Source: Streptomyces mangrovi
GTDB lineage: Bacteria > Actinomycetota > Actinomycetes > Streptomycetales > Streptomycetaceae
Assembly: GCF_900114215.1 (NCBI RefSeq)
Contig: NZ_FOSG01000013.1
Span: 1-64,000 of the forward strand
Direction of reading: 5' to 3'
Length of the DNA stretch: 64,000 nucleotides
The notes under the pieces were generated by a model. It was not told the DNA's origin, did no database searches, and was given only the letters and a program-made list of their open reading frames with translations. A program made the translations under genes and the position numbers. Position 1 is the stretch's first letter, and every line of letters starts with the position of its first letter. Positions 1 to 64,000 of the stretch are shown here, piece by piece.

Positions 1-1023
1 GGCCGTGCCGAAGGTCTCCACGAACAGGCCCACCGGCTCGGCCTTGCCGATCGCGTAGGCCACCTGCACCTCGCAGCGGGCGGCCAGCCCCGCGGCCACC
101 ACGTTCTTGGCGACCCACCGCATGGCGTAGGCGGCCGAGCGGTCCACCTTGGAGGGGTCCTTGCCGGAGAAGGCGCCGCCGCCGTGGCGGGCCATGCCGC
201 CGTAGGTGTCGATGATGATCTTGCGGCCGGTCAGGCCCGCGTCCCCCATCGGGCCGCCGATCTCGAACCGGCCCGTGGGGTTGACCAGCAGCCGGTACCC
301 GCCGGTGTCCAGCTTGACGCCGCCCCCCACCAGAGCAGCCAGCACCGGCTCGACGACGAACTCGCGGATGTCGGGGGCCAGCAGCGAGTCCAGATCGATG
401 TCGGAGGCGTGCTGGGAGGAGACCACCACGGTGTCCAGCCGCACCGCCTTGTCCCCGTCGTACTCGACGGTCACCTGCGTCTTGCCGTCCGGGCGCAGGT
501 AGGGGATGGTGCCGTTCTTGCGGACCTCCGACAGCCGGCGCGAGAGCCGGTGGGCCAGGTGGATCGGCAGCGGCATCAGCTCGGGCGTCTCGTCGCAGGC
601 GTAGCCGAACATCAGGCCCTGGTCGCCGGCGCCCTGCCGGTCCAGCTCGTCTCCCTGTCCCTCCGGGGCGCCACCCTCCACCCGGGTCTCGTAGGCGGTG
701 TCCACCCCCTGGGCGATGTCGGGGGACTGCGCCCCGATGGACACCGACACCCCGCACGAGGCGCCGTCGAAGCCCTTCTTGGAGGAGTCGTAGCCGATGG
801 CGAGGATCTTGTTGCGCACCAGGGTGGGGATGTCGGCGTACGCGGCGGTGGTGACCTCCCCGGCCACATGCACCAGACCGGTGGTGATCAGCGTCTCCAC
901 CGCCACCCGGGAGGCGGGGTCCTGCTCCAGCAGGGCGTCGAGGATGGTGTCGCTGATCTGGTCGGCGATCTTGTCGGGGTGACCCTCGGTCACGGACTCC
1001 GAGGTGAACAGGCGGCGGGACAC
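1..1023 (-). CDS. metK: S-adenosylmethionine synthetase (partial, C-terminus off left edge)
   Basis: Makes S-adenosylmethionine from methionine and ATP in the cytosol. The reverse strand is open from a GTG at 1023 to the window edge, giving 341 codons of a family that is usually about 400 residues. It starts [18 protein letters not shown], and the [17 protein letters not shown] and [16 protein letters not shown] signatures are visible. An ATG two bases upstream (1025) is in the wrong frame; the GTG has a GGGAG ribosome binding site about seven bases ahead. It lies downstream of coaBC across a 237-base gap, so it probably has its own promoter. Identification is secure; only about 60 residues are missing. 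Confidence 0.96.
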
Positions 1024-1196
1024 ATCGCTCCCTGGGTTTGCAGCGGCTGCTGGCTGACTTGGTGTGCGGATCCGGTCGTCGGGCTGGCCCGAGCGCGGTC
1101 CGCCGTCAGTTTATCCGCAGCTCGTCGCGGATCCGCCAGGACGTCTCGCACTCCGACACACGACCAACGTGCCACACGACTCCCGCGAAGGGGAGA

Positions 1197-1237
1197 GGCC
1201 GTGCCCGGCGGGGGCCCGCGGCCCTGGTGGCACGGCC
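1197..1237 (-). terminator. Possible terminator after coaBC
   Basis: A nine-base inverted repeat (GGCCGTGCC at 1197-1205, GGCACGGCC at 1229-1237) encloses a second GC-rich self-complementary stretch. It lies just past the coaBC stop in the metK upstream gap. The stem is short for this genome, so the call is tentative. Confidence 0.4.
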
Positions 1238-1260
1238 ATGCGGACTTCCCGCCTCCGGTC

Positions 1261-2484
1261 TCACCCGGCGTTCAGCATGTGGACGACCTTGTCCCACACC
1301 GTGTCGGCGAGGGCCTCCTTGGGGCCGTGCGGCACGGGTGTCTCGCTGCCGTCGGCGCCCAGGACGACCGCCTCGTTCTCCTCCGCGCCGAAGGTCCTGT
1401 CCTCCCCCACCTCGTTGACGACCAGCAGGTCGCATCCCTTGCGGGCGAGCTTGGCCCGGCCGTTGGCCAGGACGTCGTCGGTCTCGGCCGCGAAGCCGAC
1501 GACCACCTGCCCGGGGCGGGCGGCGGAAAGTCCGGCGAGCTCGGCGAGGACGTCGGGGTTGCGGACCAGGGCGACCGGTTCCGGTTCCTGCCCGTCCCGC
1601 TTCTTGATCTTCCCCTGGGCGTACCGGGCGGGCCGGAAGTCGGCCACCGCCGCGGCCATGACCACCGCGTCCGCGTCCTCGGCGGCCTTCAGCACGGCCT
1701 CCCGCAGTTGCACGGCGGTACCCACCGGCACCACGTCCGCGCCCGCGGGGTCGGGCAGGGATGTGTTGGCGGCCACCAGGGTCACCCGCGCGCCGCGTGC
1801 CACCGCGGTGCGGGCCAGGGCGTACCCCTGCCGGCCCGAGGAGCGGTTGCCCAGGAAGCGGACCGGGTCCAGTGGTTCGCGGGTGCCGCCCGCGCTGACC
1901 ACGACGTGCCGTCCGGCCAGGTCGCGCCCGGGCGCGGCGCCGCGGGCCAGGAGCCGGCGGCAGACCTCGAAGATCTCGCCGGGGTCGGGCAGGCGTCCCT
2001 TGCCGGTGTCCTTGCCGGTCAGCCGTCCGACCGCGGGCTCGATGACGACCGCGCCGCGGCGGCGCAGGGTGGCCACGTTCTCGGCGGTGGCGGGGTGCTC
2101 CCACATCTCGGTGTGCATGGCGGGTGCGAAGACCACCGGGCAGCGGGCGGTGAGCAGGGTGTTGGTCAGCAGGTCGTCGGCGAGGCCGTGGGCGGCCCGG
2201 GCGAGGGTGTCGGCGGTGGCGGGCGCGACGACGACCAGATCGGCCTCCTGCCCGATGCGCACGTGCGGGACCTCGTGGACGTCCTCCCACACCCCCGTGG
2301 TCACGGGGTTGCCCGACAGCGCCGCCCAGGTGGGCTCGCCGACGAACTTCAGCGCCGAACCGGTCGGCACCACCCGTACGTCGTGGCCGGACTCCGTCAG
2401 CCTCCGCAGCAGCTCGCACGCCTTGTAGGCGGCGATGCCGCCGCTGACCCCCAGGACCACCCTGGGCTTGTCGGACCTGTCCAT
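1261..2484 (-). CDS. coaBC: Bifunctional phosphopantothenoylcysteine decarboxylase / phosphopantothenate-cysteine ligase
   Basis: Catalyses two successive steps of coenzyme A synthesis. The 407-residue protein has an N-terminal flavoprotein decarboxylase domain (GVSGGIAAYKACELL near residue 12, active-site His at 74 in the HVRIGQEADLVVVAPATAD context) followed by the ligase domain (SAGGTREPLDPVRFLGNRSSG, then DLLVVNEVG near the end). The usual PxMNxxMW motif reads PAMHTEMW (121-128), and the flap position that is Cys in the E. coli enzyme appears to be Thr156. The ATG at 2484 is preceded by a GGAGAGGCGAGGG ribosome binding site. It lies between rpoZ and metK, a typical actinobacterial arrangement. 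Confidence 0.95.
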   Translation of the reverse strand: MDRSDKPRVVLGVSGGIAAYKACELLRRLTESGHDVRVVPTGSALKFVGEPTWAALSGNPVTTGVWEDVHEVPHVRIGQEADLVVVAPATADTLARAAHGLADDLLTNTLLTARCPVVFAPAMHTEMWEHPATAENVATLRRRGAVVIEPAVGRLTGKDTGKGRLPDPGEIFEVCRRLLARGAAPGRDLAGRHVVVSAGGTREPLDPVRFLGNRSSGRQGYALARTAVARGARVTLVAANTSLPDPAGADVVPVGTAVQLREAVLKAAEDADAVVMAAAVADFRPARYAQGKIKKRDGQEPEPVALVRNPDVLAELAGLSAARPGQVVVGFAAETDDVLANGRAKLARKGCDLLVVNEVGEDRTFGAEENEAVVLGADGSETPVPHGPKEALADTVWDKVVHMLNAG

Positions 2485-2589
2485 CCCTCGCCTCTCCCCG
2501 GCTCGGCGGCCCGTCGGCCGCTCACTCGCTCACTGTCGCGCGTCGGCGGCGGGCACGTCGGGGACGCTTCCGCCGGTACCCATGACACA

Positions 2590-2624
2590 CCACGGGCCCG
2601 GCAGCCGCGCTGCCGGGCCCGTGG
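2590..2624 (-). terminator. Terminator after rpoZ
   Basis: A perfect 16-base inverted repeat (2590-2605 with 2609-2624) has a three-base loop. It sits 50 bases past the rpoZ stop in the gap before coaBC. There is no T-tract, as is usual in streptomycetes. Confidence 0.75.
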
Positions 2625-2674
2625 CGGTGGTGATGGTGCCGTCGTGCGGCCGGCCGCCATGGGCGGCCGGGGCC

Positions 2675-2947
2675 TCACTGCGTCGGGTTGTCGACGGCCT
2701 CGGAGGTCAGCAGACCCGCGTTGATCTCGCGGAGCGCGATCGACAGCGGCTTCTCGTGGACGTGGGTGTCCACCAGCGGGCCGACGTACTCCAGCAGGCC
2801 CTCGCCGAGCTGCGAGTAGTAGGCGTTGATCTGGCGCGCGCGCTTGGCGGCGTAGATCACCAGGCTGTACTTCGAGTCGGTGGCTTCGAGCAGCTCATCG
2901 ATCGGCGGGTTGATGATGCCCTCGGGCGTGTTGATGGGAGAGGACAC
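2675..2947 (-). CDS. rpoZ: RNA polymerase omega subunit
   Basis: The small omega subunit binds and helps fold the beta-prime subunit of RNA polymerase. The 90-residue product begins [20 protein letters not shown] and has the omega core [18 protein letters not shown] followed by the basic and aromatic stretch typical of actinobacterial omega. The length matches the family. It lies downstream of gmk across a 131-base gap, with coaBC next and a strong hairpin between. Upstream gmk and downstream coaBC match the neighbourhood seen across actinobacteria. Confidence 0.95.
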
Positions 2948-3078
2948 GCTCTACCTTCCGCTGCGGTGGATAAGACGGGCAGTGATCCGGCCGGGCCCCG
3001 GTACGGGATGCCTCCTGCCGGTGTCCCGGATTCCGGCGGCTGTCCTGCCCGGCCCTCCGGTGACGAATCCGGTGACGA

Positions 3079-3636
3079 TCACGAAACCTTCATCAAGGCT
3101 AGCAGCTCGTGGCTGACGTCCTCGACGGAGGTGTTGACCAGGGTCACGTCGAACTCCGACTCGGCGGCCAGTTCGACCCTGGCCGCGGCCAGCCGCCGCT
3201 CGATGACCTCGGGGGACTCGGTGCCGCGGCCGGTGAGGCGGCGGACCAGCTCCTCCCAGCCGGGCGGGGCCAGGAAGACCAGCTGTGCCTCGGGCATCGA
3301 CTCGCGGACCAGCCGCGCGCCCTGGAGGTCGATCTCCAAAAGCACCGGTTCTCCCGCCTCCAGCCGCTCCAGCACGGCCCGCCGCGGCGTACCGTAGCGG
3401 TTTCCCGCGAACTCGGCCCACTCCAGCAGCTCGCCGTTGGCGACCAGCTTGTCGAACTCCTCGTCGTCCACGAAGAAGTACTGGACACCGTGCCGCTCGC
3501 CGGGGCGCGGCCTGCGGGTGGTGGCGGACACCGAGAGCCAGATCTCCGGATGGACCTTGCGCAGATGAGCGACGACCGTGCTCTTGCCGACCCCGGAGGG
3601 GCCGGAGAGCACGGTCAGTCGCGGACGTTCACTCAT
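3079..3636 (-). CDS. gmk: Guanylate kinase
   Basis: Phosphorylates GMP to GDP with ATP. The 185-residue protein has the P-loop [11 protein letters not shown] at residues 9-19, the GMP-binding segment [19 protein letters not shown], and the lid/GMP region [14 protein letters not shown]. The length is close to the family norm of about 190-200. It starts at an ATG (MSERPRLT). It follows mihF by 38 bases and probably shares its transcript, coupling nucleotide salvage with rpoZ downstream. Confidence 0.95.
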
Positions 3637-3674
3637 ACAGCGATTATCCCGGTTCCCAGGCAGGCCTGGAAACG

Positions 3675-3998
3675 TCAGGCGGAACCGCCGCCGAACTCAC
3701 GCTCCAGGGAGGCGATCTGGTTGGATCCCAGGCCGCGCACCCGGCGGCTCTCGGAGATGCCGAGCCGCTCCATGATCTGGCGGGCCCGGACCTTGCCGAC
3801 GCCGGGCAGGGACTCCAGGAGGGCGGAGACCTTCATCTTGCCGATGACGTCGTTCTCCTGGCCCTGCTTGATGACCTCGTGGAGCGAGGCGCCGGAGTGC
3901 TTCAGTCGGTTCTTGACCTCGGCGCGCTCCCGGCGAGCCGCGGCGGCCTTCTCGAGCGCGGCTGCGCGCTGTTCAGGGGTAAGGGGCGGAAGAGCCAC
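3675..3998 (-). CDS. mihF: Actinobacterial integration host factor (sIHF/MihF)
   Basis: A small nucleoid-associated protein that binds DNA without sequence specificity. In Streptomyces (sIHF) it affects condensation, sporulation and antibiotic production; in mycobacteria (mIHF) it is essential. The 107-residue product matches that family: a charged N-terminal helix ([21 protein letters not shown]), then a helix-two-turn-helix region with [18 protein letters not shown] and the C-terminal [14 protein letters not shown]. It has no similarity in fold to E. coli IHF. It starts at a GTG at 3998 with a GAGGTGA ribosome binding site. Two promoter-like pairs lie upstream. Neighbours gmk and rpoZ follow on the same strand. 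Confidence 0.95.
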
Positions 3999-4046
3999 GC
4001 CTACGTCACCTCGGATGTCGAACTGGTCGGATATTGGTCGGTGAGG

Positions 4047-4075
4047 AACCTAGTGGCCCCGCACCTGCGGAGCAA
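4047..4075 (-). promoter_or_regulatory. Candidate proximal mihF promoter
   Basis: On the minus strand, TTGCTC (4075-4070) and TAGGTT (4052-4047) are separated by 17 bases, a good match to the vegetative HrdB type. Transcription would start near 4040, giving a leader of about 40 bases before the mihF GTG. Confidence 0.5.
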
Positions 4076-4142
4076 CGAGCAACACGTCCCCCGGCGCCCC
4101 CCGGACCTGCGAGGACCCCGGAATTCGCGGTGCTCTCGTCGG

Positions 4143-4171
4143 AGACTAGCGGCCCATCGCGCCTGAGTCAG
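4143..4171 (-). promoter_or_regulatory. Candidate distal mihF promoter
   Basis: On the minus strand, CTGACT (4171-4166) and TAGTCT (4148-4143) are separated by 17 bases. TAGTCT is a common streptomycete -10. It lies about 95 bases upstream of the proximal candidate. Confidence 0.4.
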
Positions 4172-4301
4172 CGAGAACGGGGGAAAAGTCCTGGTCAGAC
4201 TTGAGCCGACCTGGACATTCCCGGACAAATGGGCGCGGTTGAAGGGTTGATTCCGCGGGGTGCCCCGGTTTTTCCGGACCCTCCGGTTCTGCCCCGGCTG
4301 A

Positions 4302-5201
4302 TCAGCCCAGGACCTCCCGCAGCGCGTCGGCCTCCCCGGCTGCGGCCTCCCGCAGGGCCCGCGGCGAAGGGCCTCGGCCCAGGACCCCCCGGCTGATGCT
4401 CGGCACCACGTTGCGCACCGCACCGCCGAAGACCCTCGGCAGGTCGGCCGCGGTGGCGCCCTGTGCCCCCAGCCCCGGCGCCAGCAGCGGGCCGTTGACC
4501 GCCAGGTCCGCGCCGGCCTCCCCCAGCGTCGCCCCGACCACCGCGCCGACCGGGCCGAGCGGATCGGCCCCGGCGTTCTCCCGTGCGATGTGGTCCAGCA
4601 CCGTCTGGGCGACCGACGCACCGCCCCCGGCGGTGGCGCGCTGCACCTCGGCGCCCTCCGGGTTGGAGGTCAGGGCGAGGACGAAGACGCCCGAACCCGC
4701 CGCCCGCGCCGCGTCCAGGGCGGGGCGCAGCGAGCCGAAGCCCAGGTAGGGGCTGACGGTGACGGCGTCGGAGAACAGCGGACTGCCCGGATCCAGGTAG
4801 GCGGCGGCGTAGGCGGCCATCGTGGAGCCGATGTCGCCGCGCTTGGCGTCGGTGAGCACCAGGGCGCCGGCCGAGCGTGCGTCGGCGATCGCCCTCTCCA
4901 GGACGGCGATCCCGCGCGAGCCGAAGCGCTCGAAGAAGGCGGACTGCGGTTTGAGGACGGCGACCCGGTCGGCGAGGGCCTCCACCACCGTGCGGGTGAA
5001 CCGCTCCAGCCCCGCCACGTCGTCGTCCAGGCCCCAGGCGGTCAGCAGCGCGGCGTGCGGGTCGATGCCGACGCACAGCGGACCGCGGTCGTCCAGGGCG
5101 CGGCGCAGCCGGGCGCCGAACGGCTCCGGGGCGCCGGGGGCCCGCGGGGCTTCGGATGGCTGCGCGGCTCCGGATGACTGCGGAGCTCCGGGAACGGTCA
5201 T
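4302..5201 (-). CDS. pyrF: Orotidine 5'-phosphate decarboxylase
   Basis: Last step of UMP synthesis: decarboxylates OMP. The product is 299 residues, in the range of the longer (type 2) enzymes found in actinobacteria, and carries GIDPHAALL near the start and the catalytic motif LTDAKRGDIGSTMAAYA. The ATG at 5201 overlaps the pyrD stop by four bases (ATGA), so translation is coupled. An upstream in-frame start at 5306 would lie inside pyrD and is rejected. The N-terminus has a Pro/Ala/Ser-rich stretch of about 25 residues before the barrel. Confidence 0.95.
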   Translation of the reverse strand: MTVPGAPQSSGAAQPSEAPRAPGAPEPFGARLRRALDDRGPLCVGIDPHAALLTAWGLDDDVAGLERFTRTVVEALADRVAVLKPQSAFFERFGSRGIAVLERAIADARSAGALVLTDAKRGDIGSTMAAYAAAYLDPGSPLFSDAVTVSPYLGFGSLRPALDAARAAGSGVFVLALTSNPEGAEVQRATAGGGASVAQTVLDHIARENAGADPLGPVGAVVGATLGEAGADLAVNGPLLAPGLGAQGATAADLPRVFGGAVRNVVPSISRGVLGRGPSPRALREAAAGEADALREVLG

Positions 5202-6325
5202 CGGGAGGTCACCTTCCGGGTGTCGGCGCCGACGGCCTCGGCGAGGGTGGCGTACGGACTCGCGGCCAGGCGCGCGGCCAGGCCCCGGTGGATTCGGCGG
5301 CACCACAGCGGGCCCTCGTAGACGAGGGCGCTGTAGCCCTGGACGAGGGTGGCCCCGGCCAGGACGCGCTCCCAGACGTCGTCGGCGGTCCGCACCCCGC
5401 CGACGCCGACGAGCGTGACGCGGTCGCCGACGCGGGCGTACAGACGGCGCAGCACGGCCAGGGAGCGGTCCTTCAGCGGCGCGCCGGACAGCCCGCCGGC
5501 ACCGATGGCCTCGATCTCGGCGCGGTCGGCGGCCAGGCCCAGGCCGTCGCGGGCGACGGTGGTGTTGGTGGCGATGATGCCGTCCAGGCCCAACTCCACG
5601 GCGAGGTCGGCGACCGCGTCGACGTCCTCGTCCGCCAGGTCCGGGGCGATCTTGACCAGCAGGGGGACGCGGCGGCCGGGCACCGCCTCGTCGGCGGCGG
5701 AGCGCACCGCCGCCAGCAGCGGGCGCAGGTGCTCGGTCGCCTGGAGGTTCCGCAGACCGGGGGTGTTGGGCGAGGAGACGTTGACGACGAGGTAGTCGGC
5801 GTACGGGGCCAGCCGGGAGGCGGAGAGCGCGTAGTCGCCGGCGGCCTCGCTCTCGGGAGTGACCTTGGTCTTGCCGATGTTGACGCCGACGGTGGTGGGG
5901 AAGACGGCCCGGCGCCCCGCCAGGCGGGCGGCCACGGCGGCGGAGCCGTCGTTGTTGAAGCCCATGCGGTTGACCAGGGCCCGGTCGGCGACCAGGCGGA
6001 ACAGCCGGGGCCCCGGGTTGCCGGGCTGGGGGTGGGCGGTGACGGTGCCGATCTCGACGTGGTCGAAGCCGAGCATGGTGAGCCCGTCGACGCCGACCGC
6101 GTTCTTGTCGAACCCGGCGGCCAGCCCGAAGGGGCCGCGCATCCGCAGGCCGAAGGCCTCGGTGGCCAGGGCGCGCCGCTGTGCCCGGCCCGGGGCCGCG
6201 ACGGCCGCGACGAGGGCGCGCAGGCCGGGGACGCGGGCGGCCAGCCGAATCAGGGCGAACGCCAGGTGGTGCGCCCGCTCGGGGTCCAGGCGCCTGAGGA
6301 TCAGGTGGAACAGCAGGGGATACAT
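5198..6325 (-). CDS. pyrD: Dihydroorotate dehydrogenase (quinone), class 2
   Basis: Oxidises dihydroorotate to orotate, passing electrons via FMN to quinone at the membrane. The 375-residue protein starts [20 protein letters not shown]; this N-terminal helical extension is the membrane-association element of class 2 enzymes. FMN and substrate motifs are present: [24 protein letters not shown] (with the Ser typical of class 2), [17 protein letters not shown] and VGVGGV. It is separated from carB by 131 bases containing a strong hairpin, so it may have its own promoter or rely on readthrough. It overlaps pyrF by four bases. Confidence 0.95.
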
Positions 6326-6416
6326 GCGGGTCTTCCGTGCGGCGGGCGGTACGGGATCCGGTGTCGGGGTCCGGCGGCGGGGTCTGATGTCGGTCCGGTG
6401 GCGGGGTGCTCTCGCG

Positions 6417-6450
6417 GTGAGGGGGACGCCGCTGCCGGCGTCCCCCTCAC
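6417..6450 (-). terminator. Hairpin between carB and pyrD
   Basis: A perfect 15-base inverted repeat (6417-6431 with 6436-6450) has a four-base loop, six bases past the carB stop. It looks like a terminator or attenuator that splits the pyrimidine gene run into pyrR-to-carB and pyrD-pyrF. Confidence 0.75.
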
Positions 6451-6456
6451 CCCCGG

Positions 6457-9769
<3,313 letters not shown>

Positions 9770-9777
<8 letters not shown>

Positions 9778-10912
9778 GCTGGCCCTCCATCAGGGAGACG
9801 AAGCGGTCGAACAGGTACGCGGCGTCGTGCGGCCCGGCCGCCGCCTCGGGGTGGTACTGGACGCTGAACGCGGGCCGGTCCAGCAGGCGCAGGCCCTCGA
9901 CCACGCCGTCGTTGAGGCAGACGTGGGAGACCTCGGCGCGCCCGTAGGGGGTGTCGCCGGGCGCGTCGAGGGGGGCGTCCACGGCGAAGCCGTGGTTGTG
10001 CGCGGTGACCTCGACCTTGCCGGTCGTACGGTCCTGCACGGGCTGGTTGATGCCGCGGTGGCCGTACTTGAGCTTGTAGGTGCCGAAGCCCAGGGCGCGG
10101 CCGAGGATCTGGTTGCCGAAGCAGATGCCGAACAGCGGGGTGGAGCGCTCCAGCACCCCTCGCATGAGGGCCACCGGATGGTCTGCGGTGGCGGGGTCGC
10201 CGGGGCCGTTGGAGAAGAACACCCCGTCCGGGTCCACCGCGTAGACGTCCTCGATCGTGGCCGTGGCGGGCAGCACGTGGACCTCGATGCCGCGCTCGGC
10301 CATCCGGTGCGGGGTCATGCCCTTGATCCCCAGATCGACGGCCGCGACGGTGAAGCGCCTGGTACCGATCGCCGGGACGGTGTACGCCTCGGTGGTGGCC
10401 ACCTCGGCGGCCAGGTCGGCTCCGGTCATCTCGGGGGCGGCCTTCACCCTGGCCAGCATCGCGGCCTCGTCGGCGACCGCGTCGCCGGAGAAGATGCCGA
10501 CCCGCATCGCGCCGCGCTCGCGCAGGTGGCGGGTGAGCGCCCGGGTGTCGACACCGCTGATGCCGACGACGCCCTGGGCGGTCAGCTCCTCGTCCAGGGT
10601 GCGCACCGAGCGCCAGTTGGAGGGCACGCGGGCGGGGTCGCGCACCACGTAGCCGGCCACCCAGATCCGCTTCGACTCCGGGTCCTCGTCGTTGACGCCG
10701 GTGTTGCCGATGTGCGGGGCGGTCATGACGACCACCTGCCGGTGGTAGGAGGGGTCGGTCAGGGTCTCCTGGTAGCCGGTCATGCCGGTGGAGAACACGG
10801 CCTCGCCGAGGGTCTCGCCCACGGCCCCGTAGGCGCGGCCGCGGAAGGTGCGGCCGTCCTCCAGGACGAGTACGGCGGGCACCCTGGAGGCTTTGCGGGC
10901 GGAGGTCGTCAT
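9770..10912 (-). CDS. carA: Carbamoyl-phosphate synthase small (glutaminase) subunit
   Basis: Hydrolyses glutamine and channels ammonia to CarB. The 380-residue protein has the N-terminal CPSase small domain ([32 protein letters not shown]) and a class I amidotransferase domain with nucleophile Cys in [13 protein letters not shown] and the His/Glu pair in [12 protein letters not shown]. The ATG at 10912 overlaps the stop of the upstream membrane-protein gene by four bases. The open frame continues far upstream, but only this start gives the conserved N-terminus. Confidence 0.96.
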
Positions 10913-11571
10913 CGTGCGCCTTCCTCGTGGTGCGTGGTGGCGGCAGCGTCGGTGGTGCCGTGGGGGTCGTCCGCGGCGCCGGTGGCGCCGGGTGCGCCGG
11001 CCGTGCCGAAGCCGCCGCCGGACATGGCGCGCAGCTCCTCCAGCCAGGCGGCGTGCTCGGCGGCGCGGTCGGAGCGGAAGCCGGAGTCCAGCAGGCGGTC
11101 GCCGTGCTCCCAGGTGATCACCAGCAGACCGTCCTCGGTGAGGACCTTGCCGGCGATGCCCTTGTCGAGCCGGGCGCCGCGCAGCCTGCCGGCCGGGATG
11201 AAGAAGTCGTTCGCCCCGGGCCGCACCACGTGCACACCCTGCTCGGTGAGGGTGAGCTCGGCGCGGCTGCGGGCGCCCAGGCCGTGGGCGACGATCCGCT
11301 CCAGCCACTGCCCGGCCGTGGTGGAGCCGTGGTAGCGGCCGGTCATGGTCAGCCTCGGCTCACCGGGGCCGGCGGGCGCCTGGGGCAGTTCGGGGAGGTC
11401 GGACTGGAGCACCGAGCGCCACTTCCAGCCCTCCCTCATCAGCCAGTACACCAGGGCGACGACCAGCAACAGGCCGATCACCCAGGCGATCCGGGGCGCC
11501 CAGTCGGTGACCTGCTGCGACTCGGGCGCCGCGGCGAAGCGGATGGCGGTCGGTACCGGTGAGAGGTTCAT
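10909..11571 (-). CDS. Single-pass membrane protein of the pyr operon, function unknown
   Basis: A 220-residue protein with one clear membrane segment ([18 protein letters not shown], about residues 28-45) and a short N-terminal tail. The following domain of about 120 residues contains [39 protein letters not shown] split into beta-rich stretches that resemble a PH-like fold. The tail is Gly/Ala/Thr/His-rich. It overlaps pyrC and carA by four bases each (ATGA), so it is made together with pyrimidine enzymes. No catalytic motif is visible. A scaffold or anchor holding the carbamoyl-phosphate enzymes at the membrane near PyrD is speculation. The gene is real; its role is unknown. Confidence 0.85.
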
Positions 11572-12854
11572 ACGAGCTTTCCGTCCATGACTGTCGCCCT
11601 GCCCCGCAGGAACGTGTGTGTGACCCGGCCCGGCAGCTCGCGTCCCTGGTAGGGGGTGTTGCGGCTGCGGGAGGCGAAACCTGCGGAATCCACCGTTCCA
11701 CGGTAGGCCGGATCGACCAGGGTGAGGTTGGCGGGCTCACCAGCCGAGACGGGCCGTCCCTGGCCGGCCAGGCGCCCGATGGCCGCGGGACGGAAGGACA
11801 TGCGGTCCGCGACGCCCGCCCAGTCCAGCAGTCCGGTCTCCACCATCGTGTGCTGGACGACGGACAGCGCGGTCTCCAGGCCGACCATGCCCATGGCGGC
11901 CGCGCCCCACTCGCAGTCCTTGTCCTCGTGGGGGTGGGGGGCGTGGTCGGTGGCGACGCAGTCGATGGTGCCGTCGGCCAGCGCCTCGCGCAGGGCCCTC
12001 ACGTCGGCCTCGGTGCGCAGCGGCGGGTTGACCTTGTAGACCGGGTCGTAGGAGCGCACCAGCTCGTCGGTGAGCAGCAGGTGGTGCGGGGTGACCTCGG
12101 CGGTGACGTTCCAGCCCTTGGACTTGGCCCAGCGCACGATCTCCACCGATCCGGCGGTGGACAGGTGGCAGACGTGCAGCCGGGAGCCGACGTGCGCGGC
12201 CAGCAGCACGTCACGGGCGATGATCGACTCCTCGGCGACGGCCGGCCAGCCGCCCAGGCCCAGCTCGGCGGAGACCGTCCCCTCGTTCATCTGGGCGCCC
12301 TCGGTCAGGCGGGGTTCCTGGGCGTGCTGGGCGATGACGCCGTCGAAGGCTTTGACGTACTCCAGCGCCCGGCGCATGATCACCGCGTCGTCCACGCACT
12401 TGCCGTCGTCGGAGAAGACGCGCACCGAGGCGGCCGACTCGTGCATCGCGCCCAGCTCGGCGAGCTGCTTGCCCTCCAGGCCGACGGTGACGGCGCCGAC
12501 CGGCTGCACGTCGCAGTGGCCGGACTCCCGCCCCAGCCGCCAGACCTGCTCGACGACGCCGGCGGTGTCGGCGACGGGGAAGGTGTTGGCCATGGCGTGC
12601 ACGGCGGTGTAGCCGCCGGACGCCGCGGCCCGGGTGCCGGTCAGCACGGTCTCGGAGTCCTCGCGGCCCGGCTCGCGCAGATGCGTGTGCAGGTCCACCA
12701 GGCCCGGCAGCAGGATCTGCCCGTCCGCCTCGACCACACGGGCGCCGTCGGCGTCCAGGCCGGTGCCGACGGCCGCGACGGTCTCGCCGTCGATCAGGAC
12801 GTCCAGTGCCCGGTCGCCCAGCACCTTCGCGCCGCGGATCAGGGTCTTGCTCAT
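11568..12854 (-). CDS. pyrC: Dihydroorotase
   Basis: Cyclises carbamoyl aspartate to dihydroorotate. The 428-residue protein is a class I amidohydrolase: the metal motif DLHTHLREPGREDSETV near residue 60, further His ligands in QPVGAVTVGLEG/HVCHLSTAGS contexts, and the catalytic Asp in ATDHAPHPHEDK. It starts at the ATG at 12854 (MSKTLIRGAKVLGD); the much longer open frame upstream runs through pyrB in another frame and is not coding. It lies five bases after pyrB and overlaps the next gene by four bases. Confidence 0.96.
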   Translation of the reverse strand: MSKTLIRGAKVLGDRALDVLIDGETVAAVGTGLDADGARVVEADGQILLPGLVDLHTHLREPGREDSETVLTGTRAAASGGYTAVHAMANTFPVADTAGVVEQVWRLGRESGHCDVQPVGAVTVGLEGKQLAELGAMHESAASVRVFSDDGKCVDDAVIMRRALEYVKAFDGVIAQHAQEPRLTEGAQMNEGTVSAELGLGGWPAVAEESIIARDVLLAAHVGSRLHVCHLSTAGSVEIVRWAKSKGWNVTAEVTPHHLLLTDELVRSYDPVYKVNPPLRTEADVRALREALADGTIDCVATDHAPHPHEDKDCEWGAAAMGMVGLETALSVVQHTMVETGLLDWAGVADRMSFRPAAIGRLAGQGRPVSAGEPANLTLVDPAYRGTVDSAGFASRSRNTPYQGRELPGRVTHTFLRGRATVMDGKLV

Positions 12855-12859
12855 GGGTG

Positions 12860-13918
12860 TCACTTCTCCTCGGTACGGGCGGCGGTTCCGGTGGTGGCGG
12901 CGGTTTCGGCGGTGCCGGTGGCGGTGTTGCCGCTGCCGCCCGCGTGCTCGGAGCCGCCGAGCAGCAGGTACAGGACGGCCATGCGGATCGAGACGCCGTT
13001 GGCGACCTGTTCGGTGACGGTGCAGCGGCCGGAGTCGGCCACCTCGGCGGTGATCTCCATGCCCCGGACCATCGGCCCGGGGTGCATCACGACGGCGTGC
13101 TCGGGCATCCGCTCCATGCGCTGTACGTCGAGGCCGTAGCGTCGGGAGTACTCGCGCTCGGTGGGGAAGAAGGCGGCGTTCATCCGCTCGCGCTGGACGC
13201 GCAGCATCATCACGGCGTCGGACTTCGGCAGCACGGCGTCCAGGTCGTAGGAGACCTCGCAGGGCCAGCCCTCGACGCCGACCGGCAGCAGGGTGGGCGG
13301 GGCCACCAGGGTGACCTGGGCGCCCAGGGTGTTCAGCAGGTCGACGTTGGAGCGCGCGACCCGGCTGTGCAGGATGTCGCCGACGATCGTGATCCGCCGG
13401 CCGGCCAGGTCCCGGCCGAGTCCGGCGTCCGGGCCGATCAGGCGGCGGCGCATGGTGAACGCGTCGAGCAGCGCCTGGGTGGGGTGCTGGTGGGTGCCGT
13501 CGCCGGCGTTGACGACGGCGGCGTCGATCCAGCCGGAGGTGGCCAGGCGGTAGGGGGCTCCGGAGGCCCCGTGCCGGATGACGACGGCGTCCACGCCCAT
13601 CGCCTCCAGGGTCTGGGCGGTGTCCTTGAGGGACTCGCCCTTGGAGACCGAGGATCCCTTGGCCGCGAAGTTGATGACGTCGGCGGACAACCGCTTCTCG
13701 GCCGCCTCGAACGAGATGCGGGTGCGGGTGGAGTCCTCGAAGAAGAGGTTGACGATCGTGCGGCCGCGCAGCGCGGGCAGCTTCTTGATCGGGCGGTCGG
13801 CCAGGCGCGCCATCTCCTCGGCGGTGTCGAGGATGCGCACGGCGTCGTCGCGGGTGAGGTCGGCGGCCGAGATCAGGTGACCGGAAGTCCGGGGGTTGCC
13901 CCCGGGGAAGAGCGGCAT
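12860..13918 (-). CDS. pyrB: Aspartate carbamoyltransferase catalytic subunit
   Basis: Condenses carbamoyl phosphate with aspartate, the committed step. The 352-residue protein has the carbamoyl-phosphate loop [13 protein letters not shown] and [15 protein letters not shown]. The family core begins at [13 protein letters not shown]; here about 14 residues precede it, starting at the ATG at 13918, the only plausible start seen. Codons 5-10 form a perfect small hairpin (13889-13905), which could affect initiation. The C-terminus is Gly/Thr/Ala-rich. pyrC follows by five bases. No regulatory pyrI is present, as expected outside enterics. Confidence 0.94.
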
Positions 13919-14053
13919 CTGGATGTGCTCCGGTGTGTGGAGGTTCTGAGGCGTGCGGGCGCGCGGTCGCGGCCGCGGGGCCGCCGGGCCCGGGAGAACG
14001 GGAGCGGCGCAGGGGGTGCGGAGGCAGGCGCGGGAAGGGAGCGGAGGGGAGCG

Positions 14054-14659
14054 CTACCGCTCGCCGGACGGGGAGGCCCCCGCCTCGCGACGCTCGCCCA
14101 GGAGCACGCCGTCGCGGCCGTCCTCCTCGGCGAGCCGGACCTTGACCGTCTCCCGCAGCGACGTGGGCAGGTTCTTGCCGACGTAGTCGGCGCGGATCGG
14201 CAGTTCGCGGTGGCCGCGGTCGACCAGGACAGCGAGCTGCACGGCGCGGGGCCGGCCGATGTCGCCGAGCGCGTCGAGCGCGGCCCGGATGGTGCGGCCG
14301 GAGAAGAGCACGTCGTCGACCAGGACGACCAGGCGTCCGTCGACGCCCTCGGCCGGGATCTCGGTGCGGGCCAGGGCACGGGCGGGGCGCATCCGCAGAT
14401 CGTCGCGGTACATGGTGATGTCGAGCGAGCCGACCGGCAGCGGGCGGCCGGTGATCTCCTCCAGCTTGGCCCCCAGCCGCCTGGCCAGGTGCGCGCCGCG
14501 GGTGGGGATGCCCAGGAGGACCACGTCGTCGGCGCCCTTGGCGCGCTCGACGATCTCGTGGGCGATGCGGGTGAGGACCCGCGCGATGTCCGGTGCCTCC
14601 AGTACGGGGCGGACCGGGCCGGAACCGTTGCCGTCCAGTTCTCCCATGGATGTGTCCAC
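14054..14659 (-). CDS. pyrR: Pyrimidine operon regulator / uracil phosphoribosyltransferase
   Basis: An RNA-binding repressor that senses UMP/UTP versus PRPP; it often has weak uracil phosphoribosyltransferase activity. The 201-residue protein has the PRPP motif [20 protein letters not shown] and family segments [15 protein letters not shown] and DITMYRDD. It starts with GTG at 14659, behind an excellent AAGGAGGT ribosome binding site; an internal ATG at 14647 is less likely. The leader contains a sequence matching the PyrR-recognised loop right against that binding site. It is first gene of the pyr run, 135 bases ahead of pyrB. Confidence 0.96.
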
Positions 14660-14676
14660 GGTAAACGGACCTCCTT

Positions 14677-14696
14677 CCCCGCCTCACGGGACGGGC
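14677..14696 (-). promoter_or_regulatory. Candidate PyrR-binding RNA loop in the pyrR leader
   Basis: Read on the minus strand, the leader contains GTCCCGTGAGGCGGGG, matching the PyrR binding-loop core UCCNGNGAGGY known from Bacillus at every defined position. It can form CCCG/CGGG and CC/GG stems around a CGTGA loop, and the AAGGAGGT ribosome binding site (14676-14669) follows at once. In mycobacteria PyrR represses translation from such a site. Match seen directly; function inferred. Confidence 0.6.
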
Positions 14697-14697
14697 C

Positions 14698-14726
14698 TTA
14701 AAGGACGTCGGATGGTGCGCCGTCAA
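14698..14726 (-). promoter_or_regulatory. Possible pyrR promoter
   Basis: TTGACG (14726-14721) and CTTTAA (14703-14698) are 17 bases apart on the minus strand. If used, transcription would begin near 14690, which would remove the 5' side of the candidate PyrR loop; the two predictions conflict, so one may be wrong. Confidence 0.35.
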
Positions 14727-14869
14727 CGGTACCAGCCTGTCCGGGGCCGTCCGGACGGGCTGCCCGGAAGGCCGTCCGGGCGTTCGCTCCGGGCGCCCGC
14801 CGGGCCGCCGCGCACCCGGGTGCGCGGGCCCGTGCCTCCCGCGCACCCCCCGGTATGGACCGGCTCGGC

Positions 14870-14898
14870 TTGACGCCGTACATTACGCTGCGTAACAT
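14870..14898 (+). promoter_or_regulatory. bldD promoter (HrdB type)
   Basis: TTGACG (14870-14875) and TAACAT (14893-14898) are separated by exactly 17 bases, about 37 bases upstream of the bldD ATG. This is the best vegetative promoter match in the window. The -10 overlaps the BldD box. Confidence 0.75.
14882..14896 (+). promoter_or_regulatory. BldD box (autoregulatory operator)
   Basis: ATTACGCTGCGTAAC matches all defined positions of the BldD consensus nTnACnCWGnGTnAn. It overlaps the -10 of the bldD promoter, fitting the known autorepression of bldD. Confidence 0.85.
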
Positions 14899-14934
14899 CA
14901 CAGTGAGTTACGAAGACGTCCTCCGGGGAGCCAT

Positions 14935-15435
14935 ATGTCCAGCGAATACGCCAAACAGCTCGGGGCCAAGCTCCGCGCCATCCGCACCCAGCAGGGGCTC
15001 TCCCTCCACGGTGTCGAGGAGAAGTCCCAGGGCCGCTGGAAGGCGGTCGTGGTCGGCTCGTACGAGCGCGGCGACCGTGCCGTGACCGTGCAGCGGCTGG
15101 CCGAGCTGGCGGACTTCTACGGCGTCCCGGTGCAGGAGCTGCTGCCGGGCAGCACGCCGGGCGGAGCCGCCGAGCCGCCGCCGAAGCTCGTTCTGGACCT
15201 GGAGCGGCTGGCCCACGTGCCTTCCGAGAAGGCGGGCCCGCTGCAGCGGTACGCCGCGACGATCCAGAGCCAGCGCGGTGACTACAACGGCAAGGTGCTG
15301 TCGATCCGCCAGGACGACCTGCGCACCCTCGCCGTCATCTACGACCAGTCGCCCTCGGTGCTGACCGAGCAGCTCATCGGCTGGGGTGTGCTGGACGCCG
15401 ACGCCCGTCGCGCGGTCCAGCACGAGGAGGCCTGA
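14935..15435 (+). CDS. bldD: Developmental master repressor BldD (cyclic di-GMP sensor)
   Basis: Represses sporulation genes during vegetative growth in Streptomyces; a tetramer of cyclic di-GMP dimerises it on DNA. The 166-residue protein has an N-terminal helix-turn-helix (residues about 8-70, with RTQQGLSLHGVEEKSQGRWK) and the C-terminal ligand domain. The signature RxD-x8-RxxD is intact: R114, D116, R125 and D128 in QRGDYNGKVLSIRQDD. ATG start with GGGGAG upstream. Transcribed divergently from pyrR; a HrdB-type promoter overlapped by a perfect BldD box indicates autoregulation. Length equals the family norm. Confidence 0.98.
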   Translation: MSSEYAKQLGAKLRAIRTQQGLSLHGVEEKSQGRWKAVVVGSYERGDRAVTVQRLAELADFYGVPVQELLPGSTPGGAAEPPPKLVLDLERLAHVPSEKAGPLQRYAATIQSQRGDYNGKVLSIRQDDLRTLAVIYDQSPSVLTEQLIGWGVLDADARRAVQHEEA

Positions 15436-15538
15436 GGCACTCCCCCGCGGCCGCCACCGCCACCGGGCGGGACCTCCGTGCGAGGGTTCCGCTCCCGGTG
15501 GCGGCCGCGTTCCGCGCCGTTGCCCCGGGGATGCCGGA

Positions 15539-15585
15539 CGGCGAGGGGCCCGGGACACCCGACGGGTGTCCCGGGCCCCTCGCCG
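15539..15585. terminator. Bidirectional terminator between bldD and nusB
   Basis: A perfect 22-base inverted repeat (15539-15560 with 15564-15585) with a three-base loop lies between the convergent bldD and nusB. A second candidate immediately after bldD pairs 15446-15459 with 15496-15509 (14 bases, long loop), so bldD may have tandem terminators. Confidence 0.85.
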
Positions 15586-15636
15586 CTTCCGAGGACCTTG
15601 AAGTCCTGAGGTACGGCCGCCCCCGGCCCGAACCGC

Positions 15637-16065
15637 TCAGACGCGCTTCAGCGTCGGCTTGAGCTCCTTCAGCCGGCCCAGCAGGCCGTTGACGAAGGTC
15701 GGGGAGTCGTCGGTGGAGAACTCCTTGGCGAGTTGCACCGCCTCGTCGATCACCACCGCGTCGGGTACGTCGTCCTCCCAGATCAGCTCGTACGCGCCGA
15801 GCCGCAGGAGGTTGCGGTCCACCGACGGCATCCGGTCCAGCGTCCAGCCGACGGCGTAGGTGGCGATCAGCTCGTCGATCCGGTCCGCGTGCTCCGCGTA
15901 CCCCTCTACGAGCTGCATCGTGTACTCACCGACCGGCGGCTGCCGCTCGTCGGTCCGCGCGTGCCGGATCCAGTCCGCCAGCACGGCCGTCACGGCGCTG
16001 TCGCGCTGGTCGGCCTCGAACAGGATCTGGAAGGCCCGTTTACGTGCCTTGCTGCGGGCTGCCAC
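15637..16065 (-). CDS. nusB: Transcription antitermination factor NusB
   Basis: Binds boxA RNA with NusE (S10) and promotes antitermination of rRNA operons. The 142-residue all-helical protein begins MAARSKARKRAFQILFEADQ and has the C-terminal signature VDRNLLRLGAYELIW and FVNGLLGRL. GTG start at 16065, only two bases after the efp stop, so the two form an operon, as in many bacteria. It is the last gene of the long efp-to-rpsD run. Confidence 0.95.
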   Translation of the reverse strand: MAARSKARKRAFQILFEADQRDSAVTAVLADWIRHARTDERQPPVGEYTMQLVEGYAEHADRIDELIATYAVGWTLDRMPSVDRNLLRLGAYELIWEDDVPDAVVIDEAVQLAKEFSTDDSPTFVNGLLGRLKELKPTLKRV

Positions 16066-16067
16066 GG

Positions 16068-16634
16068 TTAGCTGTTCACCCGTCCGAGGTACTCGCCGGA
16101 GCGGGTGTCGACCTTGATCTTCTCACCGGTGGTGATGAAGAGCGGAACGCCGATCTCGTAGCCGGTCTCCAGCCGGGCGGGCTTGCTGCCGCCGGTGGAA
16201 CGGTCGCCCTGGACGCCCGGCTCGGTGTACTCGATGACCAGCTCGACGGCGGCGGGCAGTTCGATGAACAGCGGGTTGCCCTCGTACACGGCGACCGTAC
16301 ACTCCTGGCCCTCCAGCAGGTAGTTGGCGGCGTCGCCGACGACCTCGGGGGTGATGGGCATCTGGTCGTAGGTCTGGGTGTCCATGAAGACGAAGTCGGC
16401 GCCGTCCTTGTAGGAGAACTGCATGCCGCGCCTGTCCACGGTGGCCGTCTCGACCTTGGTGCCGGCGTTGAAGGTCTTGTCGACCACCTTGCCGGAGAGC
16501 ACGTTCTTGAGCTTGGTGCGGACGAAGGCGCCGCCCTTGCCGGGCTTGACGTGCTGGAACTCGACTACGGACCAGAGCTGGCCCCCGTCGAGCTTGAGCA
16601 CCATGCCGTTCTTGAGGTCGTTCGTGGTGGCCAC
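16068..16634 (-). CDS. efp: Translation elongation factor P
   Basis: Relieves ribosome stalling at consecutive prolines. The 188-residue protein begins [18 protein letters not shown] from GTG at 16634 and has all three beta-barrel domains, ending GEYLGRVNS. The loop that enters the peptidyl-transferase centre reads KPGKGGAF, with Lys at the tip; actinobacterial EF-P of this loop type is thought to work without the EpmA/EarP modifications. No modification enzyme was seen nearby. Proline-rich proteins are frequent in this window, including the ATPase two genes upstream. Confidence 0.96.
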
Positions 16635-16691
16635 GGTCGCGGAATCTCCTGAGACTGCTGCTGCGGAAGACCGAAGGACCACGCCCCCGTG

Positions 16692-17810
16692 TCACAGGGC
16701 GAGCAGTTCCTTGGTCGTGATGGTGAGTAGCTCCGGTCCGCCGTCTGCCTGCGGGCGGACGACGAGCGTGTCGTCGATCCGGACGCCGCCCCGTCCCGGG
16801 AGGTGGACCCCCGGTTCGACGGTGACCGGCACACAAGCGTCCAGTTTACCCATGGCCGCGGGCGACAACCGAGGGTCCTCGCCGATTTCCAGCCCCACGC
16901 CGTGCCCGGTGCCCGGTTCCAGGACGTCACCGTACCCGGCCGCCTCCAGCGGATGGCGGGCGGCCCGGTCGACCTCACGGTACTCCGTCCCCGGCAGCAG
17001 CGCCTCCCGCCCGGCGCGCTGGGCCGCGAAGACCAGCTCGTACAGCTCGATCTGCCAGTCGGCGGGGGCCGGGCCGATGACGAAGGTGCGGCCGATCTGG
17101 CAGCGGTAGCCGCGGTAGCGTGCGCCCAGCCGCACGCTCAGGAAGTCGCCCTCCTCCACCCGCCGGTCCCCGGGCCGGTGGCCGGGCAGGCCGGAGTTGC
17201 GGCCGGTGCCGACGCAGGTGGGGAAGGCGGGGCCGTCGGCACCGTGGTCCATCAGGCGCCTCTCCAGCTCCAGCGCCAGATGGCGTTCGGTGCGGCCCAC
17301 CAGGATGGACTCCAGCAGCTCGCCGAGCGCGTGGTCGGTGATCTCCGCGGCGACGCGCAGCGCCGCCAGCTCCTGCTCGTCCTTGACCAGGCGCTGCTGC
17401 TCCACGGCGCGGCCCAGGCCGGTCAGGCGCAGCCGGGGCGCGGCCGCGGCCAGGGCCCGGTGCCGGACCACGGTGAGGTCGTGCTCCTCCACCGCCAGCA
17501 GGGCCGTTGCGGGCCCGGCCGCCGCGAGTTCGGCGGCGGCGACGGCCGGGTCGGACACGTCCCCGGGCAGGACGGTGCAGCGCAGGTCGCCCGTGGTGCA
17601 CGGCGGCCCGGTGCGTCCGTCGGTGACGGGCGCGGCCGGGCTCAGCAGGGTGTCGCGGCCGTCCGCCCCGAGCAGCAGGACCGCTCCGGGGACGGACCAG
17701 CCGGTCAGGTAGCGGACGTTGGCGGGCCGGGAGACCAGGGCGGCCTCTCCGCCCGCCGCCGTCCAGCGGTCGCGCAGTCGGCTGCGGCGGGCCACGTACA
17801 CCTCGGACAT
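16692..17810 (-). CDS. M24 (aminopeptidase P-like) protein with missing metal ligands
   Basis: A 372-residue protein of the creatinase/aminopeptidase P fold: N-terminal domain from MSEVYVARRSRLRD, then the pita-bread domain from about residue 140. Compared with E. coli PepP the five metal ligands read R227 (for Asp), Q238 (for Asp), H303, E332 and D346 (for Glu). The surrounding frame is intact: RLGARYRGYRCQIGRTF, TGHGVGLEIGED, TVEPGVHLPG. It therefore probably does not bind the usual two metals; it may be a pseudoenzyme or have another activity. ATG start at 17810; it precedes efp by 57 bases. Fold assignment is firm; peptidase activity is doubtful. Confidence 0.88.
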   Translation of the reverse strand: MSEVYVARRSRLRDRWTAAGGEAALVSRPANVRYLTGWSVPGAVLLLGADGRDTLLSPAAPVTDGRTGPPCTTGDLRCTVLPGDVSDPAVAAAELAAAGPATALLAVEEHDLTVVRHRALAAAAPRLRLTGLGRAVEQQRLVKDEQELAALRVAAEITDHALGELLESILVGRTERHLALELERRLMDHGADGPAFPTCVGTGRNSGLPGHRPGDRRVEEGDFLSVRLGARYRGYRCQIGRTFVIGPAPADWQIELYELVFAAQRAGREALLPGTEYREVDRAARHPLEAAGYGDVLEPGTGHGVGLEIGEDPRLSPAAMGKLDACVPVTVEPGVHLPGRGGVRIDDTLVVRPQADGGPELLTITTKELLAL

Positions 17811-17914
17811 GCCCCTGAGCGTACGCAGCGTGACACGCGGTGGCGTCCCGACACGTCCGGACCGCCCGCCGTCCGGACGCCCCTCCGTACCCGCCGCCGG
17901 CCCGGCCGTACGCG

Positions 17915-18856
17915 CTACCAGCTCGGCGGGCTGGTGAGCGCGCGGGCCACAGCCTCGTCCAGCAGCCGTGCGGTGGTGGCCACGTCCTGCCGGGAGTTGT
18001 CGATGATCGGCAGCCCGGAACCGTACCAGCCGGCCATCCGGCCGTGGATGCGGGCGACCTCCTCGTCCGACAGCCGGCGGTTGCCGGTGCGCTCGGCGTT
18101 GCGCTCCAGGACGACCTCCAGGCCCGGCAGCAGCACCACCGGGATCAGGCCGGGGCCGACGTGCCGCTTCCAGCCGCCGAGGCCGACGACGGGCCGATCG
18201 GGGAAGACGGCGTCGTCCAGGATGCAGGAGATGCCGTTGGCCAGGAAGTTCCGGGCGGCGAAGCCGCAGGTGCGGCGGGCGAGACGGTACTGCGCCTCGG
18301 AGTGCTCGTTCCAGCCGGACTGGGGGTCGGCGAAACCGGAGCGCACCCATTCGCGGACGTCGTCCAGGCTGATGTGCGCGGTGGGCACACGGCGGGTGTC
18401 CGCCCAGTACCGGGCGACGGTGGTCTTGCCGGCGCCGGCCGGGCCGATCAGCAGGACGGCGACGGCGGCGGTGTGCACGGCCTCCACCGTGACGGGGCCG
18501 GCGGCCGGGTCGGCCGGGTCCGATATCTGCACCGGTGCGCCGGGCGGCAGTCGGAGGTGGCCGGTGGCGTCCGGGGCCTGAGGCGGGGGTGCGGGGGTGG
18601 GCGCGGAGGCCGGGGGCGGCCCGGCGGGAGGCGCCGCGGGCGGGGCCGCCGGCGGTGCGGCGGGCGGGACCGGGCGCGAGGGAGGCGGGGGCGGGGGGAC
18701 CCGGTGGGGGGCGTTCCAGCCGGGGTGGACGGCGGGCTGCGGGTGCGCGTGGGGGTGTGGCGGGTGTCCCTGCTGGTGTCCCTGTGGGTGTCCTTGCGGG
18801 GAGCCCTGGGGGGAGCCCGAGGGCGGGACGGGCCGCTGCGTCCCGTACTGCTGCAT
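17915..18856 (-). CDS. P-loop ATPase/kinase-like protein with Pro/His-rich N-terminus
   Basis: A 313-residue protein. Residues 1-105 are low-complexity, rich in Pro, Gln, His and Gly (repeats such as PQGSPQGHPQGHQQGH and [15 protein letters not shown]). The C-terminal 180 residues form a P-loop domain: Walker A GPAGAGKTTVARYWA, an LDDVREWVRSGF segment resembling the acceptor site of zeta-toxin/polynucleotide-kinase-like enzymes, and CILDDAVFP. No transmembrane segment. Substrate unknown. It lies between aroQ (168-base gap) and the M24 protein, in the stretch leading to efp; its Pro-rich tail may itself need EF-P. ATG at 18856. Confidence 0.85.
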   Translation of the reverse strand: MQQYGTQRPVPPSGSPQGSPQGHPQGHQQGHPPHPHAHPQPAVHPGWNAPHRVPPPPPPSRPVPPAAPPAAPPAAPPAGPPPASAPTPAPPPQAPDATGHLRLPPGAPVQISDPADPAAGPVTVEAVHTAAVAVLLIGPAGAGKTTVARYWADTRRVPTAHISLDDVREWVRSGFADPQSGWNEHSEAQYRLARRTCGFAARNFLANGISCILDDAVFPDRPVVGLGGWKRHVGPGLIPVVLLPGLEVVLERNAERTGNRRLSDEEVARIHGRMAGWYGSGLPIIDNSRQDVATTARLLDEAVARALTSPPSW

Positions 18857-19024
18857 CCGGTCCCAACTCCGTTTCCGTCCGGTGTGCCGGCCGGGCTCGG
18901 TGGGCCCGGCCGGACGTCACCTCGTCCGTCCGGCACCGAACGGTACCTTCCCCCGGCCGGTGCCGTGTGAACGGTCGGTGGTTCGAAGTGGTGCCCGCGG
19001 CCCGTCCCGGCCCGTCCCGGTCCC

Positions 19025-22291
<3,267 letters not shown>

Positions 22292-22416
22292 CGGTGCTCC
22301 TCAGTCCAGGACCGTACGTGCTCGGTCCCGATCCTTTCACGATCGCACCGCGGGACCGGCCGCCCGTCCAGCAGACGGGACGCCCGTCTCGGCTGCCGGG
22401 CCCCCGCTCCGGTGTG

Positions 22417-23262
22417 TCAGGCCGTACGCGCCGCCAGCGCGGCCTCGCCCGCCGCGCGCATCGCGGCCAGCGGGGCCGGGCAGCGGCCGGTCATCATCTC
22501 GACCTGGAGGACCGCCTGGTGGACCAGGAGGTCCAGGCCGCCCAGGACCCGCCCGCCGCGCGCGGACCAGGCGGCGGCCAGCGGGGTCGGCCAGGGCTCG
22601 TAGAGGACGTCGAAGAGGGTGCCGGGCCGCTCGGGTACCGCCGCCGCCAGGGAGTCGGCGGCCCCCGCGGGCGTGGTGGCGACCACCAGCGGCGCGGTCA
22701 GCGCCCGCGGCGCGTCCGCCCAGTCGGCGGCCGTCACCGCCACGCCCAGCCGCTCGCCCCAGCCGCGCATCTCCTCGGCCCGCTCCCGGCTGCGGACGTA
22801 CGCGGTGACCTCTCCGGTGCAGATCCTGGCGAGCGCGGCGAGCGCGGAGGAGGCCGTGGCCCCGGCGCCCAGCACCGCGGCGTGCGGAACGCCGTCCACG
22901 CCGCGTTCACGCAGCGCGGCGATCATGCCGGGGATGTCGGTGTTCTCGCCGAGGCGGCGGCCGTCCGGGGCGAAGACCACGGTGTTGACGGCCCCGACCG
23001 AGGCCGCGGTGTCGCCGACCTTGTCCAGCAGGGGGATGACGGCCCGCTTGAGCGGCATGGTCAGCGACAGCCCGGCCCACTCCCCACCGCTCGCGGCGAG
23101 CTTCTCCAAAAACGGCGCGATGCCGTCCTCGTCCACCTCGAAGCGGTCGTACGACCAGCCGGTCAGGCCCATCTCCCGGTAGGCGGCCCGGTGGAGCACC
23201 GGGGAGAGGGAGTGGGCGATGGGCGACCCCAGGACCGCCGCCCGCCTTCCGGCCGGGCTCAC
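22417..23262 (-). CDS. aroE: Shikimate dehydrogenase
   Basis: Reduces 3-dehydroshikimate to shikimate with NADPH. The 281-residue protein has the substrate site LGSPIAHSLSPVLHRAAY, catalytic Lys in LTMPLKRAVIPLLD, GAVNTVV, ENTDIPGMIAAL, and a dinucleotide fold with VLGAGATASSALAAL. GTG start at 23262 overlaps the mltG stop (GTGA). The C-terminal QAVLQVEMMTG closes the family domain. Confidence 0.95.
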   Translation of the reverse strand: MSPAGRRAAVLGSPIAHSLSPVLHRAAYREMGLTGWSYDRFEVDEDGIAPFLEKLAASGGEWAGLSLTMPLKRAVIPLLDKVGDTAASVGAVNTVVFAPDGRRLGENTDIPGMIAALRERGVDGVPHAAVLGAGATASSALAALARICTGEVTAYVRSRERAEEMRGWGERLGVAVTAADWADAPRALTAPLVVATTPAGAADSLAAAVPERPGTLFDVLYEPWPTPLAAAWSARGGRVLGGLDLLVHQAVLQVEMMTGRCPAPLAAMRAAGEAALAARTA

Positions 23263-25082
23263 TGGCCCTCCCCGTTCTTCTCCTGCTCCGCGTTGTACTT
23301 CTCCACGTGCCGGCTGTGCTCCTCGTAGGTGTCGGAGAACACCGTGTTGTCCTCGGTGATCGACACGAAGTAGTACCAGCCCCCCTCGGCCGGCTCCACC
23401 GCCGCGTGCAGCGCCTCGGCGCCCGGGCTGTTGATCGGGCCGGGCGGCAGGCCCTTCTTGGCGTAGGTGTTGTAGGGGTGGTCGAACTTGGCCATGGTGC
23501 TGGGCGAGGGCACGTCCAGGGTGTACTGGTTCTTGGCGAAGTTGTAGGTGGAGTCGAACTGCAGATAGCCGTTGGTCTCGGTGTTGCCCGGCTTCAGCCG
23601 GTTGTAGACCACGCGGGAGACCTTCACGAAGTCGTGCTTGTACTTGCCCTCCGCCTGCACCAGGCTGGCGACGGTGAGCACCTGGAGCGGCGACTCCAGG
23701 CCGAGCCGCTCCACATGGCCTTCCAGGTCCGCCTTCTCGAACTCCCGGTCGGCCCGCTTCACCATCTTCCTGAGCAGGTCCTCGGGCTCGGTCTTGTCGC
23801 CGACCGTGTACTTGGACGGGAAGAGGAAGCCCTCGGGGTTGCCCTCGGCCCACTCGGGCAGGCCCAGGTCGGCCTTCTCGGCGGCCTTCTTCGTGCTGCC
23901 CTCCGCCAGGCCGAGCTTCTCGTCGATCAGGGCGTAGATCTCCGAGGCCCGCTTGCCCTCGGCGATGATCAGGGCGTTCTGGCTGGAGGGGTCGAGCATC
24001 ATCTCGATGGCCGCCGTCGAGGACATCTCCTTGCGGAGCATGTAGACGCCCGGCTGGATGTTCTTGGCCTTGGCGTTGGCGTTGGACGCCTCGATGAAGC
24101 CCTGCCGGCTCTTGACCACGCCGGCCTTCTCCAGGATGGCGCCCATCTGCGCCAGGCTGCTGCCCTCGGGGATCTCCACCTGGGTGTCGCCCTTGCCCTC
24201 GCCCGAGAAGTCGGGCGCGGCGGCGAAGTGGCTCTGGTAGAAGTCGTAGGCGAAGTAGCCGGCCGTGCCGACACCGCCGACCAGGACGAGGGCGACGGTC
24301 AGACAGGCGACGCCGTTGCGGCCCTTCCTGCCGCCCTTGCCCTTGCCTCTGCGTCCGGACCGGCCGCCGGCCTCGTCGTCGTACTCGTCGTCGCCGTCGT
24401 CGCCGTCGTCCGAGAAGAAGGCGTGCTCGCCCTGGTCCGGCCCCGAGTCCCAGCCGGTCTCCTCGTCGGGCCCGGGACCGGGGTCCGGCTCGTCGCGGCG
24501 CCGTTCCTGCCCGGATCGCGGGGGCCGCTGCCCGTACTCCTCGTGCTGCCCGTGCTGGTCGGGGTACTGCGGGGGGGCGTCCTGGTTTCCGGGGTGACCG
24601 GTGTGGTCCGCGTACTGTCCGCCGCCGTACGGATCGCCCTGGTGCTGCTCCCGGTGCTGACCGTAGGGATCGCCCTGCTGCTGGTGCTGCTGGTACTGAC
24701 CGTACGGATCGCCGTACTGCTGCTGATGCTGCTGGCCGTACGGGTCACCCTGCTGTCCCTGGTGCTGTCCGTAGGGATCGCCGTGCTGTTGGTGCTGCTG
24801 CTGGTGCTGCTGGCCGTACGGATCGCCGTACTGCTGATGCTGGTGACCGTACTGCTGTCCGCCGCCCTGGGTGTCCCAGTCCTGCTGCCCGTAGCCGGGC
24901 TGCTGGTGGCCCTGGTGCTGGTGGGGGTGGTACTGCTGCTGTCCGCCGTAGGTGTCCCAGTCGCCGTGCTGGGCCCCCTGCTGGGGTCCGTGGTGGGCTC
25001 CGTCGTTCCACCCCTGGTCCCCGTAGAGGGGGTCGTCGGGGTGCCACGGTTCGGAGCCGGTGCCCCGGCCATACTCAGTCAT
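23259..25082 (-). CDS. mltG: Endolytic murein transglycosylase MltG with Gln/His-rich repeat N-terminus
   Basis: Cleaves nascent glycan strands at the membrane and so sets their length. The 607-residue protein has a cytoplasmic tail of about 255 residues, one membrane helix (about 257-280, LTVALVLVGGVGTAGYF) and an extracellular YceG domain. The catalytic Glu is E478 in VASLVQAEGKY. The tail is extraordinary: Gln/His/Gly/Tyr-rich with six GDPYG units (residues 86-153), then an acidic run DDGDDGDDEYDDE and a basic RRGKGKGGRKGR next to the membrane. The E. coli enzyme lacks such a tail. ATG at 25082; coupled to aroE. Confidence 0.93.
   Translation of the reverse strand: MTEYGRGTGSEPWHPDDPLYGDQGWNDGAHHGPQQGAQHGDWDTYGGQQQYHPHQHQGHQQPGYGQQDWDTQGGGQQYGHQHQQYGDPYGQQHQQQHQQHGDPYGQHQGQQGDPYGQQHQQQYGDPYGQYQQHQQQGDPYGQHREQHQGDPYGGGQYADHTGHPGNQDAPPQYPDQHGQHEEYGQRPPRSGQERRRDEPDPGPGPDEETGWDSGPDQGEHAFFSDDGDDGDDEYDDEAGGRSGRRGKGKGGRKGRNGVACLTVALVLVGGVGTAGYFAYDFYQSHFAAAPDFSGEGKGDTQVEIPEGSSLAQMGAILEKAGVVKSRQGFIEASNANAKAKNIQPGVYMLRKEMSSTAAIEMMLDPSSQNALIIAEGKRASEIYALIDEKLGLAEGSTKKAAEKADLGLPEWAEGNPEGFLFPSKYTVGDKTEPEDLLRKMVKRADREFEKADLEGHVERLGLESPLQVLTVASLVQAEGKYKHDFVKVSRVVYNRLKPGNTETNGYLQFDSTYNFAKNQYTLDVPSPSTMAKFDHPYNTYAKKGLPPGPINSPGAEALHAAVEPAEGGWYYFVSITEDNTVFSDTYEEHSRHVEKYNAEQEKNGEGQ
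24624..24827 (-). repeat. Imperfect coding repeat in mltG (six GDPYG units)
   Basis: Six imperfect units of 11 to 15 codons, each with GDPYG followed by a Gln/His run. At DNA level the units are variants of a CCGTACGGATCGCC-like core separated by CTGCTG-rich spacers. Such arrays often change copy number. Confidence 0.8.
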
Positions 25083-25209
25083 CGATCCCCTAGAGCCGTC
25101 GGACGGCAGCCGGTTGCGGTACTCACGGACGCCGCTGTCCGAACTGCCGTCTCCGGCGTACGGCTCGGTGTTCGAACGGCGCCGTCCGAAGCGGAACGTT
25201 ACCGTACCG

Positions 25210-25677
25210 CTATCGGCCGCCCGCCCCGACGCACTCCCCCGGAGCCTGGCCGGACACCCTCTCGGTCTCCAGCGCGCTCTGCAGGATGACCACGGCCGCG
25301 GCCTGGTCGATCCGGCTGCGTCCCTTCTTCGACGAGACGCCCGAGGCGCGCATGGACTGAGCCGCGGTGACGGTGCTCATCCGCTCGTCCACCAGGCGTA
25401 CCGCCACCGGGGCGACGGCCTCGGCCAGCCCCTGGGCGAAGGCCCGTACCCGGGCCGCGGCCGGGCCCTCGCGCCCGTTGAGGGAGCGGGGGAGCCCGAC
25501 CACGACCTCCAGCGGCTCGTACTCCGCGACGAGTTCGGCCAGCCGGCGGCGGGCGGCCGGGACGTCGCGCCCCGGCACGGTCTCCACCGGTGTGGCCAGG
25601 AGCCCGCCGGGGTCGCAGGAGGCGACCCCGATCCGGGCGTCCCCGACGTCGACGGCCAGCCGCCTGCCTCGCCGCAT
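25210..25677 (-). CDS. ruvX: RuvX/YqgF Holliday junction resolvase-like nuclease
   Basis: RNase H-like fold protein implicated in Holliday junction resolution and 16S rRNA 5' maturation. The 155-residue product starts [19 protein letters not shown] (first catalytic Asp in DVGDARIG) and has VGLPRSLNGREGPAA, LVDERMSTVTAA and the last acidic residue in RIDQAAAVVILQ. The ATG shares one base with the alaS stop (TGATG). alaS-ruvX-mltG is a widespread actinobacterial order; 127 bases separate it from mltG. Confidence 0.93.
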   Translation of the reverse strand: MRRGRRLAVDVGDARIGVASCDPGGLLATPVETVPGRDVPAARRRLAELVAEYEPLEVVVGLPRSLNGREGPAAARVRAFAQGLAEAVAPVAVRLVDERMSTVTAAQSMRASGVSSKKGRSRIDQAAAVVILQSALETERVSGQAPGECVGAGGR

Positions 25678-28340
25678 CAGGCGGCCGCCACCAGGCGCTC
25701 GACGGCGGCGACGGCCTCGTCGACGGCCTCGGGGTTCTGGCCGCCGCCCTGGGCGACGTCCGGCTTGCCGCCGCCCCCGCCGCCGAGGGCCTTGGCGGCG
25801 GCGCGGACGAGGTCGCCGGCCTTCAGGCCGCGGTCGCGGGCGGCGTCGTTGGCGGCGATGACGGTCAGCGGACGGCCGTTGGCCACCGAGAACAGGGCCA
25901 CCACGGCCGGGCGTCCGCCCTGGATGCGGCCGCGCACGTCGAGGACGAGCTTGCGCAGGTCGTCGGCGGTCGTGCCGTCGGGGACCCGGGCGCCGACGAA
26001 GGCGGTCCCGTTGACGTCGCGGGCGGAGGAGGCCAGGCCCGCGGCGGCGGCCAGGACCTTCTCGGCGCGGAAGCGCTCGATCTCCTTCTCAGCGTCCCTC
26101 AGCTTGGCGAGCATCCCGGAGATCTTCTCCGGCAGCTCCTCGGGACGGCCCTTGAGCAGGTCGGTGAGCTGGGAGACCACCGTGTGCTCGCGGGCGAGGA
26201 AGTTGTAGGCGTCCACGCCGACCAGGGCCTCCACACGGCGCACGCCGGAGCCGATGGAGGACTCCCCCAGCAGCTTCACCAGACCGAGCTGGGCGGTGTT
26301 GTGCACATGGGTGCCGCCGCACAGCTCCTTGGAGAAGTCACCGATGGTCACCACGCGGACCCGGTCGCCGTACTTCTCGCCGAACTCGGCGATGGCGCCC
26401 TGCTTCCTGGCCTCCTCCATGCTCATCACCTCGGCCATGACGTCGAGCTCCCGGGCGAGGACCTCGTTGATCCGCTGCTCGACGTCGGTGAGGACGGCGC
26501 CGGGCACGGCGGTCGGCGAACCGAAGTCGAAGCGGAAGCGGCCCGGGGCGTTCTCGGAGCCGGCCTGGGCGGCCGTCGGGCCGAGCGCGTCGCGCAGCGC
26601 CTGGTGGGTGAGGTGGGTGGCGCTGTGGGCGCGGGCGATGGCCCGGCGGCGCGTGACGTCGATGGCGGCGTACGCCGAGGCTCCGACGGTGACCTCGCCG
26701 ACCTGGACGGTGCCCTTGTGCACAGTGACGCCGGGAACCGGCTGCTGGACGTCGCGGACCTCGATGACGGCGCCGGAGTCCAGGCGGATGCGGCCGGTGT
26801 CGGGCTGCTGCCCGCCGCCCTCGGCGTAGAACGGGGTGCGGTCGAGCACGACCTCCACGTCGTCGCCCTCGGAGGCGGCCGGCGAGGGCAGGCCGTTCAC
26901 CAGCAGGCCGACGACGGAGGTCTCGCCCTCGGTGTCGGTGTAGCCGGTGAAGACGGTGGTGCCGGCGGTGTCGGCGACCTCGCGGTAGGAGCTGAGGTCG
27001 GCGTGGCCGGTCTTCTTGGCCCTGGCGTCGGCCTTGGCGCGCTCCCGCTGCTCCTTCATCAGGCGGCGGAAGCCCTCCTCGTCCACGGACAGGCCCTGCT
27101 CGGCGGCCATCTCCAGGGTGAGGTCGATGGGGAAGCCCCAGGTGTCGTGGAGCAGGAAGGCCTTCTCGCCGGGCAGGACGCCCCCGCCGGCGGCCTTGGT
27201 CTCGGTGACGGCGGTGTCGAGGATGTTGGTGCCGGCCTTGAGGGTCTTGAGGAAGGCGGCCTCCTCGGCGAGCGCGACGGTCTCGATGCGCTGCCGGTCG
27301 GTGAGCAGCTCCGGGTACTGCTCGCCCATGGTGCGCAGCACGGTGCCGACCAGTTCGCCGACGACCGGCCGGTCGGCCCCCAGCAGACGCATGTTGCGGA
27401 CGGCGCGGCGCATGATGCGGCGCAGCACGTAGCCGCGGCCCTCGTTGCCGGGGGTGACGCCGTCGCCGATGAGCATCACGGAGGTGCGCATGTGGTCGGC
27501 GACCACGCGCAGGGAGACGTCGGAGGCCTCGGCGGCGCCGTAGCGCACGCCGGTCAGCTCGCCGGCCGTGTCGATGACCGCCCGCAGGGTGTCGGTCTCG
27601 TACATGTTGCGCACGCCCTGCAGGATCATCGCCAGGCGCTCCAGGCCGAGCCCGGTGTCGATGTTCTTGCTGGGCAGCTCGCCGAGGATCGGGTAGTCCT
27701 TGCCCTGGCCCGGTCCGCGCTCGTACTGCATGAAGACCAGGTTCCAGATCTCCACGTAGCGCTCGTCGTTGACGGCCGGGCCGCCCTCGGGACCGAACTC
27801 CGGGCCGCGGTCGTAGTTGATCTCGGAGCAGGGACCGCAGGGGCCGGGCACGCCCATGTCCCAGTAGTTCTCCTCCTTGCCCAGGCGCTGGATCCGCTCG
27901 GCGGGGACGCCGACGACGTCGCGCCAGATGCGCTCGGCCTCGTCGTCCTCCTCGTAGACGGTGATCCACAGCTTCTCCGGATCCAGGCCGTAGCCGCCCT
28001 TGTCCTGCGGCGTGGTGAGCAGCTCCCAGGCGAGCTTCGCGGCGCCCTCCTTGAAGTAGTCACCGAAGGAGAAGTTGCCGCACATCTGGAAGAAGGTGCC
28101 GTGCCGGGTGGTCTTGCCGACCTCCTCGATGTCCGGCGTGCGCACGCACTTCTGCACACTGACGGCGCGCTCGTACGGCGGGGTGGCCTCGCCCAGGAAG
28201 TACGGCTTGAAGGGCACCATTCCGGCGGGGACCAGCAGCAGCGTCGGGTCGTCCGCGATCAGCGACGCCGACGGCACGACGGTGTGCCCCCGCTCCTCGA
28301 AGAAGCGCAGCCAGCGGCGGCGGATTTCAGCCGACTCCAT
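25677..28340 (-). CDS. alaS: Alanyl-tRNA synthetase
   Basis: Charges tRNA-Ala. The 887-residue protein has the class II catalytic core ([16 protein letters not shown] at the start, [14 protein letters not shown]), the editing domain with HxxxH in [12 protein letters not shown] and the CGGTHV zinc motif, and a C-terminal C-Ala domain with a Gly-rich hinge (GGGGGKPD). Full family length. The ATG at 28340 overlaps the preceding gene's stop by one base (TGATG). No T-box leader was seen. Confidence 0.97.
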
Positions 28341-28681
28341 CAGTGGTCCTCATTCCGGTCGTACGGGTGGGTGGCTCCGAGGGCGGGACGGTGCGGGGCC
28401 CGTCCGGCGATCCCCCGGCGTTCTTCCGCCTGGCCGGCGGCCCCGGGGTCGGCGGGGGCCGTCAGTCCCAGTGCGTCGTTCAACTCGATCTCCCGCTGTG
28501 CCATTCCGGCGCGGACGTCGAGCGCGAAGTCCTTCAGCCGGTGCCCGGCCGCCACGGCCTGGTCCGCCGCTCGTACGGCGAGGCTGTCGGGCGCGAGGCT
28601 GCGCAGCTTGCGGTTGACCTTGGTGGTGGCCCAGACGCCGGTGGCGGCGCCGGCACCGAACCAGAAGGCACGGCGGAACAC
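28340..28681 (-). CDS. Small conserved actinobacterial protein (DUF6167-like)
   Basis: A 113-residue protein beginning [27 protein letters not shown], a short hydrophobic N-terminal segment that may be a membrane helix, followed by a helical stretch ([37 protein letters not shown]). The tail is disordered. Family name from memory of Streptomyces neighbours of alaS; function unknown. It is seven bases after the DUF948 gene and overlaps alaS by one base, so it is expressed with them. Confidence 0.75.
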
Positions 28682-28688
28682 GGTGGGA

Positions 28689-29126
28689 TCAGTCCTTTCC
28701 GTCGCGTCGCCGGCCGGTCCCCCGGCGCGCGGCCGGCACGGACCGGCCCACGACGACGGAACGCTTCGGCCGCGGCGGGTCGCTCCTGCGGCCGAGGGCG
28801 CGGCGCACTCCGTAGCCGAACGCGGCGACCTTCACCAGCGGGCCGCCGAAGGCCGTGGAGACGGTGGAGGAGAGCGCCGAGGCGTTGGCGGTGACCTCCT
28901 GGACGTCGGAGGCGATGGCGTCCACCCGGCTGAGCTGGCTCTGTGCCGAGCGGACGGTCTCGGACGCCTCGGTGAGCAGGGGGACCGCACGCTCGGTCAC
29001 GTCCGTCACCAGTCTGGTCGCCGCCTTGAGCGTCTGCGCGAGCCTCACCAGCACCACGGCGAGGAACGACACCAGGATCGCCCAGAAGACGGCCACCAGG
29101 AGGCCGGCCACCTCTCCACCGGACAC
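28689..29126 (-). CDS. DUF948 membrane protein
   Basis: A 145-residue protein with an N-terminal membrane helix (LLVAVFWAILVSFLAVVLVRLAQTL split around residue 10-30) and a following coiled-coil-like helix (VTERAVPLLTEASETVRSAQSQLSRVDAIASDVQEV in shorter segments), the pattern of DUF948 proteins. The C-terminus is Arg/Lys-rich. The frame is open upstream to 29297, but GTG at 29126 with GAGGGAA upstream gives the compact family N-terminus MSGGEVAGLL. It sits between rpsD and alaS, as in other actinobacteria. Role unknown. Confidence 0.82.
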   Translation of the reverse strand: MSGGEVAGLLVAVFWAILVSFLAVVLVRLAQTLKAATRLVTDVTERAVPLLTEASETVRSAQSQLSRVDAIASDVQEVTANASALSSTVSTAFGGPLVKVAAFGYGVRRALGRRSDPPRPKRSVVVGRSVPAARRGTGRRRDGKD

Positions 29127-29299
29127 GCTGCACCGCTTCCCTCGGATCGTATGGGGGTCGGCCGCCGCGTCCTGCGGTTCGTGGGGGTACCTGCCCACCG
29201 ATCTCACGGGTGCGACGGCGGATACCGACCTTATCGCGCCGCGGGCCGTCGCCCGTACCGCAATTCCCTCCGGCCCGCCGGGCCGGGGGCGGTACACCG

Positions 29300-29334
29300 C
29301 GGCCCTCCCGCCGCGGGGTGCGTCAGGAGGGCCG
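29300..29334 (-). terminator. Possible terminator after rpsD
   Basis: A nine-base inverted repeat (29300-29308 with 29326-29334) with a 17-base loop lies 71 bases past the rpsD stop. It is weaker than other terminators here. Nothing else was recognised in the 279-base rpsD-DUF948 gap. Confidence 0.35.
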
Positions 29335-29405
29335 GGACCGGGAGGTCCGGAGTGTCCGCGCCGCCGGAGCCGGGCGGTACGGGCACGGCAGGTGGCCGGC
29401 AGGGA

Positions 29406-30017
29406 TCAGCGGGCGTAGTACTCGACGACGAGCTGCTCGTCGCAGACGACCGGGATCTCCTTGCGGTTCGGGTCGCGGTCCAGGCGGAAGGCCAGCGCCT
29501 GGAGGTTGACCTGGAGGTAGCGCGGGGTCTCGCCGTCGGGCGCGTAGCCGCCCTCGCGCGCCACCAGGAAGGGGTGCTTGGCGCGGCTGCGCTCGCGGAC
29601 GGACACCACGTCGTCCGGGCGGACGCGGAAGGAGGGCTTGTCGACCTTGCGGCCGTTGACCTCGATGTGGCCGTGCACGACCATCTGGCGGGCCTGGTAG
29701 ACGGTGCGGGCGATCCCCGAGCGCAGGACGAGCGCGTCCAGGCGGCGCTCCAGCTCGACGACCAGGGCCTCGCCCGTCTTGCCCTCGGCCTTGCGGGCGC
29801 GGTCGTAGGCTCGGACCATCTGGCGCTCGCTGATGTCGTACTGGGCGCGCAGCCGCTGCTTCTCCAGCAGCCGGACCTTGTAGTCGCTGTTCTGCTTGCG
29901 GCCCCGGCCGTGCTCGCCCGGCGGGTACGGGCGCTGCTCGAAGTACTTCACGGCCTTCGGGGTCAGCGCGATGCCGAGCGCACGCGACTTCTTGACCTTG
30001 GGACGCGACTGGTTCAC
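29406..30017 (-). CDS. rpsD: Ribosomal protein S4 (cysteine-free type)
   Basis: Primary 16S rRNA binder of the small subunit. The 203-residue protein has the S4 core with the RNA-binding domain [20 protein letters not shown] and [13 protein letters not shown] split over two segments. The N-terminal zinc-finger region of C-plus S4 has no Cys here ([18 protein letters not shown]...), so this is the zinc-independent form. GTG start at 30017 with GGAGGTCC seven bases upstream. It stands alone rather than in the alpha operon, common in actinobacteria. An iron-box-like operator lies directly upstream. Confidence 0.95.
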
Positions 30018-30039
30018 GTTGAACGGACCTCCGTGTAAT

Positions 30040-30058
30040 TTAGGTGAGCCTAACCTTA
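30040..30058. promoter_or_regulatory. Iron box (DtxR/IdeR/DmdR-type operator)
   Basis: TTAGGTGAGCCTAACCTTA agrees with the DtxR/IdeR consensus TTAGGTTAGGCTAACCTAA at 16 of 19 positions. It lies eight bases from the rpsD ribosome binding site on one side and two bases from the GGAGGAG of the DUF2470 gene on the other. Iron-loaded repressor would block at least the DUF2470 gene. Confidence 0.75.
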
Positions 30059-30072
30059 GCGGAGGAGAACGC

Positions 30073-30969
30073 ATGTTTCGACCTGGGAGCCCCCTGCCCC
30101 GCACCGGTTCCGCACACGGCGGCGGTGCCGACGCCGACGCCGGCACGGCCGCCGGAGCGGAGAGTGTGAGGAGGGGTCAGCCGCGTCCCGAGGCTGAGCC
30201 TGACACACGGCGGCCGGGAGCCGCCGAGCGGATGCGTACCCTCGTCGAGTCGAACGCCTCCGCCTCACTGGTCATTCCCGGTACGGACCTGGGCGATCCG
30301 CAGTGGCCGGGCCAGGGCTGCTGCGAGGCCCGTGCCGTCACCGGCGAGGGGGACGTGCTCCTGCTGGTCCCGGCCGGCTCCCCGGCCGCCCGGGCCGCGG
30401 CCCACGCCCGGGACGGCGATCTGGCCGCCGTGATGGAGATCACGGACGTGGCGCCCGTCGCGGTGCCCCACCGCATCCGCGGCCGGGCCGAGGTGGCGGG
30501 CTGGCTCACCCCCGTGTCCGGCGGCGAGCGGACGGCCTGCGACCGGCTGCTGGCCGAGCGGCACCCCTCGGGCCCCTTCCCGGGCGCCGCGTGGACACCG
30601 CTGCGGCTGGAGGTCGGCGAGGGGTGGATCGGCGACCTGCGGGGCGAGGGGCACGTCGAACCGGACGAGTTCGCCGCCGCCTCGCCCGACCCCCTGGCGC
30701 GCCACGAGGCCGGGCTCCTGCAGCACCTCGCCGCCGCCCACGACGACCTGCTGCGCGGACTGTGCTCGCTGCTGGGCGAGCGGCAGCGGGCCTGCGGCGC
30801 CTGGGAGGCGGTGGTGCCCGTGGCCCTGGACCGTTTCGGACTGCGGGTGCGGTTCCGCGCGGACGGGCAGAGCTTCGACGCCCTCTTCGACTTCCCCCGG
30901 CCGGTGCGGAACGCCTCCGGGCTGCGCCACGCGATCCGGGCCCTGTTCGAGGCGGGCTCCGCGCCCTGA
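30073..30969 (+). CDS. DUF2470-domain protein, probable iron-regulated heme/flavin-binding protein
   Basis: A 298-residue protein. After a disordered N-terminus of about 50 residues comes a split-barrel-like region ([20 protein letters not shown], then [13 protein letters not shown]) as in HugZ-type heme-utilisation and pyridoxamine-phosphate-oxidase-like proteins, and a C-terminal DUF2470 domain ([17 protein letters not shown] ... [19 protein letters not shown]). Start ATG at 30073, five bases after GGAGGAG. The adjacent iron box supports a role in iron or heme metabolism. Exact activity unknown. It converges with rarA. Confidence 0.85.
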
Positions 30970-31010
30970 CCGGGCCGGGGCCGGCGTGGGAACCGCGGAC
31001 CGGCGGGGCC

Positions 31011-32393
31011 TCAGGGCCTGTCCGGCGGCGCCCCCTCCTCCTGCGGCTCCTCCCGCAGCCGGGCCCGCACCCGCTCCGCCACCTCGGCGTACCGGGCCTC
31101 CGCCCCGTACCGCGTCGGCTCGTAGTAGCGCCTGCCGTGGACGCCGTCCGGGGCGTACTGCTGCGCGGCGATGCCGCCGGGCATGTCGTGCGGGTACCGG
31201 TACCCCTCGCCGTGGCCCATCTTCCTCGCGCCCTGGTAGTGGCCGTCGCGCAGATGCCGCGGCACGGGACCGGCCAGGCCCGCCCTTACGTCCGCCAGGG
31301 CCGCGTCGATCGCCAGATAGGCGGCGTTGGACTTCGGGGCGAGGGCCAGGGCCACGGTCGCCTGGGCCAGGGTGATCCGCGCCTCGGGGAAACCGATCAT
31401 CGCCACCGCCTGGGCCGCGGCCACGGCGGTCTGCAGGGCGGTGGGATCGGCCAGGCCGATGTCCTCGCTGGCGGAGATCATCAGCCGCCGGGCGATGAAC
31501 CGCGGGTCCTCCCCCGCCTCGATCATCCGGGCCAGATAGTGCAGGGCCGCGTCCACGTCCGAGCCGCGGATGGACTTGATCAGGGCGCTGGCCACGTCGT
31601 AGTGCTGGTCGCCGTCGCGGTCGTACTTCACCGCCGCCCGGTCGACGGCCTCCTCCAGCGTCGCCAGGGTGATCTCCCGCCCGCCCTTGTCCAGGGCCGC
31701 GCCCGCTCCCGCCTCCAGCGCGGTGAGCGCACGGCGCGCGTCGCCGCCGGCTATCCGCAGCAGATGCGCCTCGGCGTCCTCCGGCAGCTCCACCGACCCG
31801 CCCAGCCCGCGCTCGTCGGCGACCGCGCGGCGCAGCAGCCCGCGCAGGTCGTCGTCGGTCAGCGGCTCCAGGGTGAGCAGCAGCGAGCGGGACAGCAGCG
31901 GGGAGATCACCGAGAAGTACGGGTTCTCCGTCGTCGCGGCGATGAGGGTGACCCAGCGGTTCTCCACCGCCGGCAGCAGCGAGTCCTGCTGCGCCTTGCT
32001 GAAGCGGTGGATCTCGTCCAGGAACAGCACGGTGTCCCTGCCGTAGGCGCCCGACGAGCGCCGCGCGCCGTCGATGACGGCCCGGACCTCCTTGACCCCG
32101 GCGGTGATGGCCGACAGCTCCGTGAAGCGCTTGTCGGTGGCCTTGCTGACGACGTAGGCCAGAGTCGTCTTGCCGGTGCCCGGCGGCCCCCACAGGATCA
32201 CCGACGACGGCCCCGCGGGCCCCTTCCCGCCCTCGCCGACCAGACGGCGCAGCGGGGAGCCGGGGCGCAGCAGGTGCTGCTGGCCGACGACCTCGTCGAG
32301 GGTGCGCGGGCGCATCCGGACCGCCAGGGGGGAGGCTGACGGGTCCTTCTCCTGGCGCTCCTCGGCTGCGGCGGTGAACAGATCCGGTTCCAC
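31011..32393 (-). CDS. rarA: Replication-associated recombination protein A (AAA+ ATPase)
   Basis: RarA/MgsA acts at stalled replication forks with SSB. The 460-residue protein has the RarA/WHIP arrangement: N-terminal [16 protein letters not shown], Walker [16 protein letters not shown], Walker [16 protein letters not shown] sensor motif, and the C-terminal MgsA domain ending [18 protein letters not shown] start at 32393 ([14 protein letters not shown]); an upstream start at 32480 lies in the hairpin region and is rejected. Confidence 0.93.
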
Positions 32394-32459
32394 GGAACGC
32401 AACCCTAAGTCACACCGCCGACAGCCGTGCCGACGACCGTCCCGCCCCCGGGGCGGGAC

Positions 32460-32509
32460 GGCCGGAGGGCCGCCGCACACCGGTGCCGGTGTGCGGCGGC
32501 CCTCCGGCC
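32460..32509 (-). terminator. Terminator after the VKOR gene
   Basis: A perfect 24-base inverted repeat (32460-32483 with 32486-32509) lies 11 bases past the VKOR stop and 67 bases ahead of the rarA start codon. Confidence 0.85.
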
Positions 32510-32520
32510 CGTCTCACGGT

Positions 32521-33183
32521 TCAGCTCGTCCAGAAGTTCCACCAGCGGGTCAGGATCAGCATGCCGATGATGCCGATGTGGACCGCCGGGATCACCCAGT
32601 GGAACTCCCGCACGCCCTCGCGCAGCCAGGCCGGGGCGGGCAGGAAGCCGTTGTGGATGTTGCGGAAGGTCGTGTACCAGAACATCAGCAGGGTGGCGAC
32701 CCAGGCCAGGTTGCACCACAGGCACAGCGCGTTGATGTTGTACAGCGACTGGTACATCAGCCAGGTGCAGAAGCCGACGCCGAAGAGCATGCCGGCGTTC
32801 ATGGTCAGCCAGTACCAGCGGGGGAAGCGCGCCCCGGCCAGCAGGCCCATGCCGACGGCGACGATCATGCCGTAGGTGACCAGGCCGAGCACCGGGTTGG
32901 GGAAGCCGAACACCTCGGCCTGCGCGCTGTCCATCACATCGGCGCAGGAGACCACCGGATTCAGGTTGCACGCCGTGTCGAACGCCTCTCCGGCGATCTC
33001 GGCCTCCAGCATCCGGTACTTGTCGACCGTGATCACCCACGCGGCGAGCACCCCGGCCAGGCCGGTGATCACCAGCAGCAGGGCGTAGGCGCGGCCCGCG
33101 CCCACGGGGCCCCGCGCGGGCGGCCCGTCGCCGTCGCCGCCGGTGCGGGTCACTTCGTCTCGTGGCGCCGTGGTCGTCGTCAT
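32521..33183 (-). CDS. Vitamin K epoxide reductase family membrane protein
   Basis: VKOR homologues reoxidise DsbA-like thioredoxins with quinone, driving disulfide formation outside the membrane. The 220-residue protein has four or five membrane segments and all four Cys of the family: loop pair C72 and C80 ([12 protein letters not shown]) and the active-site CxxC at C154-C157 (CLWC). It lacks a fused thioredoxin domain, so a separate partner is needed; none is adjacent. ATG at 33183 ([10 protein letters not shown]). It follows hisS by 58 bases that contain a TTGTGCACAA palindrome. Confidence 0.92.
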
Positions 33184-33241
33184 GGTCGAGTCATCCCGTC
33201 GTCTCAGGTGGGGTTCTTCATTGTGCACAACGCACAACGAG

Positions 33242-34501
33242 TCAGGCGAGCTTCCGTCGCAGTTCCGCCACCACACCGTCCAGCGGCACCGGGACCTGCT
33301 CGCCGCTGTCGAGGTCCTTCACCTGGACGACCCCCTCGGCCAGGTCCCGCTCCCCGGCCACGACGGCGTACGCCGCCCCCGAGCGGTTGGCCGACTTCAT
33401 GCCGTTCTTCAGACCGCGGCCGCCGTACGCGAAGTCCGTGGCGATCCCCTGCCTGCGCAGTTCGGTGACCACGCCGAACAGCGCGCGCCGCGCCTCCTCC
33501 CCCAGCGGTACGGCGAAGACCTGGGTGCGCGAGGGAGCCGGGAGCTCCACCCCTTCGGCCCGCAGCGCCAGGACCGTGCGGTCCACGCCCAGCGCCCAGC
33601 CCACCGAGGGCAGCGGCGGGCCGCCGAGCATCTCCGACAGGCCGTCGTAACGGCCGCCGCCGCCGACGGCGGACTGCGAGCCGAGCCCGTCGTGGACGAA
33701 CTCGAAGGTGGTGCGGGTGTAGTAGTCCAGGCCGCGCACCAGCTTCTGGTCGTCCTCGAACTCCACCCCGGCCGCCGTCAGCAGCCCGCGCACCTGCTCG
33801 TGGTACTCCTTGCACGCCTCGCACAGGTGGTCGGGCATCATCGGCGCGCCGGTGAGCTGCTTCTGCACGGCCTCGCGCTTGTCGTCCAGCACGCGCAGCG
33901 GGTTGATCTCGACGCGGGCGCGGGTGTCCTCGTCCAGGTCGAGTCCGCGCAGGAAGTCCTGGAGTGCCGCGCGGTAGACCGGGCGGCACTCGCGGTCGCC
34001 CAGGGAGTTCAGCAGCAGCCGGAAGTTCCTCAGCCCCAGCGAGCGGTACGCCTCCACGGCCAGGATGATCAGCTCGGCGTCCAGGGCCGGGTCCTCGGCG
34101 CCCAGGGCCTCGGCGCCGACCTGGGAGAAGTGCCGGTAGCGGCCGGCCTGGGGGCGCTCGTAGCGGTACTGCGAACCGGAGTACCAGACCTTCACCGGCA
34201 GCGCGCCGCGGTGCAGGTTGTGCTCCAGCACGGCGCGGACGACCGGCGCGGTGCCCTCGGGGCGCAGCGCCAGGCGGCTTCCGCCCTTGGTGGTGAGGGT
34301 GTACATCTCCTTGGTCACGATGTCGGTGGACTCGCCGACACCGCGGGCGAACAGCTCGACGTTCTCGAAGCCGGGCGTCTCGATGTAGCCGTAGCCGGCG
34401 CGCCGCAGCGGCGCGGAGATCGCCTCGCGCACCGCCAGGTAGTCGGCCGACTCCGGGGGGATCAGGTCGTAGGTGCCCCTGGGGGCGGAGAAGGTGCTCA
34501 C
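33242..34501 (-). CDS. hisS: Histidyl-tRNA synthetase
   Basis: Charges tRNA-His. The 419-residue class II enzyme has [15 protein letters not shown] at the start, motif 2 with [17 protein letters not shown], the His-specific [30 protein letters not shown], and an anticodon-binding domain ([19 protein letters not shown]). GTG start at 34501 preceded by GAAGAAGAC; longer upstream reading overlaps the hydrolase gene 13 bases away. No T-box element was seen. Confidence 0.96.
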
Positions 34502-34514
34502 GTCTTCTTCGTCG

Positions 34515-35237
34515 TCACATTCCTCGTCGCGGGGCGGCGGTGCCGCCTCCCGTTCCGAACGGGCCGCCGGCGGCCACCTCCCGCAGGAACGGGTTGGTGG
34601 CGCGTTCGCGGCCGATGGTGGTCTGGGGGCCGTGGCCGGACAGCACCACGGTCGAGTCGTCCAGGGGCAGGCACACACGTGCCAGCGACCGCAGGATCTC
34701 GGCGTGGTCACCGCCGGGCAGGTCGGTGCGTCCGATGGAGCCGGCGAACAGCAGGTCGCCCGAGAACAGCACCGGCGGGACGTCGGCCTGCTCGGGCATC
34801 CGGAAGGTCACCGACCCCCTGGTATGGCCCGGCGCGTGCGAGACGGTCAGCTCCAGCCCGGCCAGGGACAGCACGGCGCCGTCGGTCAGCTCCTCCACGT
34901 CGTCCGGCTCCCCCACGGAGAGCTCGCCCATCAGCGGCTGCCCGATGGAGCGGCCCAGCCACTTCTCGGGGTCGCTCATCATCTCCCGGTCCTCCGGGTG
35001 GATCCAGGCGGGCACGTCGTGCGCGCCGCACACCGGGACCACGGAGGCCACGTGGTCGATGTGGCCGTGGGTGAGGACGACGGCGACCGGCTTGAGGCGG
35101 TGTTTGGCCATGGCCTCCTCGACGCCTTCGGCGGCCTGGTGGCCCGGGTCGATGATCACGCACTCCTCGCCCGCGGCGGGGGCGACCAGATAACAGTTGG
35201 TCCCCCAGGCCCCGGCGGGGAACCCGGCAATGAGCAC
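34515..35237 (-). CDS. Metallo-beta-lactamase-fold hydrolase (glyoxalase II-like)
   Basis: A 240-residue soluble protein with the binuclear metal motif THGHIDH, further ligands in [16 protein letters not shown] and [10 protein letters not shown]. The pattern resembles glyoxalase II and YcbL-type hydrolases; the true substrate cannot be read from sequence. GTG start at 35237 ([18 protein letters not shown]). It sits 13 bases before hisS, forming an MBL-hisS pair conserved in actinobacteria next to rel. A divergent gap of 194 bases separates it from the cyclophilin. Confidence 0.9.
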
Positions 35238-35370
35238 GATCGTCCTTCGGTCGTCCGGCAGGGGATGCCGCGGCCGTCAAAACCGGCCGCCGGCAGCGGT
35301 TACAGAGCCTACCGGCGACGGGACGGAGCCCGCGAACCCGTATCCCGTATACCGTACGGCCCAAGCTGTG

Positions 35371-35390
35371 GCACACGTGTGCGTACGCAC
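35371..35390. promoter_or_regulatory. Two overlapping 12-base palindromes between divergent genes
   Basis: GCACACGTGTGC (35371-35382) and GTGCGTACGCAC (35379-35390) share four bases. They lie about 41 bases upstream of the cyclophilin GTG in the gap shared with the hydrolase gene. This looks like an operator for an unidentified dimeric regulator. Confidence 0.4.
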
Positions 35391-35431
35391 GCCTCGTACA
35401 GACGCCCCGAAGGATTCGAAGGAGACGATCC

Positions 35432-36295
35432 GTGGTCAGCAGTGAGCAGCGGCGCAAGCAGCTCGCCCGCGAGAAGTACCTGCGTCAGCAGCAGAGGCGG
35501 GCCGAGGCACGGCGCAAGGGGCGGATCCGCAACGCCTCCATCGCGGGCGGCCTGGCCCTGGTCCTGGCGGCCGGCGGCGCCTACGCCGCCGCGGGCGGCC
35601 TGGCGGCGGACGACGAGAAGACCGACAAGGCCGCCTCCGAACCCTCCACCCCGCCCACCAGCAAGGCCCCGGACCCGTGCGAGAAGCCGGCGAAGGGCGA
35701 GCCGAGCGAGAAGCACTGGAAGAAGGAGCCGAAGATGTCGATCGACACCTCGGCCACCTACACGATGAAGCTGGAGACCACCTGCGGCGACATCGAGATC
35801 GAGATGGACGCCGCCAAGACGCCTCGCACCGTGAACTCCTTCGAGTTCCTGGCCGATGAGGGCTATCTCGACCACTCCCCGTGCCACCGCCTGGTCAACC
35901 AGGGCATCTACGTGCTGCAGTGCGGCGACCCGACCGGCACCGGCACCGGCATGTCGAAGGACGGCAAGATCCAGCAGCCCGGTTACACCATCCCGGACGA
36001 GAACCTCGACGACCCGAAGGTGAAGAAGGGCACCTATCCGGCGGGCACGGTCGCCATGGCCAACCGGTACAACGCCCAGACCAAGGAGAACCGGGACAGC
36101 GGCGGCAGCCAGTTCTTCCTGGTCTACGAGGACAGCCAGCTCCCCCCGGACTACACCCCCTTCGGCACCGTCACCGAGGGCATGGACGTGCTGAAGAAGA
36201 TCGCCGACGCCGGTATGACGCCGGACCCGCAGACGGGCAACACCAAGCCGAACGCGACCGTGGTGATCGACAAGGCGACGGTGCGCAAGAGCTGA
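35432..36295 (+). CDS. Membrane-anchored peptidyl-prolyl isomerase (cyclophilin)
   Basis: Helps fold exported proteins. The 287-residue protein has a basic cytoplasmic N-terminus, a membrane segment (IAGGLALVLAAGGAYAAAGG, about residues 36-55), a Thr/Pro/Lys linker and a cyclophilin domain from about 105: TTCGDIEIEMDAAKTPRTVNSF, CHRLV, GTVAMANRYN, GGSQFFLVYED and FGTVTEGMDVL. Start GTG at 35432 behind AAGGAGAC. Typical of the large actinobacterial cyclophilins. The DUF349 gene follows on the same strand after 263 bases. Confidence 0.92.
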   Translation: MVSSEQRRKQLAREKYLRQQQRRAEARRKGRIRNASIAGGLALVLAAGGAYAAAGGLAADDEKTDKAASEPSTPPTSKAPDPCEKPAKGEPSEKHWKKEPKMSIDTSATYTMKLETTCGDIEIEMDAAKTPRTVNSFEFLADEGYLDHSPCHRLVNQGIYVLQCGDPTGTGTGMSKDGKIQQPGYTIPDENLDDPKVKKGTYPAGTVAMANRYNAQTKENRDSGGSQFFLVYEDSQLPPDYTPFGTVTEGMDVLKKIADAGMTPDPQTGNTKPNATVVIDKATVRKS

Positions 36296-36558
36296 CCCCC
36301 GGCGGCCGGTGCCGCGTCCGTGCCCGGCGGCCGCTCCGGGCGGCCGCTCCGGGCGGTCCCGAGCCCGGATTTCGGTCGCCCGGGATGCGGACAGGGCGGG
36401 CACCGGTCGCCTATGTTGGGCGTTGTACGGGGTGCCTGCGCCGACGGTCGGGCAGACCCTTCGGCCGGGCCGGTCACATCCGGCCGCCGGCCGTATGACA
36501 ACTGTGGACGATGCCGGGGAGCGCACGCCTCCCGTCGGCATCATGTGGAGGAGGCGCT

Positions 36559-37788
36559 GTGAGCAGCGACCCGTGGGGCCGCGTCGATGAGACGGGGACC
36601 GTTTACGTGCGTACCGCCGACGGCGAGAAGGTCGTCGGCTCGTGGCAGGCCGGAGCCCCCGAGGAGGCCCTGGCCTACTTCGAGCGCAAGTACGACGGCC
36701 TGGTCGTGGAGATCGACCTCCTTGAGCGCCGGGTGAAGACCACCGACCTGTCGGCCAAGGACGCCCTGGCCGCCGTCGGGCACCTGCGGCAGCAGGTCGA
36801 CCAGGCGCACGCGGTGGGTGATCTGGAGGCCCTTGGCAGGCGGCTGGACCAGCTCACCGAGCTGATCGAGACCCGCCGGGAGGAGCGCAGGGCGGCCCGG
36901 GCACGGCAGGCCGAGGAGGCGCGCAAGGCCAAGGAGGCGCTGGTCGCCGAGGCCGAGGAACTCGCCGCCAGTGACCAGTGGCGGGCCGCCGGGGAACGGC
37001 TGCGCGCCCTGGTCGACACCTGGAAGGGCCTGCCCCGGCTGGACCGCAAGTCCGACGACGAGCTGTGGCACCGCTTCTCGCACGCCCGCTCGGCCTTCTC
37101 CAAGCGGCGCAAGGCCCACTTCGCGTCGCTGGACGCGCAGCGCGAGGAGGCCCGGCGGCGCAAGGAGAAGCTGGTCGCCGAGGCCGAGGCCCTGTCCGGC
37201 TCGACCGACTGGGGTCCGACGGCCGCCCGCTACCGCGAGCTGATGCAGGACTGGAAGGCCGCGGGCCGGGCCCAGCGCGAGCACGAGGACAAGCTGTGGC
37301 AGCGCTTCCGCGGCGCCCAGGACGTCTTCTTCGCCGCCCGCGGCGAGGTCTTCGCCGAGCGGGACGCCGAGCAGCGGGAGAATCTGGCCCGCAAGGAGGA
37401 GCTGGCCGCCGAGGCGGAGAAGCTGCTCCCGGTCACCGACCTGAAGGCGGCCCGGGTGGCCTTCCGCGCCATCAACGAGCGCTGGGACGCCATCGGCCAT
37501 GTTCCCCGGGACTCCCGGGCCGGGATCGAGGGCCGGATGCACGCGGTGGAGCGGGCGATCCAGGAGGCCGAGGAGGCCGAGTGGCGCCGCACCAACCCCG
37601 AGGCCCGGGCGCGGGCGGAGGGGCTGACCGGCCAGCTCCAGGACGCCGTGGACAAGCTCCGCGCGCAGATCGACAAGGCCCACGCGGCCGGCAACACCGC
37701 CAGGGCCCAGAAGCTGGAGCGGGAGCTCGAGGGCCGTCAGGCCCTGCTGGACCAGGCCCTCAAGGGACTGCGGGAGTTCAGCGGCTGA
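36559..37788 (+). CDS. DUF349 repeat coiled-coil protein
   Basis: A 409-residue, highly charged helical protein with about four DUF349 repeats, recognisable by the recurring pattern W-x-x-x-G-R-x-x-E/D-x-x-L-W-x-R-F (for example DELWHRFSHARSAFSKRRKAHF and DKLWQRFRGAQDVFFAAR in separate repeats). DUF349 proteins have no known enzymatic activity. GTG start at 36559 with GGAGGAGGC upstream; the ORF extension to 36511 lacks support. It converges on rel, separated by a 32-base inverted repeat. Its position beside rel is conserved in Streptomyces; a functional link is unproven. Confidence 0.9.
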   Translation: MSSDPWGRVDETGTVYVRTADGEKVVGSWQAGAPEEALAYFERKYDGLVVEIDLLERRVKTTDLSAKDALAAVGHLRQQVDQAHAVGDLEALGRRLDQLTELIETRREERRAARARQAEEARKAKEALVAEAEELAASDQWRAAGERLRALVDTWKGLPRLDRKSDDELWHRFSHARSAFSKRRKAHFASLDAQREEARRRKEKLVAEAEALSGSTDWGPTAARYRELMQDWKAAGRAQREHEDKLWQRFRGAQDVFFAARGEVFAERDAEQRENLARKEELAAEAEKLLPVTDLKAARVAFRAINERWDAIGHVPRDSRAGIEGRMHAVERAIQEAEEAEWRRTNPEARARAEGLTGQLQDAVDKLRAQIDKAHAAGNTARAQKLERELEGRQALLDQALKGLREFSG

Positions 37789-37793
37789 GGAAG

Positions 37794-37863
37794 CGGCCCG
37801 CGCACGGGGCGGCCCCGGCACCTTCACTTCCGAAGGTGCCGGGGCCGCCCCGTGCGCGGGCCG
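37794..37863. terminator. Bidirectional terminator between DUF349 gene and rel
   Basis: A perfect 32-base inverted repeat (37794-37825 with 37832-37863) with a six-base loop fills the 77-base gap between the two convergent genes. It is the longest perfect hairpin found in the window. Confidence 0.92.
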
Positions 37864-37865
37864 GG

Positions 37866-40460
<2,595 letters not shown>

Positions 40461-40503
40461 CCCGGCCCCGGAACGAGCCGGGCGCCGGTGCGGGGCGGCG
40501 TCG

Positions 40504-40551
40504 GGTGTCAGGTGTCAGGTGTCAGGTGTCAGGTGTCAGGTGTCAGGTGTC
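40504..40551. repeat. Seven-base tandem array upstream of rel
   Basis: GGTGTCA is repeated six times perfectly, followed by a partial seventh unit. In the rel direction the unit reads TGACACC, which resembles a -35 element. It lies 44-91 bases ahead of the earliest rel start codon, downstream of the apt terminator. Confidence 0.95.
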
Positions 40552-40585
40552 TTCGAGGGTGTCACAGACGGAGGGCCGGACGCGA

Positions 40586-40625
40586 CGGAGGGGACGGCCC
40601 GGAGCGCTCCGGGCCGTCCCCTCCG
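40586..40625 (-). terminator. Terminator after apt
   Basis: A perfect 40-base palindrome (20-base arms meeting at GCGC) lies 33 bases past the apt stop. It should end the yajC-secD-secF-apt transcript before rel. Confidence 0.82.
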
Positions 40626-40657
40626 CGAAGTCGGTGCCGCGGAGGCACCGGCTGCTC

Positions 40658-41218
40658 TCAGACGGTGATCACCACATCCAGTGGAGCGCCCTCCAGCGCG
40701 GCCTCCAACCTGGTCCGGCCGGGCAGGAAGCCCAGCTCCATCAGGACCGCGACCCCGGCGACCCGCGCCCCGGAGCGGCGGATCAGGCGCAGCGACGCCT
40801 CGGCGGTGCCGCCGGTGGCCAGCACGTCGTCGATCACCAGCACCCGGTCCTCGGGGCTGAGGTCCTCGGCGTGGATCTCGATCTCGGCGCTGCCGTACTC
40901 CAGCTCGTACGCCTGCGACAGGGTGGCGCCGGGCAGCTTGCCCGCCTTGCGCACGGGGATGAAGCCGAGGCCCGCCCGTACCGCCGCCGGGGCGGCCAGG
41001 ATGAAGCCCCGCGCCTCCAGGCCCACCACCTTGGTGGCGCCGCGCTCCCGGGCGAGGCCGGCCAGCGCGTCGGTGAGGGCGGTGAAGGCCTCGGGATCGG
41101 CCAGGAGCGGGGTGATGTCCTTGAACAGGACTCCTGGCTTGGGGTAGTCGGGCACGTCGCGGATCCTGCTGAGCAGCAGGCCGCGCAGCCCCTCGAAGTC
41201 GGCCGTGACGGGGATCAT
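40658..41218 (-). CDS. apt: Adenine phosphoribosyltransferase
   Basis: Salvages adenine to AMP using PRPP. The 186-residue protein has PDYPKPGVLFKDITPLL, the GLEARGFILAAPAA segment, and the PRPP motif VLVIDDVLATGGTAEA. ATG at 41218, four bases after the secF stop, so it is in the sec operon. The secDF-apt-rel order is a classic actinobacterial arrangement. Confidence 0.96.
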   Translation of the reverse strand: MIPVTADFEGLRGLLLSRIRDVPDYPKPGVLFKDITPLLADPEAFTALTDALAGLARERGATKVVGLEARGFILAAPAAVRAGLGFIPVRKAGKLPGATLSQAYELEYGSAEIEIHAEDLSPEDRVLVIDDVLATGGTAEASLRLIRRSGARVAGVAVLMELGFLPGRTRLEAALEGAPLDVVITV

Positions 41219-41222
41219 CGGG

Positions 41223-42344
41223 TCACCGCCGCCTTCCGGAGGGACGCCCGCGGCTGCCGGCCTCCGGCGAGCGGGGCCCGCCGACGGATCCGGCCGCCGC
41301 GGCGGTGGGCTCCGCGGACGGACGCGCGCCGGTCCCCGCGCTCTCGCCCGTCTCCTCGGCGTCCTCGGCCCCGTCGCCGCCCTTGGCCCGCTTGGCCAGC
41401 GTCCGCCGGTCGTGGGCCTTGATCTCCGGCGAGCGGAGCTTGAGGTCCACCACGATCGGGGTGGCGATGAAGATGGAGGAGAACGTACCGGCGGTGAGGC
41501 CGATGAACAGCGACAGCGAGATGTCCTTGAGCATGCCGCCGCCGAGCAGGCCGGTGCCGATGAACAGCAGTCCGGCCACCGGCAGCAGGGCGACCACCGA
41601 GGTGTTGACGGAGCGGACCACGGTGGCGTTGATGCCGAGGTTGGCCAGCTCGCCGAAGGTGTGGCGGTTCTGCTTGAGCAGGCCCCGGGTCTTCTCCTTG
41701 ACCTTGTCGAAGACCACCACCGTGTCGTACAGCGAGTAGCTGAGGATCGTCAGGACGCCGACCACCGTGCCCGGGGTCACCTCGAAGCCGACGATGGCGT
41801 AGACGCCGATGGTGACGACCAGGTCGTGCAGCAGGGCGCCCATGGCGCCCACCGCCATCCGCCACTCGAAGGCGATGGCCAGGTAGACGCTGACCAGGAT
41901 CAGGAAGACGATCAGGCCCTGGATCGCCTTGCTGCTCATCTGGTCGCCCCAGCTGGGGCCGACCAGCTCGGTGTCCAGCTCCTGGGTCTCGAGACCGAGC
42001 TCCTCGGCGAGGGCCGCGCGAGTCTTCTCCGACTGCTCGTTGTCCAGCCCGGTGACCTGGATGCGCAGCGCGCCGCTGCCCAGCTCCTGAATGCGGGGCT
42101 CGGTCCCGGAGACCTCCTGGGCGGTCTCGCGTGCGTCCTCGATCGACATCTGGGTGGGCGGGGTGGTGAAGACGGCGCCGCCCTGGAACTCGATGCCCAT
42201 GTACAGGCCGCGGGCCCCCAGGCCCACCAGGGAGATCAGCATCAGCAGCAGCGTGACGCCGTACCAGAGCTTCCGCCGTCCGACGAAGTCGTAGCTGGCC
42301 TCGCCGCGGTACAGCTTGCCGCCGAGATTACCGAATCGCGACAT
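41223..42344 (-). CDS. secF: Protein translocase subunit SecF
   Basis: With SecD uses the proton gradient to complete Sec-dependent export. The 373-residue protein has an N-terminal membrane helix (LWYGVTLLLMLISLVGLGA), the extracellular domain beginning MGIEFQGGAVFTT, and the five-helix RND-type block with VGVLTILSYSLYDTVVVFDKV and the C-terminal SIFIATPIVVDL. The C-terminal tail (about 50 residues) is Ala/Glu/Gly-rich. One base separates its ATG from the secD stop. Confidence 0.95.
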   Translation of the reverse strand: MSRFGNLGGKLYRGEASYDFVGRRKLWYGVTLLLMLISLVGLGARGLYMGIEFQGGAVFTTPPTQMSIEDARETAQEVSGTEPRIQELGSGALRIQVTGLDNEQSEKTRAALAEELGLETQELDTELVGPSWGDQMSSKAIQGLIVFLILVSVYLAIAFEWRMAVGAMGALLHDLVVTIGVYAIVGFEVTPGTVVGVLTILSYSLYDTVVVFDKVKEKTRGLLKQNRHTFGELANLGINATVVRSVNTSVVALLPVAGLLFIGTGLLGGGMLKDISLSLFIGLTAGTFSSIFIATPIVVDLKLRSPEIKAHDRRTLAKRAKGGDGAEDAEETGESAGTGARPSAEPTAAAAGSVGGPRSPEAGSRGRPSGRRR

Positions 42345-42345
42345 C

Positions 42346-44175
42346 TCAGGCCTCCTTCGGTTCGGCGGGGGCGGCGACCGCGGCGCGGCGGCCCCGGTAC
42401 AGCGGCGGGGTGACTCCGAGCCGCTTCGGGTCGAGCCCGGACCACGGGTGGCCGCTGGTGAAGAACTTCCGGCCGGCCATGATCGTCATCATCGGCTTGG
42501 TGAGCAGGAAGACGATGGCCAGGTCCAGCGCCGTCGTCAGGCCGAGCACGAAGGCGAAGCCCTGGACGGAGCCGATCGAGACGATGAACAGCACGATCGC
42601 GGCGATGATCGAGACCACGTCGGAGACCAGGATGGTCCGGCGGGCGCTGGGCCAGGCCCGCTCGAAGGCGGCCCGGACGGACCGGCCCTCGCGGATCTCG
42701 TCGCGGACCCTCTCGAAGTAGACGATGAAGGAGTCCGTGGTGATGCCGATGGCCACGATGGCGCCGCAGATCGCCGGCAGGCTCAGCGCGAAGCCGATGG
42801 CCGGGCCGAGCAGGGTCATGACGACGTAGGTGAGGATGGCCGCGGCCACCAGGCTGGAGATCGCCACCAGCGCCAGCACCCGGTAGTAGAAGACCAGGTA
42901 GACGACGACCAGCGCCAGGCCGATGGCTCCGGCGATCAGGCCCGCCTTGAGCTGCTCGGAGCCGAGCGTGGGCGAGATGGTGGTCACGTTGCTCTCCTCG
43001 AAGGAGAGCGGCAGGGCGCCGTAGGAGAGGATGTTGGCCAGTTCCTCGGCGGACTGCTGGTTGAAGCTGCCGGAGATCTCGGCGCTGCCGCCGCCGAGCC
43101 GCTCGGAGACGCGGGGGGCGGAGACGACCTCGCCGTCCAGCACGATCGCGAACTGGTTGCGCGGCTCGGCCTGGGTGGAGAGCTCCTCGGTGATGTCGGC
43201 GAACTTCTCGGCGCCGTCGGAGTCGAACTCCATGGTGACGATCCAGCCCTGGGCGCGCTGGTCGTCGAAGAGGGCGGCGGCGTCGGTGACGTCGGTGCCG
43301 GGGACGGCGACGGGGCCGAGCCCGTACTTGTACAGCCCGCTCTCGTCGCAGGAGGCGACGGACTCGGAGTTCTCCGCCTGGGCGGCGGCCCGGCTGGCCT
43401 CGGAGCGGCCCTCGTCGGTGGCGCAGTCCAGCGCGTCGAGCTTCTTCTGCAGGTCGGCCGGGATGCCGGCGTCGGGTGCCGGGGCCGGCTGCGAGGGCTC
43501 GGGGGCGGCGGACTCGTCGGCCTTCTCCTCCCCGGGCGCGGAGGCCGAGGGGGTGGGCGACTGGGAACCGTCGGCCAGCAGGTCCTCGGTGACGGCCCGG
43601 CCCTGGGTGGAGGCCTCGGGCGAGGGGGTCGCGGAGGAGTCGCCGGACTTCTCGCCGTCCGTCGCCTCCTCGGCCTTCTCGCCCTTCTCGGTGTCTTCCG
43701 CCTTCTCGTCCTTGTCACCGGCGGCTCCGGACGGGCTCGCCGAGGGGTCCGGCTGGGGCGGGGCCCCGGACGCGACGGTCAGGACTGGGCGGAACGCGAG
43801 CTGGGCGGTGGTGCCGACCTGCTCGCGGGCCTGCTTCTCGTCGGTGCCGCGCGGGATGTTGATGACGATGTTCTCGGCACCCTGCGTCCGCACCTCGGCC
43901 TCGGCGACGCCCAGACCGTTGACCCGCCGCTCGATGATGGAGACGGCGGTGTTCATGTTGGTCTCGTTGATCGCCTCCTCCTTGCCGGGCTGGGCCTTGG
44001 CCGTGAGCGTGATGCTCGTGCCGCCGGCGAGGTCGATGCCCAGGCGGGGCGTGGTGTGCCCGGAGAGGAACATGCCTCCGGTGAGCGCCACCATCGCCAC
44101 CAGGATGAGCGCCAGGGAACGCCACGGCCGTCCCTGGTTGCCCGGTGATCTGCGACCTTTCTTCGGTGCTGCCAC
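42346..44175 (-). CDS. secD: Protein translocase subunit SecD with acidic extracellular insert
   Basis: Partner of SecF. The 609-residue protein has an N-terminal helix (about 20-38), the first extracellular motif LGIDLAGGTSITL and ENIVINIPRG, and the C-terminal RND block (AICGAIVAIGITTDSFIVYFERVRDE). Residues about 137-238 form an insert rich in Asp, Glu, Lys, Ser and Pro in the P1 domain, facing outside; it ends at ADLQKKLDALDCATDEG. GTG start at 44175. Actinobacterial SecD often carries such a loop, but this one is long. Confidence 0.94.
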   Translation of the reverse strand: MAAPKKGRRSPGNQGRPWRSLALILVAMVALTGGMFLSGHTTPRLGIDLAGGTSITLTAKAQPGKEEAINETNMNTAVSIIERRVNGLGVAEAEVRTQGAENIVINIPRGTDEKQAREQVGTTAQLAFRPVLTVASGAPPQPDPSASPSGAAGDKDEKAEDTEKGEKAEEATDGEKSGDSSATPSPEASTQGRAVTEDLLADGSQSPTPSASAPGEEKADESAAPEPSQPAPAPDAGIPADLQKKLDALDCATDEGRSEASRAAAQAENSESVASCDESGLYKYGLGPVAVPGTDVTDAAALFDDQRAQGWIVTMEFDSDGAEKFADITEELSTQAEPRNQFAIVLDGEVVSAPRVSERLGGGSAEISGSFNQQSAEELANILSYGALPLSFEESNVTTISPTLGSEQLKAGLIAGAIGLALVVVYLVFYYRVLALVAISSLVAAAILTYVVMTLLGPAIGFALSLPAICGAIVAIGITTDSFIVYFERVRDEIREGRSVRAAFERAWPSARRTILVSDVVSIIAAIVLFIVSIGSVQGFAFVLGLTTALDLAIVFLLTKPMMTIMAGRKFFTSGHPWSGLDPKRLGVTPPLYRGRRAAVAAPAEPKEA

Positions 44176-44290
44176 CTTCTCGTGTCTCCCTGTCCAACCG
44201 CCCGCGCTCGAATGGTCGCCGCGCGGCGCGCGAAGTGGTCGTAAGGACATGCGGTGCCGCCGGGCCCGTCGGGGCCCGCGGCGGGGCGAC

Positions 44291-44728
44291 TCACTTGGAG
44301 TCGGTGTCGCCCTTCCGCTTGGCGTCCCCGGTCTCCGCGTCGTCGGCGGAGGAGTCCGTCTTGCTCAGGTCGGTCTTGTCCACGCCGCCGTCGGAGACCA
44401 GCGAGGAGGCGTCGTCCGGGACGACGGGGGCGTCCGCGTCGTGGTCCTCGCCGTTGACGATGCGCTCGTACTCGTCGGCCTCCAGCACGGCGCCGACGGC
44501 GTTCTTGGCGTAGACCGCGTGCACGCCCGGCGCGACCTCCAGGAGGACCGTGTCGGAGTGGACCTCCTTCACCAACGCGTACATGCCACCGATCGTACGG
44601 ATGCCGGTGCCTGGCTCCATCCGGTCGCGCATCTGTGCGGCCTGCTGCTGCTTCTTCTTGGCCGAGCGCGTCATCAGGAGCATGGCCCCGATGAGGATGA
44701 TGAAGGGGAGGAGAAGTCCAATATCCAC
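44291..44728 (-). CDS. yajC: Sec translocon accessory subunit YajC
   Basis: Small membrane protein of the SecDF-YajC complex. The 145-residue product has one N-terminal membrane helix (LLLPFIILIGAMLLMTR, residues 4-20), a basic stretch KKKQQQ, the conserved core GTGIRTIGGMYALVKEV and a disordered Asp/Ser/Lys tail. GTG start at 44728. It is 115 bases ahead of secD; 163 bases separate it from ruvB. Confidence 0.92.
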   Translation of the reverse strand: MDIGLLLPFIILIGAMLLMTRSAKKKQQQAAQMRDRMEPGTGIRTIGGMYALVKEVHSDTVLLEVAPGVHAVYAKNAVGAVLEADEYERIVNGEDHDADAPVVPDDASSLVSDGGVDKTDLSKTDSSADDAETGDAKRKGDTDSK

Positions 44729-44891
44729 GGCGGAAGGTTTCCTTCACACGACCGCTGGGAAGCGGCCTGGTATTCGGGGGTGGTCGTGCCCTCCGGGACG
44801 GAGGGCATCGGCGGAGTCTAAGCGAGCCCGCGCCTGGGGAACAACGTCAAGCATCGCACTGAGGTTCCGCGAAGGGCGAGTTCGCACGCCG

Positions 44892-45980
44892 TCACGATCC
44901 GAAGAGACCGGGTTGGCCGGGCCCTCCCGGAGCTGACGCCGGCGGCTGCCGGGGCGGGGTGAGCCCCATGTGCTCCCACGCGGCGGGAGTGGCGATCCGG
45001 CCCCGGGGGGTGCGGGCCAGCAGCCCCTCCCGGACGAGGAACGGCTCGGCGACCTCCTCCACCGTCTCGCGCTCCTCCCCCACCGCGACGGCCAGCGTGG
45101 ACAGACCGACCGGGCCGCCGCCGAACAGCCTGAGCAGGGCGTCCAGCACCCCCCGGTCCAGTCGGTCCAGGCCGCGGTCGTCCACCTCGTAGACCGCCAG
45201 GGCCTGGCCGGCGATCTCCCTGGTGATCAGGCCGTCGGCCCTGACCTGGGCGTAGTCGCGCACCCGGCGCAGCAGCCGGTTGGCGATACGGGGGGTGCCC
45301 CGGGAGCGGCCGGCGATCTCGGCGGCGCCCTCGGCGTCTATCTCCACGTCCAGCAGCCGGGCGGAGCGGTGGATGACCTGCTCCAGCTCGGCCGGCTCGT
45401 AGAACTCCATGTGGGCGGTGAAGCCGAAGCGGTCGCGCAGCGGCGGCGGCAGCAGACCGGCCCGTGTGGTGGCGCCGACCAGGGTGAAGGGCGGCAGTTC
45501 CAGGGGGATGGCGGTGGCGCCGGGGCCCTTGCCGACGATGACGTCGACGCGGAAGTCCTCCATCGCCATGTAGAGCATCTCCTCGGCGGGCCGCGACATG
45601 CGGTGGATCTCGTCGAGGAAGAGGACCTCTCCTTCCGTGAGGGAGGACAGGATCGCGGCCAGGTCCCCGGCGTGCTGGATGGCCGGGCCGGAGGTGATGC
45701 GGATGGGAGCGCCCATCTCCGCCGCGATGATCATGGACAGGGTGGTCTTGCCCAGGCCGGGGGCGCCGGAGAGCAGCACGTGGTCGGCGGTGCCGCCGCG
45801 GGCGCGGGCGGCGCGCAGCACCAGGTCGAGCTGCTCGCGCACCTTGGACTGCCCGACGAACTCCGCCAGGTCCTTGGGGCGCAGTGCGGCCTCGACGGCG
45901 GTGTCCTCGCCGTCGGCGGTGGCTCCGACCAGGCGCTCGGCGCTTTCGTCGGCGTGGCCGGGGTGGTCGTCCCGGGTCAT
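44892..45980 (-). CDS. ruvB: Holliday junction branch migration helicase RuvB
   Basis: Hexameric AAA+ motor of the RuvAB complex. The 362-residue protein has [13 protein letters not shown], Walker [16 protein letters not shown], Walker [16 protein letters not shown], sensor 1 [10 protein letters not shown], arginine-finger region PLRDRFG, and the C-terminal winged helix ([17 protein letters not shown]). ATG at 45980. Unlike many genomes it is not coupled to ruvA: 202 bases including a strong hairpin intervene. Confidence 0.96.
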
Positions 45981-46142
45981 GACGGCCTCCCCTGGCTGCC
46001 GGCTGCCCAGGCGGTGGTCAGGGTGGTGGCAGGGGTGGTGGCCGAGGTGGTGTTCGCGGCGGCGGACGAAGCGGGGATCCGGTCCGTGCTACGGGGGCGG
46101 GGCGGGGAGTGCGGCGTCATCGTCGGTCTCTCGTCGGTCCGT

Positions 46143-46180
46143 CGCCGGGTCCGTACCGCCGCGGCGGTACGGACCCGGCG
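46143..46180 (-). terminator. Hairpin between ruvA and ruvB
   Basis: A perfect 18-base inverted repeat (46143-46160 with 46163-46180) begins two bases after the ruvA stop. It probably ends or attenuates the ruvC-ruvA transcript. Confidence 0.72.
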
Positions 46181-46182
46181 TC

Positions 46183-46818
46183 TCAGCGTGCGCGGTTGAG
46201 GGTCTGCAGGGCGGCGCGGAGGAGCTGGGGCACCGGCGGCCGGCCGCCCTCGGCCAGCACCGCCTCGGCCTGCGGGGTGACGGCGGTGACCGCGTCCTCG
46301 GCCTCGCGGGGGGCGTAGCCCAGGCCCACCAGGGCGGCGTGCAGCTGCTCCCGCCAGCCGGGCTCGCCCGCGGCGGGACCGGGGCCCCGCCCGGCCGCGG
46401 CGGCCCCGGAGCCCAGCGGCTCGCCGAGCCTGTCCTTCAGCTCCAGCAGCAGCTTCTGCGCACCCTTCTTCCCGATGCCCGGCACGGCGGTGAGTGCCTT
46501 CTCGTCCCCGGTGGAGACCGCCAGCCGCAGCGCGTCGGGGCTGTGGACGGCGAGCATGGCCTGGGCCAGCCGCGGGCCGACGCCGCTGGCGGTCTGGAGC
46601 AGTTCGAAGACCTGCCGCTCGTCGTCGTCGGCGAAGCCGTAGAGCGTCAGGGAGTCCTCACGGACCACCAGCGAGGTGGCCAGCCTGGTGTGCTCGCCGA
46701 CTCGCAGGTCGGCGAGGGTGGCGGGGGTGCAGTGGAGGGCCATGCCCACCCCGCCGACCTCGATCACGGCGATGTCCGGGGAGAGGGCGGCGACCGGTCC
46801 GGACACGAAGGCGATCAT
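46183..46818 (-). CDS. ruvA: Holliday junction branch migration protein RuvA
   Basis: Binds four-way junctions and recruits RuvB. The 211-residue protein has the N-terminal OB fold ([20 protein letters not shown]), two helix-hairpin-helix motifs ([36 protein letters not shown]) and a C-terminal RuvB-binding domain. ATG at 46818 overlaps the ruvC stop by four bases. Confidence 0.95.
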
Positions 46819-47429
46819 CGGCTGTCCTCCGGAGTGCGCTGGGTCGGCCGGGCGGACGCGGCCCGGGCGGCGCGGGCCTGCCGGCGGTGGATCTGCTGGT
46901 GCCCGGCCTGCTGGTGCCGGGCCTGCTGAAGTCTGGCCTGCTGGAGCCGGTCCTGGGCGGGCGCGCGCCAGATGTGGCAGATGGCCAGTGCCAGTGCGTC
47001 GGCGGCGTCGGCGGGCCTGGGCGGGGCGTCCAGCCGCAGCAGTCTGGTGACCATCGCGCCGACCTGAGCCTTGTCCGCCCGGCCGGTGCCGGTGACGGCG
47101 GCCTTGACCTCGCTGGGGGTGTGCAGGGCGACCGGGAGGCCGCGCCGGGCCGCGCAGAGCATGGCGACCGCGCTGGCCTGCGCGGTGCCCATCACGGTGC
47201 GGACGTTGTGCTGGCTGAACACGCGCTCCACGGCGACGACGTCGGGACGGTGCTCCTCCAGCCACTCCTCTATGCCGCGCTCGACGAGCACCAGCCGGTC
47301 GGGCACCTCCGCGTCGGCGGGGGTCCGCACGACGCCGACCCCGCCCATCCGCAGCGGCCGGCCGGCCGTCCCCTCCACCACGCCGATGCCGCAGCGGGTC
47401 AGCCCCGGGTCCACGCCGAGCACGCGCAC
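46815..47429 (-). CDS. ruvC: Holliday junction resolvase RuvC with basic Gln-rich tail
   Basis: Dimeric endonuclease that cuts Holliday junctions. The 204-residue protein has catalytic D7 ([12 protein letters not shown]), E68 (VAVERVF) and D141/D144 ([13 protein letters not shown]). The E. coli enzyme ends at about 173 residues; here residues 157-204 form an extra Gln/Ala/Arg tail with LQQAR-type repeats, likely helical and DNA- or protein-binding. GTG start at 47429. Coupled to ruvA. A half-match to an SOS box lies upstream but is not convincing. Confidence 0.95.
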
Positions 47430-47578
47430 TGCGGCCCCCTTCCGTCCACTGGTCGTTCGATCACCTGTTCCCGCAGGCTATCGGCTGCCACCGACAACGC
47501 CGGAGGGCGACACGGAAGAGGGCCGACGCCGGGCCCCGCGCCGGACTCGGTCCGGCCCCGGACCGGGCACCCGGGAGG

Positions 47579-48331
47579 TCAGGCCTCGACCTTGGCCATG
47601 ACGTCGTCGGACACGTCGAAGTTGGCGAAGACGTTCTGCACGTCGTCGCTGTCCTCCAGCGCGTCGATCAGCTTGAAGATCTTGCGGGCGCCCTCCTCGT
47701 CCAGCTCCACCTGCATGGTGGGGACGAAGTTCGCGTCCGCCGAGTCGTAGTCGATGCCCGCCTTCTGCAGCGCGGTGCGCACCTCGACCAGATCACTCGC
47801 CTCGCTGATGACCTCGAAGGACTCGCCGAGGTCGTTGACCTCCTCGGCGCCCGCCTCCAGAACGGCGGCCAGCACGTCGTCCTCGGTCAGGTCGCCCTTG
47901 GGGACGATCACGACGCCCTTGCGGTTGAACAGGTACGACACCGATCCGGGGTCGGCCATGGAGCCGCCATTGCGGGTCATGGCGACGCGCACGTCGGAGG
48001 CCGCGCGGTTGCGGTTGTCGGTGAGGCACTCGATCAGGACCGCGACGCCGTTGGGGCCGTAGCCCTCGTACATGATCGTCTGGTAGTCGGCGCCGCCCGC
48101 CTCCAGGCCCGCGCCCCGCTTGACCGCACGGTCGATGTTGTTGTTGGGGACGGAGCTCTTCTTCGCCTTCTGGATGGCGTCGTAGAGGGTGGGGTTGCCG
48201 TCGGGGTCGGCGCCGCCCATCCGGGCCGCGACCTCGATGTTCTTGATCAGCTTGGCGAAGAGCTTGCCGCGCTTGGCATCGATCACGGCCTTCTTGTGCT
48301 TGGTGGTTGCCCACTTGGAGTGGCCGGACAC
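47579..48331 (-). CDS. YebC/PmpR-TACO1 family protein
   Basis: YebC proteins act in translation of difficult (often proline-rich) stretches and were earlier described as transcription regulators. The 250-residue product starts [21 protein letters not shown] and has the family segments [15 protein letters not shown] and [21 protein letters not shown] start at 48331. It lies between pdxT and ruvC, the standard pdxT-yebC-ruvCAB order of actinobacteria. Assignment to the family is firm; exact role is open. Confidence 0.93.
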
Positions 48332-48400
48332 AGCCTCGCTCCTTCATGTCGCCAACAGGGGAATCAACGGGCCGATACTACAGCCGGTGACACCGGCGGA

Positions 48401-48994
48401 TCACCGTGCTGCCGAGCGCACCATCGCGGTGAAGAACCGGTGCACGCGGTGGTCCCCGGTGAGTTCGGGGTGGAAGGCGGTGGCCAGCAGGGAGCCCTGC
48501 CGCACGGCGACGGGGTGGCCGTCGAAGACCGCCAGCACCTCCACGTCCGCGCCGGTGGACTCCACCCAGGGCGCGCGGATGAAGACGCCCTCCACCGGTC
48601 CGCCCTCGACCCCTGCGACGTCGACGGACGCCTCGAATGACTCGTTCTGCCGCCCGAAGGCGTTGCGGCGCACGATCATGTCGATCCCGCCGACCGTCTC
48701 CTGGCCGGACCGGGGGTCGAGGATCTTGTCGGCGAGCATGATCATGCCCGCACAGGACCCGTAGGCCGGCATGCCCGAGCGGACCCGCTCGCGCAGCGGC
48801 TCCATCAGACCGAAGGCGGTGGCCAGCTTGGAGATGGTGGTGGACTCGCCGCCGGGGATCACCAGGCCGTCGACCCCGGCCAGCTCCTGAGGGCGGCGGA
48901 CGGTACGGGCCGCGGCGCCGGCCGCCTCCAGCGCGGCGAGGTGTTCGCGGACGTCGCCCTGGAGGGCGAGGACTCCGATGGCGGGGGTGGTCAC
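48401..48994 (-). CDS. pdxT: Pyridoxal 5'-phosphate synthase glutaminase subunit
   Basis: Supplies ammonia to PdxS for vitamin B6 synthesis. The 197-residue protein has the class I amidotransferase triad: Cys in [11 protein letters not shown], and His/Glu in [11 protein letters not shown]; also [17 protein letters not shown] start at 48994 ([15 protein letters not shown]). It follows pdxS by 143 bases; yebC is next. Confidence 0.95.
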
Positions 48995-49137
48995 GGGGCG
49001 CACCTCTTCGGGGACGTACGGAAATGGCGTGGGACACGGACGGGCGGGGCGGGACGGCCGGGGGCGGCCCGCGGTCCGCGGTCCGCGGGCCGCCCGGCGC
49101 GGTGGGCGCGCTGAGGGGGCGTGGTGCGCCCCGCGGG

Positions 49138-50067
49138 TCACCAGCCGCGGCCGGCGAACCTCTCGGCCTCGGTCAGGGTGTCGCAGTTGATGCCGACCAT
49201 GGCCTCTCCCAGACCGCGGGAGGCGTCCGCGACGACCTTGGGGTCGTCGTAGAAGGTGGTGGCCTTCACGATGGCGGCGGCGCGCTTGACCGGGTCGCCG
49301 GACTTGAAGATGCCCGAGCCGACGAAGACGCCCTCGGCACCGAGCTGGCGCATCAGCGCGGCGTCGGCCGGGGTGGCCACACCGCCGGCGGAGAACAGCA
49401 CGACCGGCAGCTTGCCCAGCTCGGCGACCTCGCGGACCAGCTCGTAGGGGGCGCGCAGCTCCTTGGCGGCGGCGTACAGCTCGTTGTTGTCGTAGCCGCG
49501 CAGACGGGCGATCTCGTTCTTGATCTGGCGCAGGTGGCGGACGGCCTCGACGACGTTGCCGGTGCCGGCCTCGCCCTTGGAGCGGATCATGGCCGCGCCC
49601 TCGGCGATCCGGCGCAGGGCCTCGCCCAGGTTGGTGGCACCGCAGACGAAGGGCGTGGTGAAGGCCCACTTGTCGCTGTGGTTGACCTCGTCGGCCGGGG
49701 TGAGGACCTCGGACTCGTCGATGTAGTCCACGCCGAGCGCCTGGAGCACCTGGGCCTCGACGAAGTGGCCGATGCGGGACTTGGCCATCACCGGGATGGA
49801 GACGGCGTCGATGATCCCCTCGATCATGTCCGGGTCGGACATGCGGGCCACGCCGCCGTCCTTGCGGATGTCGGCGGGCACCCTCTCCAGGGCCATGACC
49901 GCGACGGCGCCGGCGTCCTCGGCGATCTTCGCCTGCTCCGGCGTGACCACGTCCATGATCACCCCGCCCTTGAGCTGCTCGGCCATGCCGCGCTTGACGC
50001 GCGCGGTGCCGGTCTCGGGGGTCGGTGCGGAGGCGGTCTCGGGCGTGCTGGAAGGCGTGGTGGACAA
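49138..50067 (-). CDS. pdxS: Pyridoxal 5'-phosphate synthase lyase subunit
   Basis: Builds PLP from ribose 5-phosphate, glyceraldehyde 3-phosphate and ammonia. The 309-residue barrel has [22 protein letters not shown], the lysine-containing [15 protein letters not shown], and [15 protein letters not shown]. The start is TTG at 50067 ([13 protein letters not shown]) with GAGGTC upstream; the first 20 residues are disordered. The upstream gap holds three copies of GGACGGGCC (50103-50129). Confidence 0.95.
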
Positions 50068-50102
50068 GGTGTGACCTCACTCGGCGACGGTGACAGTGGT
50101 TG

Positions 50103-50129
50103 GGACGGGCCGGACGGGCCGGACGGGCC
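50103..50129. repeat. Three tandem GGACGGGCC units upstream of pdxS
   Basis: Three perfect nine-base copies in the pdxS upstream gap. This is simple GC-rich repetition; no function is evident. The rest of the 276-base gap (50068-50343) shows no gene. Confidence 0.7.
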
Positions 50130-50343
50130 GGGACCGGCCGGGACGATGAACGGCGGCGGACGGCACCGGCCGTAGAACGGCCCGGACTGCCGGCGCGAAC
50201 GGGCGCGGCAGCCGTACGGTGAACCCATCGTAGGCCAGTTCGATTCCCCGGCGGTCCCGCCGCCCGGTCCAGTTCACGGTGATCCCTGCTACAGGACCCG
50301 ATGAAACGGGACAACCGGCCCCCGTGAAAGGGCCAATCGGAAG

Positions 50344-50904
50344 TCAGTGGCCTTCCCCCAGCGAGCCCGTCCGGTCCGCCAGAACCGCCGGCGGCTCGTC
50401 GTCCATCTCGAAGGCCAGCGGAAAGGGGGCGTGCCCGGCCAACCGGAACCAGCGCACCTTGCGATGGCGGCGCAGCGCGCGGGCGGCCCGCACCGCGTCG
50501 TTGTGGAAACGCCGCGCCATCGGCACCCGGCGCACCGCGGCGGCCAGCTCCTCGGCGGTCGCCTCGCCCCCGGGCGCCGCCCGTACCGCCTCCAGTTGCG
50601 CGCCATCGGCGAACACCGCGCGCAGGGCCTGGCTGAGCTCGCTCTCGGCGACCTCCCGCTGCTCCTCCTCGGCCTGCCGGGCGTCGTGGGCGGCCTGGTA
50701 CAGGACGATGGAGGCGGCCGGGTCCAGCACCCCCGCGGTGGCCAGTTCCTGCGCGACGGAGGCACGCCGCAGCAACTGCGCGTCCAGGGCGGCGCGGGCC
50801 GCGTCGATCCGGGCGTGCAGCCGGTCCAGGCGTCCGGCGGTCCAGCTCAGGTAGACGGCGACGAGCAGCAGCGCCGCCGCGATCCAGACGATCGTGGTGG
50901 TCAC
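50344..50904 (-). CDS. LemA-like single-pass membrane protein
   Basis: A 186-residue protein with an N-terminal membrane helix ([17 protein letters not shown]) followed by long helices. The pattern [28 protein letters not shown] and, near the end, [17 protein letters not shown] ... [13 protein letters not shown] resembles LemA proteins (helix with an RxxxxNDAV-type motif and an F-type C-terminus). Similarity judged by eye only. It lies 21 bases after pimA and is the last gene of the mannoside operon. Function unknown. Confidence 0.75.
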
Positions 50905-50925
50905 GGTCGGAAGGTTCCCCTCGGT

Positions 50926-52098
50926 TCAGTCGCGGGCCAGGCCCAGCCGGGCCCGCAGCCCCACCCGCTCGTCCGGCGCGACCGAGGCGGCGCCGTCGGT
51001 GACGGTCTCGTAGACGGACAGGACGTCCGCTCCGACGGTGGACCAGTCGAAGCGGCGTACATGGCGGCCGCCGCGCTCGCGCAGCGCCGCGCGGCGGCGC
51101 GGGTCGCCCAGCAGGCGCACCGCGGTGGCGGCCAGCGCGCCGGCGTCCTCGTTGGCGTACAGCTCGCCGGCCTCTCCCCCGTCCAGCACCTGGGCGAAGG
51201 CGTCCAGATCGCTGGCGAGCACCGGGGCCCCGGCCGACATCGCCTCCACCAGGATGATGCCGAAGGACTCGCCGCCGGTGTTGGGGGCGATGTACAGGTC
51301 CACACTGCGCAGCAGCCGCGCCTTGTCCTCGTCGCTGACCATGCCCAGGAACTCCACGCGGTCGCGCAGCTCACGCGGCAGGCCGGCGACGGCCTCCTCC
51401 TCGTCGCCGCGCCCGGCCACCAGCAGGCGGGTGCCGGGGCGCTCGGCGATGATGCGCGGCAGCGCTCTCATCAGCACCGGCAGGCCCTTGCGGGGCTCGT
51501 CGATGCGCCCGATGAAGCCGATGGTGTTCCCGCCGTCGCGGCCCTGCCACTCGGCCTTGGGCTCGGCGTCCGCGAAGAAACCCACGTCCACGCCGTTGGG
51601 GATGACGACCGCGTCCCCGCCCAGGTGCTCGACCAGGGTGCGGCGGGCGTACTCGCTGACTGCGATCCGCGCGCTGATCTTCTCCAGCGCGGGCTGCAGG
51701 ATCGGATAGGCGGCGATCATCGCCCGTGAGCGCGGGTTGGAGGTGTGGAAGGTGGCCACGATCGGCCCCTGCGCCGCCCAGCAGGCGAGCAGGGAGAGCG
51801 AGGGCGTGGCGGGCTCGTGGATGTGCAGCACGTCGAAGGCGCCCTCGTGCACCCAGCGGCGCACCCTCGCAGCCGACAGGAAGCCGAAGTTCAGCCGGGC
51901 GACCGAGCCGTTGTACGGGACGGGGACGGCCCGCCCGGCCGGCACGACGTACGGCGGCAGAGGGGTCTCCTCCTCGGCCGGGGCGAGGACGGACACCTCG
52001 TGCCCGAGGCCGGTGAGGTGCTGGGCCAGGTCCCGGATGTGGAACTGGACGCCACCGGGGACGTCCCAGGAGTAGGGGCAGACGATGCCGATCCTCAC
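50926..52098 (-). CDS. pimA: Phosphatidylinositol alpha-mannosyltransferase (GT4)
   Basis: Adds the first mannose from GDP-mannose to phosphatidylinositol on the cytoplasmic face. The 390-residue GT-B protein starts [20 protein letters not shown] and has the GT4 motif [15 protein letters not shown] (EX7E) plus [20 protein letters not shown] start at 52098 overlaps the acyltransferase stop (GTGA). The run pgsA-acyltransferase-pimA matches the mycobacterial PIM locus. Confidence 0.93.
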
Positions 52099-53063
52099 CG
52101 CTTCCCCGCCTCCCCGCCGGCCGGACCGGGGCCGGCGGGCCCCGGTTCCGTCCCGGCTCCGGTCTCCGTCCCGGTCCGCGGTGCGAGATCCGCCGACCAC
52201 AGTCTCTGCAGCATGTGCCAGTCCTCGGGGTGCTCGGCGATGCCCGCCGCGAAGCCGTCCGCCACCGCCTGGGTCATGGCGGCGGCCTTCTCCTTGCGGG
52301 TGCCTTCGGCGGGCGCCTGGACCGGCGGCAGGACGCGTCCCTTCATCACGGGCGTCTCGTCGAACCACAGGTACGCCGGCAGCAGTACGGCCCCGGTCTG
52401 CATCGCCAGCATGGCGGGGCCGGCGGGCATCCGGGCGGGCTCCCCGAAGAAGTCGACCTCGACTCCGGAGGAGGACAGGTCCCGGTCGGCCACCAGTGCC
52501 ACCAGCCCGCCCGCGCGCAGCCGCCGGGCCAGGGTGCCGAAGGCCGCGCCGCCGGTGTGCGGCAGCACCTCCATGCCCAGGCCCTCGCGGTAGGCGACGA
52601 AGCGGTCGTACAGGGTTTCGGGCCTGAGACGCTCGGCGACGGTGGTGAACGGGATGCCCAGGCCGGTGGTGAGGTAGGCGCCGGCCAGGTCCCAGTTGCC
52701 CATGTGCGGCAGCGCCAGGATCACGCCGCGGCCGGAGCCGAGCGTGTCGGTGAGCCGGTGCAGGTCGGTGACCTCGACCCCGCCGCGGATGCGCGCCGCG
52801 TCCCACACCGGCAGCCGGAAGGACTCCATCCAGTAGCGCAGGTACGAGCGCATGCCCGCCCGGGACAGCTCGGCCAGCCGCTCGGGGCCCGCACCGGGGA
52901 CCACCCGGGCGTAGTTGGCCTCCAGGCGCAGCACCCCCTGGCCCCGGCGCCGCCAGGCGGCGTCGGCGATGGTGCGGCCCAGGGCCGCGGCCGCGGGTTC
53001 GGGGAGGCGCTTGACCGCGCCCCAGCCCAGCCCGTACAGGGTGTCGGTCATCCGTTCCCTCAT
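52095..53063 (-). CDS. Phosphatidylinositol mannoside acyltransferase
   Basis: Acylates the mannose of phosphatidylinositol mannoside (PatA-type; HtrB/LpxL-like fold). The 322-residue protein has the catalytic His-x4-Asp in LPHMGNWDLAGAYL and the LVADRDLSSSGVEVDFFG segment. ATG at 53063 (MRERMTDTLYG) overlaps the pgsA stop (ATGA); M5 at 53051 is an alternative. The tail of about 30 residues is Gly/Pro/Thr-rich. Confidence 0.92.
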   Translation of the reverse strand: MRERMTDTLYGLGWGAVKRLPEPAAAALGRTIADAAWRRRGQGVLRLEANYARVVPGAGPERLAELSRAGMRSYLRYWMESFRLPVWDAARIRGGVEVTDLHRLTDTLGSGRGVILALPHMGNWDLAGAYLTTGLGIPFTTVAERLRPETLYDRFVAYREGLGMEVLPHTGGAAFGTLARRLRAGGLVALVADRDLSSSGVEVDFFGEPARMPAGPAMLAMQTGAVLLPAYLWFDETPVMKGRVLPPVQAPAEGTRKEKAAAMTQAVADGFAAGIAEHPEDWHMLQRLWSADLAPRTGTETGAGTEPGPAGPGPAGGEAGKR

Positions 53064-53791
53064 GAGCCGCCGCCTCCCTGCTCGGTCGCGGCGGCCCCGT
53101 CGCGCCCCGGCCCCGCGGCCTTCCTCCCGGCGGAGGCGGCGCCTCCCCCGGCCCGGCCGGCGTCGGCCTCGGCGGCCTCCCGCCGGACCGTCACCATCCG
53201 CTGCAGGATCGTCACCAGGCTGCCCACGGCCACCACCCACAGGGCGACGGGCAGCAGGATCCCGATGTAGGGGACGCCGAAAGTGGTCTCGAAGCCGGCG
53301 AGCCCGGCGCACACCAGGGTGATCACCAGCCGCTCGGCGCGCTCGACCAGGCCGTTGACGTTCACCGGCAGGCCGATGCTCTCGCCGCGTGCCTTGGTGT
53401 ACGACACGACCTGGCCACTGGCCAGACAGAAGATGGCCACCGCGCACAGCACCGGGTCGCCGCCCCCGCCCGCGTACCACAGCGCGATGCCGCCGAAGAC
53501 GGCCGCGTCGGCGACGCGGTCGAGGGTGGAGTCGAGAAAGGCGCCCCAGCGGCTGGAGCGGCCCGACTGCCGCGCCATGGTGCCGTCGACCAGGTCGGAG
53601 AAGACGAACAGGGTGATGACGACGGTGCCCCAGAAGAACTCGCCGCGGGGGAAGAAGGCCAGCGCCCCCGCCATGACTCCACCGGTGCCGATGAGCGTGA
53701 CCGTGTCGGGGCTGACCCCCAGCCGGAGGAGCAGAGCGGCGAACGGTGTGAGAACACGCGTGAAGAACGCACGCGCGTACTTGTTCAGCAT
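53060..53791 (-). CDS. pgsA: CDP-alcohol phosphatidyltransferase (phosphatidylinositol phosphate synthase)
   Basis: In actinobacteria this locus makes phosphatidylinositol (phosphate) from CDP-diacylglycerol. The 243-residue membrane protein has the complete CDP-alcohol motif: DLVDGTMARQSG followed by RWGAFLDSTLDRVAD, with Asp and Gly spacing as expected. Several membrane segments follow. ATG at 53791 (MLNKYARAFF). The C-terminal 40 residues are Gly/Ala-rich. It begins the PIM operon. Confidence 0.92.
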   Translation of the reverse strand: MLNKYARAFFTRVLTPFAALLLRLGVSPDTVTLIGTGGVMAGALAFFPRGEFFWGTVVITLFVFSDLVDGTMARQSGRSSRWGAFLDSTLDRVADAAVFGGIALWYAGGGGDPVLCAVAIFCLASGQVVSYTKARGESIGLPVNVNGLVERAERLVITLVCAGLAGFETTFGVPYIGILLPVALWVVAVGSLVTILQRMVTVRREAAEADAGRAGGGAASAGRKAAGPGRDGAAATEQGGGGS

Positions 53792-54107
53792 GGCCTTCCC
53801 GGAGGTCGAGGTGGGCCGGCGGCCGGGGGGCCGTCGGCGCGCCCATCGTAGCCAGCCGCCCCCGGAGCGCCGCCGGTGCGTCACGGCGCCCGCGACCGCG
53901 GCCGCGCGAGGGTGGGCGAAGGCTCCGCTTCCGCCCCCATGGTCAGGTTTCTTCGGTGGAGATCATGTTTATCCCGAGTACTCCCGATGGCGGCGAATGC
54001 CACGTATGGACGGACTCCGGTAGCGGTGGAAAGCTCGAAGGAGCACCTGTGGTGCGATCCGGCACACGACCATCCGACCCAGCCGCGCGGACCGGGAGGC
54101 GGAGGAC
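53792..54107. other. Divergent promoter region, pgsA / EF-G-like gene
   Basis: No gene is seen in these 316 bases between divergent operons. On the minus strand TTCGCC and GGATAA are 17 bases apart near 53970-54000, a possible pgsA promoter. No other element was recognised. Confidence 0.4.
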
Positions 54108-56330
54108 ATGGGCGACAGGACGAGTACGCACACCGGAGCCGCGGGAAGGGCGCCGGTGGCCGACCGGCCCGGCTCCATACGGAACGTGGTGCTGGTCGGC
54201 CACAGCGGCGCGGGGAAGACGACACTGGTCGAGGCGCTCGCCCAGACCTCGGGCGCGCTGCTCCGGGCGGGCAGGGTCGAGGACGGCACCACCGTCTCCG
54301 ACCACGACGGGATCGAGCACCGGCAACAGCGCTCGGTCCAGCTCTCCCTGGTCCCCGTGGAGTGGGACGGCGTCAAGGTCAATCTCCTGGACACCCCCGG
54401 CTACGCCGACTTCACCGGGGAGCTGCGGGCCGGTCTGCGGGCGGCGGACGCGGCCCTCTTCGTCGTCTCGGCCGCCGACGGCGTGGACGGGGCGACCCGG
54501 CTGGTGTGGGAGGAGTGCGCCGGGGTCGGGATGCCGCGCGCCATCGTCGTCACCCACCTGGAGGCCCCGCGCGCCGACTTCGAGGAGATGACCGACGTCT
54601 GCCGGCGAGTCTTCGGCGGCGACGACCCCGACGCCGTGCTCCCGCTGTACCTGCCCCTGCACGGGGATCCGCCGGAAGGGCGGCCCGACGGGCACGCGCC
54701 GGTCGCCGGGCTGGTCGGGCTGCTGTCGCAGCGGATCTGCGACTACTCCGTCGGCGAGCGCGCCGAGCGCGACCCGGATCCCGAGCACCTCCCGCTGATC
54801 GCCGGCGCCCGCGCCCGGCTGATCGAGGGCATCATCGCCGAGAGCGAGGACGAGACCCTGATGGACCGCTACCTCGGCGGAGCGGACGTCGAGGTGGAGA
54901 CGCTGGTGCGGGACCTGGAGAAGGCCGTCGCCCGCGGGGTGTTCCACCCCGTCCTGGCCGCGGCCCCCGCCGCGGAGGGAGCCCGGCAGGGCCTGGGCAC
55001 GGTGGAGCTGCTGGAGCTGGTCACCCGCGGCTTCCCCACCCCCGGGGAACGCGAGGTCCCCCCGGTCACCGCCCCCGACGGCCGGCCCCGGCCCCCGCTG
55101 GAGTGCGACCCCGACGGCCCGCTGGCCGCCGAGGTGATCAGGACCTCCTCCGACCCCTACGTCGGGCGGATGTCCCTGGTGCGGGTCTTCTCCGGCACCC
55201 TGCGCCCGGACGTACCCGTGCACGTGTGCGGCCACGGCCTGACCGACCGCGAGGGCGCCCCCACCGGGCAGCCCCATGACGCGGACGAACGCGTCGGCGC
55301 CCTGACCAGCCCCTTCGGCGGACAGCAGCGCCATCTGCCGAAGGCCGTGGCGGGCGATCTGGCCTGTGTCGCCAAACTCTCCCGCGCCGAGACCGGCGAC
55401 ACCCTGTCGGACAGGGGCGACCCGCTGGTGATGGAGCCGTGGGTGATGCCCGACCCGCTACTGCCGGTGGCCGTCGAGGCGCACGCCAGGAGCGACGAGG
55501 ACAGGCTCTCCCAGGGGCTGGCCCGGCTGACCGCCGAGGATCCCACCCTGCGCCTGGAGCAGAACCCCGACACCCGTCAGCTGGTGCTGTGGTGCATGGG
55601 CGAGGCCCACCGGGACGTGGCGCTGGAGCGGCTGCGCACCCGCTACGGCGTCCGGGTCGACGCCGTGGCCCACCGGGTCGCCCTGCGCGAGACCTTCGCC
55701 GAGCGGGCCGCCGCGCGCGGCCGGCACGTCAAGCAGTCCGGCGGCCACGGCCAGTACGCCGTCTGCGAGATCACCGTGGAGCCGCTGCCGGCCGGCTCGG
55801 GCGTCGAGTTCGCCGACGAGGTGGTGGGAGGCGCGGTGCCGCGCCAGTTCATCCCTTCGGTGGAGAAGGGCGTGCGGGCCCAGGCCGCGCGCGGGGTGGC
55901 CACCGGTCACCCGCTGGTGGACGTACGCGTCACCCTCGTCGACGGCAAGGCGCACTCGGTGGACTCCTCCGACGCCGCCTTCCAGACGGCGGGCGCCCTG
56001 GCCCTGCGCGAGGCCGCCGCCGGCGCGCGGATCCATCTGCTGGAGCCGGTCGACGAGGTGCGGGTGACGGTCGCCGACGAGTACGTGGGCGCGGTGATGA
56101 GCGATCTGTCGGGGCGGCGCGGCCGGGTGGTGGGCACCGAACAGGTCCCCGGCGGCAGCACCCTGGTGCGCGCGGAGGTCCCCCAGTCGGAGATCGGCCG
56201 CTACGCGGTGGACCTGCGCTCCCTCTCGCACGGCACGGGCCGCTTCTCCCGCTCCTTCCTCCGGCACGAACCGGTGCCGCGCCAGGTGGCAGAGCGGATC
56301 CGCGGGGAGGCCGAAAGCCGCGTGGCGTGA
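54108..56330 (+). CDS. Elongation factor G-like GTPase (EF-G2 type) with altered G4 motif
   Basis: A 740-residue paralogue of EF-G with all five domains in outline: G1 GHSGAGKT (31-38), G3 DTPGY (95-99), then domains II to V (QSGGHGQYAVCEI in domain IV). The G4 motif NKxD is replaced by THLE (149-152), and the switch I region reads RQQRSVQLS instead of the ERGITI form, so guanine recognition or GTP turnover may differ from true EF-G. ATG start with GGAGGAC upstream. Not the housekeeping fusA, which normally lies in the str operon. Role unknown. Confidence 0.9.
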   Translation: MGDRTSTHTGAAGRAPVADRPGSIRNVVLVGHSGAGKTTLVEALAQTSGALLRAGRVEDGTTVSDHDGIEHRQQRSVQLSLVPVEWDGVKVNLLDTPGYADFTGELRAGLRAADAALFVVSAADGVDGATRLVWEECAGVGMPRAIVVTHLEAPRADFEEMTDVCRRVFGGDDPDAVLPLYLPLHGDPPEGRPDGHAPVAGLVGLLSQRICDYSVGERAERDPDPEHLPLIAGARARLIEGIIAESEDETLMDRYLGGADVEVETLVRDLEKAVARGVFHPVLAAAPAAEGARQGLGTVELLELVTRGFPTPGEREVPPVTAPDGRPRPPLECDPDGPLAAEVIRTSSDPYVGRMSLVRVFSGTLRPDVPVHVCGHGLTDREGAPTGQPHDADERVGALTSPFGGQQRHLPKAVAGDLACVAKLSRAETGDTLSDRGDPLVMEPWVMPDPLLPVAVEAHARSDEDRLSQGLARLTAEDPTLRLEQNPDTRQLVLWCMGEAHRDVALERLRTRYGVRVDAVAHRVALRETFAERAAARGRHVKQSGGHGQYAVCEITVEPLPAGSGVEFADEVVGGAVPRQFIPSVEKGVRAQAARGVATGHPLVDVRVTLVDGKAHSVDSSDAAFQTAGALALREAAAGARIHLLEPVDEVRVTVADEYVGAVMSDLSGRRGRVVGTEQVPGGSTLVRAEVPQSEIGRYAVDLRSLSHGTGRFSRSFLRHEPVPRQVAERIRGEAESRVA

Positions 56331-56467
56331 CCCCCCGGTGACGGTACGCTGAACGCCGCGGCGTCGGGCGCGGCACGGACGGGCACCAACAGGTGTGCGG
56401 CGGGCCGTGGTTGGGAACGGTCGGTACGAGCCTGACGTCGGACGGCGCGAGCGGAGTGGGGGCACCA

Positions 56468-58135
56468 TTGGCGGGCTTCGATGACGTCGAGGGCGGCGCG
56501 TACGACTTCAGTCCCGGCGCGCAGGTCCCCTTGACCGGCGCGGGCGGCGGGCAGACCGCCCCCACCCAGGCGCTGGCCTCGGCCGCCTACCGCGACGGCC
56601 CGGTGACGGACCTGCTCGCGGCGAACGACGCCGCCAAGGTCTCCGCGCCCCGCTTCTCGCTGTTCGAGCCGAACCTGGGCGAGGCCTTCTCCCGCGCGGT
56701 CCAGTCGCGGATGCTCGGCGGTGCGCGCAAGGCGATGATCCAGTCCTTCGGCTGCGAGCCGCAGGTCGTGGTCGAGCACTGCCTGGCGGCCAACCGCATC
56801 CGCCGGGAGCGCGACGCCCGGCTGACGGCGGTGATGGTGCTCTTCGGGGTGCTCTTCCTGCCCGGTGTCCTGCTCTGGCTCGGGGGCTTCCAGCTGCGCC
56901 GGACGCTGGCGGGCGCGCAGGACCGCCGGGCCGGTGCGCTGGGCATGGGCGTACTCGTCGCGCTCGGCGTGCTGGTGGGGGTCTTCGTGCTGAGGCTGCC
57001 GTTCACCGGTTTCTGGGCGATCTACCTGCGCGTGATGCTGGTCGCCCCGGTCGTGGGCTGGCTGCTGGCCAAGCAGATCTGCGAGCGCTACGCCAAGGAC
57101 CTGCGCTCCCGCTGGGAGGGCCTGCTGTCGGGCGGCGGCATCGGCGCCAAGATCCCCGAGGCGGTGCCGCACGCCCCCGGCGACGCGGGCGCGGAGAGCA
57201 TAAGGCTGAATCTGGCCAAGCTGGCGGCCGAGCAGCGCAGCAACGTGGTCTTCTACGCCGGTCCCAAGGGGATACTCGGCATGGGCCCCCGCTGGGGCAG
57301 CTGGCAGCTGGCCGAGGAGCTGGTGCCGGCCTCCCCCGGAACCGAGATCAACCCCTTCCGCAGCTGGGACGTGGCGCGCGCGATCCACGACCAGCTGCGG
57401 ATGCTGGAGCGCACCCCGCTGCACACCGGCGGTTTCCCCAAGCCCTCCGTACGGCACTGGGTGGTCGTCCCGGTCGGGGAGGGCGCCTCGGGTGTCTCCC
57501 GGCCCGACGGCCAGAACGTCGAGGCGTACAGCGTCAAGGAGTTCGAGGTCCAGCGGATCTGCAACGAGCAGCAGTTCGGCAGCGGAAACCGCCACTACCT
57601 CGGCGTCCAGTTCGTGCTGTGGGACGGCCAGCTCGTGCTCAACCTGCTGATCAGCGTCACCGTGCTGCACCACACCCTGCGCATCGAGGTCACCGGCCAC
57701 GCGCTCGGCCCGGTCAACTCGGTGTTCTTCTCCAAGCCGTCACCGAGGAAGAAGACGGTCTCCAAGACCGTCCGGTTCTGGGAGACCAAGGACATCGAGC
57801 TGCCGCTGATCCAGCCCAGCGAGGTGGTGCGGCTGGCGGTGCGCGCCCCGCTGACGTGGTTCCCGCCGGTGCTGGACTTCCTGGGCGGCAAGCTGAGCCT
57901 TCCCGAGCCCTTCGGGCTGCGGCACGTGTGGGCCGACAAGCCCTGGCGCCACCGCTTCATGGCCGACGACGCCCTGCGCGCGGCCACCCCGGTGCTGCGG
58001 GTGGTGCACGCGGCGGCCCTGAAGGTGCTGAAGGAGAACAACGTGGACATCGAGAAGTTCGGCGCCCGTTCCCTGAACCTCAGCGGCCAGGTGCAGTCGG
58101 CCGAGCCGGGCAACGCCGACGTGTACAACGTCTGA
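56468..58135 (+). CDS. Conserved membrane protein, function unknown
   Basis: About 555 residues. The N-terminal 120 are soluble (FDDVEGGAYDFSPGAQVPLTGAG). Two hydrophobic blocks follow (LTAVMVLFGVLFLPGVLLWLG and GMGVLVALGVLVGVFVLRL with VMLVAPVVGWLLA), then a soluble domain of more than 300 residues with no recognised motif, ending with EKFGARSLNLSGQVQSAEPG. The TTG at 56468 has GGAG/GGGGG upstream; GTG 56456 or an upstream in-frame start at 56393 are possible. It stands alone on the plus strand, followed by a hairpin. Confidence 0.82.
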   Translation: MAGFDDVEGGAYDFSPGAQVPLTGAGGGQTAPTQALASAAYRDGPVTDLLAANDAAKVSAPRFSLFEPNLGEAFSRAVQSRMLGGARKAMIQSFGCEPQVVVEHCLAANRIRRERDARLTAVMVLFGVLFLPGVLLWLGGFQLRRTLAGAQDRRAGALGMGVLVALGVLVGVFVLRLPFTGFWAIYLRVMLVAPVVGWLLAKQICERYAKDLRSRWEGLLSGGGIGAKIPEAVPHAPGDAGAESIRLNLAKLAAEQRSNVVFYAGPKGILGMGPRWGSWQLAEELVPASPGTEINPFRSWDVARAIHDQLRMLERTPLHTGGFPKPSVRHWVVVPVGEGASGVSRPDGQNVEAYSVKEFEVQRICNEQQFGSGNRHYLGVQFVLWDGQLVLNLLISVTVLHHTLRIEVTGHALGPVNSVFFSKPSPRKKTVSKTVRFWETKDIELPLIQPSEVVRLAVRAPLTWFPPVLDFLGGKLSLPEPFGLRHVWADKPWRHRFMADDALRAATPVLRVVHAAALKVLKENNVDIEKFGARSLNLSGQVQSAEPGNADVYNV

Positions 58136-58136
58136 T

Positions 58137-58165
58137 CCGCCCGCGCCCCCGAGGGGCGCGGGCGG
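58137..58165. terminator. Terminator between membrane protein and HIT gene
   Basis: A perfect 13-base inverted repeat (58137-58149 with 58153-58165) with a three-base loop lies right after the 58135 stop, between two convergent genes. Confidence 0.65.
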
Positions 58166-58174
58166 CGCCCGGGC

Positions 58175-58738
58175 TCAGGCCCCGGCGGGCCACTTCTCGG
58201 CCAGCATGCGCCGGGTGTCGGCCAGCAGCTGCGGCAGCACCTTGGTGTGGCCCACCACCGGCATGAAGTTGGTGTCGCCTCCCCAGCGCGGCACGATGTG
58301 CTGGTGGAGGTGGGCGGCGATCCCGGCGCCCGCGACCTCGCCCTGGTTCATGCCGATGTTGAACCCCTGCGCCCCGGAGGCCGCGCGCAGCGCCTTCATG
58401 GCCCGCTTGGTGTAGTCGCCCAGTTCCACCGTCTCCTGATCGGTGAGGTCGGTGTAGTCGGCGACGTGCCGGAAGGGCACCACCATCAAGTGGCCGCCGT
58501 TGTACGGGTAGAGGTTGAGCACCGCGTACACCAGCTCGCCGCGGGCGATCACCAGCCCGTCCTCGTCGGACTTGGCCGGGATCGTGCAGAACGGGCAGCC
58601 GTCACCGGCGCCCGGGCCGCTCGGCTTGTTCTCCCCCTGGATGTAGGCCATCCGGTGGGGCGTCCACAGGCGCTGGAAGGCGTCCGGCGACCCCACTCCG
58701 ATCTGCTGCTCCGGCTCGCTGCTCATGCGGGCCAGCAT
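58175..58738 (-). CDS. HIT-domain nucleotide-binding protein
   Basis: A 187-residue histidine-triad hydrolase or transferase. The triad HLHQHIVPRW (His-x-His-x-His) is intact and a CPFC pair suggests zinc. The sequence MAYIQGENKPSGPGAGDGCPFC and FNIGMNQGEVAGAG resembles diadenosine tetraphosphate phosphorylase-like HIT proteins of actinobacteria; the substrate is not certain. ATG at 58738 has GGTGAAG upstream; ATG at 58726 (MSSEPEQQIG) is an alternative. It follows thrS on the same strand. Confidence 0.9.
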   Translation of the reverse strand: MLARMSSEPEQQIGVGSPDAFQRLWTPHRMAYIQGENKPSGPGAGDGCPFCTIPAKSDEDGLVIARGELVYAVLNLYPYNGGHLMVVPFRHVADYTDLTDQETVELGDYTKRAMKALRAASGAQGFNIGMNQGEVAGAGIAAHLHQHIVPRWGGDTNFMPVVGHTKVLPQLLADTRRMLAEKWPAGA

Positions 58739-58782
58739 AGGACTTCACCGGTCCGCGGCGGGCCGGTGGGGCCGGGCGACGG

Positions 58783-58830
58783 CGCAGGGCGTGCTTCCGG
58801 GGCGGCGTCGCCCCGGAAGCACGCCCTGCG
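58783..58830 (-). terminator. Terminator after thrS
   Basis: A perfect 22-base inverted repeat (58783-58804 with 58809-58830) with a four-base loop lies eight bases past the thrS stop. The HIT gene beyond it therefore probably has its own promoter or depends on readthrough. Confidence 0.86.
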
Positions 58831-58838
58831 TGCGGTGC

Positions 58839-60818
58839 TCAGACCTGGACGCGGTCCTCGACGGCCCTGACGATCTCCGCGATCGCCTCGTCGAGCGGCA
58901 CACCGTTCTTCTGCGAGCCGTCGCGGTAGCGGAAGCTGACCGCGCCCGCCGCCATGTCGTCGTCGCCGGCGATGACCATGAACGGCACCTTGCTCTTCTG
59001 CGCGTTCCTGATCTTCTTCTGCATCCGGTCCGAGGAGGAGTCCACCTCCACCCGCAGCCCCTTCGCCTTCGCCCGGGCCGCGAACTCCTCCAGGTAGGGC
59101 ACATGGGTGTCGCCGATCGGGATGCCGACCGCCTGGACCGGGGCCAGCCAGGCCGGGAAGGCGCCCGCGTAGTGCTCCAGCAGCACGGCGAAGAAGCGCT
59201 CGATGGAGCCGAACAGCGCGCGGTGGATCATCACCGGCCGCTGCCGGGAGCCGTCGGGGGCGGTGTACTCCAGGTCGAAGAGCTCGGGGAGGTTGAAGTC
59301 GACCTGGATGGTCGACATCTGCCAGGTCCGGCCGATGGCGTCACGTGCCTGCACCGAGATCTTCGGCCCGTAGAAGGCGGCGCCGCCCGGGTCCATGACC
59401 AGATCCAGGCCCTGCTTCCCGGCGGCCCGGCGCAGAATCTCGGTGGCCTCCTCCCAGTTCTCGTCCGTCCCGACGAACTTCTCCGGGTCCTTGGTGGACA
59501 GCTCCAGGTAGAAGTCCTCCAGACCGTAGTCGCGCAGCAGGTTCAGCACGAAGGTCAGCAGCGAGTCGAGCTCGTCCGCCATCTGCTCCCTGGTGCAGTA
59601 GATGTGCGCGTCGTCCTGGGTGAAGCCCCGCGCCCGGGTCAGGCCGTGGACGACGCCCGACTTCTCGTAGCGGTACACGGTGCCGAACTCGAACAGCCGT
59701 AGCGGCAGTTCGCGGTAGGAGCGCCCCCGCGCGTCGAAGATCAGGTTGTGCATGGGGCAGTTCATGGGCTTGAGGTAGTAGTCCACGCCCTCGTCGAGCT
59801 GCATGGGCGGGTACATGCCGTCGGCGTACCAGTCCAGGTGGCCCGACTTCTCGAACAGCTTCCCCTTGGTGGCGTGCGGGGTGTAGACGAACTCGTAGCC
59901 CGCCTCCTCGTGCCGCCTGCGCGAGTAGTCCTCCATGGTGCGGCGGATAATGCCGCCCCTGGGGTGGAAGACGGCCAGGCCGGAGCCGATCTCCTCGGGG
60001 ATGGAGAACAGGTCCAGTTCCGCGCCGAGCCTGCGGTGGTCGCGCTTCTCTGCCTCGGCCAGGAACTCCAGGTACGCCTTCAGCTCGTCCTTGGACGGCC
60101 AGGCGGTGCCGTAGATCCGCTGGAGCTGCGGGTTCTTCTCACTGCCCCGCCAGTACGCGGCGGCCGACCGCATCAGCCTGAACGCCGGGATGGTGCGGGT
60201 GGTGGGCAGGTGCGGACCGCGGCACAGGTCCTTCCAGCACAGCTCGCCGGTCTTGGCGTCGAGGTTGTCGTAGATGGTCAGCTCGCCCGCGCCGACCTCG
60301 GCCGACGCGCCCTCGGCGGCCTCGGCCGCGTTGCCCTTGAGCCCGATCAGCTCCAGCTTGTACGGCTCGCCGGCCAGCTCCTCGCGGGCCGCCTCGTCGT
60401 CGGTCACACGACGGGAGAAGCGCTGGCCGCGCTTGACGATCTCCTGCATCCGCTTCTCGATGCGCTTCAGATCGTCCGGGGTGAACGGCTCGGCGACGTC
60501 GAAGTCGTAGTAGAAGCCGTCCTTGATCGGCGGGCCGATGCCGAGCTTGGCCTCGGGGAAGAGGTCCTGCACGGCCTGGGCCATGACGTGTGCGGTGGAG
60601 TGCCGCAGGATGTTCAGCCCGTCCTCGGAGGAGATCTCCACGGGCTCGACCTCGTCGCCGTCGGCGACGGCGTACGCCAGGTCCCTCAGCTGCCCGCCGA
60701 TGCGGGCGGCGACGATCGAGCGGTCGCCGGCGAAGAGATCGGCGGCCGTGGTGCCCGTGGTCACCACGCGCTCTTCCCGCTCGGAATCGCGTTGGATGAT
60801 CACACGGACGTCCGTCAC
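58839..60818 (-). CDS. thrS: Threonyl-tRNA synthetase
   Basis: Charges tRNA-Thr. The 659-residue protein has the N-terminal TGS domain (from [16 protein letters not shown]), the editing domain with [11 protein letters not shown], and the class II core with zinc ligands (MNCPMHN), motif 2 ([23 protein letters not shown]) and anticodon-binding region near the C-terminus. GTG start at 60818 behind CAGGAGAG. The frame stays open upstream to 62186 across the exonuclease and tRNA genes, but that part is not coding. No T-box leader was recognised. Confidence 0.97.
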
Positions 60819-61069
60819 CGGTCTCTCCTGACTGCTGTCGTCTCGGGTCTCCCCGTCTCGGGATCCGCCCGAGGCGCGGACGATCGCCGCGCACCGTGAA
60901 TCGTACCGAGCCGGACGCCCCCGCCGCGAAACGGTTGCGGCACGGTCCAGGGGCGCCGGGGTTGGCCGCGAGCGGGGTGAGGTATCAAGACGGGCGACGG
61001 GCGTACGCGCCGCCGTGTGCGCCCGCCCACCGGGACGGTCCCGGTCTCGACACGGAGGGGAAGCAGAGC

Positions 61070-61795
61070 ATGACGGTGTGGTACGAGGGACCGCTCGCCG
61101 CATTCGACACCGAGACCACGGGGGTGGACCCGGAGCGGGACCGGATCGTCTCGGCCGCGCTGGTGGTACAGGACGCGCCGGGGGCCGAGGTGCGCGCCGT
61201 GCGCTGGCTGGTGGATCCGGGGGTGCCGGTGCCCGAGGGGGCGGCGGCGGTGCACGGTCTGACCGGGGAGCATCTGCGCGAGCACGGCCGCCGCCCGGCG
61301 GACGTGGTCGGGGAGATCGCGGCGGCCCTGGCGGAGCGCGCTTCCGAGGGGATGCCGCTGGTGGTGATGAACGCGCCGTTCGATCTGACGCTGCTGGACC
61401 GGGAGCTGCGGCGGCACGGCGGCGCCTCGCTGACCGATGCCGTCGCCTCGCCCGCGCTGTGCGTGCTGGACCCGCGGGTGCTGGACAAGCATCTGGACCG
61501 CTACCGCAAGGGCCGCCGCACCCTGGCCGCGCTGTGCGAGCACTACGGCGTGGAACTGGCCGAGGCCCATGACGCGGCCGCCGACGCCGCCGCGGCGCTC
61601 GAGGTCGTGCGGGAGGTGGGGCGCCGCCACGCGCGGCGGCTGTCCTCGCTGTCCCCGGCCGAGCTGCACACCCTGCAGTCGGTCTGGCACGCGGCCCAGG
61701 CGCGCGGGCTGCAGGCGTGGTTCGCCCGCAACGGTTCCGACGAGACGGTCGATCCGGCGTGGCCGCTACGGACGGAGGTCCCGGCCGCCGTCTGA
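61070..61795 (+). CDS. DEDD-type 3'-5' exonuclease (DnaQ-like)
   Basis: A 241-residue protein with Exo [18 protein letters not shown], Exo [17 protein letters not shown] and Exo [17 protein letters not shown] motifs, the DnaQ/epsilon fold. The tail ([21 protein letters not shown]) lies outside the nuclease domain and may be for protein contacts. ATG at 61070 with GGAGGGGAAG upstream. Divergent from thrS (251-base gap). Whether it is a proofreading subunit or a repair nuclease cannot be read from sequence. Confidence 0.9.
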
Positions 61796-61844
61796 GAACG
61801 GCCGGGGGCTGTCGGGGGCGGGCCGGGAACACGGGCGCGAAACG

Positions 61845-61881
61845 CGGGAGGCCGGTTCCGTCGGACGGAACCGGCCTCCCG
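61845..61881. terminator. Terminator between exonuclease and tRNA-Val
   Basis: A perfect 17-base inverted repeat (61845-61861 with 61865-61881) lies between the plus-strand exonuclease and the minus-strand tRNA, six bases from the tRNA 3' end. It can serve both. Confidence 0.78.
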
Positions 61882-61886
61882 GGCGG

Positions 61887-61958
61887 TGGGCGATACTGGG
61901 TTCGAACCAGTGACCTCTTCGGTGTGAACGAAGCGCTCTCCCACTGAGCTAATCGCCC
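61887..61958 (-). tRNA. tRNA-Val (anticodon CAC)
   Basis: The 72-base minus-strand sequence folds into a full cloverleaf: acceptor stem GGGCGAT/ATCGCCC, D arm GCTC...GAGC, anticodon arm CTTCG-TTCACAC-CGAAG, T arm ACTGG-TTCGAAC-CCAGT and discriminator A. Anticodon CAC reads GTG, the most-used Val codon in such genomes. CCA is not encoded. No integrase or attachment-site duplication was seen nearby. Confidence 0.95.
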
Positions 61959-62184
61959 CTGTGTGCCCTGCGGCACGACGAGAACCATACAGGGATCGCG
62001 GGTGTTCATCCAAACTCCTTCCCGCTCCCTCCCACCGGACGGTCTCACCCACCCGCGGCCACCGCCGGGGGTGCCACCCGGCCCACCGCGTCCCCCTCCC
62101 TCCACACCGGGCCCGGTGGTACTCATGCGGCCCTGAGTACCACCGCGCATGCCCGCCCGCCCTCGTACACGCCACACTCCGCTC

Positions 62185-64000
62185 ATGCCGAACCTCCCGC
62201 CGCCCGCCTACTGCCCCGGCTGTTCCCTGCCGCTCGCTCCCGGTGCTCCGGGGGCCGTCTGCCCACGGTGCGCGCTGCCGCTCACCGGTCCGGTGCCGCA
62301 GCGGGTGCTGGAGATCGACGCGGAGCTGTGGCGGCTGGAGGCCCGGCGCACCGGACTGCTCGCCACGCGCCAGGAGTTGCTGGCCGGGCTGCGCGCTTCC
62401 GGTTCCGGGAGCGGTGGCCGGGCGGATGCCGCTTCGGTCGGCTCGTCCACCCCGATCGCCCCGGCCGCACCGCCGGCCGCACCGCCGGCCGCGCGGAACG
62501 TGCTGCTGGCCCTCGGCGGGGCGCTGCTGGCGGTCGCGGTGACCGCCTTCACGCTGGTGAGCTGGGGCACGCTGGGTATCGGGGGGCGCTCCGCGGTACT
62601 GGGCGCGCTGACGCTGCTGGCGCTCGGCGTGCCCGCACCACTGCTCCGCCGCAAACTGACCGCGACGGCCGAGGCGGTGGCGTCGCTGGGGCTGGTCCTA
62701 CTGCTGCTCGACGCCTACGCACTGCACCGGGTGGCGCTGCCGGAGGCCGGCGGCGCCGGCTACGCGGCGGTGGCGGCGGCGGTGACCGCCGCGCTCTGGG
62801 CGGGCTACGGGGCGGCGCTGCCGCGGCTGCGCGGCCCGCTGCCCGTCGCCCTGTGCCTGGCCCAACTCCCGCTGCCACTGTGGGTTTTGAGCGCGGACGG
62901 CGGCCCGTACGCGCTCTCCTGGGCGCTGCTGGCCACGGCGGCCGGTGACACGGCGGTGGCGCTGTGGTGTGCCGGGCGGCGCGCCGGGCGCGGACGGCGG
63001 GCGCCGGCGGTGACGGCACTCGTCGCGGGCTGTGCGCTGGGGGCTCCGGGGCTGCTGACCTCCGCCGTACTGGCCCTGAGGGCCGCGGGTTGGGCCGAGT
63101 CGGCGCACGCCGCGGCGCTGCTCGCGGCGGCCGCGGCGGTGCTGCTGTACGCGGCCCGCCGTCTCGCCCGCGGCGCCGCCCGCGCGGACGCGGCGGCCCC
63201 CGCGGCGGTGGCACCGGCCGCCGTGGTGCCGGCGGCGGTGGCGGGGCTGGCCGTGCTGGTGGCGGGCGGCGGCGCACTGTGGAGGGTGGGGGCGCTACCG
63301 GAGCCGGGGTGGCCGGTGCTGGGCTTCCTGCTGTGCGCGCTGGCGCTGGGGGCGGCCCCGGTGGGGGAACGGTCCGTGGCGGCGGGGCTGCGGCTGGCGG
63401 CCGCAGCGGTGTGCGCCGGCGCGGCGCTGTGGGCGCTGCCCGCCGTGGCACGGCTGGTGCTGGGGCCGTTGGGCTGGGTGTTCAGGGTGTGGGACGGTGC
63501 GCCGCGGGGCGCCCGGGCCGCGGTCGCTCCGGGGCTGGGCTGGCCGTACGGGATGGCGCTGCCGGTGGTGCTGGGCACGCTGGCGGTGGCGGCGGCCGCG
63601 GTGGGCCGGGGCCTGGGGGCGGGGGCGCGGATGCCGCGGGAGTGGCGCGTACGGGCTTGTGGGGGCGCGCTGGCGGTGGCGGGCGCGGCGGCGGCCGTGC
63701 TGCCGGTGGTGCTGGACCTGCCCTACCGGGTGGCCGTGGTGCTGCTGGTGGCACTGGTGGTGCTGCTGCTGGCGGTCCCGGTGAGCCCGCCCCTGGCGGG
63801 TACGGCCGGGGCGGCTCCTGTGACCGCGCTGGTGGCGGCGGTGGCGGCGGCCGTGGCGGTGAGTGGCTGGTCCCTGGCCGAACCGGCGATGACGGTGGCC
63901 GTCCTGGGCGCGCTGGCCGCCGCCTTCGCCGGTGCCGCGGTGGTCGCGCGTGCCGACGCGGCGGTGGGTCCGGTGGCGGCCGTGGCGGCGGTGGTGTGGT
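62185..64000 (+). CDS. Large zinc-ribbon polytopic membrane protein (partial, C-terminus off right edge)
   Basis: Open from ATG 62185 to the window end (605 codons) with no stop. Residues 9-29 hold a zinc ribbon (C10-C13, C26-C29: YCPGC and VCPRC), then a helix [24 protein letters not shown], a Pro/Ala linker and at least a dozen hydrophobic segments rich in Ala, Leu and Val, starting near [18 protein letters not shown]. No transport motif was recognised. Divergent from tRNA-Val; the 226-base gap has no gene. Composition suggests a conserved streptomycete integral membrane protein. Function unknown. Confidence 0.85.

Follow-up and report, generated by a model that had tools for sequence, protein, structure and literature searches.

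A hairpin enclosing the Shine-Dalgarno sequence of pyrR in Streptomyces mangrovi, a probable target for translational repression by PyrR

In the 64,000-nt stretch of Streptomyces mangrovi DNA analysed here (the window), the leader of pyrR is predicted to fold into a 42-nt hairpin that contains the Shine-Dalgarno (SD) sequence of the gene. By all of the sequence tests applied, the hairpin is a true PyrR site, and, judging from these tests and from analogous systems, it is probably the target through which PyrR would directly repress pyrR translation, in the mycobacterial manner. The features discussed below are the following.

14735-14726, minus strand: extended -10 CTGGTACCGT (TGnTAnnnT) of the pyrR operon, a conserved motif 27 nt before CCUUU
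14721-14716, minus strand: presumed transcription start region, placed by promoter geometry some 7 nt past the -10, with about 10 nt left to the hairpin
14709-14668, minus strand: whole hairpin, 42 nt, predicted to bind PyrR; 31.3 bits with RF00515, 53 bits with our own model R1
14709-14700, minus strand: 5' strand of the lower stem, GACGUCCUUU, partner of the SD strand in the MFE structure
14695-14678, minus strand: upper stem and loop CCCGUC-CCGUGA-GGCGGG, carrying the PyrR recognition motif UCCNGNGAGG, from pairing and covariation
14676-14669, minus strand: SD octamer AAGGAGGU of pyrR, forming the lower stem's 3' strand, from predicted unpaired probabilities and conservation
14659-14054, minus strand: pyrR, GTG start at 14659-14657, 201 aa; NCBIfam PyrR equivalog NF003547, 298.9 bits (cut-off 230)
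14053-13919, minus strand: pyrR-pyrB gap of 135 nt, C-rich and without TGnTAnnnT
13918-12860, minus strand: pyrB, the first structural gene past pyrR; NCBIfam aspartate carbamoyltransferase NF002032, 397.9 bits

Read from 14709 to 14668 on the minus strand, the hairpin is GACGUCCUUU-AAGG-CCCGUC-CCGUGA-GGCGGG-GAAGGAGGUC, that is, the 5' strand of the lower stem, an internal loop, the two strands of the upper stem on either side of the loop, and the 3' strand of the lower stem, with a predicted energy of -20.5 kcal/mol. Both in the predicted fold and in the alignment to RF00515, GACGUCCUUU (14709-14700) base-pairs with GAAGGAGGUC (14677-14668), so that the SD belongs to the hairpin rather than to a neighbouring region. 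The initial annotation had described a PyrR loop abutting the ribosome binding site. The loop core GTCCCGTGAGGCGGGG (14692-14677) and the SD AAGGAGGT (14676-14669) that it named are indeed present on the minus strand, but the SD lies inside the hairpin, as the 3' strand of the lower stem, instead of adjoining it; an element made up of upper stem, loop and SD misses the 5' strand of the lower stem, with which the hairpin reaches 14709. The motif UCCNGNGAGG at 14691-14682 is closed by the upper stem, and the purine-rich internal loop and lower stem of PyrR-binding loops are present as well. The context also fits such a loop, namely the leader of a pyr-gene transcript (with the transcript start as predicted) in a genome that encodes PyrR.

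Rfam family RF00515 matches the site at 31.3 bits (E 0.6) when a 17-kb stretch is compared with all Rfam families, below the gathering score of 54, and most of a 71-position model segment is skipped in the alignment. Over the 6.3-Mb genome, the same site is the sole RF00515 match at E up to 10 (E 0.053), again below the cut-off. The curated form of the family is the attenuator, and the terminator that this form has between loop and gene is also absent here. A covariance model of our own, R1, built from 83 sites with the window's own site among them, scores 53 bits (E 2e-9) on the window's genome, where the next-best place reaches 18.7 bits (E 1.5). Neither the RF00515 nor the R1 genome search gave a good match for a further PyrR site. 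Since the seed of R1 includes the window's site, conservation in the genus is a stronger test than the genome score. Folding z-scores (-0.56 for 91 nt, -1.39 for 42 nt) are weak evidence and were rejected as support, being uninformative.

With R1, 292 of 295 congeners prove to carry the site, as do 287 of the 288 near-complete ones; pyrR itself is present in 61/61 congeners and in 189/198 genomes of the phylum. At pyrR loci the site occurs in 58/58, 80/80 and 97/100 cases in three sets, or 235/238 in total, the 100 loci having been hand-picked, mostly down the score list, from 159 phylum hits lacking a locus, so that the weakest hits are under-sampled. R1 found no site at phylum loci L168, L225 and L232, where a degenerate hairpin-like stretch can be seen by eye ahead of each pyrR. 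The loop UCCNGNGAGG is conserved as well as the stem. In the 32 distinct sites of Streptomycetaceae type, pairing reaches 98.9% of cells and UCCUUU is invariant. The outer segments GACG and GGUC occur together at 91 of 97 loci, and the SD takes the form AAGGAGGT at 92 of the 97 and AAGGGGGT at 5.

Covariation is mainly derived from the phylum. In alignment A3, for which all 99 matches were kept, among them two weak extras (L161, L179) and a few that are partial, 94.2% of upper-stem cells are paired. Two upper-stem pairs show two-sided changes in 35 and 41 sequences, with 0 and 1 unpaired, and the covariation score of the upper stem, 0.317, is higher than that of any of 500 shuffles or any slid version. 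The lower stem is paired in 71.7% of cells, partly, we think, because the length of the internal loop varies while that of the model does not. Within the genus the pair data indicate strong conservation: one upper-stem pair changes from U-A to C-G in 9/32 Streptomycetaceae-type sites, the window included, one lower-stem pair changes from U-A to U-G in 2/32, and the others hardly vary. Covariation of the stem in other Streptomyces, proposed earlier as a check, amounts to one two-sided pair; most pairs there are invariant and uninformative, and the signal comes mainly from the phylum.

Upstream of the hairpin, TGnTAnnnT occurs no more than 40 nt before CCTTT at 92/97 Streptomycetaceae-type loci. 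A TAnnnT starting 25-28 nt before CCTTT is found in 90 of 96 leaders, compared with 17 of 480 control windows, and CTG at -4 to -2 of this motif is invariant in those 90 leaders, which indicates an extended -10. TAnnnT is the -10 consensus reported by a start-site study of S. lividans (PMC8079986). We infer that the pyrR transcript starts at about 14716-14721, upstream of the hairpin. A promoter inside the stem, TTGACG-17-CTTTAA at 14726-14698, had been predicted earlier, together with the worry that its start site would cut the 5' side of the stem. We rejected this promoter, which the promoter scan did not recover and whose TTGAC occurs in only 3 of the 96 related leaders; the TTGACG overlaps the end of the conserved extended -10. 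The comparison of leaders counters the worry as well, since a -10 at 14735-14726 would keep the hairpin whole in the transcript.

The pyrR gene is intact, and the nearest solved structures to its product are all PyrR proteins. Aligned with solved PyrR, the protein is conserved through TRIAHEI and a second, 18-letter stretch, regions to which RNA-binding residues of the Bacillus protein are reported to map. Downstream of pyrR lie pyrB, carA and carB; pyrC was identified from the ORF list alone. In this species, a second predicted hairpin, CCGUGGA/UCCAUGG, covers the GTG start codon of pyrR (window positions 14644-14661). The divergent gene upstream is bldD, and ahead of it, at 14882-14898, there is a palindrome TTACGCAGCGTAA resembling a BldD box, which overlaps a promoter-like TTGACG-17-TAACAT on the plus strand. 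Between bldD (plus) and a convergent nusB-like gene (minus, named by eye), a very strong GC-rich inverted repeat at 15534-15592 is probably a two-way terminator. Matches to Rfam mir families at this repeat and at 6416-6450 were rejected, both places being GC-rich inverted repeats and not miRNA.

In the mechanism that we favour, the pyrR 5' leader of about 60 nt would fold into the PyrR hairpin, whose upper stem-loop bears the recognition sequence and whose lower stem would pair UCCUUU with the SD AAGGAGGU. When UMP is plentiful, nucleotide-bound PyrR would keep the hairpin shut and cover it, so that ribosomes could not start on pyrR; when pyrimidines are low, PyrR would depart and ribosomes would be able to open the lower stem. 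We infer PyrR binding, nucleotide control and repression, the step from hairpin to PyrR binding being drawn from the known Bacillus and mycobacterial systems. As in the mycobacterial type, the loop covers the ribosome binding site of the first pyr gene, the SD lying in the lower stem at 14676-14669, and the leader has no terminator, with the 9 nt from SD to start leaving no room for an antiterminator. The initial annotation had favoured translational repression over attenuation, a reading supported by the intact PyrR, the genus-wide hairpin, the covarying upper stem and the absence of terminators at all 134 loci where the SD of the hairpin serves pyrR directly (direct loci). The points against translational repression are the RF00515 score below the cut-off, the weak folding z-scores, the single two-sided pair within the genus, and an SD predicted to be nearly fully closed without PyrR.

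How far such repression would reach is less certain than the likeness to mycobacteria, supported for the mode of repression by sequence comparison, would suggest, since pyrR and pyrB do not overlap in Streptomyces as in most relatives. In 94/95 Streptomycetaceae-type loci (Streptomyces, Kitasatospora) the gap from the pyrR stop to the nearest pyrB start is 58-248 nt (135 nt in the window), the lone exception in the set being a Streptacidiphilus locus (L117), whereas 37 of the 41 other Actinomycetota loci that have both genes show an overlap of the pyrB start with the pyrR stop. A block of pyrR translation therefore need not stop pyrB, and repression in Streptomyces may not reach pyrB through overlap coupling. 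Because pyrB lacks the overlap, PyrR should act directly on pyrR alone, and its influence on pyrB and the genes after it would have to come from polarity (e.g. Rho-dependent) or reduced mRNA stability. In S. coelicolor, ArgR binds at pyrR, pyrB and pyrA, and an argR mutant raises pyrB and pyrR more than any other pyrimidine gene (PMC5839063, PMC3293853); given this control, PyrR need not be the main regulator. Our prediction is that Streptomyces PyrR may mostly autoregulate, and the lost overlap predicts a weaker or indirect pyrimidine repression of the pathway genes.

The same gap bears on an alternative in which PyrR acts mainly at the RNA level, the stop in pyrR translation exposing the message to Rho or RNases so that the output is less operon mRNA. 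The lost overlap, with gaps of at least 58 nt, would suit it, as would the composition of the gap (C 49%, G 29%), Rho-loading sites tending to be C-rich. None of the 94 Streptomycetaceae-type gaps contains TGnTAnnnT, so that pyrB probably relies on the pyrR transcript, which again fits; the search for conserved blocks in the Streptomyces gap gave just a loose CGCCCGCRTGCC. However, C-rich stretches are frequent in genomes of this kind, and the composition given is that of the gap alone. In 2007, Fields and Switzer are said to have found transcriptional fusions unregulated in M. smegmatis, which counts against an effect at the RNA level, and we consider this alternative unlikely.

A hairpin at the ribosome binding site could also act without PyrR, by sensing temperature or ribosomes, and be kept for expression level only. 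The SD is indeed predicted to be closed without any protein, with an unpaired probability of at most 0.03 for 7 of its 8 bases at both 30 and 37 °C, the free base being a mismatched G. Across the 135 direct loci called by script (L059 included), the openness of the SD hexamer has a median of 0.24 and reaches about 1 (L098), a spread that we do not count as proof. Nevertheless, the loop UCCNGNGAGG, which is away from the SD, equals the stem in conservation and matches the PyrR site of Bacillus, which makes a PyrR-independent hairpin very unlikely.

Transcription attenuation of the Bacillus type, through a terminator and an antiterminator, has in its favour that the hairpin is the same binding loop as the Bacillus anti-antiterminator (loop mechanism described in PMC4347634). 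It is scarcely credible here: the terminator scan confirmed the earlier claim that no terminator separates the site from pyrR, finding no terminator-like site between 14500 and 15000, nor any in the 134 direct loci, and the 9 nt that separate the SD octamer from the start codon are too few to hold one. A terminator-like signal is present, in contrast, at 52 of the 58 loci classed below as other.

A chance match in a GC-rich leader can be dismissed, for although the loop motif TCCNGNGAGGY alone is at chance level (6 matches in the window against a shuffle mean of 3.5, with 14/100 shuffles reaching at least 6) and was rejected as evidence by itself, the conservation of the whole element in 292/295 congeners and at 235/238 pyrR loci refutes it.

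The 235 loci with a site were separated by what the SD of the hairpin starts, giving 134 direct loci, 43 with a leader ORF and 58 others, with L059 moved by hand out of the direct class (135 by script). The leader ORF is begun by the SD of the hairpin, has 14-40 codons, and its stop overlaps the pyrR start (TGATG or ATGA); a terminator often lies within the ORF. Examples are L045, L057, L058, L140, L142, L143, L150, L155, L170 and L175. The window's class, Actinomycetes, accounts for 125 direct loci, by label or by position inside its clade, and the 110 loci outside the class comprise 9 direct, 43 leader-ORF and 58 other loci. Leader ORFs occur at 42 of 98 testable non-direct loci (L059 excluded), compared with a mean of 7.3 and a maximum of 13 in 200 rounds of shuffled leaders. 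Their share of non-direct loci is 10/10 in family f12, 7/8 in f6, 6/7 in f13, 4/4 in f44, 3/3 in f17 and 3/7 in f19; most other families have none, and two AT-rich cases in f9 may be due to chance. In f6, all 8 non-direct loci carry a terminator-like signal, which the ORF traverses at each of the 7 loci where it is coupled (typical end GGCGTTTTTTGATGG).

In the PyrR tree of 144 rows, the clade with class Actinomycetes (34 rows, support 99/99) is all direct. The leader-ORF label changes 12 times on this tree, at least 8 of these changes being forced by well-supported branches, so that the trait is clustered without a single visible origin. The SD/anti-SD duplex has a median of -11.9 kcal/mol at direct loci and -7.6 at the 58 others (Mann-Whitney on distinct tails, p 1.6e-6, on rows that are not independent). 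At loci whose hairpin lies on the pyrR start codon, AAGG has thus grown into a full SD, as would fit a hairpin that PyrR locks to keep ribosomes out. With a median of -7.8 kcal/mol, leader-ORF loci are no different from the others (p 0.11). An antiterminator test on terminator-bearing relatives, taking the duplex energy of the 3' half of the loop with the 5' arm of the terminator against shuffled arms and run without a Bacillus positive control, gave a mean z of about 0 in nearly all families, classical-looking ones too, and plays no part in the argument. Two loci, L229 and L237, have a CCGU/ACGG lower stem and an SD outside the hairpin, and in them a terminator-like hairpin falls in the first pyrR codons.

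Tentatively, and with less than even confidence, we propose that the SD in the hairpin has been rewired among Actinomycetota: it would serve pyrR directly in the sampled Actinomycetes and a leader ORF in several families outside, and in f6 the ORF running through an intrinsic terminator would make a PyrR-gated, ribosome-dependent attenuator. In Streptomyces, under the same proposal, PyrR would have become chiefly an autoregulator once the overlap was lost, and ArgR would control the pathway genes.

Fields and Switzer reportedly described, in 2007, PyrR-dependent translational repression of the M. smegmatis pyr operon through a hairpin that occupies the ribosome binding site of the leading gene, with no terminator or antiterminator, and are said to have proposed it for other bacteria too. 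Their paper is cited in PMC13328217 and PMC10672894. In our search of the open-licence literature, neither a Streptomyces PyrR site nor a leader ORF gated by PyrR was described, and the search gave no relevant paper on pyrimidine repression in Streptomyces and no binding or expression data on Streptomyces PyrR; the main text of a survey of S. lividans leaders (PMC8079986) does not name PyrR. The score of 31 bits against Rfam's 54 suggests why automatic annotation overlooks the Streptomyces site. The hairpin makes PyrR control directly testable in Streptomyces, a major antibiotic-producing genus, and the leader-ORF relatives would link PyrR with ribosome-controlled attenuation.

Compared with known systems, the Streptomyces hairpin resembles that reported for M. 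smegmatis in lying on the ribosome binding site of the operon's leading pyr gene and in a leader free of terminator and antiterminator. It departs from most other Actinomycetota in the pyrR-pyrB gap of 58-248 nt, and the Streptomyces case is described here from sequence. With RF00515 and the Bacillus pyr attenuators it shares the loop, the upper stem, the purine internal loop and the CCUUU/AAGG lower stem; unlike them, it lacks the terminator half of the 115-position model, scores below the gathering cut-off, and has the lower-stem AAGG lengthened to a full SD. In E. coli, pyrBI is controlled by leader-peptide attenuation, with ribosome and polymerase coupled under the UTP supply. Only the leader-ORF relatives outside the class recall it, with a terminator within a short leader ORF before the pyr gene, an arrangement absent from the window; in these relatives, unlike in pyrBI, PyrR would gate the start of leader translation. 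The type of switch is already known, and it is the relatives' wiring of the same hairpin that is unexpected.

Follow-up and report, generated by a model that had tools for sequence, protein, structure and literature searches.

A window of 64,000 nucleotides from Streptomyces mangrovi carries, beside efp and nusB, a gene of the M24B peptidase fold whose product appears to lack several of the residues on which peptidases of this family depend. Does such a gene encode a working peptidase and, if it does not, what keeps it in place? We addressed these questions starting from a sequence-only reading of the locus, which had assigned R227, Q238, H303, E332 and D346 to the five metal-ligand sites of PepP and had proposed a selected role other than peptide hydrolysis.

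The M24B protein beside efp lacks most catalytic residues of its family

The gene lies on the minus strand of 16692–17810, the plus strand of this interval not being the gene, and is complete, as had been claimed: an intact open reading frame of 372 codons for amino acids with an ATG start and a TGA stop. The locus comprises the following genes.

17915–18856, minus strand: AAA_33 P-loop NTPase/kinase-like gene, possible functional partner (Pfam; co-occurrence with eroded copies)
16692–17810, minus strand: putative pseudo-prolidase gene P0001, M24B fold, 372 aa (ORF, Pfam, PDB alignments, efp-nusB orthologues class-wide)
16068–16634, minus strand: efp, elongation factor P, GTG start (conserved neighbour)
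15637–16065, minus strand: nusB (conserved neighbour)

Membership in the M24B fold is indicated by Pfam matches above the cut-off to both Peptidase_M24 (E = 4e-53) and Creatinase_N (E = 3e-11). By sequence matching to the PDB, the closest solved structures are archaeal prolidases (to E = 4e-47) and E. coli YpdF, and Foldseek ranks prolidases and Xaa-Pro aminopeptidases first when queried with an AlphaFold2 model of the protein. That model, built with 81 orthologues, has a mean pLDDT of 65 and a C-terminal third of very low confidence, and is too poor for surface mapping. Because family models place the protein among aminopeptidases, it is easily counted as a peptidase.

Alignment to the Pyrococcus furiosus and P. 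horikoshii prolidases and to YpdF puts R227 and Q238 at the sites of the two Asp ligands and H303 at that of the His ligand, with E332 and D346 each matched to a Glu, and an alignment of 63 full-length canonical actinomycete orthologues gives the same residue assignment. The window protein therefore reads R, Q, H, E, D where active M24B enzymes read D, D, H, E, E. The five residues named in the sequence-only reading are borne out by both kinds of alignment, as is its conclusion that two Asp ligands are gone, with no Asp at position 227 or 238, and that one Glu has become Asp. The losses extend beyond those it had listed, taking in both catalytic His residues (210 and 310), T240, S41 and the D-x-R-Y motif of the N domain. 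Gly stands in place of the catalytic and substrate His residues of the PHH and GLxxHE motifs (G210 and G310) and of T240 in the SDxTRT motif, and S41, D58, R60 and Y61, which are invariant in 63 of 63 canonical orthologues, have been lost.

17628–17639, minus strand: residues 58–61, site of the canonical invariant D-x-R-Y motif, lost (orthologue alignment)
17181–17183, minus strand: G210, canonical first His of PHH lost (orthologue alignment)
17130–17132, minus strand: R227, canonical Asp metal ligand; C, R, A, S, G or V across the eroded clade (alignments)
17097–17099, minus strand: Q238, canonical Asp metal ligand; E, S, Q, R, A, L or C across the clade (alignments)
16902–16904, minus strand: H303, metal ligand kept here, gone in 10 of 82 clade members (orthologue alignment)
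16881–16883, minus strand: G310, canonical catalytic His of GLEIHE lost (PDB and orthologue alignments)
16815–16817, minus strand: E332, metal ligand kept here, G or A in 17 of 82 (orthologue alignment)
16773–16775, minus strand: D346, canonical Glu; Asp in 66 of 82 (orthologue alignment)

With R and Q at two of the ligand positions, a dinuclear site in the window protein is very unlikely, and the residue losses together suggest that peptidase activity has gone. Three other M24 proteins of the window genome (L003, L004 and L005) carry the canonical residues of PepP-type enzymes, and through them the genome probably retains a capacity for Xaa-Pro aminopeptidase activity.

The catalytic loss has a single origin

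The orthologue adjoins efp and nusB in sampled genomes across the Actinomycetes; the nearest named genomes are those of S. verrucosisporus (94%), S. sp. CNQ085 (93%) and S. megasporus (86%). Genera are given here as group codes, g1 being the window genus. Every catalytic residue is unchanged in the canonical set of 63 full-length orthologues. In core Streptomycetaceae (g1, g97, g98, g101–g108, g110 and g111), by contrast, all 82 full-length orthologues lack both Asp ligands, with neither kept in any copy; we refer to these as eroded. Of the seven catalytic residues, 78 of the 82 copies have two or fewer left and 4 have three, with no copy retaining more. Within this family, the genera g96 and g99 retain the canonical catalytic set, and canonical residues also persist in other families of the order and in the class. 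In a tree from which the trait columns had been left out, all eroded copies fell on one side of a single branch with support of 100/100. An assembly error or one-off oddity is ruled out by the clade-wide nature of the loss, and a pseudogene by open frames and an omega of about 0.2.

Within the family, 198 of 200 genomes have the orthologue. The two exceptions (G399 and G501) and one genome from the order draw (G112) also lack efp, and their absences are therefore likely to be assembly gaps. In four genomes of g4 and g5, from the same order (G007, G015, G021 and G017; L175, L176, L177 and L178, respectively), efp is present and M24 matches are at paralogue level only; the efp-linked orthologue seems to have been lost in these two genera. 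Separately, three genomes of the otherwise intact clade (G382, G430 and G437; L170, L171 and L172) have copies interrupted or lengthened by an insertion or frameshift, irregularities that may represent sequencing error or decay.

The former pocket is relaxed and a charged helix pair is frozen

Relative site rates were estimated separately for the canonical and eroded sets, and comparisons between the two are relative only, as the sets differ in divergence: on this footing, the seven catalytic sites move from 0.06 in canonical copies, where they are the slowest, to 0.94 in eroded copies, a rate we describe as above average, and residues 156–190 move from 1.06 in canonical to 0.10 in eroded copies. 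The canonical set has 43 invariant positions, 13 of which are variable among eroded copies (the seven catalytic positions, S41, D58, R60, Y61, 154 and 333); these make up 7 of 7 catalytic versus 6 of 36 other positions (Fisher p = 5e-5). Pooled over 484 close pairs of eroded copies, omega is 0.195 overall, reaches its highest value in the pocket (0.40) and is 0.32 in the N domain. For residues 156–190 in the same close pairs, omega falls to 0.013 with normal dS (0.57).

17241–17345, minus strand: frozen charged helix pair, residues 156–190 (EITDHALGELLESILVGRTERHLALELERRLMDHG), proposed binding face (omega, relative rate)

Many residues of this segment are charged and vary in the class outside the same order and family. 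The proportion of helix-pair residues shared with canonical members is 0.77 in the same family and 0.72 in the same order versus 0.42 in the rest of the class, for which reason the constraint seems older than the catalytic loss. This second, non-catalytic constraint is the main argument for our proposal that the protein has a binding role, in which the helix-pair face would make the contact; since the structure model is poor in its C-terminal third, the exposure of these helices is deduced from what is usual in this family of folds.

A retained fold, lost catalytic residues and purifying selection on the remainder are the marks of a pseudo-peptidase, and all three are found here. The protein is probably a pseudo-peptidase derived from M24B peptidases and no longer a working member of that family. 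An omega of 0.19 over codons 1–318 and of 0.013 over residues 156–190 likewise favors the selected non-peptidase role that the sequence-only reading had put forward. Its further suggestion, that peptide or Pro-containing substrates are bound, finds no support, since no part of the protein is less conserved than the pocket that formerly held the substrate, which differs between species.

The 3' end of the gene contains a promoter-like element

The retention of a complete gene next to efp-nusB had also been taken to imply a role for the protein. The linkage is real, but the argument drawn from it is weakened by a conserved efp promoter-like element within the 3' end of the gene, on account of which retention beside efp is, by itself, no proof of a protein role.

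16843–16848, minus strand: intragenic -10-like TAAACT (TAnnnT) of efp, codons 321–323 (in-register conservation)

TAnnnT occurs in register at codons 321–323 in 82 of 82 eroded and 59 of 64 canonical orthologues, compared with a background of 0.4% elsewhere, and is kept although residue 322 varies, being mostly K, R, T, I or M. Synonymous discordance over codons 319–330 of the eroded set is 0.30 of that expected (0 of 2,000 site shuffles), and in Streptomycetaceae dS drops about fivefold over codons 338–372 relative to the remainder of the gene. In this family, low synonymous discordance runs from the -10 to the stop codon (16692–16855), which is not the case in the class-wide canonical set. 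The distance from TAAACT to the efp GTG is about 210 nt in the window, with a clade median of 212. The efp gene of S. coelicolor (SCO1491) is in the listed HrdB regulon (PMC6344877). Judging from this pattern of conservation, TAnnnT is likely the -10 of an efp promoter common to Actinomycetes with canonical and eroded copies alike. The -10 emerged only from comparative synonymous constraint, as a consensus sigma-70 promoter scan of 15400–19500 returned no match, and no clear or convincing -35 was seen for the element. A conserved RNA structure in the efp leader was rejected as the source of the low 3' dS, the alifold energy (-17.2) being no better than that of column shuffles (-20.2 +/- 3.8); Rfam matches were all far under gathering scores. 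Because of the embedded element, conservation of residues 319–372 was not counted in favor of the protein, and omega was therefore also computed on the promoter-free codons 1–318, where dS is normal.

What maintains the gene

One could suppose that the coding sequence is kept mainly for the efp-nusB promoter and leader in its 3' end and that the protein is dispensable. The in-register element that persists despite a variable residue 322, the depressed synonymous variation around and downstream of it, and the listing of SCO1491 in the HrdB regulon would all fit, but this account leaves unexplained the low omega of codons 1–318 and of the helix pair at normal dS and the open frames in essentially all genomes. 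Moreover, the element occurs no less in genera whose enzyme is canonical and would not need a full ORF, and we regard this explanation as highly improbable. A different possibility, which accepts a selected protein, is that the enzyme was remodelled and still catalyzes some reaction through a new metal site, either mononuclear or containing Cys, or through metal-free, creatinase-like chemistry. The M24 families are known to include metal-free enzymes (creatinase) as well as others that are not peptidases (ectoine hydrolase, DddP). In most Streptomyces species the five metal positions are occupied by C-E-H-E-D, all metal-capable residues. This is the commonest reading in the clade, accounting for 94 of its 162 distinct sequences (the one count for which anonymous genomes were pooled with named contigs), with G240, R344 and H211 fixed in this class, and such sequences could hold a remodelled metal site. 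Against such an enzyme stand at least 17 changes at position 227 on the tree, with about 8 switches of the metal-capable label, the R and Q of the window lineage, the retention of the two catalytic His residues in only 1 of 82 and 2 of 82 eroded copies, and a pocket omega that is the highest in the protein; we consider it unlikely. A creatinase- or DoeA-like enzyme in particular was rejected: scores against the NCBIfam ectoine hydrolase DoeA models are 48 and 40 bits, far under the cut-offs of 575 and 613, and the pocket, although C-E-H-E-D is common, lacks a dedicated active site that is consistently conserved.

One particular form of binding role would be that of a regulatory pseudo-subunit, which would pair as a heterodimer with one of the cell's active M24B peptidases and modulate it, as proposed for PID-5 and APP-1 in C. 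elegans. M24B proteins are commonly dimers (PMC10377022), N-domain positions 41–42 and 58–61 were released together with the pocket, and the three canonical PepP-type proteins of the window genome would be available as partners. These paralogues are, however, just 25–29% identical to the window protein, over part of its length, and the PepQ-type paralogue of some species (about 35%) was not seen in the window genome, leaving this arrangement distinctly unlikely. We think it likely instead that the protein is a lineage-wide pseudo-prolidase whose catalytic site was lost once, whose pocket is drifting, and whose fold and charged helix pair are selected, with a probable non-catalytic binding or scaffold role. 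Its ancestor would have been an active efp-linked M24B dipeptidase or aminopeptidase in which the dinuclear metal site and catalytic His residues were lost once, on the branch to core Streptomycetaceae after g96 and g99 had split off. The pocket would have drifted continuously since then. The charged helix pair (about 156–190) seems already to have been gaining conservation in those relatives, within the order and family, that are still active, and the fold, above all this helix pair, is held by strong selection, the protein presumably working as a binding or scaffold protein through the helix-pair face.

A P-loop protein co-occurs with the eroded copies

The AAA_33 protein encoded just upstream of the M24 gene has the Walker A motif GPAGAGKT. 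Its N-terminus is Pro-rich, and among solved structures Atu3015 (1zp6; E = 8e-7) is the nearest to it in sequence. Where Streptomyces loci have sufficient flanking sequence, nearly all show the P-loop gene a short distance upstream, and in g108 it lies 3–16 kb upstream on the same strand. It is present in all eroded genera tested (g1, g97, g98, g104, g105, g108 and g109) and absent from both canonical genera of the family (g96 and g99); it is found in 16 of 16 Streptomyces versus 0 of 182 other class genomes at E <= 1e-10. The gene appears on the same branch as the catalytic loss, which makes one evolutionary event on the tree, so the co-occurrence is suggestive only. On this co-occurrence, the P-loop protein is the best candidate for a partner or client of the pseudo-prolidase. 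Whether the two form a new two-protein module beside efp, one that originated with core Streptomycetaceae and that almost all Streptomyces possess, in which a dead peptidase acts as scaffold or sensor of a nucleotide-using partner, is a more speculative matter that we view as doubtful.

Comparison with known M24 proteins

Our literature search, which had incomplete coverage, found no description of the Streptomyces efp-linked M24 protein or mention of SCO1492; the SCO149x mentions that were read concern efp and nusB. The M24 pseudo-peptidases it did find are eukaryotic; the present one is bacterial and nearly universal in a large, tractable genus, and canonical sister genes in neighboring genera of the family offer a before-and-after comparison of an enzyme turning into what may be a binding protein. 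A linkage between Xaa-Pro aminopeptidase and efp has been noted in Firmicutes and read as peptide clearance (PMC7327921). The idea that an efp-linked M24 protein aids EF-P by cutting Pro peptides has so far been argued from gene neighborhood, and in core Streptomycetaceae, to judge by the residues, the cutting of Pro peptides appears to have gone while the linkage to efp stays.

The efp-linked PepQ/PepP-type M24B peptidases of other actinomycetes share with the window protein an orthologous gene, the efp-nusB neighborhood, the fold and the intragenic TAnnnT, but they keep both Asp, both His and both Glu residues together with PHH and D-x-R-Y, a full set that the window protein lacks. The N-terminal domain of Spt16 (FACT) is a pita-bread aminopeptidase-like domain that has no peptidase activity and binds proteins, a conserved surface patch being implicated (PMC4741192). 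It resembles the window protein in having an M24-like fold that, in ours apparently, has no peptidase role, although it is a eukaryotic histone-chaperone domain and ours is a stand-alone bacterial protein with another conserved stretch. The aminopeptidase P-related domain of PID-5, in which several metal ligands are replaced (Asp to Asn or Gln, Glu to Gly) and whose reported interactor is APP-1 (PMC10377022), is likewise a pseudo-M24B with replaced metal ligands, differing in being part of a eukaryotic eTudor-domain protein with APP-1 as its reported partner. Ebp1/PA2G4 (LmaPA2G4) is also an M24 protein without peptidase function that is retained for a non-catalytic role (PMC3888471), but it is eukaryotic and a relative of methionine aminopeptidase. 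Finally, creatinase and the ectoine hydrolase DoeA have the M24 fold without being usual metallopeptidases and show weak sequence similarity to the window protein; theirs is a dedicated, conserved active site, whereas the pocket of the eroded clade varies from species to species.
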